Shown: piece by piece, positions 1 to 64,000 of the stretch | Layout: each line of letters begins with the position of its first letter | Position numbering within the stretch: the first letter of the stretch is position 1 | Source of the DNA: Paenibacillus phyllosphaerae | GTDB taxonomy: Bacteria > Bacillota > Bacilli > Paenibacillales > Paenibacillaceae | Assembly (NCBI RefSeq): GCF_014192105.1 | Contig: NZ_JACHXK010000001.1 | Coordinates: 372,001-436,000 of the forward strand | Reading direction: 5' to 3' | DNA: 64,000 bases | The notes under the pieces: model-generated | Database searches by the model: none | Told to the model about the DNA's origin: nothing | Seen by the model: only the letters and a program-made list of their open reading frames with translations | Program-made: the position numbers and the translations under genes

Positions 1-489
1 TTGCATCACCGCGAGCCGGGAACGCTCGGCGCCGTAGCGACGATCGATTCGATCAGCACGGAGATTATTGCCGACGGGCAACATGTGCATCCGGCCGCGA
101 TCGAGCTGCTGCGCCGCGCGAAGCCGGCTGACAAGCTGATTCTGATCACCGACGCCATCTCGGCAGCGGGTCTGGATGACGGCCCTTACTCCCTGGGCGG
201 CCTCGATGTTAAGGTAGAGGACGGCATCGCCAGACTTCGCGAAGGCGGCAATCTCGCCGGCAGCACGCTGACGATGATCAATGCGTTCCGGTTCATGCTG
301 GAGCATACGAATTTGACCGTTCCGCAGGTGAGCCAGCTTGCCAGCGGCAATCCGGCACGGCTGCTCGGCGTGGAAGAACGGATGGGATCGATCGCGCTCG
401 GTAAGCAAGCCGACCTCGTCTGGACGGATGCTAACTTCGCCATCCGCCGGACTTGGGTGCAAGGCCGCACGGTGTATGAGCAAGCTTAA
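1..489 (+). CDS. nagA: N-acetylglucosamine-6-phosphate deacetylase, C-terminal part
   Basis: NagA removes the acetyl group from N-acetylglucosamine 6-phosphate, giving glucosamine 6-phosphate in amino-sugar catabolism; it is a cytoplasmic amidohydrolase-fold enzyme. Only the last 162 residues lie in the window, so the 5' end is outside and the first codon here is internal. Visible family motifs are HREPG at residues 3-7, the substrate-binding DGQHVHP at 25-31, TDAISAAG with the conserved metal-site aspartate at 50-57, LAGSTLTM at 85-92 and NPARLLG at 117-123 before the terminal beta-sandwich strand. The following genes are convergent, so its operon partners (often nagB) would lie upstream of the window. 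Confidence 0.93.
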   Translation: MHHREPGTLGAVATIDSISTEIIADGQHVHPAAIELLRRAKPADKLILITDAISAAGLDDGPYSLGGLDVKVEDGIARLREGGNLAGSTLTMINAFRFMLEHTNLTVPQVSQLASGNPARLLGVEERMGSIALGKQADLVWTDANFAIRRTWVQGRTVYEQA

Positions 490-518
490 GACAAGACAAT
501 CGCCATATATGTACAAAA

Positions 519-557
519 AAGAACCTTGGAATCGCAACTTGCGAATCCAAGGTTCTT
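519..557 (-). terminator. Rho-independent terminator after the kinase-DeoR operon
   Basis: A 12 bp arm at 519-530 pairs with 546-557. Read on the minus strand the hairpin is followed by a run of six T, placing it just after the DeoR gene. It may also end nagA on the plus strand, although the T-run there is poor. Confidence 0.85.
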
Positions 558-580
558 CGTGCATAAGCCGGAATTCCCTA

Positions 581-1366
581 TTATGAAGTGACATGAACTC
601 TGATGCCATGCGCGGATGCGGCTGCTTCCAGATGATGCGGGAGCGGCTCGTCGGTAATGAAGCCTTGAAGCTCGCTTAAGCCCGCTATCGAGAATAGTGA
701 CGTGCGCCCAACCTTCGTATGGTCGAACATCGCGTAAGTCGCCTGCGAGCGGCGAATCATCGCTTTGGCGATATGCGCCTCCTGCTCCGAGTAGGTCGTA
801 ATGCCGCCGGTTGAGGATACGCCATCGACGCCAAGGAACATCTTGCCGATGTTCAGCTGGCTGATCATACCCTCGCCTAGCGGGCCGCACAGCTCGAAGC
901 TGTTATGGCGCATCATCCCGCCGGTCACGACGACGCCGATCTCGCTGCCCGTCAGCTCCATCGCCACGTTCACCGCATTGGTTACGACGGTGATGCCGCG
1001 GCGCGTCTTCAGCATCTTCGCCAGCAGATAGTTCGTCGTGCCGCCGGACAGACCGACGACATCGCCTTCTTCGATAAGCGCTGCCGCCGCGGCTGCGATC
1101 CGTTCCTTCTCCAAGTAGGATAACCCTTCCTTCTCGGCGAAAGGCAGCTCGCGCACCGCGTTCATCCCGTCATACATAGCCCCGCCAATCGTTCTTATGA
1201 CAGGTTCCGTCTTCTCCATCAGCTCCAGATCCCTGCGTGCCGTAGCCTCGGAGATGCCGAAGCGTTCGACCATCTCTTGAATCGAAATCCGGCCTTGACG
1301 CTTCAGCACATTCATAATCTGCTCCCGCCGGCGCCTGCCTTTGGAAGCTTGTGCGTCTTGCGACAT
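581..1366 (-). CDS. DeoR-family transcriptional regulator
   Basis: A 261-residue DeoR/GlpR-type repressor, the family's usual length. Residues about 15-60 form the winged helix-turn-helix, with RISIQEMVERFGISEATARRD spanning recognition and wing. The effector half is a ribose-5-phosphate-isomerase-like sugar-phosphate sensor carrying SGGTTNYLLAK at 107-117 and FLGVDG at 177-182. Its ATG shares one base with the stop codon of the upstream sugar kinase (TAATG), so the two are translationally coupled. The natural inference is that it senses a phosphorylated sugar made by that kinase and controls the pair. The inducer cannot be told from sequence. Confidence 0.88.
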   Translation of the reverse strand: MSQDAQASKGRRRREQIMNVLKRQGRISIQEMVERFGISEATARRDLELMEKTEPVIRTIGGAMYDGMNAVRELPFAEKEGLSYLEKERIAAAAAALIEEGDVVGLSGGTTNYLLAKMLKTRRGITVVTNAVNVAMELTGSEIGVVVTGGMMRHNSFELCGPLGEGMISQLNIGKMFLGVDGVSSTGGITTYSEQEAHIAKAMIRRSQATYAMFDHTKVGRTSLFSIAGLSELQGFITDEPLPHHLEAAASAHGIRVHVTS

Positions 1367-2325
1367 TAACGTTCCACCCAGCCTTGTCCTTGCAGTCTGA
1401 GTTGGACGGCGCCCCAGTCAGGAAGCGCTTCCCAGTCGCCGCGCATCTGCACGACGAGCGAGCCGTTAATGCTGCCGATCCGTACCGCCTCAACCGGACT
1501 CTTGCCTTGCAGCACCCCGGTAAGGAAGCCTGCGCAGAAGCCGTCTCCGGCGCCGACCGTATCGATCACCTTATCGGCCGGATAGAACGGAACGCTTGTC
1601 TCCTCGCCATTCTCCAGCACGACCGTCGTATCGCCGACCCCTTTAATAATGGTCGTCGCGCTAAGTTCGCTCAGCTTGCTCTTCACGGTATCATAATCAT
1701 CGGTATTATAGAGAAGCCGAAGCTCGTCCCAGCCTGGCAGGAAATAATCCGCTTGCTCCGCCAACGGCAGCACGACCTCGCGCGCCTCTTCGATCGTCCA
1801 CAGCTTAAGCCGCAAATTCGGGTCGAAGCTCACTTTAACGCCCGCTTCCTTGGCCGCCTTAACTGCAGCTAGCACGGTCTGCCGGCAATTCTCGCTAAGG
1901 GCAAGCGTAATGCCCGTCACATGCAGCAGCTTGCAGCCGCGTATGTAATCCAGATCGAGATCGTCCGGGGTCATCTTGCTCGCCGCCGAGTTCTTCCGGT
2001 AGTAATGCACCGCGAGCTTACCCGCGACCGTCTCCCGGAACATGAGCCCGGTCGATTCGCCCGGCACAAGGCGCGCACGGGATACATCAACGCCTTCGCC
2101 GCGAATACGTTTCAGAATCGTGCTGCCGAATGGATCTTCGCCAAGCGCTCCGAACCAGCCGACCGAGCAGCCGAGTCTGGCCGCGCCAATCGCTACATTG
2201 CTTTCTGCGCCGCCGAAGCTCTGCTCCAGCGCCGCCGCTCCTTCCAGGCCGCGATAGTCCGGCGACATGAAGAGCGCCATCGTTTCCCCGAATGTCAGTA
2301 AATCCGGTGACTGCGTCTTTGTCAT
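1366..2325 (-). CDS. PfkB-family sugar kinase, 2-keto-3-deoxygluconate kinase-like
   Basis: A 319-residue ribokinase/PfkB-fold enzyme that phosphorylates a sugar or sugar acid with ATP. Visible signatures are GGAESNVAIGAARLG at 38-52, DPNLRLKLW at 168-176 and the second PfkB signature DTVGAGDGF at 255-263, whose D261 is the expected catalytic base. The overall pattern, including FGETMALF near the start, is most like KdgK (2-dehydro-3-deoxygluconokinase), but no KDG aldolase is adjacent, so the substrate is inferred. It is coupled to the downstream DeoR gene through a TAATG overlap. A GGGGAG motif lies about 6 bases before the ATG. Confidence 0.82.
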   Translation of the reverse strand: MTKTQSPDLLTFGETMALFMSPDYRGLEGAAALEQSFGGAESNVAIGAARLGCSVGWFGALGEDPFGSTILKRIRGEGVDVSRARLVPGESTGLMFRETVAGKLAVHYYRKNSAASKMTPDDLDLDYIRGCKLLHVTGITLALSENCRQTVLAAVKAAKEAGVKVSFDPNLRLKLWTIEEAREVVLPLAEQADYFLPGWDELRLLYNTDDYDTVKSKLSELSATTIIKGVGDTTVVLENGEETSVPFYPADKVIDTVGAGDGFCAGFLTGVLQGKSPVEAVRIGSINGSLVVQMRGDWEALPDWGAVQLRLQGQGWVER

Positions 2326-2352
2326 CCTACTCTCCCCTATAGCACAGCATGA

Positions 2353-2784
2353 TTAAACATCTTTTAAGATCGGAAACTTCATGAAGTAAATAATAACCAG
2401 ATAGATAATGAGCACGATGATGCTCAGCACGCGCGCTTTGGCAATATGTCCGGAAGCGCTGGTGCCGGATTTAATCTCAATGGCAATCCGCTTCAGCGGC
2501 TTCGTCACGATCCCGCCAAGCGCCGCGATTGCCAGGAACAACAGCGTCACGATGATCATCCAGATGACGGCGTACTCGCCTTGCGACATCAGGTAGCCGC
2601 CCGTGAGCAGCTGAAGCACAAGGAAATATTGCGCGATCCGGTTAGCCGAGGCAAGGCCTTCTGCCAATCCCGCTTGGCCCTCGCCCGCAAGCTTCGATGC
2701 ACGTCCGACAAGAACCGGCATCACGAGATAAAATCCCATGCCAGCCGCACCGATTACATGCAGTAACAGCATAATTTCAAACAT
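2353..2784 (-). CDS. Small four-helix membrane protein of unknown function
   Basis: A 143-residue protein with about four predicted membrane segments: residues 3-25, about 50-70, 73-93 and 115-137. The first helix begins LLHVIGAAGMG, with a histidine buried near its start, a feature seen in small heme-associated membrane proteins. One histidine is not enough to assign that role. An AGGAGG site lies 7 bases before the ATG, so it is very likely translated. It sits between recQ and the kinase-DeoR pair in the same direction, 27 bp from the kinase start. I do not recognise a named family. Confidence 0.75.
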   Translation of the reverse strand: MFEIMLLLHVIGAAGMGFYLVMPVLVGRASKLAGEGQAGLAEGLASANRIAQYFLVLQLLTGGYLMSQGEYAVIWMIIVTLLFLAIAALGGIVTKPLKRIAIEIKSGTSASGHIAKARVLSIIVLIIYLVIIYFMKFPILKDV

Positions 2785-2857
2785 TGCATTTCCTCCTGAA
2801 CGATAGTCTGACAGTCCTCATCATTATACTCGAACAGGCCTGTAAATTCAAAGAAAG

Positions 2858-5116
2858 TCACGATTTTTCAGGGCTCAGACGGTGCTTGGCAATGACCGCT
2901 TTGATCGCGAAATAATCGACGTCTTCCGGCAGCGATTCCTTGATGGGCTTCAGCTTCTCCGGACCGATCTCCTGGACCGCGGCAACGATTAACGACTCGT
3001 GTTCTTCCGGAATGTAACGGCTCCACTCGATTGCCTCGCCTTCCTCCGCGCAGCGAATCAGATGGTTCTCGACCGTCATCGCGCTCATCCCCCGCAGACT
3101 AGCGGCCTCTGCGATCGAGTGCCCCATACCCAGCAGCGTCAATGTTAGCAAATGGCTGGACAACCCGGCACGATTCTCCAGCACCTCAGCCGTCTGCTCG
3201 TCCGCTTCAACCGCCGGCGCCCTGTCAGCGATAACCGCTGTCCGCTGCCCAGATGCCTTGGCTGTAGACGCTGCAGTCGTTTCGTTCCCATGCTCTGCAG
3301 GCGACGCTAGGCGAGAACCGTTCCCGGACTGTTCGCCTTCCCGATAGCGACGAACAACCTCCAGCACCTCCAGACCGTACTTGCGGACCTTCGCTTCGCC
3401 GACGCCTTTGACGCCGAGCAGCTCCTCGCTGTTCCTCGGCTCTCGATCCGCGATCTCCCGCAGCGTCGCATCGAAGAAGAGCATGAATGGCGGCACATGT
3501 TCCTTGGCGGCCGTAATCCGCCTCCACTCCCGGAGCGCCTCGAATAGGGCGGCATTCTCCGACGTTTGCGCGGAAGTCCGGCGTTTGGCGGCGGTATTGC
3601 GCTTGCGGAATACCTGCTTGCTGCCCTCGAGTACCGGCAATGCTTCCTGCGCCAGCGAGACCGTCGGATATTCGCCGTCGCCGATCCGCATATAGCCTTC
3701 GGCGACCAGCCAGTACAGCCAATCGCTGATGTCTTTCTCCACCCAGCTGCGGAACAGCCCGTAGGTGGAAAGCCGATCCAGTCCCGTCTCCAAAAGACGC
3801 TTGTCTCTCGAGCCCTTCAACACTTTGGCGGCCATCGTAACCCCGAAGCGTCCCTTCATCCGGCCGACGCAAGAGAGCGCCTTACGTGCCTCGTCGGTCA
3901 TATCGACCTTCTCGCTCTGATCCAGGCAGTTGCTGCATTTGCCGCAAGGCGGCACATCCGCTTCGCCGAAGTAACTGACGATAAACTGCAGCAAGCAGCG
4001 GTCTGTCCGGCTGAAATGCATCATCGTATACAGCTTGTTCAACTGAATGGAGCGCCGTTCCGGGTCCTCCGTGCTGCGTTCAATAAGGAACCGCTGCACC
4101 TGAACGTCCTGCGGCTCGAAGAGCAGCACGCATTCGCTCTCCTCGCCGTCGCGGCCTGCCCGTCCTGCTTCTTGATAGTACGACTCCACGTCGCTTGGCA
4201 TCTGCCAATGAATGACGAACCGGACGTTCGGCTTGTCGATGCCCATCCCGAAGGCATTGGTCGCCACCATAATCCGCGATTCGTCGAAACGGAACTTCTC
4301 TTGCGCCGATGCCCGCTCTTCGTCCGATAGACCGCCGTGATACTTCTCCGCCAAGAGTCCCTGACGTTGCAGATCTTCGCACACTTCCTCGACTTCCTTG
4401 CGGGTGGCCGCATATACAATGCCTGACTGATCGGTTCGCTGCTTCATGAAATCGCGCAGAAACTTCTTCTTGTCCGTACCCGTCACCACGGAGAGTGACA
4501 GGTTCGTCCGCGCAAAGCCCGTTACATGGACATTCGGCTCCCTCAAGCCCAGCATATGGGCAATATCGCGAGCCACCTCAGGGGTGGCCGTCGCCGTAAA
4601 CGCCGCCACCGGCGGCCTTGTCGTAAGTCTGCCGACCCAATGCGCGAGCTGGCGGTAGCTGGGCCGGAAATCATGGCCCCATTGCGAGACGCAGTGTGCT
4701 TCATCGATCGCGATAAGCGGAATGTGCATCTGATTCGCGAGCGACTCGAACATGGCGCCATCCAGCCGCTCCGGCGCGACATAGAGCAGCTTGTACGTGC
4801 CTAGCGCCGTCTGGCGGACAACCTCCCGATACGCGGCCGCGTCAAGCGAGCTGTTCAGATAGGCCGCCGGAACGCCTAAGCGCGTCAATGCGTCGACCTG
4901 ATCCTTCATCAGCGAGATTAACGGCGATACGACAATTGTCGTTCCCGGGAGCAGCATCGCCGGCAGTTGGTAGCAGATCGACTTCCCGCCTCCGGTTGGC
5001 AGAATGGCAAGCGTGTCGTCTCCGCCCAAGATACCGCTAATAATTTCACGTTGCCCTTTACGGAAGTCATCATATCCATAAACCTGCTTCAGCAGGCGCT
5101 GTGCCTCATCTGTCAA
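2858..5116 (-). CDS. recQ: ATP-dependent DNA helicase RecQ
   Basis: A 3'-5' superfamily 2 helicase acting in recombinational repair and stalled-fork processing. The 752 residues show Walker A PTGGGKS at 40-46, the DEAH box at 138-141 followed by the aromatic-rich loop SQWGHDFRPSY, helicase motif VI QEAGRAGRDG near 315-324, and the RecQ-Ct zinc site C374, C391, C394 and C397. An HRDC domain covers roughly 510-590. After a low-complexity stretch comes a C-terminal helix-turn-helix module at about 650-745, typical of Bacillus-type RecQ. The start is TTG, preceded by AGGAGG at 10 bases. The nearest upstream gene, mdh, is separated by a terminator, so recQ probably has its own promoter. Confidence 0.95.
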   Translation of the reverse strand: MTDEAQRLLKQVYGYDDFRKGQREIISGILGGDDTLAILPTGGGKSICYQLPAMLLPGTTIVVSPLISLMKDQVDALTRLGVPAAYLNSSLDAAAYREVVRQTALGTYKLLYVAPERLDGAMFESLANQMHIPLIAIDEAHCVSQWGHDFRPSYRQLAHWVGRLTTRPPVAAFTATATPEVARDIAHMLGLREPNVHVTGFARTNLSLSVVTGTDKKKFLRDFMKQRTDQSGIVYAATRKEVEEVCEDLQRQGLLAEKYHGGLSDEERASAQEKFRFDESRIMVATNAFGMGIDKPNVRFVIHWQMPSDVESYYQEAGRAGRDGEESECVLLFEPQDVQVQRFLIERSTEDPERRSIQLNKLYTMMHFSRTDRCLLQFIVSYFGEADVPPCGKCSNCLDQSEKVDMTDEARKALSCVGRMKGRFGVTMAAKVLKGSRDKRLLETGLDRLSTYGLFRSWVEKDISDWLYWLVAEGYMRIGDGEYPTVSLAQEALPVLEGSKQVFRKRNTAAKRRTSAQTSENAALFEALREWRRITAAKEHVPPFMLFFDATLREIADREPRNSEELLGVKGVGEAKVRKYGLEVLEVVRRYREGEQSGNGSRLASPAEHGNETTAASTAKASGQRTAVIADRAPAVEADEQTAEVLENRAGLSSHLLTLTLLGMGHSIAEAASLRGMSAMTVENHLIRCAEEGEAIEWSRYIPEEHESLIVAAVQEIGPEKLKPIKESLPEDVDYFAIKAVIAKHRLSPEKS

Positions 5117-5147
5117 CGGTCGTTCCCCTCCTTATACGCAAAAATGA

Positions 5148-5175
5148 GACCCTGACGATTCGTCCTGTCAGGGTC
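5148..5175 (-). terminator. Terminator after mdh
   Basis: A nine-base arm (GACCCTGAC) at 5148-5156 pairs with 5167-5175. On the minus strand it is followed by TCATTTTTG. It lies between the mdh stop and the recQ start. Confidence 0.85.
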
Positions 5176-5215
5176 CCATGTACCTCATGTGTAACGTTTA
5201 TTATACGCCTAACGG

Positions 5216-6157
5216 TTAACCCGTGACAACCTGAATCACGCTGCGAACGGAATTCGCCGACTTCTCCAGCGCAGCCTTCTCGTCTTCCGTCAGCTCAAGC
5301 TCGAATATTTTCTCGATGCCGTCGCCGCCCAAGATGACCGGTACGCCCATGAACAAGTTGTCGTAGCCGTATTCGCCTTGCAGCAGCGCAATGACGGGCA
5401 GTATGCGTTTCTTGTCCTTCAGTATGGCTTCGGTCATCTGGACAAGCGAGGCTGCCGGCGCATAGTAGGCTGAGCCGTTGCCGAGCAAGTTCACGATCTC
5501 GCCGCCGCCCACGCGGGTCCGCTGCACGATCGCTTCGATCCGGTCTGCCGGAATGAGCTTCTCGATCGGAATGCCGCCTACGTTCGAGTAACGGACAAGC
5601 GGCACCATGTCGTCGCCATGGCCGCCAAGCACGAATCCGCGCACGTCTTCGACGGACACGTTCAGCTCTTGCGCGATGAAGGTACAGTAACGGGCGGTAT
5701 CGAGGACGCCGGATTGGCCGATGACGCGGTTCTTCGGGAACCCGAGCGCGTTATAGGCCACATACGTCATCGCATCAACCGGATTGGAGAGGAGGATGAC
5801 ATAAGCGTTCGGACTTGTTGCCTTGATGTTCTCACAGACCGATTTTACAATGCCGGCATTCGTGTTCACGAGGTCATCGCGGCTCATGCCCGGCTTGCGG
5901 GCAATGCCTGCCGTAATGATGACCACATCGGAATTCTGCGTGTCTGCATAGTCGGACGTGCCAGTAATTCTCGCGTCGATGCCTTGTACAGGCGTCGACT
6001 CCAGCATATCGAGCGCTTTGCCTTTGGTCGGGTTCTCCAGCTGTGGGATGTCTACCAATACAACGTCACCGAGTTCTTTCTGTGCAAGCATCAAAGCTGT
6101 TGTCGCGCCCGTGAAACCAGCGCCGACAACCGTAATCTTGTTCCGTTTAATCGCCAT
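5216..6157 (-). CDS. mdh: Malate dehydrogenase
   Basis: NAD-dependent oxidation of malate to oxaloacetate in the TCA cycle; a cytoplasmic LDH-like MDH. From the ATG at 6157 it has 313 residues. GAGFTG at 12-17 is the dinucleotide-binding loop, D36 is the expected NAD-selecting acid, R87, R93 and R156 are expected substrate arginines, and D153 with H180 form the proton-relay pair. A GTG nine bases upstream would add three residues but leaves only 3 bases after AGGAGG; the ATG leaves 12. Neither is ideal, and I prefer the ATG because it matches family N-termini. The order citZ-icd-mdh is the Bacillus arrangement, but here mdh and icd are 400 bp apart with a tandem repeat between them. Confidence 0.96.
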
Positions 6158-6204
6158 GTCTATCACTTACCTCCTCTTTGAACTGGTCGAAAAAAGGCGC
6201 ATTA

Positions 6205-6406
6205 CAAGGTGAAACGGCTATCGCCCTTTCATGGCACAAGCGCGTTTCATTCCGGAGAAATACAAGGTGATTTATAAGCGTGTAACTTATAAATGCTTGT
6301 ATTTCAAGGTGAAACGGCTATCGCCGTCTTTCATGGCACAAGCGCGTTTCATTCCGGAGTAATACAAGATGATTTATAAGCGTGCAACTTATAAATGCTT
6401 GTATTA
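6205..6406. repeat. 100 bp hairpin repeat, two tandem copies
   Basis: Two nearly identical units start at 6205 and 6305, exactly 100 bases apart. Each begins CAAGGTGAAACGGCTATCGC and contains GCGCGTTTCATTCCGGAG. Each ends in a two-step hairpin: an outer AATACAAG/CTTGTATT arm and an inner perfect ATTTATAAG/CTTATAAAT arm. The GGTGAAACG and CGTTTCATTCC segments also face each other as an imperfect inverted repeat. A third copy lies at 13198-13300. The units have no convincing open frame and sit just upstream of mdh. Confidence 0.9.
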
Positions 6407-6572
6407 TAAAGGATGCCCGCCTAACCGGACCTTTTCCTCTATCGGCGAATAGATTGCCTCTTGTCTAACGTACTCCTATTATTCCCCAATATCGAGAAAT
6501 TAAGGTCATGAGTACAGCAGCAGGCAAAGCCGACGTTGGGGTCGCATGAATTAGGCGGGCAACGTTCATATA
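6407..6572. other. Non-coding spacer with a 10 bp inverted repeat, between icd and the tandem repeat
   Basis: Beyond the repeat units the icd-mdh gap has no supported gene. GCCCGCCTAA at 6415-6424 is perfectly inverted as TTAGGCGGGC at 6551-6560, with CCCCAA and TTGGGG nested inside. No T-run follows, so I do not call it a terminator. It could be a weak RNA structure in the icd 3' region or coincidence. Confidence 0.45.
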
Positions 6573-7865
6573 TTACAGGTTGTTAATGATTTGGTCTGCG
6601 AATTCGGAGCACTTCACTTCAGTTGCGCCTTCCATCAGACGTGCGAAGTCGTAAGTAACCGTTTTGTTGTTGATCGAAGTTTCCATGCCTTTGTAGATCA
6701 GGTCAGCCGCTTCCTGCCAGCCCAGGTGCTCAAGGAGCATGACGCCGGAGAGGATAACCGAACCTGGGTTAACAACGTCTTTGTCCGCATACTTAGGCGC
6801 TGTGCCGTGAGTAGCTTCGAAGATTGCATGGCCAGTTAGGTAGTTGATGTTCGCGCCTGGTGCGATACCGATACCGCCAACTTGCGCTGCAAGCGCGTCG
6901 GACAGGTAGTCGCCATTCAGGTTCAATGTAGCGATAACGTCAAAGTCAGTCGGACGAGTCAGAACTTGCTGCAGCGCGATATCCGCAATTGCGTCCTTCA
7001 CGATGAGTTTGCCAGCTGCTTCTGCATCCTTCTGCGCTTGATTAGCTGCGTCAACGCCTTGCTCTTCTTTAATGCGGTCGTATTGGCCCCATGTGAAAGT
7101 TTGCTCAGCGAACTCTTGCTCAGCTACTTCGTAGCCCCAGTTCTTGAACGCGCCTTCCGTGAATTTCATGATGTTGCCTTTGTGCACGAGCGTAACGGAC
7201 TTGCGGCCGTGTTTGATCGCGTATTCGATCGCTGCGCGAGCCAGACGCTTCGAACCTTCAGCGGATACTGGCTTGATGCCGATACCGGAAGTTTCAGGGA
7301 AGCGGATTTTGTTCGCGCCCATCTCGTTCTGGAGGAACTCGATTACTTTCTTCACTTCTGCGGAACCTTCTTGATACTCGATACCTGCATAGATATCTTC
7401 TGTGTTCTCGCGGAAGATAACCATGTTCACGAGTTCAGGGCGTTTAACCGGGGAAGGCACGCCGTCGAAGTAACGAACAGGACGCAGGCACACGTACAGG
7501 TCAAGCTCTTGGCGAAGCGCAACGTTCAGGGAACGGATACCGCCGCCGATTGGCGTCGTCAGTGGACCTTTGATCGCAACGATGTACTCGCGGATCGCTT
7601 CGAGCGTATCGTTAGGCAGCCATTCGTTGTATGTATTGAATGCTTTCTCGCCGGCAAACACTTCGTACCAAGCGATTTTCTTCTCGCCGTTATATGCTTT
7701 CTCTACAGCAGCGTCCAGTACGCGCTTGGAGGCTTTCCAGATATCGCGGCCTGTACCGTCGCCTTCGATGAATGGAATGATCGGGTTGTTCGGTACTTGC
7801 AGGATACCATTGTCAATCGTGATTTTCTCGCCTTCAGTCGGAAGTGCAAATTTCTCGAGTTTCAT
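6573..7865 (-). CDS. icd: NADP-dependent isocitrate dehydrogenase
   Basis: Converts isocitrate to 2-oxoglutarate and CO2 in the TCA cycle. The 430 residues match the bacterial homodimeric NADP enzyme. [13 protein letters not shown] near 107-119 is the isocitrate-binding loop, with S112 equivalent to the serine that the E. coli kinase phosphorylates. [17 protein letters not shown] carries the metal-ligand aspartates, and [19 protein letters not shown] is the NADP-binding region. The ATG is preceded by AAGGAGG at 10 bases. It lies downstream of citZ in the same direction, with about 200 bp between them. Confidence 0.97.
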
Positions 7866-8073
7866 GGATGGAATTCCTCCTTCAATATAGTAAAGATAAC
7901 TGCTTCGACAACATTCCTTATCGTAACATGACGGGAGGGCTGTTGCACAGCTTGTTCAACCTGCGCGCCAGTCCCTCCTGCTCATCCAAAGCGGTATGTA
8001 AGTGAAAGCGGTACATTCATAAGCGCCGGGAGTTCCGCATGTCCTCAGGCCGCCTGTATTGTACCTCTCTCGA

Positions 8074-9189
8074 TTATTTCCGCTCAGCGATCGGTGTTAC
8101 TTTCTGATTCACAGGGCCTGTATATTCAGCGCGTGGACGGATGAGACGGTTGTTCTCATACTGCTCCAGGATATGCGCCGTCCAACCGGACAGGCGGCTG
8201 ATCGCGAAGATCGGCGTGAACAGATCGCGTTCAATGCCAAGCGTCGTATAGACGGATGCCGAGTAGAAGTCGACATTCGGCTTCAAGCCCTTCTGGCCTG
8301 TTACCATCTCTTCGATCTTAACGGACATTTCGTACAGTTCCATGTTGCCCGTCAGTTTGCCCAGCTCGCGGGACATCTTCTGCAGATGCTTCGCGCGTGG
8401 GTCGCCGTTCTTGTATACACGGTGTCCGAAGCCCATAATTTTTTCTTTGTTCGCCAGTTTCTCGTTGATGACGGATTCCACCTTAGCGGAGGAGCCGATC
8501 TCTTCCAGCATAACCATAACCGCTTCGTTGGCACCGCCATGGAGAGGGCCTTTGAGCGCGCCGATCGCGGAAGTAACGCCCGAATAGATATCCGACAGCG
8601 TAGCAACCGTAACGCGGGCCGCGAAGGTAGAAGCGTTCAGCTCATGGTCGGCATGGAGAACAAGCGCTTGATCCAGCGCTTTGACCGCAACTTGATCCGG
8701 TTCTTGGCCAGTCAGCATGTATAGGAAATTATAAGCGACCGATACGCCGGCCTTAGGAGCAACCGGCTCTTGGCCCTTGCGAATACGCGAGAATGCCGCG
8801 ATGATTGTCGGCAGCTGAGCTTGCAGCTTGATCGCCTTACGCAGGTTCGCCTCAGGGGACATATCCTGAGCTTCCGCGTCATACAGCGCAAGAGCAGAGA
8901 CAGCCGAACGCAGTGCAGCCATGGAATTTGTATCTTTCGGATAAAGTTTGATCTGTTCGATAACTTGAGCCGGTACTGGCGCGTATTCGCCCAGCTGCTT
9001 CACCAGGCCATCCAGTTCGGACTGCGTAGGCAGCTTGCCGTACCATAGCAAATAAGCAGCTTCTTCGAATGAAGCGTTTTCGGCTAGATCATCGATATTG
9101 ATTCCGCGATACGTCAGCACGCCGTCGACAATGGAGCTGATCGAGGATGTTGTGGCAACGATGCCTTCAAGACCTTTAGTTGCTGTCAT
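8074..9189 (-). CDS. citZ: Citrate synthase
   Basis: Condenses acetyl-CoA with oxaloacetate, the entry step of the TCA cycle. At 371 residues it is the short Gram-positive/archaeal type. The catalytic residues are visible: H217 in KGPLHGGAN, H256 in GFGHRVYKNGDPR and D307 in PNVDFYSAS, with the conserved HADHELNASTFAAR segment around 179-192. A GGAGAGAG site precedes the ATG. It is the first gene of the citZ-icd-mdh series and is divergent from ppx across a 299 bp control region. Confidence 0.96.
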   Translation of the reverse strand: MTATKGLEGIVATTSSISSIVDGVLTYRGINIDDLAENASFEEAAYLLWYGKLPTQSELDGLVKQLGEYAPVPAQVIEQIKLYPKDTNSMAALRSAVSALALYDAEAQDMSPEANLRKAIKLQAQLPTIIAAFSRIRKGQEPVAPKAGVSVAYNFLYMLTGQEPDQVAVKALDQALVLHADHELNASTFAARVTVATLSDIYSGVTSAIGALKGPLHGGANEAVMVMLEEIGSSAKVESVINEKLANKEKIMGFGHRVYKNGDPRAKHLQKMSRELGKLTGNMELYEMSVKIEEMVTGQKGLKPNVDFYSASVYTTLGIERDLFTPIFAISRLSGWTAHILEQYENNRLIRPRAEYTGPVNQKVTPIAERK

Positions 9190-9488
9190 ATTTCTCTCTC
9201 CTTTAATTCAGGTATCCTTACGGCAACAAAGTAACAATAAATGGGATTCGAATCCGTATCGTCTTATCAATCATATCGGATTTTGACAACGAAGTGAACA
9301 AAAACGGACATAGAAATGATTTATCGCCTTTATCAAAGTTTTTTTCTGCCAATCCTCAACAGAAAAATCTTTCCCAATTTCGTACCATTATACCCATTCT
9401 TTTTCGGCGCTTTTTGTAAAGGTACTTCTGGTGGTAAAATGGTCGATATAGAGTTTGTCCCCATTAAAAAGCTTCTGGAGGATCAGCA
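9190..9488. promoter_or_regulatory. Divergent citZ/ppx control region with a 12 bp palindrome
   Basis: This AT-richer intergenic stretch must hold the promoters of both divergent genes. GGATTCGAATCC at 9244-9255 is a perfect 12 bp palindrome about 55 bp upstream of citZ and could be an operator. On the citZ strand, TTGTCA followed 17 bases later by TAAGAC is a weak promoter candidate whose -10 is poor. I could not find a clear CcpC-type ATAA-N7-TTAT dyad. Confidence 0.35.
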
Positions 9489-11018
9489 ATGACGGAACAA
9501 CGCATCGGCATTATAGATATTGGATCCAACTCCATCCGGCTGGTCGTCTATGAACGGACCGCCCATGGCGCGCACCGCGTCATCGACGGGAGCAAGCGCG
9601 CCGCCAGGTTGTCGGAGCTCATCGACGAGAACGGCAATGTGCCGGATCATGTCATCTCGGATCTGATCGACATGATGAACCATTTTCGCCTCATATGCGC
9701 CTACCACAATGCCGGTTATATCCGGGCAGTGGCGACAGCGGCCATCCGCAACGCCGCGAACCGCAGCGAGGTTATCGCGCAAATCGAGGCCGGTTCGGGC
9801 CTGACCATCGAGCTGCTAGGCGGCGAGCAGGAAGCGAGTTACGGCTTCCTCGGCATGATCAACTCGATGGATATCCGCGACGGCTTCTTGATCGATATCG
9901 GCGGCGGAAGCACGGAGGTGTCGCTCTTCCGCGACCGGACGCTCGTGCAATCGGTGTCGTTCCCGTTCGGCTGCGTGAACTTGTCCCGCCGTTTCGCTCC
10001 GAAGGGCATTCTGCAAGACGAGGACCTGAGGGCGCTTGAAGCATTCGTAGCCGAAGCCGTAAGCAAAGAACCGTGGCTCGCCTGGTCGCCGGGACTTCCG
10101 CTGGTCGGCGTCGGCGGCACCGTAAGAAGCCTGGGCAAGATTCATCAAGCCCACGTCAAATACACGTTCCAAAGCTATCACAACTACCCGATTCCCGGGC
10201 AGGATGTCGATCTGCTATTCGAGCAGATCCGCAAGATGCCGCTCGACAAGCGCCGCAAGCTTCCGGGCTTGTCCAAGGACCGCGTCGACATCATCGTGCC
10301 GGGCGTCGCGATCCTGCGCGCCTTGTTCCATGCGATGCGCGCCTCACATTATCTGGTCTGCGGCGCCGGCCTGCGGGACGGCCTGTTCTACGCGACGCGA
10401 TTCCCCAACCAGCCGAAGCTCCCAGATGTCCTGACGTACAGTGTCAGCAACCTTGCGGCCCTGCATCCGGCTGTCCCGAGGAAGCATGTCGCCGCGGTGA
10501 ACCGCTACGTGCTGCAGTTATTCGATGCGCTGTCGCCGCAATACCATCTGCCGGAACGGGCTCGGGTCTGGCTGGATACCGCCTCGACGCTGTTCCGAAT
10601 CGGCGCAAGCATCGACTATTACGATTACACGAAGCATACGTTTTATTTGATGGTGAATTCGCATTTGAGCGGTCTGTCCCATCGCGAGATGCTGCTGTGC
10701 GCGGGCACGGCGTCTTACAAAAGCAAAAACCGCGCCAAACTGCTCGCGGCTTCATTCAAGCCGATCCTCGATGAGCAGGACGTCACCTTGATCAGCATGC
10801 TCGGCTCCTTGCTTCAGCTTGCGATCGCCCTGGACCGCAGCGAAACCCAAGCCATCGAGCGCCTGACGATCGATGTCGATAACGGCAAGCTGCTGCTATG
10901 CGCAGAGCGCGCCGAAGGCCAGCTGGTCGTCGAGCACAAAGAGGTCGACGGGCTGGCCCATGAATTCAAGAAGATATGGGGGCTTGCGCCCCAATTATCG
11001 TTCCCGGGTTACCGGTAA
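9489..11018 (+). CDS. ppx: Exopolyphosphatase, Ppx/GppA family
   Basis: Releases terminal phosphate from polyphosphate, or hydrolyses pppGpp in GppA-like members. The 509 residues begin with the actin-like ATPase phosphate-1 motif IDIGSNSIRLVVYE (9-22). The phosphate-2 loop IDIGGGSTEVSLF follows near 137-149, then FPFGCVNLSRRF. The C-terminal third is HD-domain-like, as in long Ppx proteins. GGAGG lies 7 bases before the ATG. It faces ppk tail to tail and the two stop regions overlap by 10 bp, pairing synthesis and breakdown of the same polymer. Ppx and GppA activity cannot be separated by eye. Confidence 0.9.
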   Translation: MTEQRIGIIDIGSNSIRLVVYERTAHGAHRVIDGSKRAARLSELIDENGNVPDHVISDLIDMMNHFRLICAYHNAGYIRAVATAAIRNAANRSEVIAQIEAGSGLTIELLGGEQEASYGFLGMINSMDIRDGFLIDIGGGSTEVSLFRDRTLVQSVSFPFGCVNLSRRFAPKGILQDEDLRALEAFVAEAVSKEPWLAWSPGLPLVGVGGTVRSLGKIHQAHVKYTFQSYHNYPIPGQDVDLLFEQIRKMPLDKRRKLPGLSKDRVDIIVPGVAILRALFHAMRASHYLVCGAGLRDGLFYATRFPNQPKLPDVLTYSVSNLAALHPAVPRKHVAAVNRYVLQLFDALSPQYHLPERARVWLDTASTLFRIGASIDYYDYTKHTFYLMVNSHLSGLSHREMLLCAGTASYKSKNRAKLLAASFKPILDEQDVTLISMLGSLLQLAIALDRSETQAIERLTIDVDNGKLLLCAERAEGQLVVEHKEVDGLAHEFKKIWGLAPQLSFPGYR

Positions 11019-13072
11019 TTTTTCCAACGCGCAATATCTTTAGCGGCGAACTGGCTGCGCAGCGGCTGGCTTTCATCCTTCTGCCTGAGATACGTACCGT
11101 TTGGCGTCAGTTCACTGGATTTAACGTTATCCTGCAAATTCATCTCGATGATGTTCCGCATCACCTTGCGCAGATTCGGATCGAACACCGGACAGAGCAG
11201 CTCGATTCTGCGGGTCAAGTTGCGCGTCATCCAGTCCGCGCTGGACAGATAGACCTCTTCGTCGCCGCCGTTATGGAAGATCATGATGCGCGAATGCTCC
11301 AGGAAGCGGTCGACGATTGAGACGACGCGGATGTTCTCGCTTCGGCCGGGTACGCCTGGACGCAGGCAGCACACGCCGCGAACGATCAACTCAATCTGCA
11401 CGCCCGCTTGCGAGGCCTCGTACAGCTTATCGATCATCTCCTGATTCGATAAGCTGTTCATTTTGGCCACGATTCGTGCCGGCTTTCCTTCGGCCGCATG
11501 CGCTTTCTCCCGGTCGATCAGCCCGAACAGCTTATCCATCAGATCCGTCGGCGCAACGCCGAAAGCTTTCCATTCATAGGGCGAGGAATACCCCGTAATC
11601 TCATTGAACAGCGCAGACGCATCCGCGCCGATGACGGGATGCGAGGTGAATAGCCCAACATCCGTGTACAGTTTGGCCGTGTTGTCGTTATAGTTGCCCG
11701 TCCCGACATGCACATACCGCCGCAGCATCTGTTGCTCCCGTCGCACGACGAGCAGAATCTTCGCGTGGGTCTTGAGCCCGACCAGGCCGTAGACGACGTG
11801 ACAGCCCGCTTTCTCCAGCTGCCGTGCCCAAGCTATATTGCGCTCCTCATCGAATCTAGCCTTCAACTCCACTACCACGGTCACTTGCTTCCCGGCCTCG
11901 GCCGCCATTGCCAGCGCTTGAACGAGCGCGGACTGGCCGCTGACCCGGTACAGCGTCATCTTGATTGCCAGCACGTCCGGATCATGCGCCGCATCGGTGA
12001 CGAAGTCATTCACGGCTTCGAACGATTCATAAGGATGATAACAGAGTACATCCTGCTGCCGCAGCACGGCGAACATATCGTCGGAATGCTCGAATTCCTT
12101 CGGATAGACAGGCTCGATTCGCTCATATCGCAGTGCGTCATAGCCCGGCAGGGAGCCGGCAAACCGCATCAGGAAGCTTAAGTCGAGCGGGCCATCGATC
12201 TCGAACATATTGTCATCAAGCTCGAGCTCTTCCTTGAGCAATTGGAGCGCGTACGGGTGCATGCCTTTGTCATATTCGACCCGAACCGGAATCCCCCACC
12301 GTCTGCGGCGGAGCTCCTTCTCGATTTCTTCCAGCAAATCCTCTGCGCCTTCCTCGTTCAGCGTCAAGTCCGCATTGCGGGTTAAGCGGAACGGATGGAC
12401 GGCAATCGGGGTATAGCCGTTGAACAGCGTATTAATATGCCGCTCGATCAGCTCTTCGAGCAGGACGAACTCCATTTTCTTGCTGCCGTTCCGCACCGGC
12501 ACTGCGACGAAGCGTTGCAGAATCGAAGGCACCTGCACAATGGCGAAGAATGGTTCGTCATCCGGCGGCATATCATCTTTATCCAGCAGAACCGCCAGAT
12601 ACAGTTCCTTCGTATGCAACAGCGGGAACGGACGGCTCTGGTCGACGGCCATCGGGGTCAGTACCGGGAAGACAATATCGTAAAAATAATCGTCCACCGC
12701 TTTGGTCTGCGTCGCGTTCAGCTCCGACAGATCGCGGAAGCAGATTCCTTCTTTGGCCAGGCTGCGCATGACTTCGCGGAAGGTCTTATATTGGTCATGA
12801 ACCATATCGCTCGTGCGCTTGATAAGACGTTTCCATAAACCGGCCGGGGTATAGCCCGTGAAGTCCTTTTTCGTATAGCCCGCTTTCATCTGAGCTTGAA
12901 TGCCGGCCATACGCACACTCATGAATTCATCGAGATTGCTGGAAACGATCGATAAAAATTTGGCTCTCTCGAGCAGCGGGTTCGTCCCATCCTGCGCTTC
13001 TTGAAGCACTCTACGGTTAAACTCGATCCAGCTTAAATCGCGATTCACGTATTGGGGCAGCGGTCTATTCAT
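11009..13072 (-). CDS. ppk: Polyphosphate kinase 1
   Basis: Transfers the gamma phosphate of ATP onto a growing inorganic polyphosphate chain; usually a membrane-associated homotetramer. From the ATG at 13072 the protein has 687 residues, the usual length. H436 in GLKTHAK is the autophosphorylated histidine and H593 in LEHSRIM is the second essential one, matching E. coli H435 and H592. The open frame runs 30 codons further upstream, but the family begins at PQYVNRDLSWIEFNRR. AGGAGG lies 13 bases before the ATG; in-frame TTG and CTG codons lie closer, so a slightly earlier non-ATG start is possible. The upstream region carries two repeat families. Confidence 0.95.
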   Translation of the reverse strand: MNRPLPQYVNRDLSWIEFNRRVLQEAQDGTNPLLERAKFLSIVSSNLDEFMSVRMAGIQAQMKAGYTKKDFTGYTPAGLWKRLIKRTSDMVHDQYKTFREVMRSLAKEGICFRDLSELNATQTKAVDDYFYDIVFPVLTPMAVDQSRPFPLLHTKELYLAVLLDKDDMPPDDEPFFAIVQVPSILQRFVAVPVRNGSKKMEFVLLEELIERHINTLFNGYTPIAVHPFRLTRNADLTLNEEGAEDLLEEIEKELRRRRWGIPVRVEYDKGMHPYALQLLKEELELDDNMFEIDGPLDLSFLMRFAGSLPGYDALRYERIEPVYPKEFEHSDDMFAVLRQQDVLCYHPYESFEAVNDFVTDAAHDPDVLAIKMTLYRVSGQSALVQALAMAAEAGKQVTVVVELKARFDEERNIAWARQLEKAGCHVVYGLVGLKTHAKILLVVRREQQMLRRYVHVGTGNYNDNTAKLYTDVGLFTSHPVIGADASALFNEITGYSSPYEWKAFGVAPTDLMDKLFGLIDREKAHAAEGKPARIVAKMNSLSNQEMIDKLYEASQAGVQIELIVRGVCCLRPGVPGRSENIRVVSIVDRFLEHSRIMIFHNGGDEEVYLSSADWMTRNLTRRIELLCPVFDPNLRKVMRNIIEMNLQDNVKSSELTPNGTYLRQKDESQPLRSQFAAKDIARWKNYR

Positions 13073-13138
13073 ACAAATCAGCAATCCTCCTAGGCAAGCA
13101 ACGAGTATTAAAAGCCGGCGAATGCCGTATTCCCGTTT

Positions 13139-13172
13139 CTTACGATTGGGAACGCAAACCAATCACCGTAAG
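13139..13172. repeat. Interspersed motif GAACGCAAACCAATC, copy 1
   Basis: CTTACG at 13139-13144 pairs with CGTAAG at 13167-13172, and inside it GATTGG pairs with CCAATC around the loop GAACGCAAA, giving a compact two-step hairpin. The same CTTACGATT-NN-GAACGCAAACCAATC string recurs at 46875-46900, and a shortened form at 46802-46824. Confidence 0.75.
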
Positions 13173-13197
13173 GCTGTCGTATACTTTACGAAACATT

Positions 13198-13300
13198 CAA
13201 GGTGAAACGGCTCACGCCGTCTCGATGGCGCAGGCGCGTTTCATTCCGGAGAAATACAAGATGATTTATAAGCGTGTATTATAAATATTTGTATTTCAAG
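13198..13300. repeat. 100 bp hairpin repeat, third copy
   Basis: This starts CAAGGTGAAACGGCTCACGC and ends in the ATACAAG/CTTGTAT-type hairpin region seen in the tandem units at 6205-6406. The terminal stem has decayed (TTTATAA-gcgtgta-TTATAAA). It lies in the roughly 450 bp non-coding gap between ppk and ytvI, which otherwise holds the short hairpin motif at 13139 and the ytvI promoter region. Confidence 0.85.
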
Positions 13301-13454
13301 AAAGACATTCGTTCAGGATACCATATAATTACTACGACTACATAGTTATGGCAAACATAGGTCATGTCCCATTATGTGTCATATCTGTTCGCGAGATGTT
13401 AAGGGATTGTAAAAAGAACGTAAAGAAACCGAAAGCGTAACGATTTTGTCGGTT

Positions 13455-13484
13455 TTGGTCATGTCCGTCATCGAATGCTACAAT
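13455..13484 (+). promoter_or_regulatory. Candidate vegetative promoter of ytvI
   Basis: TTGGTC at 13455-13460 and TACAAT at 13479-13484 are separated by 18 bases and lie about 40 bp before the ytvI ATG. The -10 matches 5 of 6 consensus positions and the -35 matches 4 of 6. Confidence 0.45.
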
Positions 13485-13522
13485 CGGTATAGCTTTTCTC
13501 TTGATCAAAGGGGGCTTAGCTT

Positions 13523-14638
13523 ATGGATCGAACCACTTCGCGCCGGATCGGCCGCAGCCTGATCGTGCTGCTCGCCGCTTGCGTATTCGTCCTTTTGCTG
13601 ATATACGTAACGCCGCTTGTCTATCCGTTCATCATCGGCTGGCTGCTGGCCTACGCCATCAATCCGATCGTCAACATGCTGCACGCCAAATTGAAGCTGC
13701 CGCGCTGGATCGGCGTAACGCTGACCTTGCTGCTGTTCGTAGCGGCTATGCTAACGATCGTGTCTGCGCTCGTGACAAGGATCGTCGTCGAGATTATCCA
13801 CCTCTCCAAGTCGCTTAACACGACGATTGACTGGTGGCGGAATGAATTCGAACGGCTCGTCGCCAGGCCCGAAATTCAAGATTTGATCGACAAGCTAAGC
13901 ACCTTTTACAAGGAAAACCCGAATTATCAGGACACGATCAATTCGCGCATATCCGATACGGCCAATCTGGTCGCCTCCAAGAGCTCGGACTTGATTACCA
14001 CCATTCTGAACACGATCGTCGCCCTCATCTCCTCGCTGCCGAACGTCGCAACCATCCTGGTCGTCGTCCTGCTGGCTGCCTTCTTCATCAGCAAAGATTG
14101 GCAACGGCACAGCGTGAAAGTATCCAGCTGGTTCCCGGAACCGATCCTGAAGTCGACTTCGGCCGTCTGGAACGATCTGCAAAAAGCGCTATTCGGCTAT
14201 TTCCGAGCGCAATTCATTATGATCTCCATTACCGCGTGCGTCGTGACGATCGGCCTTCTCATCCTCCGTGTCGACTATGCGATCTCGATCGGCCTCTTGA
14301 TCGGCTTGGTCGATCTGCTGCCCTATCTTGGCGTCGGCGCCGCGATGATCCCTTGGATCGCCTACACGTTCATCTACGGCGATATATCGCTCGGGATCGG
14401 TCTGTCCGTCCTATACGGCGTCATTCTGATCGCCAGGCAAATGCTCGAGCCCAAAGTGCTCGCCAGCAGCGTCGGCCTTGATCCTCTGCCAACCCTAATC
14501 GCAATGTTCGTCGGGCTGAAACTGTTCGGCGTCTTCGGCCTTATCATCGGCCCCGTCTCGCTCGTAATCCTCTCTGCTATACATAAAGCCAATGTGTTCC
14601 GCGATCTATACCGTTATGTAATCAGAGGGGCCAAGTAG
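13523..14638 (+). CDS. ytvI: YtvI-like membrane protein, AI-2E exporter family
   Basis: A 371-residue polytopic membrane protein of the AI-2E/TqsA/PerM family. Paired N-terminal helices at about 13-50 and 65-85 are followed by a long charged soluble stretch (about 95-160), then four or more helices to the end. The late LEPKVLASSVGLDPLPTLIAMFVG and GVFGLIIGP segments are characteristic of the family. In Bacillus the gene next to fxsA and pyk is ytvI, annotated as a sporulation integral membrane protein, which supports the name. GGGGG lies 8 bases before the ATG. A second family member is encoded at 41002-42036. The transported substrate is unknown. Confidence 0.85.
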   Translation: MDRTTSRRIGRSLIVLLAACVFVLLLIYVTPLVYPFIIGWLLAYAINPIVNMLHAKLKLPRWIGVTLTLLLFVAAMLTIVSALVTRIVVEIIHLSKSLNTTIDWWRNEFERLVARPEIQDLIDKLSTFYKENPNYQDTINSRISDTANLVASKSSDLITTILNTIVALISSLPNVATILVVVLLAAFFISKDWQRHSVKVSSWFPEPILKSTSAVWNDLQKALFGYFRAQFIMISITACVVTIGLLILRVDYAISIGLLIGLVDLLPYLGVGAAMIPWIAYTFIYGDISLGIGLSVLYGVILIARQMLEPKVLASSVGLDPLPTLIAMFVGLKLFGVFGLIIGPVSLVILSAIHKANVFRDLYRYVIRGAK

Positions 14639-14645
14639 CCCCTCT
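14624..14645. terminator. Terminator between convergent ytvI and fxsA
   Basis: AGAGGGGC at 14624-14631 pairs with GCCCCTCT at 14638-14645 around a 6-base loop that contains the ytvI stop codon. The T-run is short (TTT), so it is a modest terminator. Confidence 0.7.
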
Positions 14646-14669
14646 TTGGCTGCGTACGGACAGGACGGA

Positions 14670-15062
14670 TTAAAATCTGCGGATGGTAAACTTCCCTTGT
14701 CCGATCCGTTTCTCGATGAAGCGGAAGATGAGCTTGCGGTAGAACGGACGCGTGAGCGGGAACAGTAACGTAATGCCTACGATATCGGTGAAAAAGCCCG
14801 GCATCAGCAGCATTAAGCCGCCGATCAGCACGCACAGGCCGTTGAGCATCGCATGACCCGGGGGCTGCCCGCTCTGCATCTGCTGCTGCACCTGCTGCAG
14901 CGCTTTGCGTCCCTCCAGCCGGGCCAGCTGCGCGCCGGCGAACCCGGTCAATAAGATGAGGCCGAACGTCGCCCAGCCGCCAATCTGATGGCCGACCTGA
15001 ATAATCCCCCACATCTCGACTGCAGGAATGATAATGATAGCTGCTATCAACCATTTGAGCAT
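14670..15062 (-). CDS. fxsA: FxsA-family membrane protein
   Basis: A 130-residue inner-membrane protein of the FxsA family (B. subtilis YtwI). In E. coli, FxsA overproduction relieves F-plasmid exclusion of phage T7; its normal role is unclear. Helices lie at about 2-22, 26-46 and 70-98, followed by a basic C-terminal tail (KLIFRFIEKRIGQGKFTIRRF). EGRKALQQVQQQMQSG after helix 2 is the typical cytoplasmic loop. The ATG at 15062 (MLKWLIAA) has GAGAGG at 9 bases; an ATG nine bases upstream abuts the site and is less likely. It lies 19 bp after the thioesterase gene and is likely cotranscribed with it. Confidence 0.85.
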   Translation of the reverse strand: MLKWLIAAIIIIPAVEMWGIIQVGHQIGGWATFGLILLTGFAGAQLARLEGRKALQQVQQQMQSGQPPGHAMLNGLCVLIGGLMLLMPGFFTDIVGITLLFPLTRPFYRKLIFRFIEKRIGQGKFTIRRF

Positions 15063-15081
15063 GCCGTTCATCCTCTCTTCG

Positions 15082-15558
15082 TTATCGGCTGACCTTGCCA
15101 AGTTCCGCATACAGCTCCGGCAGCGTCTTATCGAGCCGGCTTGGGCGGAAGTCGCTATTCACCCATACATGCTTCGTCCCGCCCCGTACCAGCAGTTCGC
15201 CAGGCGGCGTTCCTTCGCACAGCGATGGATATGTTGCCCCAGCCTCCACTCGCCTGATCTCGGATGCAAATGCAAGGCGAATCGGCGAGAACTCCTCCAC
15301 TGCCGTGCAGATCAGCAAGCAATCGTCGTATTTCGCAGGGAGAATAAACTTGCACGCCAGATCGACGACCGGCAGCAGCAATCCCTTCTCTTCAATCTCG
15401 CGGTAAGACATGCCGTAATGACGCACGAACTCGGTTCGCCCAATCTCGAACCAATTGACATAATTGCCATGGTAGACGACACCCATCTGGTCGGTCTCCT
15501 GGTACCGCACCCTGAGCGGATGAAGATGCCAGAGCGTGTTCGATCGATCTTGTTCCAT
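15082..15558 (-). CDS. Acyl-CoA thioesterase, 4HBT/YbgC family
   Basis: A 158-residue single hotdog-fold thioesterase, the usual length for YbgC/FadM-type enzymes, which hydrolyse acyl-CoA or acyl-ACP. RVRYQETDQMGVVYHGNYVNW carries the catalytic-region aspartate and the HGNYV turn that define the 4-hydroxybenzoyl-CoA thioesterase group. Starting at MEQDRSNT, GAGAGGA lies about 10 bases upstream; the longer open frame adds 28 unconserved residues. It sits between pyk and fxsA in the same direction, with a terminator separating it from pyk. The acyl substrate is unknown. Confidence 0.85.
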   Translation of the reverse strand: MEQDRSNTLWHLHPLRVRYQETDQMGVVYHGNYVNWFEIGRTEFVRHYGMSYREIEEKGLLLPVVDLACKFILPAKYDDCLLICTAVEEFSPIRLAFASEIRRVEAGATYPSLCEGTPPGELLVRGGTKHVWVNSDFRPSRLDKTLPELYAELGKVSR

Positions 15559-15643
15559 GAATCCACGTTCCTCTCTTGATTCCGGAGACATAGAGGCCGA
15601 AGTATAGGCGCGAAACTTATACTTTCCTTTATGTTGAAACAAA

Positions 15644-15672
15644 AGCGACGGTACCGCTTAGGTACCATCGCT
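15644..15672 (-). terminator. Terminator after pyk
   Basis: Arms at 15644-15655 and 15661-15672 pair over 12 bases with one mismatch around a 5-base loop. On the minus strand TTTTGTTT follows. Confidence 0.85.
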
Positions 15673-15714
15673 CTTGTTGTCTTTCCTTTGTATACGGCTG
15701 TAAAGAGCCTTGCG

Positions 15715-17466
15715 TTACATAACTTTCGCTTGGCCGGAATAGATCACGCCAACTTCGGCGTAGACCGTTACTTCTGCGCCGTCGTGAAGCACTTCGAGCG
15801 CATTCTCCACGCCGAGAATAACCGGGATACCCAGGTTCAGCGCTACGATTGCCGCATGGCTAGTCACGCCGCCTTGCTCGGTGATGACTGCCGCCGCTTT
15901 CTCGATCGCCGGCATATATTCTTTGTCGGTGGAACCTGTAACGAGGATCGAGCCTTCGGTCGTCTTCGCAATCGCTTCTTGCGGCGTGCGCGCAGTCACG
16001 ATTTTGCCCGTTGCGCTTTGCGTGCCGATGCCTTGGCCTTTCGCCAGCAGTTCGCCGATCGTGTGAATCTTGATCAGGTTCGTGGAACCGGAACGGCCCA
16101 CTGGTACGCCTGCCGTAATGATAACCGTATCGCCCAGCTTAACCATGCCGGAATCGATGCCGCCGCGAACCGCGATGTCGAACATTTCGTCCGTTGTCTC
16201 AGCAGATGTGCCTTTTACAGGCGTAACGCCCCATACGAGTGCCAGACGGCGCATCACTTGCTCAACAGGCGTAACCGCGATAACCGGCGATTTCGGACGG
16301 TACTTGGAGATCATGCGAGCCGTATAACCGCTCTCCGTCGAAGTAATGATCGCTTTGGCATTCAGATCCAGCGCGGAATTCGCTACCGCTTGGCTGATTG
16401 CTTCCGTTACCGTCGTTTGCTGCGCGTTCGCAAGCTTCGTGAAGATTTCACGATACTCCAGCGCGGATTCAGCGCGTACCGCGATGCGAGACATCGTCTG
16501 AACGGATTCAACCGGGTATTTACCGGCAGCCGTTTCGCCGGAAAGCATGATCGCATCCGTGCCGTCGAAGATCGCGTTAGCTACGTCGGAAGCCTCAGCG
16601 CGCGTAGGACGCGGGTTGCGTTGCATCGAATCGAGCATTTGCGTTGCCGTAATGACCGGTTTGCCGGCTTTATTGCATTTTTGAATCATCGTTTTTTGAA
16701 CGAGCGGCACTTCTTCCGCAGGAATCTCAACGCCGAGGTCGCCACGGGCTACCATCAGGCCGTCGGAAACTTCCAAAATCTCATCGAGGTTGTCCACGCC
16801 TTGTTGGTTCTCGATCTTGGAGATGATCTGGATGTGGGAAGCACCGTGTTTCTCGAGCAGTTCGCGGATCTCCAGTACGTCGCTGGCTTTACGAACGAAG
16901 GAAGCGGCGATGAAGTCGACGCCTTGCTCGATGCCGAATACGATGTCGTTCGCGTCTTTCTCGGTGATGCCTGGCAAGGAGATATGTACGCCTGGTACGT
17001 TAACGCCTTTCTTGCTCTTCACCGGACCGCTGTTGACGATGCGGCATTTGATCTCCGTGCCGTTGATCTCTTCAACCGTCAGGCCGATCAAGCCGTCGTC
17101 GATCAGAATGGAGGAACCCACGTTCACGTCTTGCGGCAGGTTCGTATACGTCACTGGCAGGCGGTCTTTCGTGCCGACGATTTCTTCTGTCGTCAACGTA
17201 ACTGTCTCGCCTTGAATCAGTTCGTACTCGTCTTGCAGCTTGCCCAGACGGATCTCAGGACCTTTCGTATCCAGCAGGATTGCGACTGTCTTGCCGAGCT
17301 CCTGGCTTGCTTGGCGGATGTTCTTGATCCGGCCGCCGTGCTCTTCGAAGTCACCGTGGGAGAAGTTCAGACGAGCGACGTTCATGCCCGCATTGATCAG
17401 TTTCTTCGTGTTCTCGAGCGACTCGCTGGACGGGCCGATTGTACAAACAATTTTTGTTTTACGCAT
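15715..17466 (-). CDS. pyk: Pyruvate kinase
   Basis: Last glycolytic step: phosphoenolpyruvate plus ADP to pyruvate plus ATP. About 583 residues from the ATG at 17466 ([15 protein letters not shown]). That is the long Bacillus form, in which the TIM-barrel, B and C domains are followed by an extra PEP-utiliser-like domain containing [36 protein letters not shown] is the active-site signature. An ATG 12 bases upstream is only 1 base from GGAGG, while the chosen one is 13 bases away; homology favours the latter. In Bacillus pyk follows pfkA, but here the upstream neighbour is a non-coding repeat and then accA, with no pfkA. Confidence 0.96.
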
Positions 17467-17478
17467 AACTATTTCCAT

Positions 17479-17967
17479 ACCTCCGCTAACTATTAACTTA
17501 TTTGTTGTTCCATACCACTAAACTTACACGATTCGACATCAAATGTAAAAGGCGCGGGCGTGAAAGGGCTTCGCCCTTTGGAACCCGCTTTTTTCGCCTC
17601 CCCCACCCCTCCAGCGGAGGGGATGCAAGGGCCTCGGCCCTCTGCACACCCAAAACTAGTGTCATTGTAACGCCGCCGTCTTCGATGTGTCCTTTCGAAT
17701 TAAGACTCGCGTTGTCCTGCGGACAAAGCTTAATGCCCGCTTCCATACGTGACGTTGTGCCTTGGGGAGGAAAACTGGGGCTTCGTGCGATCGAAGCTTA
17801 CATGTGCTGACCTTCGCTTGACGTCCTGCGCGGACACGCTTTACTTTTCTTTGAAGCTTCGCTTCGAGATCCACACAGCTTCACGATCTTCACAAACGGT
17901 TAACAATACCGTACGCGCGGCTAAGGCGCAGCCGTAGGTCGGATGCGCCTTCTTGAACTTAAGACCG
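17479..17967. other. Non-coding pyk-accA gap, where pfkA would be expected
   Basis: About 490 bp with no credible gene; the short open frames here are GC-rich and unconserved. It holds the structured repeat at 17597-17842. Near 17550-17590 there is also a GC-rich hairpin (AAGGGC-ttc-GCCCTT), and further palindromic segments lie to about 17945. Confidence 0.75.
17597..17842 (-). repeat. Multi-hairpin interspersed element, copy A
   Basis: Boundaries are approximate. It shares with copy B (40411-40737) a leading CCTCCCC segment and a CCCCTCC/GGAGGGG hairpin (17606-17622). It also shares the 18-base identity GCCGTCTTCGATGTGTCC (17675-17692), a TTGTCC/GGACAA hairpin (17712-17726), and TCGCTTGACGTCC followed by GGACACGCTTT (17814-17842). 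The hairpins stay in place while stem sequence and length differ. The strand is given by analogy with copy B, where the minus-strand reading ends near cotJ; true orientation is unknown. Confidence 0.75.
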
Positions 17968-18984
17968 CTATACTTGAGCGGATTCCGCTGCTGCCGGTTC
18001 GATCGCGTCGCCCTGCGCCTTCGCCGGGGCCGGCTCGCGGAACTCGCCGATCTTACGGAACTTCGCGTAACGGTCCTCGATCAGCTGCTCGCTCGTCATC
18101 TTCGATAATTCCTGAATGTGGCGCCACAGCGCTTCGCGGATCGATTCGGACTGGGTCGCCAGATCGCGATGCGCGCCGCCTTGCGGCTCCGGAATAATCT
18201 CTTCGACGATGCCGAACGCTTCCAGGTCGGCTGCGGTAATCTTCATGACCGAAGCGGCCTCATCGGCACGCGCAGCATTCTTCCAGAGAATCGATGCCGC
18301 TCCGTTAGGCGAGATAGCCGAGTAAATCGCGTTCTCGAGCATGAGGACACGGTTGCCGACGCCTAACGCCAATGCGCCGCCGCTGCCGCCTTCGCCGATG
18401 ACCACGCAGACGATTGGCACGCCGAGCGTCGCCATCTCGCGAAGATTGCGGGCGATCGCTTCGGATTGACCGCGCTCTTCTGCAGTATTACCCGGATATG
18501 CGCCCTTCGTATCAATAAAGGTAATAATCGGACGGCCGAATTTGCTTGCTTGCTGCATCAGCCTAAGCGCCTTCCGGAAACCTTCCGGATGGGGGCTCCC
18601 GAAGAAACGGGCGATATTGTCCTTCGTATCTTTGCCGCGCTGATGGCCGACGACCGTTACCGGTACGCCGTTCAGCTTGGCCAATCCGCCTACAATCGCC
18701 AGATCGTCCGCAAACAGCCGGTCCCCATGAAGCTCAATAAAATCGGTAAACACCTCATGTATGTAATCGAGCGATGTCGGACGTTGGTGATGACGTGCGA
18801 GATGCATCTTCTGGGCAGGCGTCAGCTCGCTGTAAAGTTCCTCTTGCAGCTGGCGGCACCGTTCCTCAAGACGCGAAATCTCGTCGGAGAAATCGATCCC
18901 GGAGCCTTCGCTTACCTTCTTCAGCTCCGCGATCTTGTTGCGTAGATCAATAAGCGGCTTCTCAAATGGAAGTTCACCCGCCAT
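17968..18984 (-). CDS. accA: Acetyl-CoA carboxylase carboxyltransferase alpha subunit
   Basis: With AccD it forms the carboxyltransferase that moves CO2 from carboxybiotin to acetyl-CoA, giving malonyl-CoA, the first committed step of fatty acid synthesis. The 338 residues have the crotonase-like core: [57 protein letters not shown] and [17 protein letters not shown]. The C-terminus (about residues 300-338) is an Ala/Pro/Glu-rich tail. Its ATG lies inside the 3' end of accD (11 bp overlap), implying coupled translation that would help keep the subunits equimolar. Confidence 0.96.
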
Positions 18985-19846
18985 AGGAGTTATCCCCCTT
19001 TACCGAATGCATGTCTAGCAGCTTGATGAGCAACGGCTTCAATTCCTTGCGATGAACGACTTTATCCAGCTGTCCATGCTGCAAGTTGAATTCCGCCGTC
19101 TGGAAGTTGTCCGGCAATTTCTGGCGAATCGTCTGTTCGATGACGACACGGCCCGCGAAGCCGACAACCGCGCCAGGCTCGGCCAAGTTGTAATCGCCTA
19201 GAGTAGCAAAGCTCGCCGATACGCCGCCCATCGTCGGGTCGGTCAGCACGGAGATGAACAGGCCGCCTGCGCCTTGGAACTTCGCCAGCGCGGCGCTTGT
19301 CTTCGCCATCTGCATGAGGCTGAGAATACTCTCCTGCATGCGGGCGCCGCCCGAAGTCGAGAAGATGATCATCGGCAGCTTCTTCGCGTGGGCTTGTTCG
19401 ATCGCGCGCGTAATCTTCTCGCCTACGACCGATCCCATGCTGCCTGCGAAGAAATCAAAGCTCATCACAGCAAGCACGACCGGGAATCCGCCGATCGTAC
19501 CGTCACCGGTAACAACGGCGTCGCGCAGACCGGAGTTCTTCTTCTGAACCTCGATCTTGCTGGCATAGTCGGGGAAGCCGAGCGGGTCTGTCGATTCCAT
19601 CTCCGCGTCGTATTCGTTCAACTTGCCTTCATCCAGAATCATGCCGATCCGCTCCCAGGCGGATAGGCGGAGATGATGGCCGCAGCTCGGACAAACCTTG
19701 AGCGACTTCTCCAGTTCCTTGCTGAATTGTATATTGCCGCATTTTGGGCATTTGGTCATTAGTCCTTCGGGCAGATCGGGTTTCGTCCGCTGCTGGCCGG
19801 AAGGAATCGTCGCATATTTCTTTTTATGAAATAAGTCCTTGAACAC
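18974..19846 (-). CDS. accD: Acetyl-CoA carboxylase carboxyltransferase beta subunit
   Basis: Beta subunit of the carboxyltransferase, which binds carboxybiotin and acetyl-CoA together with AccA. From the GTG at 19846 (read [11 protein letters not shown] after the start) it has about 290 residues. A four-cysteine zinc ribbon C33, C36, C52 and C55 (CPKCG ... CPSCG) precedes the crotonase fold, with [18 protein letters not shown] as a clear family segment. A GTG three codons upstream overlaps the GAGG ribosome site, whereas 19846 leaves 6 bases, so the later start is preferred. It is the first acc gene and overlaps accA. Confidence 0.94.
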
Positions 19847-19881
19847 AAGAGACACCTCTTTGGGGCGCAGTAGTTTTTAAC

Positions 19882-20076
19882 CTAACGTTGCGAATTCAAA
19901 ATGTTGTTGAGTACTTCCTGCACTTCTTCCAGCTCGCCAGAAGGGACCAGTACCTCAAACTGCTGCTTGGATACGTTGATCGGCCGGATTTTGACGAGAA
20001 ACCCTTCCTGAGTGAGCCGGTTTTTAATAGTTTCCGCAATCTTAGGTGTCTGCGCGATATAGATGACCGTCCACAT
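19882..20076 (-). CDS. Conserved-looking 64-residue protein upstream of accD
   Basis: A small soluble protein starting MWTVIYIAQTPKIAETIKN, with the alpha/beta pattern of a compact ferredoxin-like or DUF2007-like fold. A short strand is followed by a helix, a strand (FLVKIRPI), a strand (FEVLVPSG) and a C-terminal helix (LEEVQEVLNNILNSQ). An AGGAGG site 8 bases before the ATG at 20076 is ideal; the open frame extends upstream but the extra 50 residues look like non-coding sequence. It precedes accD in the same direction by about 35 bp, so cotranscription is likely. No function can be assigned. Confidence 0.75.
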   Translation of the reverse strand: MWTVIYIAQTPKIAETIKNRLTQEGFLVKIRPINVSKQQFEVLVPSGELEEVQEVLNNILNSQR

Positions 20077-20288
20077 GAAAGGTACCTCCTGACATTGTAA
20101 ACCCTGCTGCAATAGCCACCGCATGCGCGTATTACGTAAAGCACGGTATCCGGGCATATGATGCCATAATGATACCATAAATGCTATTTTGCTCGCAATG
20201 CGATAGCTTGCCACATCTTGGGACATGCCGGTACCTTCGAAACTTCGGGCCGAAGAAGGCGGCCAGACATCGACCGCCCCCTCGTTTT

Positions 20289-20783
20289 TTATGGGCTGTC
20301 CGGGATGTTGTACCGAACAGCTTTCGGATCCTGATGCGCGATTCTGGCCGAGGCCGCAGCCGCAAGCCCTGCGACCAGATCATCGAGAAACACGTGAATA
20401 TGTTTGCCTTTTTCGTTCAGCCGCCTAATAATGCCAGGCTTCACTTTATCTAAATAACCGAAGCTGGTCAATCCGATCATACCATATACATTGGTTATGC
20501 CCATCGCAAGCGTCTCATCCACACCATAAAGCGACTCGTCCGCTTCCATGATGGCCTGCAGGGGCTCGGGCAGCAGCTTGCGCTCGGCAAGCTCGTCAAG
20601 GGCGATTCCGGTGAAGAGCACGTACTGCACTTCGCGCTTGCCAAGTACGGCCAGCACGCTTTCTTCACACTCGGCTAGCATCAGGTCAGGGTTGTACGGG
20701 CGCTGCAGCGAAAAAACGATATCGGCTACATCGGCAACCGTCACACCGCGGCTTTCCAGCCATTTTACCATCTCGGTCGACAT
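20289..20783 (-). CDS. Phosphatidylglycerophosphatase A-like protein (YutG family)
   Basis: A 164-residue protein of the PgpA/YutG family, which dephosphorylates phosphatidylglycerophosphate in phosphatidylglycerol synthesis; B. subtilis YutG is the soluble-looking relative. Family features include the N-terminal helical MVKWLESRGVTVADVADIVF, then LQRPYNPDLMLAECEESVLAVLGKREVQYVLFTGIALDELAE and VFLDDLVAGLAAAA with paired aspartates near the end. GGAGG lies about 8 bases before the ATG. It lies between dnaE and the acc genes with 200 bp gaps on both sides, so it probably has its own promoter. Confidence 0.8.
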   Translation of the reverse strand: MSTEMVKWLESRGVTVADVADIVFSLQRPYNPDLMLAECEESVLAVLGKREVQYVLFTGIALDELAERKLLPEPLQAIMEADESLYGVDETLAMGITNVYGMIGLTSFGYLDKVKPGIIRRLNEKGKHIHVFLDDLVAGLAAAASARIAHQDPKAVRYNIPDSP

Positions 20784-20997
20784 TGTTCATCCCTCCGCTT
20801 TACGCTTGTACGAACACGCAGGTTCACCGCCAGACTCGGATTCAAGCATGGACATGCGATGTTGACGTTCAAGCGGCGAAATGTCGGAGCGGGCGTAAGG
20901 CGCCTTGCCAGGGGGCCTAACGGTGCTTCTAACGCTCCGTGTCTCCTAAATGTATGCGCCTAGTCGTAAAGTTGTGCATGAAAAAAGCCCGCCGCCC

Positions 20998-23900
20998 TTA
21001 TTTCACGACGGCCGAGCCTTTGCCGAATAACATTTCGATCTGTCCGAGCAGCTGCTGCGACGGCTTGACGCGGTACGCATCGCTCAGCACGACGGTCTGC
21101 TGCCTGCCTTCGTAGAACAGTACGGTCTCGAGCAATCCCGTGTTATCCGTGAGCAGCTTCTTCAGCCGCTCCAATACTTGCGGGTCCTCTCGGCCTGCAG
21201 CGATCTTGATGTACACGCGCTGCTCCTTCTTCCTCGATGGCGCGGGCGCGGGAGCAGGCGATGGCATACGTTCCCGTTCAGGCTTGACGGCAGAAGCAGA
21301 AGCCGCTGGAGCTGCGGGCTTCGAGGGTGCCGCGGTTCGTGCGGCGCTGCCGGACCGAACCGCTTGGCGCTGAGGCTGTACCGGCCCCGGCGCAGCCTCC
21401 GGCTTTGCTTGCCGCGGACTTCCGCTGCCGGCTGCAAGTTGCCCAGACCCTCCCTCCTGACGGAAGGAGCTGCGGGCTTGTGCCTGGCGCTGCATGCGCT
21501 GCACCTGTTCGGCGAGACCGCCGCGCAGCGCATGCTCGTTCTCCAGCGGGAGGACTTCATCGAGAATCAGCTTGAAGCCTTCCTCCTGATGCTGCACCGT
21601 TGCCTGGACGATGACCAGATTGCCCGGGTCCAGCTGCTGCGCAGCGCGCTTCCAGATGTTCGGGAACGCAACCGCCTCCACGCGGAGAATGCGGTCCTCC
21701 ATCTCCAGGAAGGCCATCGCCTGGCCTTTCTTCGTCGTGAAATGTTTGGCCGACACGACCATCCCGGCAACCATGGCTTTGCCGCCTTCCGGCGCCTCCG
21801 CCAAATCGACAAGCCGGTCAAGCGGCAGCGACTCCAGCTGGGACGTATAATCATCCAGCGGATGGCCGGACAAGTATAGACCGATCAGCTCCCGCTCGAG
21901 CGCCAGCTGCTGCCCTGTCGAAAAAGGCTGAACCTCCGGCAGCTCGACGTCCCAATTCTGCACTTCATCGAAGCCGAACAGTTCGATCTGCAGCTCCTCG
22001 CGGTCCTTGCGCCAGCGGGCCGCCGATTCGACCGTCTCATCGAGCGCCGCGAACAGCTGCGCGCGGTGGCCGCCCAAGGAGTCACAGGCGCCGGCCTGCA
22101 CGAGCGATTCGAGCACGCGCTTATTGACCACCCTTAGATCGACGCGCCGGCACAAGTCCGTGAGGCTCTCGAACGGCCGCTGCGCGCGCTCCTTCATAAT
22201 CGAATCGATCGCTTGGCCGCCGACGTTCTTGATCGCCGCGAGTCCGAATCGTATTCCGCTTGGTGTCGGCGTGAAGGAATATTCGCTCTCGTTCACGTCC
22301 GGCGGCAGAACCGCGATGCCCATCCGCCTGCACTCATCGACGTACTCCGCCGTCTTATGGTGATTGCCCGTGACCGACGCCAGCATCGAGGCCATGAACG
22401 GCACCGGATGGTTGGCCTTCAGCCATGCCGTCTGGAACGCAAGCACGCCATAAGCTGCCGCATGCGCGCGCGGGAAGCCGTAATCGGCGAACCGGACGAT
22501 CATATCGTAGACGCGGTTGGCGTCATCCACCGCATATCCTTGGCGAACGCTTCCCTCGACGAAATGGGTACGCTGCTCATCCAGCACTTCGCGCTTCTTC
22601 TTCGAAACGGCGCGGCGGAGCAAATCCGCTTCGCCGAGCGAGAACCCGGCCATCGAGGAAGCAATCTGCATGATCTGCTCCTGATACACAATAATGCCGT
22701 ACGTGTCCGCAAGAATCGGCTCGAGCGACGGATGCGGATACTCGACCTCGATGACACCGTGTTTGCCTTGGATATATTTAGGGATAAACTCCATCGGACC
22801 TGGACGGTACAGCGCAAGCACGGAGACGATATCCTCGAATGCGGACGGCTTCATCTCCTTCAGCACTCTTCTGACGCCGGCCGACTCAAGCTGGAAGATC
22901 CCCGTCGTATCGCCGCGGCCGAGCATCGCATACGTCAGCGGGTCATGATCGGAGATGTTACGGAAGTCGACGGTAATGCCGTGCAGCCGCTTCACCCATG
23001 CGAGCGCCCGCTCCAGAATGGATAACGTACGCAGGCCCAGGAAGTCCATCTTGAGCAGGCCGACTGCTTCCAGATGCTCCATCGAATATTGCGTCAACGC
23101 CGTCCGTTCCGTCCCCGCCTGCAGCGGCACCACATCGGTCAGCGGCTGCCCGGAGATGACGACGCCCGCGGCATGCGTCGAGGCGTGCCGCGGCATGCCT
23201 TCCACCTTCACCGCCATCTCGAGGAGCGCCTTCGTCTTCGGCTGACGCTCCGCCGCTTCGCGCAGATCGCCGCTCTGGCGCAGCGCTTCGGTCAGCGTAA
23301 TGCCGAGCTGCCCGGGAATGAGCTTCGCCGCCCGGTCCACTTCGCCGAAAGGCACGTTCATCGCGCGGCCGACGTCGCGCACGGCGGCTTTCGCAGCCAT
23401 CGTACCGAACGTGATGATCTGCGCCACGTGCTCGTCGCCATATTTGGCCGAAACGTATTGGATGACTTCATCCCGGCGTTCATCGTTAAAGTCGATATCG
23501 ATATCCGGCATCGTAATCCGCTCCGGATTCAAGAAACGTTCGAAGAGCAGCTTATATTTCAGCGGGTCTACGTCCGTAATCCGCAACGTATAGGCAACGA
23601 GGCTGCCCGCCGAGGAGCCCCGGCCAGGCCCCGTACGAATACCTTGCTCGTGCGCGAACCGGATGAAATCCCACACGATCAAGAAGTAATCGCTGAATCC
23701 CATGCTCTCGATGACCGACAATTCATAAGCCAGCCGCTGCTGCGCCTTCTGTTGGAATTCCGAGCCCTCGGTCCATTCCGGCTTGCCGGAATAACGCGCG
23801 TGCAGGCCTTCCTCGCACAGCACGGCCAGATAGGAAGCGCTGTCCATCCCCTGCGGAATGGGCGTGAACGAAGGGAGCAGCGCCCGGCCGAACGTGAGCT

Positions 23901-24729
23901 TCAGGTCGATTTTGTCCGCGATCTCCACCGTTCTGGACACCGCATCGGGCGCCTGCCGGAACTGATGGGCCATCTCGTCGCCGCTCTTGAAGTACATCTG
24001 GTCGGTCAGCATCCGCATCCGGTCTTCGACTTCGATCGTCTTGCCGGTCCCGATGCAGATCAGCACGTCCTGAACCGCCGCATCCTCCGGACGGATGTAA
24101 TGGATGTCGTTGGTGGCCACCAGCGGAATTCCCGTCTCTTGCGACAAGGTTATCATCTTCATGACGACCTTCTTCTGATCGAGCAGCCCATGGTCCTGCA
24201 GCTCCAGATAGAAGTCATCCCCGAACATCTCCCGGTAGCGGTTGGCTGCCGCGAGCGCCTCGTCGTCCCGGTCATGCAGCAGATGCCACGATACTTCGCC
24301 CTTCAGGCAGGCGCTCAGGCAGATCAAGCCCTCGGCATGCTTCGCCAATACTTCATGGTCGATGCGGGGCTTATAGTGAAATCCTTCCAATTGGCCGATC
24401 GAGACCAGCTTCATCAGGTTCTTATAGCCCGTCATGTTCTTCGCCAGCAAGATCAGATGATAGGTCGGATTGTCCTTGCGCGAACCTTTATCGAAACGGG
24501 AGCCGGCGGTCAAATACACCTCGCAGCCGATAATCGGCTTGATGCCCCGCTCCTCGCATGCTTTATAAAAAGCGATCGCCCCGTACATGACGCCATGGTC
24601 CGTCAAGGCAAGCGCCTTCATTCCGTTCTTCTCCGCTTGGGCAGCCAGGTCGCGTATGCGCGCGGCCCCGTCCAGCAGGCTGTATTCGCTATGAACGTGC
24701 AAATGCACGAAGTCATGTCCGCCGCTCAT
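20998..24729 (-). CDS. dnaE: DNA polymerase III subunit alpha (DnaE)
   Basis: The DnaE-type replicative polymerase that, in Firmicutes, extends lagging-strand primers before handing over to PolC. From the ATG at 24729 (MSGGHDFVHLHVHSEYSLLDG) it has 1243 residues; GAAGG lies 7 bases upstream. A PHP domain (HLHVHSEYS, LTDHGVMYGA) is followed by the palm (GRGSSAGSLVAYTLRI and catalytic aspartates in PDIDIDFNDERRDE), the fingers, a helix-hairpin-helix region and an OB fold around TTKKGQAMAFLEMED. After that comes an unusually long Ala/Pro/Ser-rich linker, then a short folded C-terminal segment. It is divergent from ytrH, as in Bacillus. Confidence 0.96.
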   Translation of the reverse strand: MSGGHDFVHLHVHSEYSLLDGAARIRDLAAQAEKNGMKALALTDHGVMYGAIAFYKACEERGIKPIIGCEVYLTAGSRFDKGSRKDNPTYHLILLAKNMTGYKNLMKLVSIGQLEGFHYKPRIDHEVLAKHAEGLICLSACLKGEVSWHLLHDRDDEALAAANRYREMFGDDFYLELQDHGLLDQKKVVMKMITLSQETGIPLVATNDIHYIRPEDAAVQDVLICIGTGKTIEVEDRMRMLTDQMYFKSGDEMAHQFRQAPDAVSRTVEIADKIDLKLTFGRALLPSFTPIPQGMDSASYLAVLCEEGLHARYSGKPEWTEGSEFQQKAQQRLAYELSVIESMGFSDYFLIVWDFIRFAHEQGIRTGPGRGSSAGSLVAYTLRITDVDPLKYKLLFERFLNPERITMPDIDIDFNDERRDEVIQYVSAKYGDEHVAQIITFGTMAAKAAVRDVGRAMNVPFGEVDRAAKLIPGQLGITLTEALRQSGDLREAAERQPKTKALLEMAVKVEGMPRHASTHAAGVVISGQPLTDVVPLQAGTERTALTQYSMEHLEAVGLLKMDFLGLRTLSILERALAWVKRLHGITVDFRNISDHDPLTYAMLGRGDTTGIFQLESAGVRRVLKEMKPSAFEDIVSVLALYRPGPMEFIPKYIQGKHGVIEVEYPHPSLEPILADTYGIIVYQEQIMQIASSMAGFSLGEADLLRRAVSKKKREVLDEQRTHFVEGSVRQGYAVDDANRVYDMIVRFADYGFPRAHAAAYGVLAFQTAWLKANHPVPFMASMLASVTGNHHKTAEYVDECRRMGIAVLPPDVNESEYSFTPTPSGIRFGLAAIKNVGGQAIDSIMKERAQRPFESLTDLCRRVDLRVVNKRVLESLVQAGACDSLGGHRAQLFAALDETVESAARWRKDREELQIELFGFDEVQNWDVELPEVQPFSTGQQLALERELIGLYLSGHPLDDYTSQLESLPLDRLVDLAEAPEGGKAMVAGMVVSAKHFTTKKGQAMAFLEMEDRILRVEAVAFPNIWKRAAQQLDPGNLVIVQATVQHQEEGFKLILDEVLPLENEHALRGGLAEQVQRMQRQAQARSSFRQEGGSGQLAAGSGSPRQAKPEAAPGPVQPQRQAVRSGSAARTAAPSKPAAPAASASAVKPERERMPSPAPAPAPSRKKEQRVYIKIAAGREDPQVLERLKKLLTDNTGLLETVLFYEGRQQTVVLSDAYRVKPSQQLLGQIEMLFGKGSAVVK

Positions 24730-24874
24730 AGGCGTCCCTTCTTTCCTTGGGCGCAAAACAAGTGTTCGCGTCCTTTTTGCTATTAGTTTAACATATTAGG
24801 CGCTGCGTCGACCATAGAATGAATGTGAAGGGGACATGCTCTTCAATTCGACCGATAAAAAGCAGGTGGATGCA

Positions 24875-25204
24875 ATGTATAATACCGTACTCGCTTTTGC
24901 CATTATTGACTTCTTCACGGCGTTCGGGCTCGTCTTCGGCGGCTCCATACTGGCCGGGATCGGCGCTGTCTTCGTCTTCATGCCGCCTTCCACGCTGATG
25001 CTCAAGACCGCCACCCAGTTGAAAATATGGGCCATCGTCGCGGCCGTCGGCGGTTCCATCGATCCGATCCGCGTCATTGAAAGCAATTTTCTAGACGGCC
25101 ACATGTCGCCGGTCGCCCAGCAAATCGGCTATATCGTCTGCGCCTTCCTCGGCGCGCATATCGGTACGGAGCTGATCCGCTGGTTATGCAGGGGGGCGGC
25201 TTAA
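24875..25204 (+). CDS. ytrH: Sporulation membrane protein YtrH
   Basis: B. subtilis YtrH is a SigmaE-controlled membrane protein needed for efficient sporulation, encoded beside dnaE. The 109 residues contain three membrane segments, about 5-35, 52-70 and 80-100, with the motif LKIWAIVAAVGGSIDPIRVIE in the middle as in that family. AGGTGG lies 5 bases before the ATG at 24875; an upstream ATG at 24836 is only 2 bases from a GGGG run and is less likely. ytrI follows 3 bases after the stop, so the two form an operon. Confidence 0.85.
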   Translation: MYNTVLAFAIIDFFTAFGLVFGGSILAGIGAVFVFMPPSTLMLKTATQLKIWAIVAAVGGSIDPIRVIESNFLDGHMSPVAQQIGYIVCAFLGAHIGTELIRWLCRGAA

Positions 25205-25207
25205 CCG

Positions 25208-25723
25208 ATGCGGGTACCGCCTTTCGAACGTTATTCGATCCTGATGAAGAGCGCGGCCAGCTTCGTCGTCGGCACCATTATCGGCGCGATGTTCTACCAC
25301 TCCATCTTCACCTCGAACTTCGAGGCGCTCACGAACACCAATATCGCGCTCGAGGAGAAGTTGGGCGAATTCGAGGCCGAGAACAAGGAATTGAAGCAAT
25401 TCAAGAACAAGCACTCCGTAATCAAGAGCATACAGCCCGTGCTCGAGGACAACCGGGATTCCGAAGGCCAGGCGATCGTCTTCGACGAGTTAACCAAGAC
25501 GGAACTGAAGAAGCGCGTCCGCGATTCGCTCAAGGCGATGCTCGGACGCAACATATACGACATCGATTCGGATGCGAAGCTGGTGCGGCTGCTGCTCGAC
25601 CAGAAAGTATACACCGCCGTGATCGAAAAAGATTATACGATCGAGATCCGAACCGTCCTTGTCGTCGAGAACGTGCTGCGCGTCTGGTTCAGCGCAGAGC
25701 AGTACAAGCGTCCGCCAAGCTGA
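25208..25723 (+). CDS. ytrI: Sporulation membrane protein YtrI
   Basis: Partner of YtrH; in B. subtilis YtrI is a SigmaE-dependent membrane protein that helps forespore development. The 171 residues have one N-terminal membrane helix (about 13-33), then a charged coiled coil (about 40-75, NIALEEKLGEFEAENKELKQFKN read in register). A small mixed C-terminal domain follows, with KDYTIEIRTVLVVENVLRVWFS. It lies immediately after ytrH. In Bacillus the next gene is nrnA; here a terminator follows and nrnA is missing. Confidence 0.82.
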   Translation: MRVPPFERYSILMKSAASFVVGTIIGAMFYHSIFTSNFEALTNTNIALEEKLGEFEAENKELKQFKNKHSVIKSIQPVLEDNRDSEGQAIVFDELTKTELKKRVRDSLKAMLGRNIYDIDSDAKLVRLLLDQKVYTAVIEKDYTIEIRTVLVVENVLRVWFSAEQYKRPPS

Positions 25724-25750
25724 CGAGAGACGCTTCCGTTAAAAATAGAT

Positions 25751-25783
25751 AAGAGCCCTTGGCGCGGTACGCTAAGGGCTCTT
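25751..25783 (+). terminator. Terminator after ytrH-ytrI
   Basis: AAGAGCCCTTGGC at 25751-25763 pairs with the complementary arm ending at 25783 around a 7-base loop (one bulge or mismatch). It is followed by TATCCGTT, so the T-run is weak. Confidence 0.75.
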
Positions 25784-25867
25784 ATCCGTTGATATTTTCG
25801 CCAACTTGTCCAAATCATGCTACAATAGGCAATATTCGAATCGACTTGAAAAGGAGCTGCACCATAG

Positions 25868-26164
25868 ATGGAAACCGCCCTGCATTGGGTACTAATCTTG
25901 ACCATTTGCGCCGTATCGGTCTGCTCGGTCACCTTCAGCTTCAAGGCACGCCGCTCGGCCGACGCCCGCGTCCGCGGCTTGAACCAGTCGCTGATGAACG
26001 TCTGCATGGGCGTGATGCTCGTGCTGCTGTCGCTCCTGTTCCTGCTGATGTATTCGGGTTCCACGGTGAAGGTCATCGTCAGCACGCTGCTGATCGTGAT
26101 CGGCTTGTTCAATCTGTTCGCCGGCCTGCGCAATCACAGTATCTATCGTTCGATGAAAGGGTAG
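25868..26164 (+). CDS. ytpI: YtpI-family small membrane protein
   Basis: A 98-residue protein with three predicted membrane helices, about 5-24, 45-63 and 67-86, and a basic first loop (SFKARRSADARVRG). Its length, topology and place between ytrI and the convergent CBS/DRTGG gene (ytoI) match B. subtilis ytpI, whose function is unknown. AAGGAG lies about 10 bases before the ATG. It is transcribed towards ytoI, and the two share a bidirectional terminator. Confidence 0.78.
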   Translation: METALHWVLILTICAVSVCSVTFSFKARRSADARVRGLNQSLMNVCMGVMLVLLSLLFLLMYSGSTVKVIVSTLLIVIGLFNLFAGLRNHSIYRSMKG

Positions 26165-26182
26165 CCCGCGGCTACCCTTTTG
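26158..26182. terminator. Bidirectional terminator between ytpI and ytoI
   Basis: GGGTAGCC and GGCTACCC form an 8 bp stem with a 3-base loop, followed by TTTT on the plus strand. The stem overlaps the ytpI stop codon. Confidence 0.85.
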
Positions 26183-26197
26183 TGTTAGACCTGCGGA

Positions 26198-27541
26198 TCA
26201 GAAAGGATCGATCAGCTGCGCGGTCAGCATTGCCTTCGCGGCCAGGCCGCTCGCATCTTGCAGCTCGATCTCGAGCTTCGCGATTTTGCGGCTCATCTCG
26301 AGCAGCTGCGGGACAATGGACACGTCGGATTCGAGCTGCAGCGGCTTGATGAAATAAGTCGTCAAGCTCTCGATCCCCAGCTCCCGCTTCCCGAGTTCGC
26401 GGATCATGCCTCTGGCCGCCTGCACCATCAGCGTCACCAGAACCCCCTCCGAGATCGTCCCCATAAGGCCCGACATCTGCGGCGTAATGCGCCCCCGGTA
26501 CACCCAATCTTCTCCGCCGTGCTCATCCTTGGCAAAGCCCGCACGAATCAAGTCATCGAACGTCTCGCCCGATTCCTGGTGCTTGCTCGTGTAACGCATC
26601 GCCTCCAGCACCTCGGAACGGCTGATCGCGGCCAATAGCTTGCGGTTCTTGTCGACGATCGGCAACAGGTCGATCCCTTCGGTCGTCATCGTATGGGCAG
26701 CGGACACGATCGGGATGTTCGGCGCCGCCGTAATGGGGTGCCGGGTCATCAGCTTATCGATCGTCTGCGACTCGTCCGCCCCTTCGGCATCCTTCATCGT
26801 CATCATGCCGACGACGCGGCCGCGGTCATCCAATACGGGGAACCGCGACATGCTCGTGCGCGCCACCAGCCGGTGGAAATCGCCGGCCGTCTCGGATAAC
26901 CGCATCGTCTCGACCGCTCTCGAATAGGTGACGATATCCTCGACCAGCATGATTTTCTGCTTGATCAGCCTGTCGAACATCGCCCGGTTGATCATCGACG
27001 CAACCGTATACGTATCGAATTTGGAGGAGATCACCGGCAGCCCGCGCTCATCGGCGATCCGCTTCATCTCGTCGCTGGTGCCGAAGCCGCCCGTAATGAG
27101 TACGCCGGCCTCCTGCTCCATCGCAATGCCGTGCGCCCCCTCCCGGTTGCCGACGATCAGCAGGCTGCCTGCATCGATATAGCGGCGCATCGCTTCCAGC
27201 TCCATCGCGCCGATGACGAACTTATGCAGCGTTTTGTTCAGCCCTGCGGCTCCGCCGAGCAGCTGCCCTTCCACAATGTCCGCCACCTCCGCGAACGTCA
27301 GGCGCTCCACCGCGTCCCGCTTCTTGCGGTTAATGCGGACCGTGCCGATCCGCTCTTTCGTGCTGACGAGCCCCAGCGCCTCAGCTTCTTTAATCGCCTT
27401 ATAGGCGGTTCCTTCGCTGACTTCCAGTTCCTCGGCGATCGTCCGGACCGACAGTCGCGTCCCGACCTTAAGTTGATCAATATATTGAATGATGCGTTCA
27501 TGCTTCGTATGCGCGACGACCTCTTTGTCGCTTTGACCCAT
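26198..27541 (-). CDS. ytoI: YtoI-like regulator with HTH, DRTGG, CBS and hotdog domains
   Basis: A 447-residue multidomain protein. A winged helix-turn-helix at about 12-55 (LSVRTIAEELEVSEGTAYKAI) is followed by a DRTGG domain at about 70-190 (LLIVGNREGAHGIA, GVLITGGFG). A CBS pair comes next at about 195-310, and a hotdog thioesterase-like domain at about 325-440 (GRITPQMSGLMGTISEG). This is the architecture of B. subtilis YtoI, whose ligand and target are unknown. CBS pairs commonly bind adenine nucleotides, so a nucleotide-sensing DNA-binding role is a reasonable inference. AAGGAG lies 11 bases before the ATG. It is convergent with ytpI. Confidence 0.87.
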   Translation of the reverse strand: MGQSDKEVVAHTKHERIIQYIDQLKVGTRLSVRTIAEELEVSEGTAYKAIKEAEALGLVSTKERIGTVRINRKKRDAVERLTFAEVADIVEGQLLGGAAGLNKTLHKFVIGAMELEAMRRYIDAGSLLIVGNREGAHGIAMEQEAGVLITGGFGTSDEMKRIADERGLPVISSKFDTYTVASMINRAMFDRLIKQKIMLVEDIVTYSRAVETMRLSETAGDFHRLVARTSMSRFPVLDDRGRVVGMMTMKDAEGADESQTIDKLMTRHPITAAPNIPIVSAAHTMTTEGIDLLPIVDKNRKLLAAISRSEVLEAMRYTSKHQESGETFDDLIRAGFAKDEHGGEDWVYRGRITPQMSGLMGTISEGVLVTLMVQAARGMIRELGKRELGIESLTTYFIKPLQLESDVSIVPQLLEMSRKIAKLEIELQDASGLAAKAMLTAQLIDPF

Positions 27542-27795
27542 CGTATGTTTCTCTCCTTTTTATGAAAAGCGGCAAAACCTTATTTTCATTCTACCAGAAA
27601 CCGGATACAGTAGAGTAGTAGTCATCGTTCGACTAGATTTTCCATTATATGCCGCTGTTCTAGTCTTCCGATCGGAGCATGCCGGATTCGCTGGCTTGCC
27701 CTTCTTAGCTTGACCGGTCGGACGACCTTCATGCGGACCCAAGAGGTTGGCTCTCGCTACGACTCTGAACGAAATGGACATGGAGGATACCCATC

Positions 27796-28293
27796 GTGCT
27801 CGAATATAACGGAATCGCAACCAGCCTATTCATTTTCGGCGCCGTCACGCTGCCGCAAATCTATGTACATATGTGGCTCTCGACCGCACTGCTTGGCGTG
27901 AAGCCTCCGCGTTTTTGGACCCGATTGCTGAAGGTATCCATCCTCCCCATGGTCTATATGGAAGCGATGTACTGGATCTTGCCCGTGTCGCTTCATCTCG
28001 TGAATGGCTTGATCACCAGCTTATTGATTCATATCCTGATGTTCAAAGGTCAGCCGATCAAAAAACGAATTCTGTTGTGGGCGTTCACTTACTTGCTGCT
28101 CATCGTATCGGATTCCGGATGCGCGCTCGCCTACATGCAATTTTTCGAGATCAGCACCTTTGCCGCAAGTCCTTGGTATATTAAATCGCTTTTCTACTGG
28201 CCCATTTTTATGCTGGTCGCGCTTATTGCTTGGCATATTCACAAGCGGGACTTGGCGCCGGCCGCGCGGCTCGGTAATTCTTGGTTGGACTAA
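27796..28293 (+). CDS. Membrane protein of unknown function upstream of a histidine kinase
   Basis: A 165-residue protein with five predicted hydrophobic segments across nearly its whole length. The start is GTG with GGAGG 9 bases upstream. Its stop overlaps the downstream kinase start by 13 bp, which implies tight coupling. The kinase itself has just two N-terminal helices, so this protein may supply a membrane sensor module, split from what is a single polypeptide in other AgrC/CitA-like kinases. That is inference; I recognise no family. Confidence 0.7.
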   Translation: MLEYNGIATSLFIFGAVTLPQIYVHMWLSTALLGVKPPRFWTRLLKVSILPMVYMEAMYWILPVSLHLVNGLITSLLIHILMFKGQPIKKRILLWAFTYLLLIVSDSGCALAYMQFFEISTFAASPWYIKSLFYWPIFMLVALIAWHIHKRDLAPAARLGNSWLD

Positions 28294-29165
28294 GCGGCCG
28301 CACATCGTGGAGAATCGTCGTCTTGTCCGTCATTCAGTTTGTATTGCTCGGTTATTATTTCGGCATGCAGACGTTCGGGTTTAAGCGTCAGGCTGCCGGA
28401 ATCGTCTTGTATATCTCTTTGGTGCTCATTCTCCTCATATTCATCGTCACCATCCGTCTCATCACGAGGACGCGCATCGAAGCCATCCAATCGACGCAAA
28501 AGGCCTATATCGATGAGCTGAACCAAATGTTCACGACCGTTCGCGGTCAGCGGCATGATTTCATCAATCACGTTCAGGTGATGCACGCGATGCTCACCAT
28601 GAAGAAGTATGATCAGCTCCGCGATTATATGAACGACGTGGCCCAAGAAATTCGGGCGGTAGACCAGGCCCATGTCGAGCACCCGTCGCCTGCCCTTGCC
28701 GCGCTCATCGAAGCCAAAATCGCCATCGCTTCCAAACGGCAAATTCCGTTCGAATACCGGATCGATGAAGCGCCGGCCACGTTCGGGGCCGTGACGAGCA
28801 TCGACCTTGTCCGCATGATCGGCAATCTGATCGACAACGCCTTCGACGCTTCGGCGGATGCGCCCGCCGGCGAGCGCTATGTACTGCTGGAGATGGCGGT
28901 ATCCCGCGGCATGCTCCACATCTCGGTGACCAACCGCGGCACGGTGCTGTCCGAGGCGCAGCGGCGAGCCATGGTGTTGCCGGGCTATACGACCAAAACC
29001 GGAGAACACTCAGGTCTTGGACTCACGAATGTCATGGATCGCGCTGCGCAATACCGAGGCAAGGTCACGATCGAGTCCGATGAAGAACGCGGCGTGGTCA
29101 TTACGGTGAAATTGCCGGAATCCGGCAAGCCCGCCAACCGCGTTATCGAATCGCAGTTTGGTTAG
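28281..29165 (+). CDS. Sensor histidine kinase, GHKL/Spo0B-like type
   Basis: A 294-residue membrane kinase. Two N-terminal helices (about 10-30 and 38-62) precede a coiled linker and the H box RGQRHDFINHVQVMH, with H92 the expected phosphorylated histidine; that RHDF-NH pattern is typical of the AgrC/CitA/Spo0B-like group. The N box is IGNLIDNAFDA at 180-190 (N182 and N186), and HSGLGLTNV near 245 is the ATP-lid G box. The start is TTG, overlapping the preceding membrane-protein gene. No response regulator is encoded on either side, so it is an orphan whose partner lies elsewhere. A 21 bp stem follows the gene. Confidence 0.85.
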   Translation: MVGLSGRTSWRIVVLSVIQFVLLGYYFGMQTFGFKRQAAGIVLYISLVLILLIFIVTIRLITRTRIEAIQSTQKAYIDELNQMFTTVRGQRHDFINHVQVMHAMLTMKKYDQLRDYMNDVAQEIRAVDQAHVEHPSPALAALIEAKIAIASKRQIPFEYRIDEAPATFGAVTSIDLVRMIGNLIDNAFDASADAPAGERYVLLEMAVSRGMLHISVTNRGTVLSEAQRRAMVLPGYTTKTGEHSGLGLTNVMDRAAQYRGKVTIESDEERGVVITVKLPESGKPANRVIESQFG

Positions 29166-29199
29166 TTATATCGTAATGAGCGTCAAACTTATATTTGCC

Positions 29200-29253
29200 T
29201 ATATGCCAATAAGTCCGCAGCCAGAAACTCTGCTGCGGACTTATTGGCATATA
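29200..29253. terminator. Long perfect inverted repeat between the kinase and yheA
   Basis: A 21-base arm at 29200-29220 is perfectly inverted at 29233-29253 around a 12-base loop. It lies between two convergent genes and most likely stops transcription in both directions, although neither side has a real T-run. Confidence 0.65.
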
Positions 29254-29267
29254 GTAACTTAATGCGA

Positions 29268-29609
29268 CTAGACGCTGCCCGTAATCGCGCGAAGCGTGTT
29301 AGCCAGAATCCGATTCACGTCATCGTAGATAACCGCCAGGCGCCGCTCCGCTTCGAATACCCGATGAATGAGCGGATGGGCGTCCAGCTCCTCATATAAC
29401 CGGTTCATGCTCGCCAGTTCGGCTTCTTCGGGTTCTTCTCCCGCCATGATCTGCTGTTGAAGGGCAGTCTGCCGCTCCCTGAACCGGTCGAGCAGCCGCT
29501 TCGCTGCCGGATCCGCCGCCGCTTCGGACAGCACCTGGTTGAACGATTGCGCTTCCTCGCCTTCCTGAATCGCCCTGGCAAGCTCATAAGCTTTGTCGTA
29601 TATATTCAT
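29268..29609 (-). CDS. yheA: YlbF/YmcA-family protein, YheA-like
   Basis: A 113-residue, almost wholly helical protein beginning MNIYDKAYELARAIQEGEEA, the typical start of the YlbF/YmcA/YheA group. Helices at about 3-18, 20-30, 35-60 and 63-105 carry many Gln/Glu and heptad-like positions. YlbF and YmcA act with YaaT in the RNase Y-associated Y-complex; YheA's own role is unknown. GAGGAG lies 9 bases before the ATG at 29609; the longer open frame is spurious. Its divergent position beside yheC/yheD-type genes matches the B. subtilis yheA-yheD neighbourhood, which supports the name. Confidence 0.85.
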   Translation of the reverse strand: MNIYDKAYELARAIQEGEEAQSFNQVLSEAAADPAAKRLLDRFRERQTALQQQIMAGEEPEEAELASMNRLYEELDAHPLIHRVFEAERRLAVIYDDVNRILANTLRAITGSV

Positions 29610-29696
29610 TTCCGTTAGCTCCTCTCTCTCCTCTTTACCCACTCTCCTTACAAAAATCAGGCTTATTCGCCCTCTAAACGGGCGCTGTCCGCTTAT

Positions 29697-29724
29697 CACC
29701 AAGGTATAGATGTCCTCATATGAT
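29697..29724 (+). promoter_or_regulatory. Candidate SigmaK-type promoter of the ATP-grasp cluster
   Basis: CACC at 29697-29700 is separated by 16 bases from CATATGAT at 29717-29724. This fits the SigmaK pattern mACm-N16-CATAnnnT and, more loosely, a SigmaE -10. It lies about 78 bp before the first YheC/YheD gene. It is short and could occur by chance, but late mother-cell expression suits the gene family. Confidence 0.5.
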
Positions 29725-29801
29725 GAAGTAATTCGTGTCAAACACCTAAAAAAGTCCGCTAGCAGCCCGCCTGCGAACCCCCAGCTTGGAAGGAGATTCC
29801 T

Positions 29802-31169
29802 ATGCTGAAATCCAAAGTCGCTGTCCAGGTGACCAGTTCGGGCATTCTTCCCGAGGACACGGTCATGCTGGGCGAAGCTTACTTGAAATCGTGGAAAATT
29901 CCGCAAGGCCAGCCGGTGACGCTCAAATTCGGCTCGATGCGCCAGCCGGTCAAGGTCGTCGCGGTAGAAAAATTCGACGGCATGCGGATTGGCCAAAGCC
30001 TAGCCAGACGTATGGGCATTCTGGCCAATTGCCAGCTGCGTCTCCAATATCGCAGCGATACGTCCTCCCTTGCGCTAGGACCGCTCATCGGCATTCTGAT
30101 CAGCCGGGACGATCCGAGCATGCCGGATAAACCGTTCGGCTCGATCACGCTGTTCTGCAAGGAGCTGGTCGACGCCTGCGCAGTATATGGTGCGCATGTC
30201 TACTTCTTCACGCCCGATCATATCGGTTCCAGCTCGAATATAGTGGAGGGCTGGGTCTATGCCGGAGGTTGGCGCAAGACGTTCCTGCCGGCTCCGGATG
30301 TCATCAGCAACCGGCTGACCTCCAGAAAGCTCGAGAACAAGCCGAGCGTCCAGCAATACCTGAAAGAAGTGAAGTCGCGTTATCTTACGGCCGTCTTCAA
30401 CGAGAAATTCCTCGATAAGTCTGAAGTATTCGAGGCGCTGAAGAAAGATGCTTCCGTCGGCAAATACTTGCCCGAATCGCATGTGCTTCGGAATTATACG
30501 ATGCTGAAATCAATGTGCTCGAAATATCATACTGTCTTCTTAAAGCCCGTGCGCGGCAGTCTTGGCAAAGGCATCATCCGGATTACGCGCCTCGAACAAG
30601 ACAGCTATCTTGCGCATTACGCCATGGTGGGCGGCACGCGCAAGCAGCAGTTCACGAATCTGCTAAAGCTGTTCTCGTCGGTCTCCGGAAAGATGAAATC
30701 CGTCCGCTACCAAATCCAGCAAGGCCTGAATTTGATCGATATCGGCGGGCGCCCGGTCGATTTTCGCGCGCTGGTCCAGAAGAATGAGCTCGGCAAATGG
30801 GTGATCACGTCCATCGTCGCCCGCACGGCCGGCAGCCATCACTTCGTCTCCAATCTTGCGCGGGGAGGCACGCTTAGCACGGTGCGAGAAGCCGTTGCGA
30901 AGTCTAATCTCTCCTCCGCCCAAGGCCATGACGCGCCTGGCCGCCTGCAGCGGGCCGCGCTTGATATCGCCAATGGCATCGATACCCATATTCCCGCGCA
31001 TTTCGGCGAGCTCGGCATTGATCTGGCGCTGGATTCGAATGGCCGCGTCTGGCTGCTCGAGGTGAATTCCAAGCCGTCCAAAAATGATAATACACCGCTT
31101 GAAGGGCAGAAGATCCGCCCTTCGGTCCGTAATCTGATCCGGTACTCCAGACATCTGTCCGGTTTCTAA
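29802..31169 (+). CDS. YheC/YheD-family ATP-grasp protein 1, with N-terminal domain
   Basis: A 455-residue protein related to B. subtilis YheC/YheD, annotated as endospore coat-associated. Residues 1-90 form a beta-rich N-terminal domain, followed by LGPLIGILISRDD (about 92-104). The ATP-grasp fold starts at FNEKFLDKSEVFEAL. LKPVRGSLGKGIIRI is the glycine-rich nucleotide loop, VDFRALVQKN the central strand, and LGIDLALDSNGRVWLLEVNSKP carries the magnesium-binding Glu and Asn. ATP-grasp enzymes join a carboxylate to an amine or thiol through an acyl phosphate; the substrate here is unknown. AAGGAG lies 6 bases before the ATG. It is the first gene of a six-gene run. Confidence 0.88.
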   Translation: MLKSKVAVQVTSSGILPEDTVMLGEAYLKSWKIPQGQPVTLKFGSMRQPVKVVAVEKFDGMRIGQSLARRMGILANCQLRLQYRSDTSSLALGPLIGILISRDDPSMPDKPFGSITLFCKELVDACAVYGAHVYFFTPDHIGSSSNIVEGWVYAGGWRKTFLPAPDVISNRLTSRKLENKPSVQQYLKEVKSRYLTAVFNEKFLDKSEVFEALKKDASVGKYLPESHVLRNYTMLKSMCSKYHTVFLKPVRGSLGKGIIRITRLEQDSYLAHYAMVGGTRKQQFTNLLKLFSSVSGKMKSVRYQIQQGLNLIDIGGRPVDFRALVQKNELGKWVITSIVARTAGSHHFVSNLARGGTLSTVREAVAKSNLSSAQGHDAPGRLQRAALDIANGIDTHIPAHFGELGIDLALDSNGRVWLLEVNSKPSKNDNTPLEGQKIRPSVRNLIRYSRHLSGF

Positions 31170-31208
31170 CCTAGCGGGCACGAAGGCATCAAGGAGGCGA
31201 AGGGACGC

Positions 31209-32411
31209 ATGACGCAAACAAACCGACCGGCGCTGGCGATACTCGTAAGCGATATCCGCGTGTTGGCTGAACGCGAGCAAGGAATTGTCCGAATCCGCAT
31301 GCCTGAGGATGACTTCTGCCGGAGGCTGTGCGAGTCCGGAAGCCAATTCGGCCTTCGCGTCTTCGTATTGCCCGTCGCTTCCGCTGCGCCCCGCCCATCC
31401 GGCGCCGATGGCTATGTGCTCGAAGACGGCCAGTGGCGGCAGACGCGCTGTCCGCTTCCGGATCTGATCTATGACCGCGCATTCTGTTCCGGACGGGTCG
31501 AGCGAGAGGCCAAACAGCTGCTGCTCGAACAGTTAGCGGGCCTGCGCCCGAATGTTCAGCTTGGCAGCCCGCTTCCCGACAAGCTGACGATGCATCGCAT
31601 GCTGCAGACGGATGAACGGCTGAAGCCGCTCCTTGCTCCCACCGTCCATTACCGCAGCGGCGTGCAGCTTGCCGCCCTGATGAAGCGTTGCCCGCATGGT
31701 CTATTCCTTAAGCCGGCCGCCGGTTTCCAAGGAAGAGGCACGCTTTGGCTGCGCCCAAGCGGGGAAGGCTGGCAGGCCGATGGACGTCAGCTAACGAATC
31801 GTCCGGTCAGTCAGACTTTCGCTAACTTCGACGCCATGTCCGCATGGACCGACCGCTTCGTCCGATCTACCCGCTATATCGTTCAACCCTATTTGCAGTT
31901 AACCGGCGAAGACGGCAACGCCTTTGATCTTAGATCCCTCTTACAGAAAGACGGGCTGGGCAGGTGGACCATGACCGGCATTGCAGTCCGAGTAGGCGCC
32001 CCCGGCAGCATTACGGCTAATCTGCATGGCGGAGGCGCGGCAAGTCCTGCGCTCAAGCAGCTCACCCTGCGCTTCGGCGAAGCAAGGGCTCGGTACCTGC
32101 TCACGCAGGTGCAACAGAGCTGCCTTCGCGCGGCAGCGATTCTAGAGCAGCAGATTGGCCGCATTGGCGAGCTTGGCGCCGACTTCGGTATCGATCGCAA
32201 GGGCCGCTTATGGCTGCTCGAGCTGAACGGCAAACCCGGACGGCAATCCTTCGAGCATGATGAGGGCCTTAGCCGGCAGGCGATGCTTAAGCCGCTGGCC
32301 TATGCCCGATATCTCTGCAAGCGCAGTTTGCCGCTTCACCTAAGCCTATCTCCGCCGCTTCCGAACGCCGCCAATCCGGAGCAATCGTCCACCGTCCACC
32401 CGAATCCTTAG
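31209..32411 (+). CDS. YheC/YheD-family ATP-grasp protein 2, short form
   Basis: A 400-residue paralogue without the N-terminal beta domain; it begins directly with PALAILVSDI. The ATP-grasp elements are FLKPAAGFQGRGTLWL, FDLRSLLQKDGLGRWTMTG, GSITANLHGGG and ELGADFGIDRKGRLWLLELNGKPGRQ, so the magnesium-binding Glu and Asn are intact. It is the most divergent of the five: the usual FN-(x)-FF-K-ADP-lid start is replaced by SPLPDKLTMHRML, and the C-terminus has a Pro/Ser/Asn-rich tail of about 30 residues. AAGGAGG lies 11 bases before the ATG, 39 bp after gene 1. Confidence 0.86.
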   Translation: MTQTNRPALAILVSDIRVLAEREQGIVRIRMPEDDFCRRLCESGSQFGLRVFVLPVASAAPRPSGADGYVLEDGQWRQTRCPLPDLIYDRAFCSGRVEREAKQLLLEQLAGLRPNVQLGSPLPDKLTMHRMLQTDERLKPLLAPTVHYRSGVQLAALMKRCPHGLFLKPAAGFQGRGTLWLRPSGEGWQADGRQLTNRPVSQTFANFDAMSAWTDRFVRSTRYIVQPYLQLTGEDGNAFDLRSLLQKDGLGRWTMTGIAVRVGAPGSITANLHGGGAASPALKQLTLRFGEARARYLLTQVQQSCLRAAAILEQQIGRIGELGADFGIDRKGRLWLLELNGKPGRQSFEHDEGLSRQAMLKPLAYARYLCKRSLPLHLSLSPPLPNAANPEQSSTVHPNP

Positions 32412-32435
32412 GAGATCCAACCAGGAGGTTCATCC

Positions 32436-33809
32436 ATGAGTTTGACATCGTGTCACGTCCACTTCTCACCGCATAGCGACAAAGTCATCCACTTGTCGAG
32501 TCCGCTCCTTAAATCGCTCAAGTTCGCCGGCAAGAAAACCGTTCAGCTTAAGCTTGGGAAAGAAACCATACGCGCGACGGTCCGGCCGATCCGCAAGGCG
32601 GGCCACCATCTCTATTTGTCCGCCGGCATCCGCCAGTCGATGCGCGTGCCTAAGAGAGGCCAGGTCTCCCTGATGCAAGTCGAGGAAGGCGAACTGCAAT
32701 TCGGTCCGCTCATCGGCATATTGACGGATGCCGGCGACAAAAGCAATCCGAACAGCCCGTTCGCCGGACGGACCGGCTACATCCGTCAATTGTTGAAGAC
32801 GGGCGAGAGCAAAGCGTATCTGTTCGCTTTTACGCCGCGGGACATTAATTGGCAGTACAATCTGGTGAACGGCTACTTCCTCAACAGCAGCGGCGGCTGG
32901 TACCGCCAGCAGGTACCGCTTCCCGACGTCGTGTACAACCGCCTGCCAAGCCGCAAAGCCGAGCACTCCTCGACGATCATGAACTTGCGGGAGAAGTTCA
33001 TCAAGAACAAGATCCCGTTCTTCAACTGGAGCTTCTTCAATAAATCCGACGTGTATAAAATGCTCGACGAGGACGTTGAAGCGCTGCAGCATCTGCCGGA
33101 ATCGGTGAACAATCCGAAGCCGGAGAAGATCAAGGAGATGCTCGAGAAGCATCAATTCATCTACTTCAAGCCAACAGCCGGCAGCCTCGGAATCGGCATC
33201 TATCGGCTGACCTACCACCCGACCCGCGGCTACTTCGCCCGTTACCGCCGCAACGGCGGCAATGTGCTGCTGCGTTTTACGACATTCAATTCCCTGATGC
33301 GCATGCTGCAGGCCAGACACGGCAGCACGCTTAGCCAATATGTATGCCAGCAAGGCGTTCGGCTGATCGAGATCGACGGATGCCCGATCGACTTCCGCTT
33401 CCATATGCACAAGGACGGCAATAATGAGTGGGTTCCTGTCGGAATCGGGGCCAAGAAGGCCGGCAAAGGCAGCGTCACGACCCATATCAAGAACGGCGGC
33501 CAGCTGCTGACGCCGGAGCAAGCGCTCAAAGCTACGTTCGGCAGCAGATCGGATGAGGTGCTCGAGAAAGCCAAAGAGGTATCGATCAAGTTGTGCGAAG
33601 CAATCGAGCGCAACTTCCCGCATACGCTCGGCGAACTCGGGCTGGATATCGGCATCGACAAAGACGGCGAGATCTGGATGTTCGAAGCGAATGCCAAACC
33701 GGGACGGTCGATCTTCGGTCACCCCGCGCTTAAGAGCCAAGGCCGCGATTCCTACTCCCACATCATCGATTACTGCTTGTATTTGACCCGCTTCAAAGGG
33801 AGGGAGTAA
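32436..33809 (+). CDS. YheC/YheD-family ATP-grasp protein 3, with N-terminal domain
   Basis: A 457-residue paralogue with the same layout as protein 1. A beta-rich domain (about 1-90) ends in FGPLIGILTDAGD, then comes a Rossmann-like segment (YLFAFTPRDINW). The ATP-grasp core has FNWSFFNKSDVYKML, YFKPTAGSLGIGIYRL, IDFRFHMHKDGNNEW, GSVTTHIKNGG and LGLDIGIDKDGEIWMFEANAKPGRS. Note that the phosphate loop reads SLGIGI where most have GKGI or GRGI, so a basic residue is missing there. AGGAGG lies 7 bases before the ATG. Gene 4 begins 3 bases after its stop. Confidence 0.88.
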   Translation: MSLTSCHVHFSPHSDKVIHLSSPLLKSLKFAGKKTVQLKLGKETIRATVRPIRKAGHHLYLSAGIRQSMRVPKRGQVSLMQVEEGELQFGPLIGILTDAGDKSNPNSPFAGRTGYIRQLLKTGESKAYLFAFTPRDINWQYNLVNGYFLNSSGGWYRQQVPLPDVVYNRLPSRKAEHSSTIMNLREKFIKNKIPFFNWSFFNKSDVYKMLDEDVEALQHLPESVNNPKPEKIKEMLEKHQFIYFKPTAGSLGIGIYRLTYHPTRGYFARYRRNGGNVLLRFTTFNSLMRMLQARHGSTLSQYVCQQGVRLIEIDGCPIDFRFHMHKDGNNEWVPVGIGAKKAGKGSVTTHIKNGGQLLTPEQALKATFGSRSDEVLEKAKEVSIKLCEAIERNFPHTLGELGLDIGIDKDGEIWMFEANAKPGRSIFGHPALKSQGRDSYSHIIDYCLYLTRFKGRE

Positions 33810-33812
33810 CCG

Positions 33813-34952
33813 ATGGAGCAGGACACCCTTGAATCCAGAGCTGATGCGGAGGTGCTGGCGAAGCCGCCCGTGCTTGCCATCCTGACCATCGAGGATGACC
33901 TCCAGCTGTTCCGGGGAAACCTGAGCAATTTTGCCGACCTCATCCGTACAGGCAAGGAGCAGGGCTTCCTCGTTTACGTCCTGACCGTCAAGCAGCTGAA
34001 GTTCAAGCGCAAACAGCTCATCGGCTATACGCATGACGAGAGGACCAATACCTGGATGTCCCAGAGTTTCCCTTTTCCGGACTTGATCTACAACCGGATT
34101 CCGCTGCGCGAGGATGAGCTTCAACCGCATGTTCGGGCGAAGCTTGCCGCCTGCCAGGCGCACCCGACGCTCCAGCTGTTCAATCCGAAGTTCTTCAATA
34201 AGTGGTCGTTGTTCAAATGGCTGGAGAAGTCGAAGACCACCCGCCCTTACGTGCCTTCCACGCGCCGCATGCTGAACCGCGAGGAGCTAGGCCTAATGAT
34301 CGCCGAGCACTCTTATCTGTACCTGAAGCCGGTGAGCGGCAAAGCAGGCAAAGGGATCATGACGATCAAGGTCCGTCCCGGCAATGTACTGCCTTACCGG
34401 CTCAAAGTGCAGGCCAGCAAGAAAAGCCTCTCCTACAATTGCGGAACGCTGAGCAAGCTGTGGATGCGCGTGAAAAGGGAAAGCGGCGGCGAGCGTTACA
34501 TTGCCCAACAAGGCATCCAGCTTGCCTCCTTCGAGGAACGGCAGTTCGACCTTCGCGTGCTCGTGCAGAAGAACAATCGCGGCCAGTGGGATATTACGGG
34601 GATCGGCGCCCGGATCGCCGGCCACTTAAGCATCACGACCCATGTGCCCCGCGGAGGAAGCATCGAAGATCCCGAAAAACTGCTTGTCAGCGTATTCGGC
34701 CAAGAACAAGCGCGTAATATTCTAGTAAAAGCGCGTCAAGCCGCAGTCGTCATTGCCAAGCAAATCGAGCGCGGCGCCGGGATGAATCATGCCGAGATGT
34801 CGATGGATCTGGGGATCGACGAGGCGGGGAACATCTGGTTCTTCGAAGCCAATGCCAAGCCGATGAAATTCGATGAGCCTGAAATTCGCAAACTGTCGCT
34901 CATCCGCATTTTTCAATACAGCCGTTACTTGATGCAGACCAAAGTCAAATAA
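33813..34952 (+). CDS. YheC/YheD-family ATP-grasp protein 4, short form
   Basis: A 379-residue paralogue lacking the N-terminal beta domain; a 25-residue leader precedes LAILTIEDDLQLFRGN. Core motifs are FNPKFFNKWSLFKWLEKS, YLKPVSGKAGKGIMTIK, FDLRVLVQKNNRGQWDITGIGAR, SITTHVPRGGS and MSMDLGIDEAGNIWFFEANAKPMKF, with the acidic and Asn metal ligands in place. Only 3 bases separate it from gene 3, so the two are almost certainly cotranslated. That suggests one long-form and one short-form protein may work as a pair. Confidence 0.88.
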   Translation: MEQDTLESRADAEVLAKPPVLAILTIEDDLQLFRGNLSNFADLIRTGKEQGFLVYVLTVKQLKFKRKQLIGYTHDERTNTWMSQSFPFPDLIYNRIPLREDELQPHVRAKLAACQAHPTLQLFNPKFFNKWSLFKWLEKSKTTRPYVPSTRRMLNREELGLMIAEHSYLYLKPVSGKAGKGIMTIKVRPGNVLPYRLKVQASKKSLSYNCGTLSKLWMRVKRESGGERYIAQQGIQLASFEERQFDLRVLVQKNNRGQWDITGIGARIAGHLSITTHVPRGGSIEDPEKLLVSVFGQEQARNILVKARQAAVVIAKQIERGAGMNHAEMSMDLGIDEAGNIWFFEANAKPMKFDEPEIRKLSLIRIFQYSRYLMQTKVK

Positions 34953-34975
34953 TCGACGTCTGGAGGCGGTCTAAG

Positions 34976-35407
34976 GTGAAAGTACTGCTGCTTGCTCCCG
35001 AACGCTGGGATGCGATAAAAGAGAAGCTTATCGCCTTCGCCGGCAAGTACGGCGAGAAACGCCTGACCGCCTCCGGCATCGCTTTGCTGCGAAAGCTGGA
35101 TCCGGCTAAACATCCGGAGGCCGGCATCGCCGTCGCCATAGAGGATGGCGAGCTCGCGGGCTTTGCCTTCATTCTGGAGAACGGCGAGAAGGCATGTTTG
35201 ATCGTCGTGCGCGACGACCTGCGCGGCCGCGGCATCGGCTGCGCTCTACTGCGCGCGCTTCAAACTCGCTTCGGGCGTATCGTCTGCCACGTCGCCGCCG
35301 ATAACCCGTCCAGCATGCAGATGTGTTTCCGCGCTGGCCTGACTGCTGTCTCTCTGGAGCGGGGGCCAACAGGAAAGCCGACGCTTCGGTTCGAATCCGG
35401 CCGCTAA
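34976..35407 (+). CDS. GNAT-family N-acetyltransferase inside the ATP-grasp cluster
   Basis: A 143-residue GCN5-related acetyltransferase. The acetyl-CoA pyrophosphate loop is VRDDLRGRGIGCALL (R/Q-x-x-G-x-G pattern, about residues 81-95), preceded by the strand GFAFILENGEKACLIV and followed by the helix-strand HVAADNPSSMQMCFRAGL. The start is GTG with GGAGG 9 bases upstream. It lies 23 bp after ATP-grasp gene 4 and 34 bp before gene 5, in the same direction. The context suggests acetylation of an amine on a substrate or product of the ATP-grasp enzymes; the acceptor is unknown. Confidence 0.82.
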   Translation: MKVLLLAPERWDAIKEKLIAFAGKYGEKRLTASGIALLRKLDPAKHPEAGIAVAIEDGELAGFAFILENGEKACLIVVRDDLRGRGIGCALLRALQTRFGRIVCHVAADNPSSMQMCFRAGLTAVSLERGPTGKPTLRFESGR

Positions 35408-35441
35408 TAACGGATATGTATGGCTCTTGAGGAGGAAACCA

Positions 35442-36659
35442 ATGGTTCAGCCCGTGCTCGGAATTATGACCTTATATTTGAATGATGCCGGCCGCCTTGA
35501 GGAGAGATCGATCTACCAGAAAATGTCGATTGTTGGCCGGAGGCTGGGACTCGACATCTTTGTCTTCACGCCAGATGACGTAAACTACGAAACCAACAAA
35601 ATACACGCCCATATCTACGATTCGCAGCTGAAAACATGGAGCCGCAAATGGCGCTCCTTCCCGCATATGATCTTTGACCGGTGCCGCATTCAGCGCAGCC
35701 CAAGGTTCGAACGTCTGCAGAAGTTCCGCAAACAGTACGGCCATCTGACGTTCTTGAACCGCGTCCTGCGCAACAAGTATACGGTCTATCGCACGCTCAA
35801 GCTCGAGAGCGTCTTTCGTCCGCATCTCCCGGATACGCGGCTGTATGAGAGCAGCTCCGATCTGTCCTATATGATCCGCAAATATCCGCTCGTCTACTTG
35901 AAGCCGATCAACGGCACGGGCGGGCGCGGCATTCTGCGCATCGAGAAGCAGCGGGATAATACCTACCTGATTCAGGGACGCGATCAAAGCCGGCGCATCA
36001 TCAGCCCCCAACGCGTTCCGCTGTCCTCGCTGAACAGCAGGCTCGCTTCCTGGAACCTGAAAGAGAACCGGTATTTGGTCCAGCAAGGCATCCAGCTGAA
36101 GCTTCCTAGCGGCCGCGTCCATGATTACCGGATGCTCGTGCAGAAGAACGGGCAAGGCAAATGGGAGGTTACCGGCTGCGCCGGGCGGGTCGGCCCGCAG
36201 GGCAGCATAACCTCGAATTTGCATGGCGGCGGCGAAGCGGTGACGATGCTCGATCTGATGAGGCAGTGGATCAGCAGCGAGGACGTTATCGATACTGCCA
36301 AACAAAAGGCGGAAGACATCAGCCTGAAGATCGCCGCGCATCTCGAGAGTACGTATGGAAGGCTGTGCGAGCTTGCGCTTGACCTTGCGATCGACCGCAG
36401 CGGCCATATATGGCTGATCGAGGTGAATCCGAAGCCGGCACGCGAAGTGTTCGTTCAAGCCGGCGAGAAGGAAATCTACCGTACGGCGATTACCCGTCCG
36501 CTGGAGTATGCGGTCTGGCTCTATGGCCAGAAGAAGCGCCGACAGACCGCGAGCTCCTCGCTTTCTTCGGCCAATCAACCGAGCCAATCGGTTCACAAGA
36601 CGAATACGAGCACCTATACGAAAGAAAAAACGGTCCAGGACGATCCCAGCCTGTCATAA
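35442..36659 (+). CDS. YheC/YheD-family ATP-grasp protein 5, short form
   Basis: A 405-residue paralogue without the N-terminal beta domain, beginning MVQPVLGIMTLYLND. Motifs are FLNRVLRNKYTVYRTL, YLKPINGTGGRGILRIEK, HDYRMLVQKNGQGKWEVTG, GSITSNLHGGG and ELALDLAIDRSGHIWLIEVNPKPAREVF, all consistent with an active ATP-grasp site. The C-terminal 40 residues are Ser/Thr/Gln/Lys-rich and probably disordered. GAGGAGG lies 6 bases before the chosen ATG; an earlier in-frame start adds five residues and is less likely. A terminator overlaps its last codons, ending the cluster. Confidence 0.88.
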   Translation: MVQPVLGIMTLYLNDAGRLEERSIYQKMSIVGRRLGLDIFVFTPDDVNYETNKIHAHIYDSQLKTWSRKWRSFPHMIFDRCRIQRSPRFERLQKFRKQYGHLTFLNRVLRNKYTVYRTLKLESVFRPHLPDTRLYESSSDLSYMIRKYPLVYLKPINGTGGRGILRIEKQRDNTYLIQGRDQSRRIISPQRVPLSSLNSRLASWNLKENRYLVQQGIQLKLPSGRVHDYRMLVQKNGQGKWEVTGCAGRVGPQGSITSNLHGGGEAVTMLDLMRQWISSEDVIDTAKQKAEDISLKIAAHLESTYGRLCELALDLAIDRSGHIWLIEVNPKPAREVFVQAGEKEIYRTAITRPLEYAVWLYGQKKRRQTASSSLSSANQPSQSVHKTNTSTYTKEKTVQDDPSLS

Positions 36660-36685
36660 GCTGGTTCGCGCTGGACCGTTTTTTT
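36625..36685 (+). terminator. Terminator of the ATP-grasp cluster
   Basis: AAAAAACGGTCCAG (from 36625) pairs with CTGGACCGTTTTTT (from 36671) around a 32-base loop holding the stop codon. T7 follows, and the A-run on the left would also let it end the convergent HAD gene. Confidence 0.85.
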
Positions 36686-36693
36686 ATGCGATG

Positions 36694-37371
36694 TTATGGG
36701 ATAAGCTTCAGCAGCTCGCGGAAATCGGTGAGCAGCACATCGGAGCCCTTGAGCTCCTCCGCCTTGCCATAGACGGCATAGGCGCAGCCTGCGACCATAA
36801 GGCCGTTCGATTTGCCTGCCTCGACGTCTGAGGAGCGGTCGCCGACCATCCAGGCCGACTTAATCTTGTGATCCTTCAATAGCCTTGCGACGAGATCGAC
36901 TTTCGATAACGTCTGGTATTCGCCCGCGCTGTACAAGCCATCGAACAAGGCGGCGATGCCGCGATGCTTCGCGACGCCTTTGACATACGTTTCAAGCCCG
37001 TTGCTGGCTACGAACAGCTTGTACCCTCTCGCCTTCAGCTCCTGCAGCACGTCTTCGACATGCGGATACAGCGTACCCTCATTCGCCTCAAGTCCCTCCA
37101 GCTCATACTGGAGCATCAGCTCGTCGGCCCGGTTCCGAGCCGCTTCGGAGGAGTTAGGCATCACATTGTTCCAAATATCCGACAGCAGCATGCCGAGACA
37201 GCCGAGCAGTTTGTCGACCGGAGGCGTCGGCCCCATGTACAGCCCCTCTTGGCGGAGCGTCTCGAAAATGCGTTCATGCACGCCGCGCAGCAGCGTATCG
37301 GTCTCGAATAAGGTTCCATCCATATCGAAAATAAAGGCTTCCGGTTTGTACTGCTGTTGCACATCACCCAT
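36694..37371 (-). CDS. HAD-family hydrolase, phosphoglycolate-phosphatase-like
   Basis: A 225-residue haloacid-dehalogenase-fold phosphatase. Motif I is FIFDMDGTLFETDT, with D16 the nucleophile and D18 the acid/base. The helical cap follows at about 22-95, motif II is LFVASNG, and motif IV is MVGDRSSDVEAGKSNGLMV. This is the Gph/PgmB-like subgroup; substrates there range from phosphoglycolate to sugar phosphates and cannot be read from sequence. The gene is convergent with the ATP-grasp cluster and separated from it by that cluster's terminator. A purine-rich AGGGAGAG stretch precedes the ATG. Confidence 0.83.
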   Translation of the reverse strand: MGDVQQQYKPEAFIFDMDGTLFETDTLLRGVHERIFETLRQEGLYMGPTPPVDKLLGCLGMLLSDIWNNVMPNSSEAARNRADELMLQYELEGLEANEGTLYPHVEDVLQELKARGYKLFVASNGLETYVKGVAKHRGIAALFDGLYSAGEYQTLSKVDLVARLLKDHKIKSAWMVGDRSSDVEAGKSNGLMVAGCAYAVYGKAEELKGSDVLLTDFRELLKLIP

Positions 37372-37459
37372 CGTACGTCTCTCTCCCTATCCTCTGTTAG
37401 TCTGCCCCTATGATACTAAGAAAGCATACGATGCCGCAAGGTTAGCCTTGCGCTAAGGA

Positions 37460-38614
37460 TTACCATTTGCTCGCGTCGATATCGCCTGGTCCTAAGCCAT
37501 TCCACACATTCGGCATATCGACCAGCTCCGGATTCTCGAATACGAGGAAGGCCGTCGGGAGATAACGTCCTTCGCCGCTCTTCGAGGAAGGCGAGTTCAG
37601 AATTTGATGATCGTTGACCAGAATGCTGGACGAGCCGCCGTCCAGGTTCGCCCCGATGACTGCGCCCCGCTCGAGCAGAATTTGCTGAACGTCATACAGA
37701 TTGGCCCCTATGCTGTGTCCCGGTTGTCTGCCGTCGATCACCACGAATAGGATTGCCCCGTCTTCGCGCTGGCCCATCGCCGTACGCGGCGCGATCCCCC
37801 AGCCGTCTTTGGCACTCTTGATGAGGCCCTTGCCGTTCACGATCAGCCTTGGCTGAAAAGTGACCGCTTCCCGGACGCCGAGCTCTTGCATTTCGCTCAG
37901 CGAATATTTGCCGGCGACCATTCTGCCTTCGTAGTCGATGCCGACGATCTGGGTCGTCGTCTTATTCCCGAGATCGCTGTAATAGACTTGTCCGTGCGTC
38001 ATGACGACCCCAATCGGCTGGAACCCGTTCCCTTGCCAGTTCGGATCCGAGAATCCTCCGGCATTGACGCCTGCAATCGCGCCAGTCCGCTCCACCATGC
38101 TCAGGACACGCTCGCCCCGCCCTGCCTTGGACGGGACGCCGAGACGGATTTTGGTCGGGTCGTTCACCGTCATCACGTAGCCTTTATAACCGGTGCCTTC
38201 AATGGATTCGATTTCGACAAGCGGTTGCTCCTCTTCCGCTGGCGAGGATAGCGTCTCGACCTCATGCTGCAACTCGATTTCATGCGTATCGCGTTCATCG
38301 CCCATCCGTTCTTCCAATGCCAGCTTCTCGGCCACGCGCCTATCCAGCTGTTCTTGTCCGATCATGTATTTTGCCCAATGCCGATGCTGGGTAATAATAA
38401 TCGAGTCCGCTGCCAAATATCGCAAGCTTGTCCCGGACGGCGTTAGGAATAACCAGCCCAATCCAACCGAACTGAGCAGCATGAAGAACGTTAGCACATA
38501 TAAAAAAGCCCGGAACGGGCGCCGTCTGCGTCGTTGTTGCCGGTTGGGCCCTCTTGCCGGCAGGTTCGTCTTGGTCCTTTGTTGCGTCTGCGTTTGCGGC
38601 GTATTCGCTGCCAT
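37460..38614 (-). CDS. Phosphodiester glycosidase-like (NAGPA/DUF2233) membrane-anchored protein
   Basis: A 384-residue protein with a basic, Gln-rich cytoplasmic tail (RQQRRRRRP), one membrane anchor at about 34-58 and an extracellular domain. The NAGPA domain signatures are AGVNAGGFSD, RTAMGQREDGAILFVVIDGRQ, IGANLDGGSSSILV and RYLPTAFLVF. The family includes mammalian uncovering enzyme and bacterial proteins linked to cell-wall glycan or exopolysaccharide processing; several bacterial relatives cleave GlcNAc-1-phosphodiesters on wall teichoic acid. GGGAAGG precedes the ATG. It lies near the cotJ operon, but no direct link is evident. Confidence 0.82.
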   Translation of the reverse strand: MAANTPQTQTQQRTKTNLPARGPNRQQRRRRRPFRAFLYVLTFFMLLSSVGLGWLFLTPSGTSLRYLAADSIIITQHRHWAKYMIGQEQLDRRVAEKLALEERMGDERDTHEIELQHEVETLSSPAEEEQPLVEIESIEGTGYKGYVMTVNDPTKIRLGVPSKAGRGERVLSMVERTGAIAGVNAGGFSDPNWQGNGFQPIGVVMTHGQVYYSDLGNKTTTQIVGIDYEGRMVAGKYSLSEMQELGVREAVTFQPRLIVNGKGLIKSAKDGWGIAPRTAMGQREDGAILFVVIDGRQPGHSIGANLYDVQQILLERGAVIGANLDGGSSSILVNDHQILNSPSSKSGEGRYLPTAFLVFENPELVDMPNVWNGLGPGDIDASKW

Positions 38615-38799
38615 CTTAACCTTCCCCGCTTTCCATCTGACTACAATCGTAGACGACCTGGAAGCGAGGAAGGTTTCAGTTGTTACAAAACCTCGAACGT
38701 TGAACTTGAGTTTGCAAAACGTTCAAATCCTTGCGCTCCCTGATCTTTCCCCTGGTGATATAGTAAGCTCATCAAGGATTTATGGAAGGAGCTGCTGCT

Positions 38800-39117
38800 A
38801 TGTTGGACAAAGCAAGGCACTATTATGAAGCACGGACTACCTACTACTCGATCGTGCTGATCGTCAATGTCATTGCGATGGCAGCCCTCACTTCGCTTGG
38901 GATGAACCATCTGGGCGTGTTCTTGGCTGGTCTGGCCATTTATTCCTTCGGCTTGCAAAAAGCGCTCGTCGTCGAACTGACCGCCGCCTCTGCTAATTCG
39001 ATGAACAGCTCTCCTGTGTCGCGCCGCACACGGATTCAGCATACGGCTGTACTGTGGTTCTCGATCGTTTATACCGTTGCCCTCGTCGCGTTAACCGTGA
39101 TGATGCAGACGAACTAA
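38800..39117 (+). CDS. Small two-to-three-helix membrane protein
   Basis: A 105-residue protein starting MLDKARHYYEARTTYYSIVL, with hydrophobic segments at about 16-36, 40-60 and 78-98. AAGGAG lies 8 bases before the ATG at 38800; an earlier ATG at 38782 has no ribosome site. The short polar loop (TAASANSMNSSPVSRRTR) is basic at its end. It is transcribed divergently from the glycosidase-like gene and ends in a strong hairpin. I do not recognise the family. Confidence 0.7.
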   Translation: MLDKARHYYEARTTYYSIVLIVNVIAMAALTSLGMNHLGVFLAGLAIYSFGLQKALVVELTAASANSMNSSPVSRRTRIQHTAVLWFSIVYTVALVALTVMMQTN

Positions 39118-39141
39118 TATACGCTCTCCAGATATGCCTAT

Positions 39142-39177
39142 AGCCCGGAAGAGTTCGCTCGCGATCTCTTCCGGGCT
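39142..39177. terminator. Strong terminator, probably bidirectional
   Basis: AGCCCGGAAGAG (39142-39153) pairs perfectly with CTCTTCCGGGCT (39166-39177) around a 12-base loop, followed by TTCTT on the plus strand. It lies between the small membrane protein gene and the end of cotJC. Confidence 0.85.
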
Positions 39178-39239
39178 TTCTTATGTTCATGACGGTCTTG
39201 CTGATAAGATGCCCTTGGTGCTCGCCGCGCCGATTTGCG

Positions 39240-39809
39240 CTAGAACACTTTTTTCGTGTCCCGATCGGCCTTGATGATCTCCACCGCTTCCTTAAACCGC
39301 AGCGAGTGCACGATCTCCCGCTCCCTGAGGAATTTCAGGCTATCCTGTAGATCGACGTCATCCGTCATGTCGATCAGCCACTGGTAGGTTGCGCGCGCTT
39401 TCTCTTCCGCGGCAATGTCCTCGTAGAGATCGGCGAGCGGATCGCCTTTGGCTTGGATATAAGCTGCCGTCCATGGCACGCCGCCTGCATTCTCGTAGTA
39501 CAGCGCATGATCATGGTTCGCATAATGCGGCCCCAGTCCAACCGCGATCAGCTGCTCCGGCGTCGCGTCCTTCGTCAGCTTGTAGATCATCGTCGCGATC
39601 ATCTCGAGATGCGCGAATTCCTCCGTTCCGATGTCGGTCAGCAAACCAATGACCTTGTCCGGAATCGTATACCGCTGATTTAGATAGCGCAGCGCTGCAG
39701 ACAGCTCCCCGTCCGCGCCGCCATACTGCTCGGTCAGAAACTTCGCCATTCTCGGATCGCATTTGCTGACACGAACCGGATATTGCAGCTTCTTCTCATA
39801 TACCCACAT
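39240..39809 (-). CDS. cotJC: Spore coat protein CotJC, manganese catalase family
   Basis: A 189-residue ferritin-like/Mn-catalase-fold protein of the spore coat, starting MWVYEKKLQYPVRV. Metal-binding Glu and His residues expected in this family are visible: YGGADGELSAALRYLNQRY, IGTEEFAHLEMIATMIY with the E-x-x-H pair, and AAEEKARATYQWLIDM. In B. subtilis CotJC is made in the mother cell and needs CotJA for assembly. It is the last gene of cotJABC, about 35 bp after cotJB. Catalase activity is not established for every member. Confidence 0.92.
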   Translation of the reverse strand: MWVYEKKLQYPVRVSKCDPRMAKFLTEQYGGADGELSAALRYLNQRYTIPDKVIGLLTDIGTEEFAHLEMIATMIYKLTKDATPEQLIAVGLGPHYANHDHALYYENAGGVPWTAAYIQAKGDPLADLYEDIAAEEKARATYQWLIDMTDDVDLQDSLKFLREREIVHSLRFKEAVEIIKADRDTKKVF

Positions 39810-39844
39810 CGGATACCCGCCTCCTTATACGATCGGTTGCGTTC

Positions 39845-40114
39845 CTACACCTGCCACGGCCAAGGGCTCTCGGCCCATTGCCATGGATATTTCGAGTAGC
39901 TGTGACCGTACTGGAGCAGCGGGCCATACTGCGCTTCGAAGTGAAAGGCGCACTGATGACGCTGTTGGGCCAGCTGATTGAACTGCTGCAGCGCCTGCAT
40001 ATCGTTCGGGTGAGTGTCCAAATAAAGCGTCAGCTCCACCAGCGCAAAATCGAGCTGCTGCAGTTCCTCCAGCTTCTTATAATAGTTCTCGTCGATCTGT
40101 GCTCTGCTGCTCAT
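39845..40114 (-). CDS. cotJB: Spore coat protein CotJB
   Basis: An 89-residue protein with the family's helical N-terminus (YYKKLEELQQLDFALVELTLY) and the conserved THPNDMQALQQFNQLAQQ segment, ending in a Trp/Tyr/Pro-rich tail (KYPWQWAESPWPWQ) typical of coat proteins. GGGGG lies about 9 bases before the ATG, and only 6 bases separate it from the cotJA stop. It is the middle gene of cotJABC. Confidence 0.9.
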   Translation of the reverse strand: MSSRAQIDENYYKKLEELQQLDFALVELTLYLDTHPNDMQALQQFNQLAQQRHQCAFHFEAQYGPLLQYGHSYSKYPWQWAESPWPWQV

Positions 40115-40120
40115 GGAAGT

Positions 40121-40339
40121 CTACCCCCTCGGCGGACATTTGGACTCATACGGACTGTAAAGAGCCGGCCACAACGTGCCCAGCTTCAACGCCTGATTGA
40201 GCGGAAATTGCGGCAAATTCATCGGTTGATACGGAATGAATTGATTCGGGGGAACCACATACGTCTTAACAATCTGCGGCGGGCAAGGATCGAATGGACC
40301 AACGAACGGGTACCATTCTCGCAGTTGATTATTGCTCAC
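40121..40339 (-). CDS. cotJA: Spore coat protein CotJA
   Basis: A 72-residue coat protein rich in Pro, Tyr, Phe and Trp. WYPFVGPFDPCPP and YQPMNLPQFPLNQALKLGTLWPALYSPY are the hallmark stretches of CotJA, which in B. subtilis is required for assembly of CotJC into the coat. The start is GTG with AGGAGG 7 bases upstream. It is the first gene of the operon and has a SigmaE-like promoter 34-61 bp upstream. Confidence 0.92.
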   Translation of the reverse strand: MSNNQLREWYPFVGPFDPCPPQIVKTYVVPPNQFIPYQPMNLPQFPLNQALKLGTLWPALYSPYESKCPPRG

Positions 40340-40372
40340 GTGAAAACCTCCTCGTAGCCTTATCCTCTATCC

Positions 40373-40400
40373 ATCGTATGCGGTGGCTGATTTGTCCTAT
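40373..40400 (-). promoter_or_regulatory. Candidate SigmaE promoter of cotJABC
   Basis: On the minus strand ATA (40398-40400) is followed after 17 bases by CATACGAT (40373-40380), 7 of 8 against the SigmaE -10 CATACANT. The cotJ operon of B. subtilis is SigmaE-dependent, which agrees. The structured repeat begins about 10 bp upstream. Confidence 0.65.
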
Positions 40401-40410
40401 TCCCAATAGC

Positions 40411-40737
40411 ACCTCCCCTAAATCCCCTCCTGAGGAGGGGACCCCGAGGGCAACCGCCCAGCTTATGCTTCCGAAGTGAGTTTTCCGTTCGGAAAACTCT
40501 TAGGACACCCGTAATTAGCGTGGCATGGAACGCGGCCGTCTTCGATGTGTCCTTCGAGCGTGGCTCGCTTTTGTCCCGGCCGAATTGGACGATATTGTCC
40601 AATTCGGCTTGGGACAAAGCTTTGGGTTCGAGCTTCGTTAGCGGCTTTTTGCCTCGGGGTGGAGACCTGATGGGCTAGGCGGATACATATTGCTGCGAGC
40701 TGACTCTCGCTTGACGTCCACTTCGTGGACACGCTTT
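40411..40737 (-). repeat. Multi-hairpin interspersed element, copy B
   Basis: Approximate boundaries. In order on the plus strand: CCTCCCC, a TCCCCTCC/GGAGGGGA hairpin (40423-40441), then a GAGTTTTCC/GGAAAACTC hairpin (40478-40499) absent from copy A. The conserved core GCCGTCTTCGATGTGTCC (40535-40552) and a CGAGC/GCTCG hairpin follow. Next comes a 20 bp stem (TTTGTCCC plus an extra 12 bp arm, 40570-40618), then TCGCTTGACGTCC with a GTCCAC/GTGGAC hairpin and GGACACGCTTTTTTT. Copy A has the same order at 17597-17842. No plausible protein is encoded. Confidence 0.78.
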
Positions 40738-41001
40738 TTTTCTTCTCGTCCCACTGCTTATCTGCGCGGGACGAAATCGTTTTAATAACCATTGGTTAAA
40801 CCCCAAAACGGAGCAGACAAATGTTTCTGAAGCAGTGATAACGTTCGCCTTTGTGAAGGGACTCCTACCTTAGACTATTGATTCAAGGAGTCCCTGAACA
40901 ACAGCGAGCGGAAGAACATTTCGACTGCGCAGTGCCCCTGTTTAACCAACACAGCATTTAAACGAAAAAACTCCCCCTCGTTTCCGAAGGGAAGCTCAAC
41001 C
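40738..41001. other. Non-coding spacer upstream of the repeat, with a 10 bp inverted repeat
   Basis: No gene is seen here. AGGGACTCCT at 40857-40866 is perfectly inverted at 40886-40895 around a 19-base loop without a T-run. Nearer the permease end a terminator-like stem (40966-40994) is present. Confidence 0.6.
40966..40994 (-). terminator. Terminator after the AI-2E family permease gene
   Basis: On the minus strand CTTCCC pairs with GGGGAG around a 12-base loop, and TTTTTT follows. It lies just past the permease stop codon. Confidence 0.7.
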
Positions 41002-42036
41002 TTAATCCAATTTGATTTTCATCTGGAACAGCCCCGCTTTGCGCGCGGCCATGTAGACGATCACGACCAATGGGCCGAGGAAGACGCCGATCACGCCGAC
41101 CAGCTTGAAACCTACATATAAGCTGATCAGGGCAGACAATGCTCCGATCCCGACTGCATCGCCAAGTACCTTCGGCTCGACAATCCGTCTGAACACGGTG
41201 ATGACGAGGAACAGGACGATAAGGCCGACGCCTTGATAGACGTTGCCCGTCAACAGCAGGTACGACGCCCAGGGCACGAGCACCGAACCGGTGCCGAGGA
41301 TCGGCATGATGTCGACGATGACGACCAAGAGCGCGATCGCAAGCGGGTATTTGAGCCCGAGAATCAACAGCCCGATCAAGGTCAAGATATAGGTCAGCAC
41401 GCTGAGAATCAGCTGCGAGCGCAGGAATCCGAGAACCGATCTGCGCAAGTTCTGCAGCACCTCATCCACCTGATTGCGCGAGCTATCATGGAAGATGGAC
41501 AAGAACGACATCTTCATTGTGTTCAGGCTGTAAGAGAACAGATAGACAGCCACCAGGAAGACGATGAAGAAGATAAACATGCCCGGAATGCCTTTGGCAA
41601 AGTTAACGAACGTATGCGAGATGCTCGTGATAATGTTCATGAGCGTATTCGTCATGCCTTTCAGCCAGCTCTCGAGCTGAACCGCCGCGTCAGGCGGCAT
41701 ATGCGCGTACAGTTCCTTCGCGCTGTCGATCGTATCTTGCAAATATGTATTCGCTTCACTCACCACTTGAGGTGCTCGATCCCAGAAGGCAATAACCTCT
41801 GCGAACACCTTCACGCCGACCCCGATCATGAGTCCGATTAGGACCACCGTAAACAGGGTGCTCGAGATCGTGCCGGCCGCCAGCCGGTTAAGCTTGAACT
41901 TCTGCATGAACAGCCGGTTCAGCGGCTCGAGAAAGATCGCCACGATTAGCGCGAGCAAGAATGGCGCGCCCGCTGTGAACAGCAGATACATGAAGAGTAA
42001 GCATGCAGCGGCAATCAATAACTGTTTAAGGGACAT
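41002..42036 (-). CDS. AI-2E-family transporter
   Basis: A 344-residue polytopic membrane protein of the TqsA/PerM family. Helices lie at about 5-22, 25-40, 60-82, 145-170 and several between 205 and 335. Family segments are PFLLALIVAIFLEPLNRLF, DIMPILGTGSVLVPWASYLL and RRIVEPKVLGDAVGIGALSALISLYVGFKLVGVIGVFLGP. Some members export autoinducer-2 or act as sodium/proton antiporters; the substrate here is unknown. It is distinct from the YtvI-like paralogue at 13523-14638. It follows the CNNM/CBS gene in the same direction, 25 bp away, and the two are probably cotranscribed. Confidence 0.88.
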   Translation of the reverse strand: MSLKQLLIAAACLLFMYLLFTAGAPFLLALIVAIFLEPLNRLFMQKFKLNRLAAGTISSTLFTVVLIGLMIGVGVKVFAEVIAFWDRAPQVVSEANTYLQDTIDSAKELYAHMPPDAAVQLESWLKGMTNTLMNIITSISHTFVNFAKGIPGMFIFFIVFLVAVYLFSYSLNTMKMSFLSIFHDSSRNQVDEVLQNLRRSVLGFLRSQLILSVLTYILTLIGLLILGLKYPLAIALLVVIVDIMPILGTGSVLVPWASYLLLTGNVYQGVGLIVLFLVITVFRRIVEPKVLGDAVGIGALSALISLYVGFKLVGVIGVFLGPLVVIVYMAARKAGLFQMKIKLD

Positions 42037-42061
42037 CTGTCATGCCCTCCCCCCTTCATTC

Positions 42062-43420
42062 CTATTCCAATTCCGCCTCTTTATCTATCGGCGGTACGAG
42101 CCTGATCGGCGCTTGGCGATAAATATGTACGCGATGAACGCGCAGCTTAGCGCTCTCCGCAACTTCGAACACGAAGCCGTCATACTCAATCTTCTTGCCT
42201 TTGACCGGATTCCCCTCCAGCTTGGTGAACAACCAGCCGCCGATCGAATCCACATCCTCATCCTCAATGTCCAGGTTGAACATGTCGTTCACTTCTTCGA
42301 TAAGCATACGGCCATCGACCGAAGTGATTTCGCCGTTCACGACCACACTCGGCTGCTCGGTATCGAACTCATCATGAATCTCGCCGACGATCTCTTCCAG
42401 AATGAGCTCGGTCGTGAGCATCCCGGCCGTACCGCCGTACTCATCCACGACGATGGCCAGCTGCGAGTGCTTGCGTTGCATGAGGCGAAGTACCTGGCTG
42501 ATCTCCATCGATTCCGGCACATTCAAGATCGGCCGCAGAAACTTGGTCAGCTGGTGATCTTCATCCGGATCGGCAGTGAGCAAGTCCGTAATATGGACGA
42601 AACCGATGATTTGGTCCTTGTCGTCCACGCATACCGGGAAACGCGTATGCCTCGTCTGATAGACCAGCTTCATATTCTCATCAAAAGGCATCATCACGTT
42701 CAAGCAGTCCATATCCGTCCGCGGCAGCATAATTTCCCGTGCAAGACGGTCCGAAAATTCGAAAATATTATCGAACAGCTTCATCTCGTCGCTGTCAATG
42801 ATTCCGCTTTTGGCGCTCTGATCCATCAATATTCGGATTTCTTCCTCGGTATGTGCAGAATCGTGTTCGCTCGCAGGCTCAATCCCAATTATACGCAACA
42901 GTCGGTTAGCCGTTCCGTTCAGAACGAAAATCGCCGGCAGGAACAAGCGGTAGAACCAGAGCAGCGGAATGGACAGCCACAGCGAGGTCTCCTCCGACTT
43001 GCGGATGGCCAGCGACTTCGGCGCAAGCTCGCCCAGCACGATATGCAAGAACGTAATGACCACGAAGCCGATAATGACCGATATCGTCTCGACTAACGGA
43101 CCATCCGCAATGCCGATCTGATGGAACAGCGGTTCGACGATCAGCTCGGAGATGGCCGGCTCGCCGACCCAGCCAAGACCGAGCGAAGCGAGCGTAATGC
43201 CCAGCTGCGTCGCGGACAGATAGGCATCCAGCTTCTGATTAACTTTAAGCGCATAACGCGCGCGCTTATTGCCTTCATTGGTCAGCTGAGTCAGGCGGGA
43301 CTGGCGCACCTTCACGAGCGAGAATTCAGCGGCGACAAAGAGACCATTGAGAAATACGAGTACGACGACAAGCAGCAGATTGAGTACAATGGGAACCAGT
43401 TCAAATTCGGTATGTGGCAA
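42062..43420 (-). CDS. Hemolysin-family (CNNM/CorC) transporter with CBS domains
   Basis: A 452-residue protein with a DUF21/CNNM membrane domain at about 1-190 (LNLLLVVVLVFLNGLFVAAEFSLVKVRQ; GVDE-free VGEPAISELI). A CBS pair lies at about 215-335 (ILMDQSAKSGIIDSDEM leads in; DEYGGTAGMLTTELILEEIVGEI is the classic second CBS end). The CorC/HlyC C-terminal domain covers about 350-440. Proteins of this family are linked to magnesium or cobalt efflux, and the old hemolysin name is not functional evidence. The start is TTG, with GAGGAG about 12 bases upstream, a little far. It is followed by the AI-2E-type gene. Confidence 0.88.
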   Translation of the reverse strand: MPHTEFELVPIVLNLLLVVVLVFLNGLFVAAEFSLVKVRQSRLTQLTNEGNKRARYALKVNQKLDAYLSATQLGITLASLGLGWVGEPAISELIVEPLFHQIGIADGPLVETISVIIGFVVITFLHIVLGELAPKSLAIRKSEETSLWLSIPLLWFYRLFLPAIFVLNGTANRLLRIIGIEPASEHDSAHTEEEIRILMDQSAKSGIIDSDEMKLFDNIFEFSDRLAREIMLPRTDMDCLNVMMPFDENMKLVYQTRHTRFPVCVDDKDQIIGFVHITDLLTADPDEDHQLTKFLRPILNVPESMEISQVLRLMQRKHSQLAIVVDEYGGTAGMLTTELILEEIVGEIHDEFDTEQPSVVVNGEITSVDGRMLIEEVNDMFNLDIEDEDVDSIGGWLFTKLEGNPVKGKKIEYDGFVFEVAESAKLRVHRVHIYRQAPIRLVPPIDKEAELE

Positions 43421-43459
43421 GGATGAAATCCGCTCCTCTCTGGGCGCGCCTTTTTACAA

Positions 43460-44593
43460 TTAAATAACCGCTTGACGCTTCGTGAAATCGATCTCCTTGT
43501 AGTACATGTCTTTCACGAGCAGATTAGGTCCGCAGCAAGCAGCCGCCGGACAGTGGCAGCTGACGCTCTTCGCCAGCGAATTGCCGAGCCAGCGTTCGAA
43601 CAGATCCTCCAACCGATCATTCTCTACGTTGCCGAAAGAAGGCACATCGGCGAAGTCGGTGACGAACACGTCGCCGGTGAACAAATTGACGTTCAACCGG
43701 TTGCGGCCGTCCGGGTCATTGCGCACGGTCACCATCGGCTCGTTCGCAAGACGCGTAAGCAGCGCGCGGTCCCGCGCCTCGTCGCTGCAGTGGTAGAACG
43801 GCAGCGTGCCGAACAGCATCCAGATCGACTTATCGCGGCCATCGAGCAGATCCACGATCGCTTGTCTCATATCGCCGTTGCTCAGCACAGGCAGATTGGC
43901 CGCGAAAGCGCTCGGGTACATCGGATGCACTTCATGGCGGAGACAGCCCATCTCCACGATAAGTTTGTGAATATCCACAATCTTCGTGTGCGTCCGGTAA
44001 TTGATCATCGATTCGGCCGATACGTACAGACCGCCCTTGGCAAGGCGTTCGATATTATCCACCATTCGGTTATACATCTTCTCCGCCGTCTCGAACGCGA
44101 CGGGATGATTGCTCTTGGCAAACCCGATCTCGTGGAAGTCAGCCGCGGTCGTATAGTTGAACGAGACGTGCATGACATCCAGGTAAGGGGCGATCGCTTC
44201 GTAACGGCTGTAATCCAGCGTTACATTCGAGTTGATCTGGGAGCGCACGCCGCGGCTGCGCGCGTACTTTAAGAGCGGGATGATATACTCGCGGACGGTT
44301 TTGTCGGCAAAAGACGGCTCTCCGCCGGTAATGCTGATCGTCTGCAGATGCTCGACCTCTTCAAGGCGGCGCAGCATCAAATCGAGCGGCATCTTCTGGG
44401 GCTCGCGCAGGACGAGCGTGTCGCCAACCGCGCAATGCTCGCAACGCATATTGCATAAATTCGAGACGGTCATCTCGACGCTAGTTAACCGGTGACGGCC
44501 AAAAGCCCGAAGCGATGTAATCGGATCCCAAGGATCGTCCTGCGGGGATACCGGAGCTTGCGGAGCAGTAGTAAAGTCATGTAAAGCTTTCAT
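43460..44593 (-). CDS. yfkAB: Radical SAM protein YfkAB
   Basis: A radical S-adenosylmethionine protein with the cluster motif CNMRCEHC near the N-terminus and ITGGEPSFAD for SAM binding. The C-terminal signature CHCPAAACC fits the CxCxxxxC pattern that names the YfkAB family. In B. subtilis the gene is split into yfkA and yfkB by older annotation. The reaction is unknown. From the ATG at 44593 (MKALHDF) it has 377 residues. A GTG five codons upstream is possible, but the ribosome site is weak in either case, with only AAGG about 14 bases from the ATG. Confidence 0.85.
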   Translation of the reverse strand: MKALHDFTTAPQAPVSPQDDPWDPITSLRAFGRHRLTSVEMTVSNLCNMRCEHCAVGDTLVLREPQKMPLDLMLRRLEEVEHLQTISITGGEPSFADKTVREYIIPLLKYARSRGVRSQINSNVTLDYSRYEAIAPYLDVMHVSFNYTTAADFHEIGFAKSNHPVAFETAEKMYNRMVDNIERLAKGGLYVSAESMINYRTHTKIVDIHKLIVEMGCLRHEVHPMYPSAFAANLPVLSNGDMRQAIVDLLDGRDKSIWMLFGTLPFYHCSDEARDRALLTRLANEPMVTVRNDPDGRNRLNVNLFTGDVFVTDFADVPSFGNVENDRLEDLFERWLGNSLAKSVSCHCPAAACCGPNLLVKDMYYKEIDFTKRQAVI

Positions 44594-44707
44594 AAGTCGT
44601 GTCAACACCTTAACTGTACTTAGTATAAAGAACTACTCTTCATTGTAAACTTCAACAGCATCGGTTGCAAACAATTCTCTTTGCGCAGAGTTGGCGAGCC
44701 GCAAGGC

Positions 44708-44752
44708 AAAAAGCGCTGCTCCCACAGTCATTCCTGACCGTAAGAACAGCGC
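44708..44752 (-). terminator. Terminator after the CYTH-like gene
   Basis: On the minus strand a 9 bp stem (44744-44752 with 44713-44721, one G-U pair) encloses a 22-base loop and is followed by TTTTT. Confidence 0.8.
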
Positions 44753-44788
44753 ATTCCCTCCATTATTTGGCTTGCCGCAAGCGGAAGA

Positions 44789-45652
44789 TTAGTACCGCTC
44801 CAGAATCAGTTGGGTCTTGAGCGAGTCTTCCGTCTGCAGCCAGCCTTTGCCCTGCAGGTAGCTAAGCAGCGCCACGCGCTCCGTGGAAGCTTCGCTGTAG
44901 CTATCCGTTTTGAACGAGACTTCGACGATATACTCGGTACCTGTGCCGGCGGCATTCAGGATCGGCCAAATCTCCAAATCCGTCTCCAGATCGTTAAATT
45001 CGCCCTCGTATTTACTCACCGTCACCGGACCATGCGCGCGGGAAGCTTCCAGCGTATCCTCGCCCCAGCCGTTACTGCCCCAATCGGCCAACTCGCCCGG
45101 CATTTTGTCCAGCGCGATCTCCAGCGCCTTCGACTCCGTTGGCAGCGAAGTGCCGCTGTAGCCGGATGCGCTCTTCGTCTCTTCGGTGGCGATGCTGAGC
45201 GTTTGCTTCCCGTAGCCCCAATCCACTTCGGCCTCGAAATCATCGCTGCCCGCATCGAACCCGTCTTGATTCGCCAAAGCAAGCGCAGCGTTAATATCGC
45301 CGTTCACGATCGGGTAGCGCTTCTTATAGTTAATTTCGAAATTCGACTTGTTCGACTTCTTGCGGAAACGAACATCCCAGCCTTGCTCATCCAGCTCCAG
45401 CGCGTCCGTATCGAAATATTCGACGCCAAGGCTGGTCGCCGAACCGAGCCCGAATGCGCTCTTGAGGGCGGATGTCGGTTTGTAGTCGGATCCGAGCACG
45501 CTGCCCGATTTGAGCAAGAACTTCACTTCGTATCCTGGCACCATGTTCGCGGACGCGGCATTCGCCGGCTGCGACTGCGGCAATGTCGGCAACACAAGCG
45601 CCAGTCCCGTCAACAGCATAACCGCCTTGCTCTTCCAACCCAAATTCATCAT
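44789..45652 (-). CDS. Secreted CYTH-like (triphosphate tunnel) domain protein
   Basis: A 287-residue protein with a typical signal peptide: positive start, hydrophobic core AVMLLTGLALVLPTL, and predicted cleavage after ANA at about residue 32. The mature part resembles the CYTH/triphosphate-tunnel fold. It has the leading EVK (E42 to K44), YFDT at 79-82, GWDVRFRKKS with alternating basic residues near 91-100, and FEINYKKRYP at 105-114. Further acidic pairs follow (EAEVDW, YIVEVSF). Cytoplasmic members bind triphosphate or polyphosphate; an exported one is unusual, and the substrate is unknown. GGGAG lies 9 bases before the first of two ATGs. Confidence 0.72.
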   Translation of the reverse strand: MMNLGWKSKAVMLLTGLALVLPTLPQSQPANAASANMVPGYEVKFLLKSGSVLGSDYKPTSALKSAFGLGSATSLGVEYFDTDALELDEQGWDVRFRKKSNKSNFEINYKKRYPIVNGDINAALALANQDGFDAGSDDFEAEVDWGYGKQTLSIATEETKSASGYSGTSLPTESKALEIALDKMPGELADWGSNGWGEDTLEASRAHGPVTVSKYEGEFNDLETDLEIWPILNAAGTGTEYIVEVSFKTDSYSEASTERVALLSYLQGKGWLQTEDSLKTQLILERY

Positions 45653-45768
45653 TAATTTCAGCTCCCTTATCGATTGAAGTGGTGTTCCTGACACTTCTAA
45701 CTTTAGATAAGGGATGTCATTGGCAGATGAACGACGATAGGCGGTTTGGTCAATTCTGGGAAGAAAAT

Positions 45769-46710
45769 CTATATGCTCCCCAACATTTCCTTGTTCACAC
45801 CGCTCACAGGGGCGGTGCTGCTCCTATCCGCATGCAAGAATCCGATAAATTGCTCCAGCAGCTGCGAATAATGGCGGTCCTTGTTATAGGCGTAACAGAC
45901 GTTGCGCACATATTCGAAATCCGGAATGTCCTTGACGACCAATAGTCCGCGCTCCACCTCGCTTTGCACGGCAAGCCGGGAGACGAACGAAGCATGGCCG
46001 CCTTGCATGACCGCCTGCTTGATCGCCTCAAGCGAATCGAGCTCCAGGAAACCTTGGACGCGTATCCCCCATAACTCCATCCACCTGTCGGTCATTTGGC
46101 GCGTGCTGGATTCCTTGCCGTGGAGGATGAGATTGGCCGTTGATATCAAAGCAGGGCTGAGTTCGCTATAGCTCGCCAGATGATGGCCCGGCGCGCAGAC
46201 GAGCACAAGCTCATCCTCGCAGATCGTACGAAGCTCGATCGGCGGCTGGCGGAATACTTCCGTTGATATGATGCCAAGGTCGACTTCGTGGTTGAGCAGC
46301 ATGTTCGTAATGATCGGAGAGGGCTTGACCGAGAGGGAAACGGTAACCCCCGGATACTGGGCGGCAAACTCGCGCAACACACGCGGCAACAGATAAGTCG
46401 CAGGCACGTAGCTGGCTCCGATCCTGAGGGAGCCGCGGCTCATCCGGCCGAACTCCCCGACGATCCGCTGCGCTTCGGAAGAGAGCGAATTGATTTTGAC
46501 CGCATAATGGAGCAGCGCCTTGCCCGCTTCGGTCAGAATGATTTTGTCCATGCGCGGCTCGAACAGCCTGACCCCCATCTCCTGCTCCAATGTCTTCATA
46601 TGGTAAGTGACCGTCGGCTGCTTGAGGCCGAGCTGATCGGCCACGGCCGTAATCCGGCGATGCTTCTCGATTAGTTCCACGATTTGCAGCTTCAACAGAT
46701 TCAAGCTCAT
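45769..46710 (-). CDS. LysR-family transcriptional regulator
   Basis: A 313-residue LTTR. The N-terminal helix-turn-helix (AVADQLGLKQPTVTYHMKTLEQEMGVRLFEP, about 22-52) is followed by the linker helix and a two-lobe periplasmic-binding-like effector domain from about 90 (GSLRIGASYVPATYLLPRVLREF). The start at 46710 has AGAAGGG 5 bases upstream; the open frame runs 46 codons further through repeat-derived sequence. It is transcribed away from the metallophosphoesterase, next to the CYTH-like gene. No target can be named; LTTRs often control a divergent neighbour, but none is divergent here. Confidence 0.87.
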   Translation of the reverse strand: MSLNLLKLQIVELIEKHRRITAVADQLGLKQPTVTYHMKTLEQEMGVRLFEPRMDKIILTEAGKALLHYAVKINSLSSEAQRIVGEFGRMSRGSLRIGASYVPATYLLPRVLREFAAQYPGVTVSLSVKPSPIITNMLLNHEVDLGIISTEVFRQPPIELRTICEDELVLVCAPGHHLASYSELSPALISTANLILHGKESSTRQMTDRWMELWGIRVQGFLELDSLEAIKQAVMQGGHASFVSRLAVQSEVERGLLVVKDIPDFEYVRNVCYAYNKDRHYSQLLEQFIGFLHADRSSTAPVSGVNKEMLGSI

Positions 46711-46801
46711 CCCATCCCTTCTTGCTTCATCTAACGGACCGTAGCGAAACGGACGAAGCACCTCCGTACGGAAAGGCAAATGCCGATCGTAAAGAGGTGC
46801 T

Positions 46802-46900
46802 GCGATTGTGAACGCAAACCAATCCTTCGTTGAATGCTGCATTTCCAAACAACGCTGAATGCTGCATTTCCAATCTTACGATTTTGAACGCAAACCAATC
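46802..46900. repeat. Interspersed motif GAACGCAAACCAATC, two further copies, with an 18-base direct repeat
   Basis: GAACGCAAACCAATC ends at 46824 (copy 2) and at 46900 (copy 3, preceded by CTTACGATTTT). Between them TGAATGCTGCATTTCCAA occurs twice. Copy 1 is at 13139-13172. The stretch is the non-coding upstream region of the LysR gene and carries no open frame with a ribosome site. Confidence 0.75.
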
Positions 46901-46907
46901 AGCTGGT

Positions 46908-47534
46908 TTACCACCGTACCGTGCGAACATCACCGTACCGGTTCTTCGGGTTCGTCGAGCAGGAGTATGCCTTGCGCTCCGTCAGTTCGACGAGCGTGAG
47001 CCGCAGCCCATGTTTGGCTCCGGTATCGATTCCGAGCCGCTTCTCCTGCAGCCATAGCTCCCCGGGAGAAGCTCCGATCCGATGCGTAGGCGTATGCCCG
47101 AACACGATCGTATATGGCTCGGCTGCCGGTCTGCTCCAGAACTCGCTCCGGATGCCGATCATATCGTCTTCCCGCTGCTGCGCAAGCGGTACGCCGGGAC
47201 GAATGCCGGCATGGACGAACAAATAGTGCTCCAGCTCCACGTAGTATGGCAGCTGTTCCAGGAAGGGGACGTACTGCGCCAACCGGCTTCCTGCTGATGC
47301 AAGCTTATTGTGTTGGAGCAGCGCCTGCTCCATATTGCCGGTAACGGCCATTGCTCCGCCCTCGGTCAGTTCGCGTATGAACGGCAGCGCCTCATAAGTC
47401 GACGGGTCTTGATCGACATAATCTCCCACCAAGACCAGCCGGTCTAGGACAGGGGTATAGCCCGCTTCAGCTAACAGCAGCTTGCTTCCTTCCACATGGC
47501 CGTGAATATCGGATAGTGCGAATAAGCGTGACAT
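46908..47534 (-). CDS. Metallophosphoesterase, PrpE/serine-threonine phosphatase type
   Basis: A 208-residue calcineurin-like phosphatase. Metal ligands are visible: DIHG (D9, H11), GDYVDQ (D38), GNME (N67), LFVHAGIRPG and FGHTPTH. The family usually has GNHE; here the histidine, the expected general acid, is replaced by M68. GIDTGAKHG near the end is the common PPP-type segment. This family includes PrpE and ApaH-like enzymes acting on phosphoproteins or dinucleoside tetraphosphates; substrate unknown. The gene lies downstream of the ABC transporter genes, same strand, 24 bp after the ATPase stop. Confidence 0.82.
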   Translation of the reverse strand: MSRLFALSDIHGHVEGSKLLLAEAGYTPVLDRLVLVGDYVDQDPSTYEALPFIRELTEGGAMAVTGNMEQALLQHNKLASAGSRLAQYVPFLEQLPYYVELEHYLFVHAGIRPGVPLAQQREDDMIGIRSEFWSRPAAEPYTIVFGHTPTHRIGASPGELWLQEKRLGIDTGAKHGLRLTLVELTERKAYSCSTNPKNRYGDVRTVRW

Positions 47535-47557
47535 TTACGTTTGTACCATTCCTTCTT

Positions 47558-48694
47558 CTAAGTAGGGTAGACGAACAGATGCGAGGGGGGAATGATCAGG
47601 CTGCCCCGCTCGCCGGCTTCCAGCTTGCGCTCGTGCAGGAAGGACAACTTCTGGCCGTCGCCCGCTTCCGCGAGAACCCGCCAATGTTTGCCCTCGAATA
47701 CGCTGTGCAGCACGGCCGCGGGCAGCCGATTGCCGCTTCCTGCCGGGTCCGTTGACGGCTCAAGCGCCGCAGCCGTCTCCAGCTCGGCGGCATGATAGCC
47801 TATGGCCGCTTGCCCGAGCCAGCTTGCGACATCCGGACGCAGCAGCAGCACGACGTCATCGCCGGCCGACCCCTTCCAGTCGGTCGTGGCCGTTCCGGTC
47901 AACTCCATGCCATCCACCCGCACGACTGCATGCTGACCGATGCGCGTAAGCTTGCCCTTAAGCTGATTGCCCGCTCCGAGCAATCTGGCCGCAGACCGGG
48001 TAGCCGGCAGCTTATAGCACGCCTCCGGCCGAGCAATCTGATCGATGCCGCCGGCGCGCATAATAATAAGGCGGTCCGCCATCGAGAATGCTTCATCCGG
48101 ATCATGGGTCACGTGGAATACGGTCGTACCGAGCTTGCGGAACAGATAGGCCATCTCGGTCCTCATCTCGATCCGCAGACCCTGATCGAGGTTGGACAAC
48201 GGCTCATCGAGCAGCAGCAAATCCGGCTTCGTGGCGAGCGCTCTGGCAATGGCCACGCGTTGCTGCTGTCCGCCGGACAGCTGAGGCGGCAGCCGGCGCT
48301 CAAGACCTTTCAGATGCAGCAGCTCCATCAGCTCTTCCAGCTGAGCGGCGATCACGGAAGCGGATGCTTTCTGCCGGCGCATCCCGTAGGCCATATTGTC
48401 ATAGACGCTCATATGCGGCCACAACGCGTAATCCTGGAAGACCATATTCATCCCGCGTTTCTCGGGCGGCACCATCTGGCTGCGGCTTGCAATGGTCTTC
48501 CCGCGCATCCGGATTTCGCCGCCGTCTGGCTGCGTAAGCCCTGCGATCAGCTGCAGCAGCGTTGATTTGCCGCAGCCGGATGGACCGAGCACGCTGATGA
48601 TTTCGCCGGCATGCACCTCGAAACTGATCTCGGACAGCGCTGTATGGTTGCCGAACGACTTGCTTAACCGATCGGCTTCTAATATCGATTTCAT
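47558..48694 (-). CDS. ABC transporter ATP-binding protein, iron/phosphonate-type importer
   Basis: A 378-residue importer ATPase. Walker A is GPSGCGKST at 37-45, the signature LSGGQQQRVAIARALA lies near 140, Walker B is LLLDEPLSNLD, the H-loop is HVTHDP, and a C-terminal TOBE-like domain covers about 250-375. This build (FbpC/PotA-like with C-terminal regulatory domain) pairs with a fused two-part permease and a lipoprotein binding protein. Ferric iron is the common substrate, but 2-aminoethylphosphonate or other ligands are possible. Its ATG overlaps the permease stop by four bases (ATGA). Confidence 0.88.
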   Translation of the reverse strand: MKSILEADRLSKSFGNHTALSEISFEVHAGEIISVLGPSGCGKSTLLQLIAGLTQPDGGEIRMRGKTIASRSQMVPPEKRGMNMVFQDYALWPHMSVYDNMAYGMRRQKASASVIAAQLEELMELLHLKGLERRLPPQLSGGQQQRVAIARALATKPDLLLLDEPLSNLDQGLRIEMRTEMAYLFRKLGTTVFHVTHDPDEAFSMADRLIIMRAGGIDQIARPEACYKLPATRSAARLLGAGNQLKGKLTRIGQHAVVRVDGMELTGTATTDWKGSAGDDVVLLLRPDVASWLGQAAIGYHAAELETAAALEPSTDPAGSGNRLPAAVLHSVFEGKHWRVLAEAGDGQKLSFLHERKLEAGERGSLIIPPSHLFVYPT

Positions 48695-50388
48695 TCGCTA
48701 ACTCCCCTTGCCTGTTTGCGCGCGGGCCTGACGATCAGCTCCAGCACGACGATAATGAGAATGACGAGCCCGGCACCTGCAAGCGTAGCCGCAGCGGCAT
48801 AACCGAATTTCAGATCCTCGAACGCCTTGTTAATGACCACCGGGAGCGTCATATAGTTAGGCGGGTACAGAATCGAAGAGATCGCCAGATCGAAGATGCT
48901 GGAACCGAAGGCGGTTAACGCCGCCGTCAGCAGCGCGCCTTTGGTGAGCGGAGCCAGAATCGTGAGCAGCCGCTGATGGAACGAAGCGCCTTGCATCTGG
49001 GCCGCATTGAGCAGCTGGCCCGGCACCTGGGCCATCGCGCCGGAGATCATGCGCGTCACCACCGGAATCGCGCCGGCCACACCGGCTAATACGAGAATCC
49101 AAGGCGTCCCGTATAGCAGCAGGCCGATCGACTCCAACCAAGATTGATTCCAGATGAAAATATAGCCAATGCCAAGCACGATGCCCGGTACGGCGAGCGA
49201 GACAAGCGAGATAACGTCCAGCGTCCGTCGCAGCTTGAATTGCGAATAGGTAAGCACGTAAGCGACGAGGAAGCCGATGACGAGAGAAAGTACGGCGGCA
49301 ACCGAGGCGAGCTCAAGGGAATGAACGAGCCCGCTGAGCAGCGTGCTGCCCTCGCTGAACAACGTCCGATAGTGCGTCAAAGTAAGTCCGCTTACCCCGG
49401 ATCCCGCGCCATCCGTGACGGACATCAGTACATTCGAGCCAAGCGGTATGCCGAGCGTGACGGCCAAGAACACGAGATTGGAGAGCGTGAAGAGCCACGC
49501 GCCTCGTCTAGGCTTTCGGACCTCACGCTTCGTCGCCCGGGAAGATAACACGTCGAACCGCGCTTTGCGCATGACCAGCAGTTGAACCGTCATCGCCAGC
49601 GTTATCAGCACGACGAGATAGAACGACAGCGCCCCGGCCATATCGAACCGGATTGGCGACGTATATAATGCCGAGTAGATGGAATACGGCAGCGTCGGAA
49701 AACGAAACACGGTCGCGATGGATGCAGGAAGGCCGAAGTCGCCAACCGTATCCATGAACACCAGCATCGCACCGGAGCAGATGGCCGGCAGCAATAGCGG
49801 CGCCTCAATGGTGCGCCAGACCGTCCACGGACTTGCCCCGGACATCCTCGCAGCCTCGCTGAGCCGGCTCGCCCGCCATTCCATCGCGCCGAAGATCGCC
49901 AAATAAGCGAGCGGGAACTTGCTGAGCGTCATGACCAATACCAGACCGGACGGCCGGAATATCAAATCGGTCAAACCGCTCCAACCGAACCACGAAGCGG
50001 CAAGTCCGTCCGCCGAGGCGAACATGACCCATCCTTGCGCCAGAATGAACGATGGAGTTACCAGCAGAAGCCAAATGGACACGTCCAGTAGTCGGGCCGT
50101 TGCGAACGTATACCGTGCCCGGACGGTTGCAAGCGCTCCGCCGAGGATCGTTGCGAGCAGCGTCGTGCCGATGCCGAGATAGACCGAATTTTGGAGCGAG
50201 GCGTACCAGAGCGGACGCCGGAACACATCCAGCAGCAGTGACAGATCGCCGATCTTCAAGCTCCCGAAGAAGACGCCAGGCAGCAGAACCTGAATGATGA
50301 CAGCAGCGAGCGGAAGCAGAATAAGAAGGAAGAGGATGGCCAGCATCAGCCATCCTGCTTGATTCTCGTGCTTAATTGGACGGAACAT
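48691..50388 (-). CDS. ABC transporter permease, fused FbpB-type
   Basis: A 565-residue membrane protein with about twelve helices in two homologous halves, each carrying a binding-protein-dependent permease motif. EWRASRLSEAARMSGASPWTVWRTI lies near 180-205 and the second half has MAQVPGQLLNAAQMQGASFHQRLLTI. A charged linker (about 290-310, SSRATKREVRKPRRG) joins the halves. Two-in-one permeases of this kind are typical of ferric iron importers. It starts 4 bases after the binding-protein gene ends and overlaps the ATPase gene by four. Confidence 0.9.
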   Translation of the reverse strand: MFRPIKHENQAGWLMLAILFLLILLPLAAVIIQVLLPGVFFGSLKIGDLSLLLDVFRRPLWYASLQNSVYLGIGTTLLATILGGALATVRARYTFATARLLDVSIWLLLVTPSFILAQGWVMFASADGLAASWFGWSGLTDLIFRPSGLVLVMTLSKFPLAYLAIFGAMEWRASRLSEAARMSGASPWTVWRTIEAPLLLPAICSGAMLVFMDTVGDFGLPASIATVFRFPTLPYSIYSALYTSPIRFDMAGALSFYLVVLITLAMTVQLLVMRKARFDVLSSRATKREVRKPRRGAWLFTLSNLVFLAVTLGIPLGSNVLMSVTDGAGSGVSGLTLTHYRTLFSEGSTLLSGLVHSLELASVAAVLSLVIGFLVAYVLTYSQFKLRRTLDVISLVSLAVPGIVLGIGYIFIWNQSWLESIGLLLYGTPWILVLAGVAGAIPVVTRMISGAMAQVPGQLLNAAQMQGASFHQRLLTILAPLTKGALLTAALTAFGSSIFDLAISSILYPPNYMTLPVVINKAFEDLKFGYAAAATLAGAGLVILIIVVLELIVRPARKQARGVSE

Positions 50389-50392
50389 CAGA

Positions 50393-51529
50393 TTACTTCA
50401 CCGCTTGATCCGCGAACCACTGCTTAATCTCGCCCTCATGTTCGCCGGCCCAGGCTGCTTCGGCTACGACGAGCTTCGCATTCGCCGCGCGATCTTGCTT
50501 CGGCGTTACGCCGGTTGCCGAAGGTTCGAAATAGCTTTCTTCGCCTTGATCGATCAGCGCCTGCTGCGTCTTCGGATCGAGCAGGAACTCGACGAACGCT
50601 TTGGCGGCGTCCTTATGGTCCGTTTCCTTCTGGATCGCCGCTACCCGCACCGAAGCCGGAGCGCCTTCTTCCGGCCAAATGATGTCCACCGGCTCCCCTT
50701 GCGCCTTCAAGGTGTACGCATTGCTTTCTTGAAGCGCCGCCGCTTTAATCTCGCCGCCCGTGAGCGCTTTGGCGACGTTCGGATTTTTCGGGTAGACATG
50801 CAGGCCGTTCTTCATCAAGCTCGTAAAGTAGGATTGAGCCGCTTCCGTCCCTTGCGACTGGAAGAACCACGCAACGAACGGGTATGCCGGCGCGGCGACG
50901 GCCGGATCCGCCATCCCGACTACATCCTTAAACTTGGCAGCCGCCAGGTCAGCCCACGTCTTGGGAGCGGTAGATGCGTCATAAGCCTTCGTGTTATAGA
51001 CAATGACCGAAGCGGCATGTGCGCCGGTCGGATAATAGGTACCATTAGCAGGGATCTGTTGTTTGGCGAAGTCGGTCAGGCCATCCTTGTTGCCCGGCGC
51101 CCAGTTCTCCAACAGTTGGCCGTTCTTGCCCAGTTGGTCGATCATCGGCATCGAATCCATCCAGATGACATCCCAGTGCGGATTGCCCTACTCGGCTTCG
51201 ATCCGGGAAGCAAGTTCAGCGCCGTTACCCGTTACGAGCTCCAACTTGTAACCTGTTGCCTGTTCGAAGAGCGGTTGGATGATCTCGTCAAAGTCGTTCA
51301 AGTACACGACAAGCGGCTCGTCAGACTTGGCCGGCTCCGTTGCCGTATTGGTCGATGTATCTGTCTCTGCTTGCGTGTTCGCATTCGAGCCTGCAGCGGC
51401 GGTCGTCTCGGCCTCAGCCGTGTTCGCCCCATTGTTGTCAGCCTGATTCGTGCTGCCGCAAGCGGACAACGTCAAGGTCAGCGTCAGCGCAAGCGCGGCC
51501 AGTGACGTGCGATTATACCGGTTATGCAT
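50393..51529 (-). pseudogene. ABC-transporter substrate-binding lipoprotein interrupted by an in-frame TAG
   Basis: One reading frame of 379 codons encodes an iron-type binding protein: a lipoprotein signal with lipobox LSAC (C24), an Asn/Ala/Thr-rich tether, and a PBP domain. At 51188-51190 a TAG stands between ASRIEAE and GNPHWDVIWMDSMPM, where the frame clearly continues. A one-base change from a sense codon (for example AAG, GAG or CAG) would explain it. The protein is cut at about residue 113, and the downstream part, which could restart at the ATG at 51160, lacks a signal peptide. Either the transporter has lost its receptor, the stop is read through, or it is a sequencing error. GGGAGG lies 7 bases before the first ATG. 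Confidence 0.8.
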
Positions 51530-51689
51530 GGTAGATCCTCCCTATTCATCTTTCGTTCTATCGTCTACATCAACTAGATTACGAGATGTATGTAAGGAAG
51601 CCATTAACCGGACAATAAGAGTTTATTAAATAATCTCGATATAAATTGGGGGTTCCATAGAATTTTTCTATAGAGTCCCACGCGCAAAA

Positions 51690-51719
51690 AGACCTCCGCG
51701 TCGAATGACACAGAGGTCT
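51690..51719 (-). terminator. Terminator after the HD-GYP gene
   Basis: AGACCTC (51690-51696) pairs with GAGGTCT (51713-51719); on the minus strand TTTTT follows. Confidence 0.8.
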
Positions 51720-51729
51720 AAAAATAAAA

Positions 51730-52842
51730 TCAGCTTGTGGCTTCTCTGAGCTGCTGCTCATCGCCAACGCTAATAATCAAACTGCTATACGCCGTGGACA
51801 GATCCACTTCGTAGGGGACAGCCACTTCTTGCCCTTCCTGATCGTACAGCACCCGAACGACCGGGCGATGCGGGATCAGGTCGTTCAAGCGGGAGACGAC
51901 GCCGATCTCGCCAGATCCGAGCTTGACGGTAACGCCGATCGGGTAAATAGCCACCTTATCGCGGAAACATTGCAGCATCCTCTGTTCGTACATCGTGCCG
52001 GATCCGGCATAGAGCGCCTCCATTGCCTCGTGCGGGAGCATAGGCGTCCGGTAGACGCGCATCGTCGTCATCGCGTCATAAGAGTCGACGAGTCCAATCC
52101 ATTTGGCATACTCGTGGATGTTGTCGCCCGCTATGCCGCGCGGGTAGCCGCTGCCGTCTATCCGTTCATGGTGTTGGAAGGCACAATGCGCGACAAGCAG
52201 CGGAATGTTCGGTTCATCCTTCAATAATAGATAGCCCCGTTCCGCGTGCCGCTTCATCTCTTCATATTCCTCGCGGGTGAGCGATCCCGGTTTCTTCAGG
52301 ACCCCCACGCTGATCTGCGTCTTGCCGACATCGTGCAGCATCGCGCCCATCCCCAGATTCATCAGTTCCGCGCGCGAGTAGCCGCTCGCGATGCCGAGCA
52401 TCGTCGAATAGATGCACACATTGAGCGAATGCTGATACAAATAATCATCGACGATGCCCATATTCATCAGCATGATGAGTCCATCCTTGCTCTCGAGCAG
52501 ATCGTCGAGCACGAGCTCCATCACTTCGCGGAATGGCTTGGCGATATAAGGATAAGGCGCTGTGCTCCGCTGGTTCGACCGGTTCATCAACTGCCTGAAT
52601 TGTGTTCGTATCTCGGAGAGCGCCTTGCGCCTTGTCTCTTCGCTGATCAGATCCGGCACCTGCAAATCCGATGTGCGCGGGTCTTCAATATAAATAAAGT
52701 GAACGCCGAAGTCCGATAGACGGCGAATAATCTTACTCGTTAACTCGGAATGTTCCGTAAGAAGGACCTGTCCTTCCTCAGAATAGATTTTCTTCGCCAG
52801 CCTCATGCCAGGCATACAGAGATGTGTCGGTATTAGTCGCAT
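51730..52842 (-). CDS. HD-GYP-domain protein, putative cyclic-di-GMP phosphodiesterase
   Basis: A 370-residue protein. The N-terminus (about 1-95) is a DUF3391-like or adaptor region. The HD-GYP domain at about 125-310 carries HDVGK (HD pair), AHCAFQHHERIDGSGYPRG (HHE and GYP motifs) and a downstream DSYDAMTTMRVYR. These domains hydrolyse cyclic-di-GMP to GMP or pGpG. The C-terminal 70 residues form a small beta domain (KLGSGEIGVVSRL). There is no membrane segment. It is a monocistronic gene between a terminator and uppP. Confidence 0.87.
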   Translation of the reverse strand: MRLIPTHLCMPGMRLAKKIYSEEGQVLLTEHSELTSKIIRRLSDFGVHFIYIEDPRTSDLQVPDLISEETRRKALSEIRTQFRQLMNRSNQRSTAPYPYIAKPFREVMELVLDDLLESKDGLIMLMNMGIVDDYLYQHSLNVCIYSTMLGIASGYSRAELMNLGMGAMLHDVGKTQISVGVLKKPGSLTREEYEEMKRHAERGYLLLKDEPNIPLLVAHCAFQHHERIDGSGYPRGIAGDNIHEYAKWIGLVDSYDAMTTMRVYRTPMLPHEAMEALYAGSGTMYEQRMLQCFRDKVAIYPIGVTVKLGSGEIGVVSRLNDLIPHRPVVRVLYDQEGQEVAVPYEVDLSTAYSSLIISVGDEQQLREATS

Positions 52843-53017
52843 CGGAGTACTCGGTCCTCGCTTCTTCCCTTAATCAGGTTCACAATGATGTTCGTAATGT
52901 TAATGTAAGGGATTTTAGGCAAAAGAGCAAGAACTTCCACCTACAATTCTCGACAATATATTCCTTCAAACGACACATTCCAACTGTCATATGCAGGACT
53001 TATGATCGAAATTCGTC

Positions 53018-53845
53018 TTACATGACGAGCAGCCAGAACAGCGCGGCTAACAAAAATCGATAAATGGCAAAATGCTTGAGTTTGATGCGTTGGATGAACC
53101 GAAGGAAGATCACGATGACGAGCCAAGCGACCAGGAAGGAAGCGATGAATCCGATGAGGAAGAAAGGCAGATTGTCGCCGATATACCGGTAATTGTCGAG
53201 CATCTCGTAACCGGTCGCGCAAGCCATAATCGGGATTGCCATGATGAAGGAGAAATCAGCCGCTGCCTTATAGCTCGTGCCGACGAGCATCCCGCCGGCG
53301 ATCGTCGAGCCCGAGCGCGAATAGCCAGGCCACAGCGACAAGCATTGCAGCAAGCCGATGAGGAAAGCCTGCTTGTATGTAATATCGTCCACCGTTTCGG
53401 ATACGGTGCGGATTTTTTTCTTCTCGACCAGCCACTCCGCCGTCCACATGTAGATCCCGCCGACGACCAGGGCGAACAGCACCGGGGCCTGATTGAAGCC
53501 ATCGCCCTTAATCACGTCCTTAAGGAGGAAGGCCAGACCCATAGCCGGCACGATCCCGAGCGCAATATGGACCAGATTAAGCCTTCCGCGGGGGGCGGAC
53601 TTGCCCGATAGCTTGCCGATCGTCTCCGGCGTGCGGGAGAGACCGAGCAGATTCGCAATCCTTGCCCGGTACACGATCGCCATCGCCAGGATCGCCGCGA
53701 GTTGAATGACGATCTCGAACGTAATAATTTGCTGATCATCCGGTGAATAGCCTAACAGCTTGTTCGTCAAAATCATGTGGCCGGAAGACGAGACTGGCAG
53801 AAATTCCGTTAAACCCTCGACAATTGCCAGTATGATCGCATTCAT
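53018..53845 (-). CDS. uppP: Undecaprenyl-diphosphatase
   Basis: UppP/BacA dephosphorylates undecaprenyl pyrophosphate at the membrane, recycling the lipid carrier for peptidoglycan and giving bacitracin tolerance. The 275 residues from the ATG at 53845 (MNAIILAIVEGLTEFLPVSSSGH) show the E-rich first motif with the conserved SSSGH and seven or eight helices; GYSRSGSTIAGGMLVG is the second signature. An ATG four codons upstream gives MGDI and is less likely. It has no close partner. Confidence 0.94.
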   Translation of the reverse strand: MNAIILAIVEGLTEFLPVSSSGHMILTNKLLGYSPDDQQIITFEIVIQLAAILAMAIVYRARIANLLGLSRTPETIGKLSGKSAPRGRLNLVHIALGIVPAMGLAFLLKDVIKGDGFNQAPVLFALVVGGIYMWTAEWLVEKKKIRTVSETVDDITYKQAFLIGLLQCLSLWPGYSRSGSTIAGGMLVGTSYKAAADFSFIMAIPIMACATGYEMLDNYRYIGDNLPFFLIGFIASFLVAWLVIVIFLRFIQRIKLKHFAIYRFLLAALFWLLVM

Positions 53846-53915
53846 TATGTCGCCCATAACGTTGTCCTGATCGCTCCTTTCATCCTATACCCGTTAGCTC
53901 GTTGCTTGCTTGGAA

Positions 53916-55379
53916 TTAATCGCGCACCGAGTGCCAACGGCTGCGGCCGCTGTCCGCGATCAACGCTTCGTCCTTCAGCTGCTCTGCCAGCACGCCGCGA
54001 ATGAATTCCGGCAAGTAATATTGGATGTCGGTACCGCTCTTGATCGACAGATAGCCGACGCCGAACGTGAACATGTCGATCGTTCCTACAATATAGTTAC
54101 GCTCAAGGTCAAGCTCGGCGCCATCGACGTGAATGGCTGTGATTTTCTCATAAGGCGGTGCATCGGGGTCAAAATCGATCTCCAGACCGTCGACGGCAAG
54201 CGTGCCCAGCACCAGCCCGCGGAAGCCGAAGCCGCGAATCGGCTTCTCCTTGAATTCCGTAAGCAGCGACTCCTCCAATGCTTGGCGGATCGCGCTGCCG
54301 CTGAGCTGCATGCGGCACGGATTAATCGGAGACGGGCACAACGCGTGAAGCTGACCCGCAGTGACCTCGCCGACGGCAAGGCTCCCGAGCAACTGGCCGG
54401 CGTTCACGATCCCGATCTGGGCATCCGTCCAGCTTCTTAATCCGGCCGCGAGCAAATTGGCCAGTGGCGATTCATGAGACGTGCGCGACTCCAGCGGCTG
54501 CTCCAGATACGCGACGACATGGCTGAGCCGCTCCGAGGCCAGCGTATGATACTGCTCGATAATCTCGGCAGCCGATTGCTCCAGCTCCCATGCTGCAACG
54601 GGCACGCAGGCAACACGGTAACGCGGACGCCCCGAGGCCGGGTCAACGGCAATCTCCACGCGTCCTATGTATTCTCCGAATTTGCCGGCAGCGCACACAT
54701 ACGTCTGACCGATAATCTCCGGTTCTTCGAGCAGATGATGCGTATGGCCACCCAGGATCAGGTCGATACCAGGGATCGATTCCGCCATCTTCCGGTCGAG
54801 CAGTATGCCCAGATGCGACATGATTACGATGACGTCGACTTGGCTGCGGAGACGTTCTACTTCCGTGCGGATAGCCGCCAGCGGTTCGGTCACTTCCCAA
54901 TCGAGCAGCGTATAGAACTCGGAGAAGGCCGCCGTCGCACCGATTAAGCCGATCTTCAGTCCGCCCTTGTCCACAATAATGGAAGGCTGCATCCATTCCG
55001 GAAGATCCGATGCTCCCGACCTTTTCATATTGGCGCAAATAACGGGGAACCTCGCTTCCAGCGCATAGGCGTTCGCGAGCTGCTCCATCGTGAAGGTCAG
55101 CCCTTCATTATTGCCGACTGTCACCGCTTCGTACCCAGCCGCGTTCATGAGCGCAATATTGACATCCCCGTCACTGCCCTCTGTCTCCAGCCGCATCCGG
55201 TCCATATGATCGCCGATATCCAGCAGCAGGACATGCTCCGCGCCGTATTGCCGCCTTGTATCGGCGATATATGAGGCCATGCGCGCTGCATTCTCCAAGC
55301 GGCTATGAATATCATTGCTATGCAGAAGAACGACCGCTGGCTCGTCAAAGTTCGTTTCGTTCATGATAGCCTCCGGCAT
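53916..55379 (-). CDS. 5'-nucleotidase/UDP-sugar hydrolase-type metallophosphatase (YunD-like)
   Basis: A 487-residue bidomain enzyme. The N-terminal metallophosphoesterase (about 1-270) has LLHSNDIHSRLEN (metal ligands), LLDIGDHMDR, VGNNEGLTF (GNNE motif), MSHLGI and ILGGHTHH. The C-terminal 5'-nucleotidase domain (about 300-487) follows. There is no signal peptide, so it acts in the cytoplasm, as B. subtilis YunD is thought to. Nucleotides or UDP-sugars are the usual substrates; specificity is not readable. The next gene (55389) starts upstream on the same strand, 9 bp before this one. Confidence 0.87.
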   Translation of the reverse strand: MPEAIMNETNFDEPAVVLLHSNDIHSRLENAARMASYIADTRRQYGAEHVLLLDIGDHMDRMRLETEGSDGDVNIALMNAAGYEAVTVGNNEGLTFTMEQLANAYALEARFPVICANMKRSGASDLPEWMQPSIIVDKGGLKIGLIGATAAFSEFYTLLDWEVTEPLAAIRTEVERLRSQVDVIVIMSHLGILLDRKMAESIPGIDLILGGHTHHLLEEPEIIGQTYVCAAGKFGEYIGRVEIAVDPASGRPRYRVACVPVAAWELEQSAAEIIEQYHTLASERLSHVVAYLEQPLESRTSHESPLANLLAAGLRSWTDAQIGIVNAGQLLGSLAVGEVTAGQLHALCPSPINPCRMQLSGSAIRQALEESLLTEFKEKPIRGFGFRGLVLGTLAVDGLEIDFDPDAPPYEKITAIHVDGAELDLERNYIVGTIDMFTFGVGYLSIKSGTDIQYYLPEFIRGVLAEQLKDEALIADSGRSRWHSVRD

Positions 55380-55388
55380 ACTGATTCG

Positions 55389-55874
55389 TTATCGTTTCAT
55401 GAATAGCTCTTGCGGCGAGAACGTACTCTTGAAGCCGTACACCGACTCGTCGCCCAACGTCTCGTCCTGGATAAAACGGCACACGACGACGCTTTTGACA
55501 TTCAAGCATTCGCTGCTGCCATTCGGGGTAAACAACCGAAGCGGTCCGCCCTTTGCCAACGGCGCTCCATCCACTCGGAACAGGAAGGCAGCAGACTCCA
55601 ACTGCTTCCACGGAATGACCGCCTCGAACGAATCGACAGCTTCGACCTTCAGATGCGTCGGATGAGGCTGATCCGCGCCGATCCCTTGTTCAAGCCTCCA
55701 AGCGGCATACCATGCCGCAAAATCGAATGCCTCTCCTGCAGCATCATCGACACGCTCACTGAGCGCAAACGTGCTGCCAGCCAATTTGGCCATCGCTTCA
55801 GGCGTGCTCGCTTGCTGCTCCAATCCGAAGTGATCGATGATGATCTCCGGAACTCCAGTATTGCGTTCTCCCAT
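55389..55874 (-). CDS. Conserved-looking protein, possible molybdopterin-oxidoreductase-like fragment
   Basis: A 161-residue protein. Its first 60 residues are helical and acidic. The middle and end (DQPHPTHLKVEAVDSFEAVIPW, DGAPLAKGGPLRLFTPNG, LNVKSVVVCRFI) resemble the C-terminal part of the sulfite-oxidase-type molybdopterin domain, where G-x-PLRL-x-x-P precedes a KxV strand. The cofactor-binding cysteine region of that family is absent, so a cofactor cannot be claimed. It lies between moaA and the YunD-like gene, in the same direction. The start chosen is ATG 55874 with GAGG 10 bases upstream. The resemblance is weak. Confidence 0.6.
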   Translation of the reverse strand: MGERNTGVPEIIIDHFGLEQQASTPEAMAKLAGSTFALSERVDDAAGEAFDFAAWYAAWRLEQGIGADQPHPTHLKVEAVDSFEAVIPWKQLESAAFLFRVDGAPLAKGGPLRLFTPNGSSECLNVKSVVVCRFIQDETLGDESVYGFKSTFSPQELFMKR

Positions 55875-55934
55875 CTTTCCCCGTCCTCTCATCGGTCCAT
55901 ACGCGCGTGTTCGCAAGTTTAGAGATGTCCGGCG

Positions 55935-56936
55935 TTATCCGCCGATCTGCGACATGCGCCTAGCAGTCGGCTCGTGGGTCTGCACTTGATTCGCCAGCTT
56001 CTCGGCCATCTCATGATTGAGCGGCTTAATATCCATCGCACGCATGAACAGCTCATGCAGCGCCTCCGGATTGCCCAGCGCCGGCTTCACATTGAGCTCA
56101 TCAATCCAGTACAGGCACGGCTTGATGCCGCCGTCCGACGTCAAGCGGAGCCGATTGCAGTTCTTGCAGAAATGGTCGCTGATCGGATGGATAAGCCCGA
56201 ACGAGCCTACGCCCCCCTCGATCAAATAATCCTCCGACGGGCCGTTGCCCAACACGTCGCTCTTCGGCGCGAACTTGTAACCGGATTCCTCGGCGATCTC
56301 GAGTACCCGCGACAACGGCAGGTAATGATTGCGCCAACCTTCGTCGGCATGGCCGATCGGCATATATTCGATGAACCGCACGTGCAGCGGCTGCTCGTAG
56401 CTCATCTTCAGGAAGGACGCGATCTCGTCTTCGTTAACGCCTTTGAGCAGCACGCAATTGAGCTTGATCGGCGAGAAGCCGACCTTCGCGGCAGCCTCGA
56501 TCCCTTCCATGACGCGCTTCAAGTCACCGCGGCGGGCAATGAAACGGAACCGTGTCGGATCGAGCGTATCAAGGCTGATGTTGACCCGGTTAAGTCCCGC
56601 GTCCTTCAGCGCCTGTGCTTGTGCCGCCAGCAACACGCCATTCGTCGTCAGCGAGATATCGCGGATGCCTTCGATCGCGGACAGGCGCGCGATTAGCCCA
56701 GCCAATCCGGGCCTGACGAGCGGCTCGCCTCCCGTAATACGCAGCTTCGAGATCCCGAGGCTGGCTGCGGTCTCCACCACTTCGACAATCGAATCATAGC
56801 TAAGTAAGTCTTCGGACGGCGCGAATTCGACGCCTTCCTCCGGCATGCAATATAGGCAGCGCAGGTTACAACGGTCTGTAACCGATATGCGCAAATAATT
56901 ATGGACGCGTCCAAATCGATCGGTCAAAACGGTCAT
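55935..56936 (-). CDS. moaA: GTP 3',8-cyclase MoaA
   Basis: A radical SAM enzyme that cyclises GTP to 3',8-cH2GTP, the first step of molybdenum cofactor synthesis. From the ATG at 56936 (MTVLTDRFGRVHNYLRISVTD) it has 333 residues. The SAM cluster is CNLRCLYC (C23, C27, C30) and the second GTP-binding cluster is CKNCNRL plus the cysteine in GGIKPC. The protein ends in GG, as MoaA should. AAGGAG lies 11 bases before this ATG; a GTG four codons earlier overlaps the site. It is divergent from the moaD-moaE gene. No moaC was found in the window. Confidence 0.95.
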   Translation of the reverse strand: MTVLTDRFGRVHNYLRISVTDRCNLRCLYCMPEEGVEFAPSEDLLSYDSIVEVVETAASLGISKLRITGGEPLVRPGLAGLIARLSAIEGIRDISLTTNGVLLAAQAQALKDAGLNRVNISLDTLDPTRFRFIARRGDLKRVMEGIEAAAKVGFSPIKLNCVLLKGVNEDEIASFLKMSYEQPLHVRFIEYMPIGHADEGWRNHYLPLSRVLEIAEESGYKFAPKSDVLGNGPSEDYLIEGGVGSFGLIHPISDHFCKNCNRLRLTSDGGIKPCLYWIDELNVKPALGNPEALHELFMRAMDIKPLNHEMAEKLANQVQTHEPTARRMSQIGG

Positions 56937-57042
56937 GAGCAGGCTCACTCCTTTCTAGAACTTCTAATAGCATAACATTTTTAATTTGATTATGGTATGC
57001 TAGATAGAACCATTAACATCCGACAATGAGAGGTTTACTGCC

Positions 57043-57777
57043 ATGACTATAGAATGGAAGATCCAATTGTTTGCCGGCTTGGCCGACCGATTCGGCACGC
57101 CTGCCTTAGCTCTTGCATTACCTGAAGAGAAGCTTACCGTAAGCGAGTTGAAGCAGGCTCTGAGCGAGCAGTATCCCGAGCAGGCCTCGCTGCTGTCCAT
57201 ATCGTTCGTCGCCTGCAACCAGTCCTACGCAACCGATGATGCCGTTATCCGCGCTCAGGATGAGCTCGCATTGCTGCCGCCGGTATCCGGTGGCGAAGAG
57301 ACCGCAGCTCCGCAGCCGACGCTCGCGGAGACACCCCGCTTTGTCGTTACGGACGAGCCGTTGTCCGTCGATGCTGTGACGCGCCAGGTCATCGCCGCCG
57401 CGAACGGAGCTACATTGACCTTTACCGGCACAACCCGCGAATGGACGCACGGCGTGCGTACCGTCAAGTTGGAGTATGAGGCCTATGTACCGATGGCCGT
57501 GAAGACGCTCGAACAGATCGGAGATGAAATCGCCGAGCGGTGGCCCGGCACCTTGACCGCCATCGCGCATCGCATCGGCGTCGTGGATATCGCCGAGATC
57601 AGCGTCGTCATCGCCGTTTCCTCGCCGCATCGCGATACATGCTACGAGGCAAGCCGGTACGCCATTGAACGATTGAAGCAGATCGTCCCGATCTGGAAGA
57701 AGGAGATCTGGGAGGACGGCTCGGAATGGAAAGGACATCAGTTGGGTCCATGGGATCCTACGGTCAGCCTCAAGTAG
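57043..57777 (+). CDS. Molybdopterin synthase, MoaD-MoaE fusion
   Basis: A single 244-residue protein joining both subunits of molybdopterin synthase. Residues 1-84 are a ubiquitin-like MoaD ending in VSGG; residues about 98-244 are MoaE, with KLEYEAYVPMA, HRIGVVDIAEISVVI, HRDTCYEASRYAIERLKQIVPIWKKE. In normal cells MoaD's terminal GG is thiocarboxylated and must be free; here it is followed by a linker (EETAAPQPTLAETP). Known fusions (MoaX of Mycobacterium tuberculosis) are cleaved after the GG, and that is expected here. It is transcribed towards the MoeB-like gene with 61 bp between. Confidence 0.93.
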   Translation: MTIEWKIQLFAGLADRFGTPALALALPEEKLTVSELKQALSEQYPEQASLLSISFVACNQSYATDDAVIRAQDELALLPPVSGGEETAAPQPTLAETPRFVVTDEPLSVDAVTRQVIAAANGATLTFTGTTREWTHGVRTVKLEYEAYVPMAVKTLEQIGDEIAERWPGTLTAIAHRIGVVDIAEISVVIAVSSPHRDTCYEASRYAIERLKQIVPIWKKEIWEDGSEWKGHQLGPWDPTVSLK

Positions 57778-57838
57778 TTTCAGCCATCCGACCCGCTTAC
57801 GGAGTGACTCGCTCGCAAGAAGGAGGCGTAATCCGCCC

Positions 57839-58909
57839 TTGACTACATATGAATCTTCGCAAGACAACCTTAACGCTTCCGCAGTATCACGCTACGCCCG
57901 GCAGATTCGTTACGCCCCGATCGGCCCCTCCGGTCAAGAGCGATTGACCGGCAGCCGCGTCGCCGTTGTCGGGCTAGGCGCGCTCGGCTCGGTAGCTGCA
58001 CAGCATCTGGTCCGCTCCGGCGTCGGATTCGTTCGGATTATCGACCGTGACGTGCTGGAGTGGAGCAATTTGCAGCGGCAGGTGCTATACACGGAGGACG
58101 ATGTGCTCCGTATGCTGCCCAAAGCAGAAGCTGCGGCTTCCCGACTGCAAAGCATGAACAGCACGGTAACGATCGAACCGCATGTGACCGACGTGACGAG
58201 CAGCAATGCCGAGGAGCTGCTCAGCGAGGTGGATCTGATCGTGGACGGCTCGGACAATTTCACCGTCCGCTATCTGATCAACGATGTCAGCCTTAAGCAC
58301 GGTATCCCTTGGATCTACGGCGGCGTCGTCGGCTCGACCGGCATGACGATGAACTATATTCCGGGCAAGACGCCATGCTTCCGCTGCCTGTTCCCGAATC
58401 CGCCGCAATCCGGCGCGGTCGACACCTGCGATACGGCAGGCGTTATCTCGCCGGCGGTCGATGTCGTCGCTTCGCTGCAATCTGCCGAAGCGCTGAAGTG
58501 GCTCAGCGGCAACGCTCAAGCCATGCGCGACACGCTGCTGCAGCTGGACCTGTGGCATCAACAATGGATGCCGCTGAAGGTCGGCAATTCGCATCGCGAC
58601 GACTGCCCGGCTTGCGCGAAGGGACACTACGAATTTCTCGAGCAGCATACCTTCGAGCCGGCGGCCGTCGCGCTATGCGGCCGCATGACCGTTCAAGTGA
58701 CGCCGGGCCAACCGGCCAGCCTGTCCTTCGACGAGTTGGAACAACGCCTCGGGCGCATTGGCGAAGTGGAACGGAATCCGTTCCTCCTCAAGTATCGGCG
58801 TGACGCAGACATCACGATGGTCATCTTCCTGAATGGCCGGGCACTCATCCAAGGGACCGAAGATCCGATCCTTGCCAAACGCGTCTACGCCGAGTTATTT
58901 AGTCTATGA
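57839..58909 (+). CDS. MoeB/ThiF-family adenylyltransferase
   Basis: A 356-residue E1-like enzyme that adenylates the terminal glycine of a ubiquitin-like sulfur carrier, most likely the neighbouring MoaD domain. VAVVGLGALGS (41-51) is the nucleotide loop, and YARQIRY and DRDVLEWSNLQRQVLY are family segments. VDGSDNFTVRYLIND contains the substrate aspartate, and a four-cysteine zinc site is given by C180, C183, C256 and C259. C197 in DTCDTAG is a conserved position near the active site. The C-terminal 90 residues lack a full rhodanese domain. The start is TTG with AGGAGG 12 bases upstream. Confidence 0.88.
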   Translation: MTTYESSQDNLNASAVSRYARQIRYAPIGPSGQERLTGSRVAVVGLGALGSVAAQHLVRSGVGFVRIIDRDVLEWSNLQRQVLYTEDDVLRMLPKAEAAASRLQSMNSTVTIEPHVTDVTSSNAEELLSEVDLIVDGSDNFTVRYLINDVSLKHGIPWIYGGVVGSTGMTMNYIPGKTPCFRCLFPNPPQSGAVDTCDTAGVISPAVDVVASLQSAEALKWLSGNAQAMRDTLLQLDLWHQQWMPLKVGNSHRDDCPACAKGHYEFLEQHTFEPAAVALCGRMTVQVTPGQPASLSFDELEQRLGRIGEVERNPFLLKYRRDADITMVIFLNGRALIQGTEDPILAKRVYAELFSL

Positions 58910-58930
58910 TCGCAAGTCACATAATAGAAG

Positions 58931-58979
58931 AAAACTCCGGATCGCCGCTGCACGTGCAGTAGGCAATCCGGAGTTTTTA
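58931..58979 (+). terminator. Terminator between the moeB-like gene and sufB
   Basis: AAAACTCCGGAT pairs with ATCCGGAGTTTT around a loop of about 23 bases, with T-runs on both strands. It can stop both the convergent moeB-like and suf operons. Confidence 0.87.
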
Positions 58980-58996
58980 TTTTGTAAGGCGCGATC

Positions 58997-60394
58997 TTAG
59001 CCGATCGAGCCTTCCATTTCGAACTTGATGAGACGGTTCATCTCGACCGCGTACTCCATCGGCAGCTCTTTAGTGAACGGTTCGATGAAGCCCATGACGA
59101 TCATCTGTGTCGCTTCGTTCTCCGACAGACCGCGGCTCATCAGGTAGAAGAGCTGGTCTTCGGATACTTTGGATACAGTTGCCTCATGCTCGAGCGTAAT
59201 GTTATCGTTCAAGATTTCGTTGTACGGAATCGTGTCCGATGTCGATTGGTTGTCGAGGATGAGCGTATCGCACTTGATGTTCGCTTTGGAGCCTTCGGAA
59301 TTGCGTCCGAACGAAGCCAGACCGCGGTATGTTACTTTGCCGCCATGCTTCGAGATCGACTTCGAGATGATCGTGGAAGTCGTGTCTGGTGCCAGGTGAA
59401 TCATCTTCGCGCCTGCGTCTTGGTGCTGGCCTTTGCCGGCAACGGCGATCGAGAGGACCATGCCTTTCGCGCCGCGGCCTTTAAGGACAACCGCAGGGTA
59501 TTTCATCGTCAGCTTGGAACCGATGTTGCCATCGACCCATTCCATCGTAGCGTTCTCTTCTGCAACCGCACGTTTCGTAACGAGGTTGTAGATGTTCGGC
59601 GCCCAGTTCTGGATCGTCGTGTAGCGAACGCGCGCGTTCTTCTTGCAGATGATCTCAACGACCGCGCTGTGGAGCGAGTTCGTGCTGTATACGGGAGCTG
59701 TACAGCCTTCAACGTAGTGAACGAAGCTGTCTTCGTCCGCGATGATGAGCGTACGCTCGAATTGGCCCATGTTCTCGGAGTTGATCCGGAAGTAAGCTTG
59801 AAGCGGAATTTCGCACTTCACGCCCTTTGGCACGTAGATGAAGCTGCCGCCGGACCATACAGCGCTATTCAGCGCGGCGAACTTATTGTCAGCCGGCGGA
59901 ATAACGGTACCGAAGTACTCCCTGAAGATCTCTGGATGCTCGCGAAGCGCAGTGTCCGTATCCGTGAAGATAACGCCTTGCTTCTCAAGGTCTTCCTGCA
60001 TGCTGTGGTAAACGACCTCGGACTCGTATTGAGCCGATACGCCTGCCAAGAACTTCTGCTCCGCTTCAGGAATACCGAGCTTGTCGAACGTTTCCTTGAT
60101 TTCTTGCGGTACTTCTTCCCATGTTTTACCTTGCTTCTCCGAAGGCTTGACATAGTACTGAATATCATTGAAATCAAGATCGTCGAGCTCTCCGCCCCAA
60201 CGCGGCAGCGGCATTTTGTTGAACTGTTCGAGCGATTTCAGACGGAATTCCAACATCCATTCTGGCTCGCCTTTCATTTCCGAGATCGTGCGTACGATCT
60301 CAGGCGTCAATCCTTTACCGGATTGGAATACCGCTTTATGCTCATCGCGAAAGCCGTATTTGTACTCTTCCATCTCAGGCATACTTTTAGCCAT
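58997..60394 (-). CDS. sufB: Fe-S cluster assembly protein SufB
   Basis: Scaffold of the SUF iron-sulfur cluster machinery; forms SufBC2D with SufC and SufD. The 465 residues begin [23 protein letters not shown] and include the beta-helix core with [14 protein letters not shown], the C-terminal cysteine/Glu cluster region ([24 protein letters not shown]) and [20 protein letters not shown] at the end. GGGAGG precedes the ATG. It is the last gene of sufC-D-S-U-B, about 45 bp after sufU. Confidence 0.97.
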
Positions 60395-60437
60395 GGTAAG
60401 CCTCCCTTTCTATGCTGCGCGTACTTAGGCACGCGAG

Positions 60438-63377
<2,940 letters not shown>

Positions 63378-63398
63378 TGTCGATTACTCCTCCTCCGC

Positions 63399-64000
63399 TT
63401 AAGCCTGGCCGACGGTTTCGTCCACGATGCCCAGTTCTTCTTTAACCCAATCATAACCTTCGTTCTCCAGACGCTCTGCCAGTTCAGGACCGCCGGATTT
63501 CACGATGCGGCCTTGCATCATTACGTGTACGAAGTCTGGCTTGATGTAGTTGAGGAGACGTTGGTAGTGCGTAATGATCAGGAAGCCGCGCTCTTCGGAA
63601 CGCATGCTGTTCACGCCGGCTGCAACGATTTTCAGTGCGTCGATGTCAAGACCGGAGTCGATCTCGTCGAGTACGACGATCTTCGGATCCAGCATCAGCA
63701 TTTGCAGAATTTCGTTACGCTTCTTCTCGCCGCCGGAGAATCCTTCGTTCAGGTAACGGTGCGCGAACTCAGGGTTCATGTCGAGTTCTTTCATCTTAGC
63801 TTCCATTTGGCGAATGAACTTGATGAGCGAGATCTCGTTGCCTTCGCCGCGGCGAGCGTTGATTGCGCTGCGCAGGAAGTCGGAGTTCGTTACGCCTGCG
63901 ATTTCGCTCGGATACTGCATAGCGAGGAACAGGCCTGCACGTGCGCGCTCGTCCGTATCCATCTCCATCAGATCTTCGCCGTCAAGCGTTGCAGTGCCTT
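63399..64000 (-). CDS. sufC: Fe-S cluster assembly ATPase SufC, partial
   Basis: ABC-type ATPase of the SUF complex. The gene continues past the window edge; the frame is open to 64000, the residues there reading [11 protein letters not shown] before the internal Met at 63968. The visible 200 residues contain the SufC-specific [22 protein letters not shown], the ABC signature [19 protein letters not shown], Walker [18 protein letters not shown] and the H-loop [14 protein letters not shown]. The N-terminal Walker A lies outside the window. It precedes sufD by 21 bp and is the first suf gene seen. Confidence 0.95.

Follow-up and report, generated by a model that had tools for sequence, protein, structure and literature searches.

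Five YheC/D ATP-grasp genes and a GNAT acetyltransferase gene lie in a tight row in the window, a 64,000-nucleotide stretch of the genome of Paenibacillus phyllosphaerae. Our full best explanation, to which we assign a probability of about 0.55, is that the genes in this row supply the ATP-grasp half of an ancient spore-coat module of the mother cell, with CotE as the best single candidate for the acceptor. The other half would be cotE and a PF14395 COOH-NH2 ligase gene, a pair that lies outside the window, on contig C4 of this genome.

Organization and catalytic residues of the gene row

The open reading frames and their Pfam matches (Table 1) bear out an earlier note on this DNA, which had described five such genes and an acetyltransferase between positions 29802 and 36659. 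The gaps between the six genes are, in order, 39, 24, 3, 23, and 19 bases, too short for a precursor-peptide gene, which is therefore excluded within the row. In the Pfam search suggested in that note, all five proteins matched PF14398 (ATPgrasp_YheCD; E 4.9e-64 to 2e-82) with scores of 216-277 bits, against a curated cut-off of 26.8. The genome contains ten PF14398 matches in total, five of them outside the Y1-Y5 cluster. The neighbours of solitary Y5 genes, inspected by eye, gave no hint.

Table 1. Features of the gene row and its upstream region (positions in the window)
Feature	Position	Strand	Evidence
YlbF-family gene, syntenic divergent neighbour	29268..29609	-	PF06133, 3.4e-25
Putative sigma-K-type promoter upstream of Y1, CACC-N16-CATATGAT	29697..29724	+	Conserved pattern
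Y1, YheC/D ATP-grasp with N-terminal domain, 455 aa	29802..31169	+	PF14398, E 3.9e-78
N-terminal domain of Y1, residues 1-100	29802..30101	+	HMM i-E 7.4e-29, sequence in HMM seed
Y2, ATP-grasp without N-domain, yheC orthologue, 400 aa	31209..32411	+	PF14398, E 4.9e-64
Y3, ATP-grasp with N-domain, yheD orthologue, 457 aa	32436..33809	+	PF14398, E 2e-82
N-terminal domain of Y3, predicted double-psi beta barrel	32436..32729	+	
Y4, ATP-grasp, N-domain not detected, 379 aa	33813..34952	+	PF14398, E 3.6e-75
GNAT acetyltransferase, 143 aa	34976..35407	+	PF00583, 2.4e-7; same post-Y4 place in many relatives
Y5, ATP-grasp without N-domain, sister group of Y2, 410 aa	35427..36659	+	PF14398, E 2.3e-81

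The catalytic motifs, described as intact in the earlier note, were examined as eight catalytic-type columns (two Lys, D-x-R, E..D, and E-x-N). All eight are present in the five proteins of the window, and each is kept in 201-204 of 204 aligned sequences across the Y1-Y5 groups, counts made without seven odd loci (L040, L042, L047-L050, and L053) and without open reading frames shorter than 320 aa. The least conserved positions within single groups are the E of E-x-N in Y2 (40/43) and an E in Y3 (43/45). The functional role given to each column of the PF14398 alignment is our assumption. The five orthologous groups also differ in their fixed residues, which suggests that the enzymes probably differ in specificity; to this extent the idea that they join different units is upheld.

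An HMM of the N-terminal domain matched Y1 (residues 1-100) and Y3 (residues 1-98) and gave no match in Y2, Y4, or Y5 of the window, in agreement with the extra domain noted on the first and third genes; this HMM, like those for the Y1-Y5 groups and GNAT, was trained on part of the sequences that it later matched. The two architectures are thus real here, but they are already present in the yheC-yheD pair (Y2 without and Y3 with the domain). In the predicted structure the domain folds as a double-psi beta barrel resembling that of Cdc48/p97 and PEX1, with the difference that here it is fused to an ATP-grasp ligase. Eleven of its 12 sequence matches were PEX1, p97, or TER94 chains, yet the best E value was 0.29 and not significant. 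A search with the Y3 profile found no solved structure for the YheC/D family at E 0.01. The domain may dock a protein or peptide.

Gene order and age of the array

Y1-Y4 occur in identical order in 20 of 20 related loci, accompanied by Y5 in 19 and by GNAT in 11; these loci were hand-picked from 58 relatives for showing arrays and are not a random sample (the search covered 59 genomes, including that of the window). Among loci from other families of the same class, taken like the other-class loci below from the best matches listed and likewise not random, 16 of 33 carry Y1-Y4-GNAT. The total is 33 rather than 34, as L058 duplicates genome G028 (L008) and L060 belongs to the family of the window; one set of matches was kept as the best 80 of 286. 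Mapping the group labels on the tree required 6 changes, compared with 110 for shuffled labels. Judged by tree and gene order, each of the positions Y1-Y5 is an old orthologous group. Among neighbouring genes, mutS was adjacent in 7 of 9 cases.

In the B. subtilis-group loci only Y2-Y3 are left, in the arrangement <YlbF Y2 Y3 (n = 14). Y2 and Y3 were the best groups for this pair in the 14 loci, B. subtilis itself not being among them, and the Y3 match in B. nakamurai reached 4.6e-159. Y2 is the fastest evolving member of the row, in a comparison that took in five genomes of the same genus. The yheC-yheD genes of B. subtilis (PF14398; YheD is termed an endospore-coat-associated protein) are thus orthologous to Y2 and Y3, and the close relatives examined have the same divergent YlbF-family neighbour as found here, whereas the present genome additionally has Y1, Y4, GNAT, Y5, and the cotE-linked PF14395 ligase. 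On these comparisons the larger gene set is the older state, of which the B. subtilis-group loci retain only Y2-Y3.

The term "five-fold expanded" in the earlier note must accordingly be dropped, while its spore link and its probable differences in specificity stand; the loci do recur with conserved order in relatives, contrary to the disorder that the note had named as refuting. A recent, lineage-specific expansion of yheC/yheD that yields more of one activity might be read from the adjoining position of the five paralogues and from the additional stray PF14398 copies in the genome. It was rejected because of the small number of label changes on the tree and the same order in other families, and we regard it as very improbable.

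Promoter-like site and link to sporulation

A sigma-K-type pattern, based on a consensus that we in part assumed, precedes Y1 in 21 of the 22 sequences from relatives, where shuffles gave 0.84, and occurs in 16 of 24 sequences of the class, where shuffles gave 1.05, or in 15 of 22 when two stray copies from the window's own genome were dropped; the shuffles preserve base content only. The long form of the site occurs a single time in the genome. As a control, 8 of 374 upstream regions of internal genes matched the pattern, which together with the shuffles makes a chance match unlikely. No such site was found ahead of the array in the 13 of 14 B. subtilis-group loci covered, where 0.57 were expected in shuffles. 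The conserved site ahead of Y1 is thus a candidate mother-cell promoter, from which the row may be expressed. However, B. subtilis yheC and yheD are described as sigma-E genes stimulated by SpoIIID (PMC517825), which we count against a sigma-K mother-cell module.

Across 121 genomes of the class, the array family co-occurs with sporulation genes. SpoIVA and PF14398 are both present in 87 genomes and both absent from 25, while six genomes have SpoIVA only and three PF14398 only; PF14398 is thus found in 87 of 93 genomes with SpoIVA compared with 3 of 28 others. SpoVAD is absent from all three genomes with PF14398 but without SpoIVA. Five genomes having SpoIVA, CotE, and SpoVAD gave no PF14398 match, and the YheC/D family is therefore not needed to sporulate. 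The Pfam description places YheC/D in spore-wall modification. The coat protein YheD of B. subtilis, whose function is unknown, encases the spore and self-interacts strongly; its deposition depends on SpoIVA, and two-hybrid assays showed no contact with the morphogenetic proteins included (PMC7911427). The spore link proposed earlier is supported by the sigma-K-type site, by SpoIVA co-occurrence, and by cotE neighbours in relatives.

Association with cotE and a second ligase

The PF14395 ligase, which we take to be of the glutamine-synthetase type, was detected in 76 of the 121 class genomes, all within the 90 that are PF14398-positive. In 75 of these 76, cotE lies upstream on the same strand within 8 kb; the ligase HMM was built from five Pfam-confirmed seeds and the CotE HMM from four, two of them Pfam-confirmed, and both overlap their own matches. 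PF14395 was the only Pfam match at E 0.01 in six ligases scanned, including that of the window's genome, and none of the six matched a Pup ligase family at this threshold. In loci from other classes, a PF14395-type ligase is present in 14 of 18 and CotE in 9 of 18, and four of the 18 show the order CotE-Y1-ligase-Y2-Y3-Y4-GNAT. One other-class locus, L155, shows by eye a glycosyltransferase-like gene. The array-cotE-PF14395 neighbourhood in other classes appears to be new. A literature search for CotE and amidoligase returned no papers; Iyer et al. 2009 reportedly described amidoligase gene neighbourhoods. In other searches, no title among the matches listed describes a YheC/D-cotE-ligase module. 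The 300 bases upstream of cotE in the window's genome contain no sigma-E/K pattern, which does not help the case for co-control with the array.

CotE tails were read in 90 of 93 genomes (G060, G123, and G156 were left out). The acidic tail with a G..EE end was found in 0 of 74 with the ligase and 8 of 11 without it, an association that rests on few independent losses; CotE of G138, which ends in a non-acidic stretch perhaps caused by a frameshift, was counted as is. The acidic C-terminal tail is the best single acceptor candidate, although we propose it tentatively. CotH assembly in B. subtilis requires a negatively charged last CotE residue (PMC4618286); the charged end already has this use, which we count against its role as ligase acceptor.

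Proposed function and alternatives

In the module as we picture it, the row would be transcribed late in the mother cell from the sigma-K-type promoter. Each of the five ligases would join a distinct carboxylate and amine in an ATP-driven amide bond, while the barrel domains of Y1 and Y3 would dock a protein or peptide; the COOH-NH2 ligase would add a further amide bond and GNAT would acylate a free amine. That a single module would hold two unrelated families of carboxylate-amine ligases favours amide products, and the ligation may be sequential, as the earlier note suggested. The likeliest acceptor would be a coat protein or coat-bound peptide. The ligases might instead assemble a small non-ribosomal peptide or metabolite, by successive ligation of amino acids and with a cap added by GNAT, that is stored within or beneath the coat; CotE would then be just a co-regulated neighbour. 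This is a serious possibility but a minority one: the fixed order of distinct orthologous groups, the lack of room for a precursor-peptide gene, and weak matches far below cut-off to MptN (Y1, 1.8e-8) and glutathione synthase are consistent with it, but the cotE-ligase linkage and an N-domain whose fold occurs in protein-binding domains lead us to lean to a protein acceptor.

Attachment of amino acids to a polysaccharide of the coat or crust, a role put forward for ATP-grasp enzymes associated with sugars, appears improbable. Secondary matches to PF14397 (ATPgrasp_ST; Y1 7e-11, Y5 5.7e-11, and Y2 3e-8) point in this direction but say little, since PF14397 is a related fold, and the Pfam search revealed no glycosyltransferase among the six operon products. 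The strong self-interaction of YheD and its encasement of the spore (PMC7911427) would also suit mainly structural, polymerising coat proteins in which the enzyme fold is a relic, but the near-complete conservation of the catalytic-type columns in all five groups makes this quite unlikely.

Within the proposed coat module, a doubtful but specific version is that the YheC/D ligases and the COOH-NH2 ligase lengthen or cross-link CotE at its acidic C-terminus through amide bonds, with the tail docked by the p97-like N-domains. Pup-PafA and tubulin tyrosine ligase are carboxylate-amine ligases acting at acidic, disordered protein tails. Y1 is a weak match to the tubulin tyrosine ligase family (3.8e-5; 23.5 bits, cut-off 20.1); the second ligase matches PF14395 and not a Pup ligase family. 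If the CotE version is true, it would be a convergent bacterial parallel to tubulin-tail and Pup ligation in the spore coat, and the loss of most of the module from the B. subtilis group would explain why a tail-modification system was missed.

From the gene neighbourhoods compared, yheC-yheD is what remains of a ligase module of fixed gene order that is linked to cotE and to another ligase, which makes the B. subtilis group a poor place to look. This status suggests a reaction type and a candidate acceptor for the pair, and any covalent modification of a scaffold protein in the coat would matter for spore-coat assembly and resistance.

The gene row and its enzymes

As the earlier note had read it, five ATP-grasp genes (Y1 to Y5) and a GNAT acetyltransferase gene form a single row. 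It lies on the + strand, and its intergenic gaps are 3-39 bases. A Pfam profile scan placed all five proteins far over the cut-off of the YheC/D family (PF14398, ATPgrasp_YheCD). They are members of a known enzyme family, for which a role in peptide modification was reportedly predicted earlier (by Iyer et al. in 2009).

Features of the gene row and of the promoter-type site ahead of it (window positions)
Feature	Position	Strand	Description
Sigma-K-type site CACC-N16-CATATGAT	29697-29724		upstream of Y1
Y1	29802-31169	+	ATP-grasp, PF14398 match
Y2	31209-32411	+	ATP-grasp, PF14398 match
Y3	32436-33809	+	ATP-grasp, PF14398 match
Y4	33813-34952	+	ATP-grasp, PF14398 match
GNAT	34976-35407	+	
Y5	35427-36659	+	ATP-grasp, PF14398 match

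When 204 YheC/D sequences were aligned, with rows from seven odd loci excluded, each of eight catalytic-type columns was conserved in 201-204 of them, the weakest conservation within a single group being that of the E of E-x-N in Y2 (40/43) and of an E in Y3 (43/45). In six further columns every group is fixed for one residue to at least 80%, but this residue is not the same in all groups (H323/K340/H350 in Y3 versus L324/R341/N351 in Y1, for example). From these two sets of columns, all five enzymes look active and their specificities probably differ. Y2 shares 41-50% identity with five genomes of the same genus, as against 68-85% for Y1, Y3, Y4, and Y5; it evolves much faster than its neighbours, and the column comparison among groups gave it no group-specific fixed residues.

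Age and conservation of the gene order

PF14398 was present in all 59 genomes (the window's own and 58 relatives, from 31 genera), with 4-18 matches per genome. Array regions were fetched from 20 relatives chosen because arrays were visible, and the order Y1-Y2-Y3-Y4 was identical in all of them. Y5 is next in line in 19; the GNAT gene lies between Y4 and Y5 in 11. Outside the window's family but within its class (Bacilli), 33 loci were compared: 16 have Y1-Y2-Y3-Y4-GNAT, followed by Y5 in two of them; in six the genes are ordered differently; and 11 have fewer genes, including four solitary Y5. In a FastTree of 185 proteins, a single branch separates each of Y3, Y4, and Y5 from the rest (98, 97, and 99); Y1 and Y2 show four label changes each, owing to deeper arrays and one stray copy; the total was 6 label changes versus 110 for shuffled labels. 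The order shared across families and the label-consistent tree show that the duplications giving Y1 to Y5 are older than the families compared. The earlier description of the row as five-fold expanded is contradicted by these data, the orthologous positions in the tree and the common gene order ruling out a recent expansion.

Other copies were also seen. G028 has a second, inverted Y3-Y4 pair directly behind its row (L008/L058; identical to the window's pair at 46% and 44% of residues), and a locus in another class of the phylum (L148, G211) has about ten consecutive YheC/D genes. The window's genome contains ten PF14398 matches, five of them outside the row. One is a short gene (261 aa; C5:487619-488347, L041:3096-3881, - strand) flanked, by eye, by gyrB-like and gyrA-like genes, in agreement with the YheCD-like sequence in the Paenibacillus origin region that Iiyama et al. 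reportedly described in 2014, judging from their title. Another, on C16 (L042:2437-3753, + strand), encodes a 438-aa protein that also carries an N-domain (HMM i-E 4.9e-4) and lies close to a gene for a collagen-repeat protein (PF01391, 6.6e-9; L042:573-1172, - strand); the two are perhaps a spore-surface pair. A copy with in-match stop codons (C1:546179-546850) and a short fragment (C3:72116-72460) were also found.

Reduction in the B. subtilis group

Named genomes were scanned with a Bacillus Y3 alignment, and the best 80 of 286 relatives were analysed. In 58 of these 80, Y1-Y2-Y3-Y4 follows a divergent YlbF-family gene, and in 14 this gene is followed by Y2 and Y3 alone; eight have other variants. 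The two-gene loci belong to B. nakamurai, velezensis, siamensis, sp. ISL-51, atrophaeus, halotolerans, spizizenii, tequilensis, sp. N13C7, inaquosorum, paralicheniformis, glycinifermentans, pumilus, and stratosphericus, and in the B. nakamurai genome (G121, locus L061) these two are the only PF14398 genes. The 14 loci therefore indicate, from close relatives (B. subtilis itself lies outside the best 80 of 286), that yheC is Y2 and yheD is Y3, and that the B. subtilis group retains a remnant of the row.

Link to sporulation

The sporulation link proposed in the earlier note is supported by co-occurrence and by a conserved promoter-type site. Among 121 genomes of the class, the window's own included, 87 have both SpoIVA and PF14398 and 25 have neither; six have SpoIVA only and three PF14398 only. 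cotE was found in 93 of the 121, exactly the SpoIVA-positive set. No SpoVAD was found in the three PF14398-only genomes, and it is present in five of the six SpoIVA-only genomes; the SpoIVA of G060, one of these six, looks broken. G027, one of the PF14398-only genomes, belongs to the same family as the window and is without row orthologues (best Y3-profile E 3.5e-32 versus 1.2e-203 in the window's genome). Spore-type genes flank the operon at 24836-25723 and 39240-39809, namely YtrH (PF14034), a YtrI-like gene (by position), and a Mn-catalase-family protein (PF05067) reminiscent of CotJC.

The pattern AC-N16-18-CATAnn[A/T]T, whose letters follow the sigma K consensus, was sought from -250 to +60 and compared with shuffles that keep base content. 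At Y1 it was present in 21/22 sequences from the order to which the window belongs (0.84 in shuffles), 16/24 class sequences (1.05; 15/22 without two stray copies from the window's own genome), and 54/66 Bacillaceae-type loci (5.2), it was present in 0/13 B. subtilis-group loci that have lost Y1 (0.57), and it occurred in 8/374 regions upstream of internal genes. A longer local form, CACC-N10-TGTCCTCATANNAT, has a single mismatch-free match in the whole genome, and the shorter pattern has one match in the window versus 0.27 expected. The site fits the layout of sigma K elements given in PMC517825 (five-base -35, ten-base -10, spacing 14-16), where B. subtilis yheC and yheD appear as sigma-E genes stimulated by SpoIIID.

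cotE and a second ligase family

PF14395-type (COOH-NH2) ligases and CotE were located by HMMs seeded from Pfam-scanned members. Of 18 array regions taken from other classes, 14 contain the ligase and nine a CotE gene, four of the loci (L143, L144, L149, L150) having the order CotE-Y1-ligase-Y2-Y3-Y4-GNAT; among the 33 in-class loci, the array includes the ligase in six and CotE in five. PF14395 is present in 76/121 class genomes, all 76 also PF14398-positive; genomes without it comprise 14 PF14398-positive and 31 PF14398-negative (Fisher 2.5e-18, the 121 genomes taken as independent and kinship ignored). cotE lies upstream of the ligase on the same strand in 75 of the 76 (61 at <3 kb, 14 at 3-8 kb), with G126 as the sole exception; the window's genome has a single ligase, which is flanked on contig C4 by cotE and a mutS-like gene. 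The cotE region was checked in nine ligase-lacking genomes. In seven, B. nakamurai among them, mutS starts ~100-770 bases past cotE, without space for the ligase (L173, L174, L180, L185, L187, L188, L192); in G135 and G147 no mutS was found within ~1.5 kb of cotE. As expected, mutS was likewise not found there in three ligase-positive controls. With mutS so close behind cotE in seven of nine, the ligase gene has probably been lost in place.

The C-terminus of CotE, read in 90 of the 93 cotE-bearing genomes, is an acidic tail in most. With the ligase (n=74), the last residue is D (53), L (12), E (3), or another (6), with a DDL-type end in 42 and a G..EE end in none. Of 11 YheC/D-positive, ligase-negative genomes, eight have the G..EE end (0/74 versus 8/11, Fisher 3.4e-9, genomes taken as independent and kinship ignored); in the remaining three the last residue is Q, F, or I, and two of these have serine-rich tails. 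The five CotE of genomes without YheC/D end in H, Q, or F. Because the ligase-less cases fall in few clades, few independent events lie behind the tail difference.

A possible role at the CotE tail

The promoter site suggests that the row would be expressed late in the mother cell, and the ATP-grasp fold that Y1 to Y5 would carry out ligation. That they are accompanied by another family of carboxylate-amine ligases favours amides over esters as products; a protein or peptide may dock via the N-domain (the extra N-terminal domain of Y1 and Y3, a predicted double-psi beta barrel), and cotE linkage and tail ends make CotE the putative acceptor. The strongest evidence contrary to this mechanism is twofold. 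In B. subtilis, YheD needs SpoIVA for its deposition and made no contact with morphogenetic proteins in two-hybrid tests (PMC7911427); and the entire YheC/D family is missing from five genomes that have SpoIVA, SpoVAD, and CotE. In a literature search mainly outside subscription papers, we found no description of the fixed order, the B. subtilis-group loss, the linkage of cotE to PF14395, or the differing tail ends.

CotH assembly in B. subtilis requires a negative last residue of CotE (PMC4618286), and the B. cereus CotE tail is unstructured, has 15 negative residues, and renders meshwork formation calcium-dependent (PMC11980541). On these accounts, such roles are a second reason for conservation of the tail, and given them, a modification at the CotE tail would matter.
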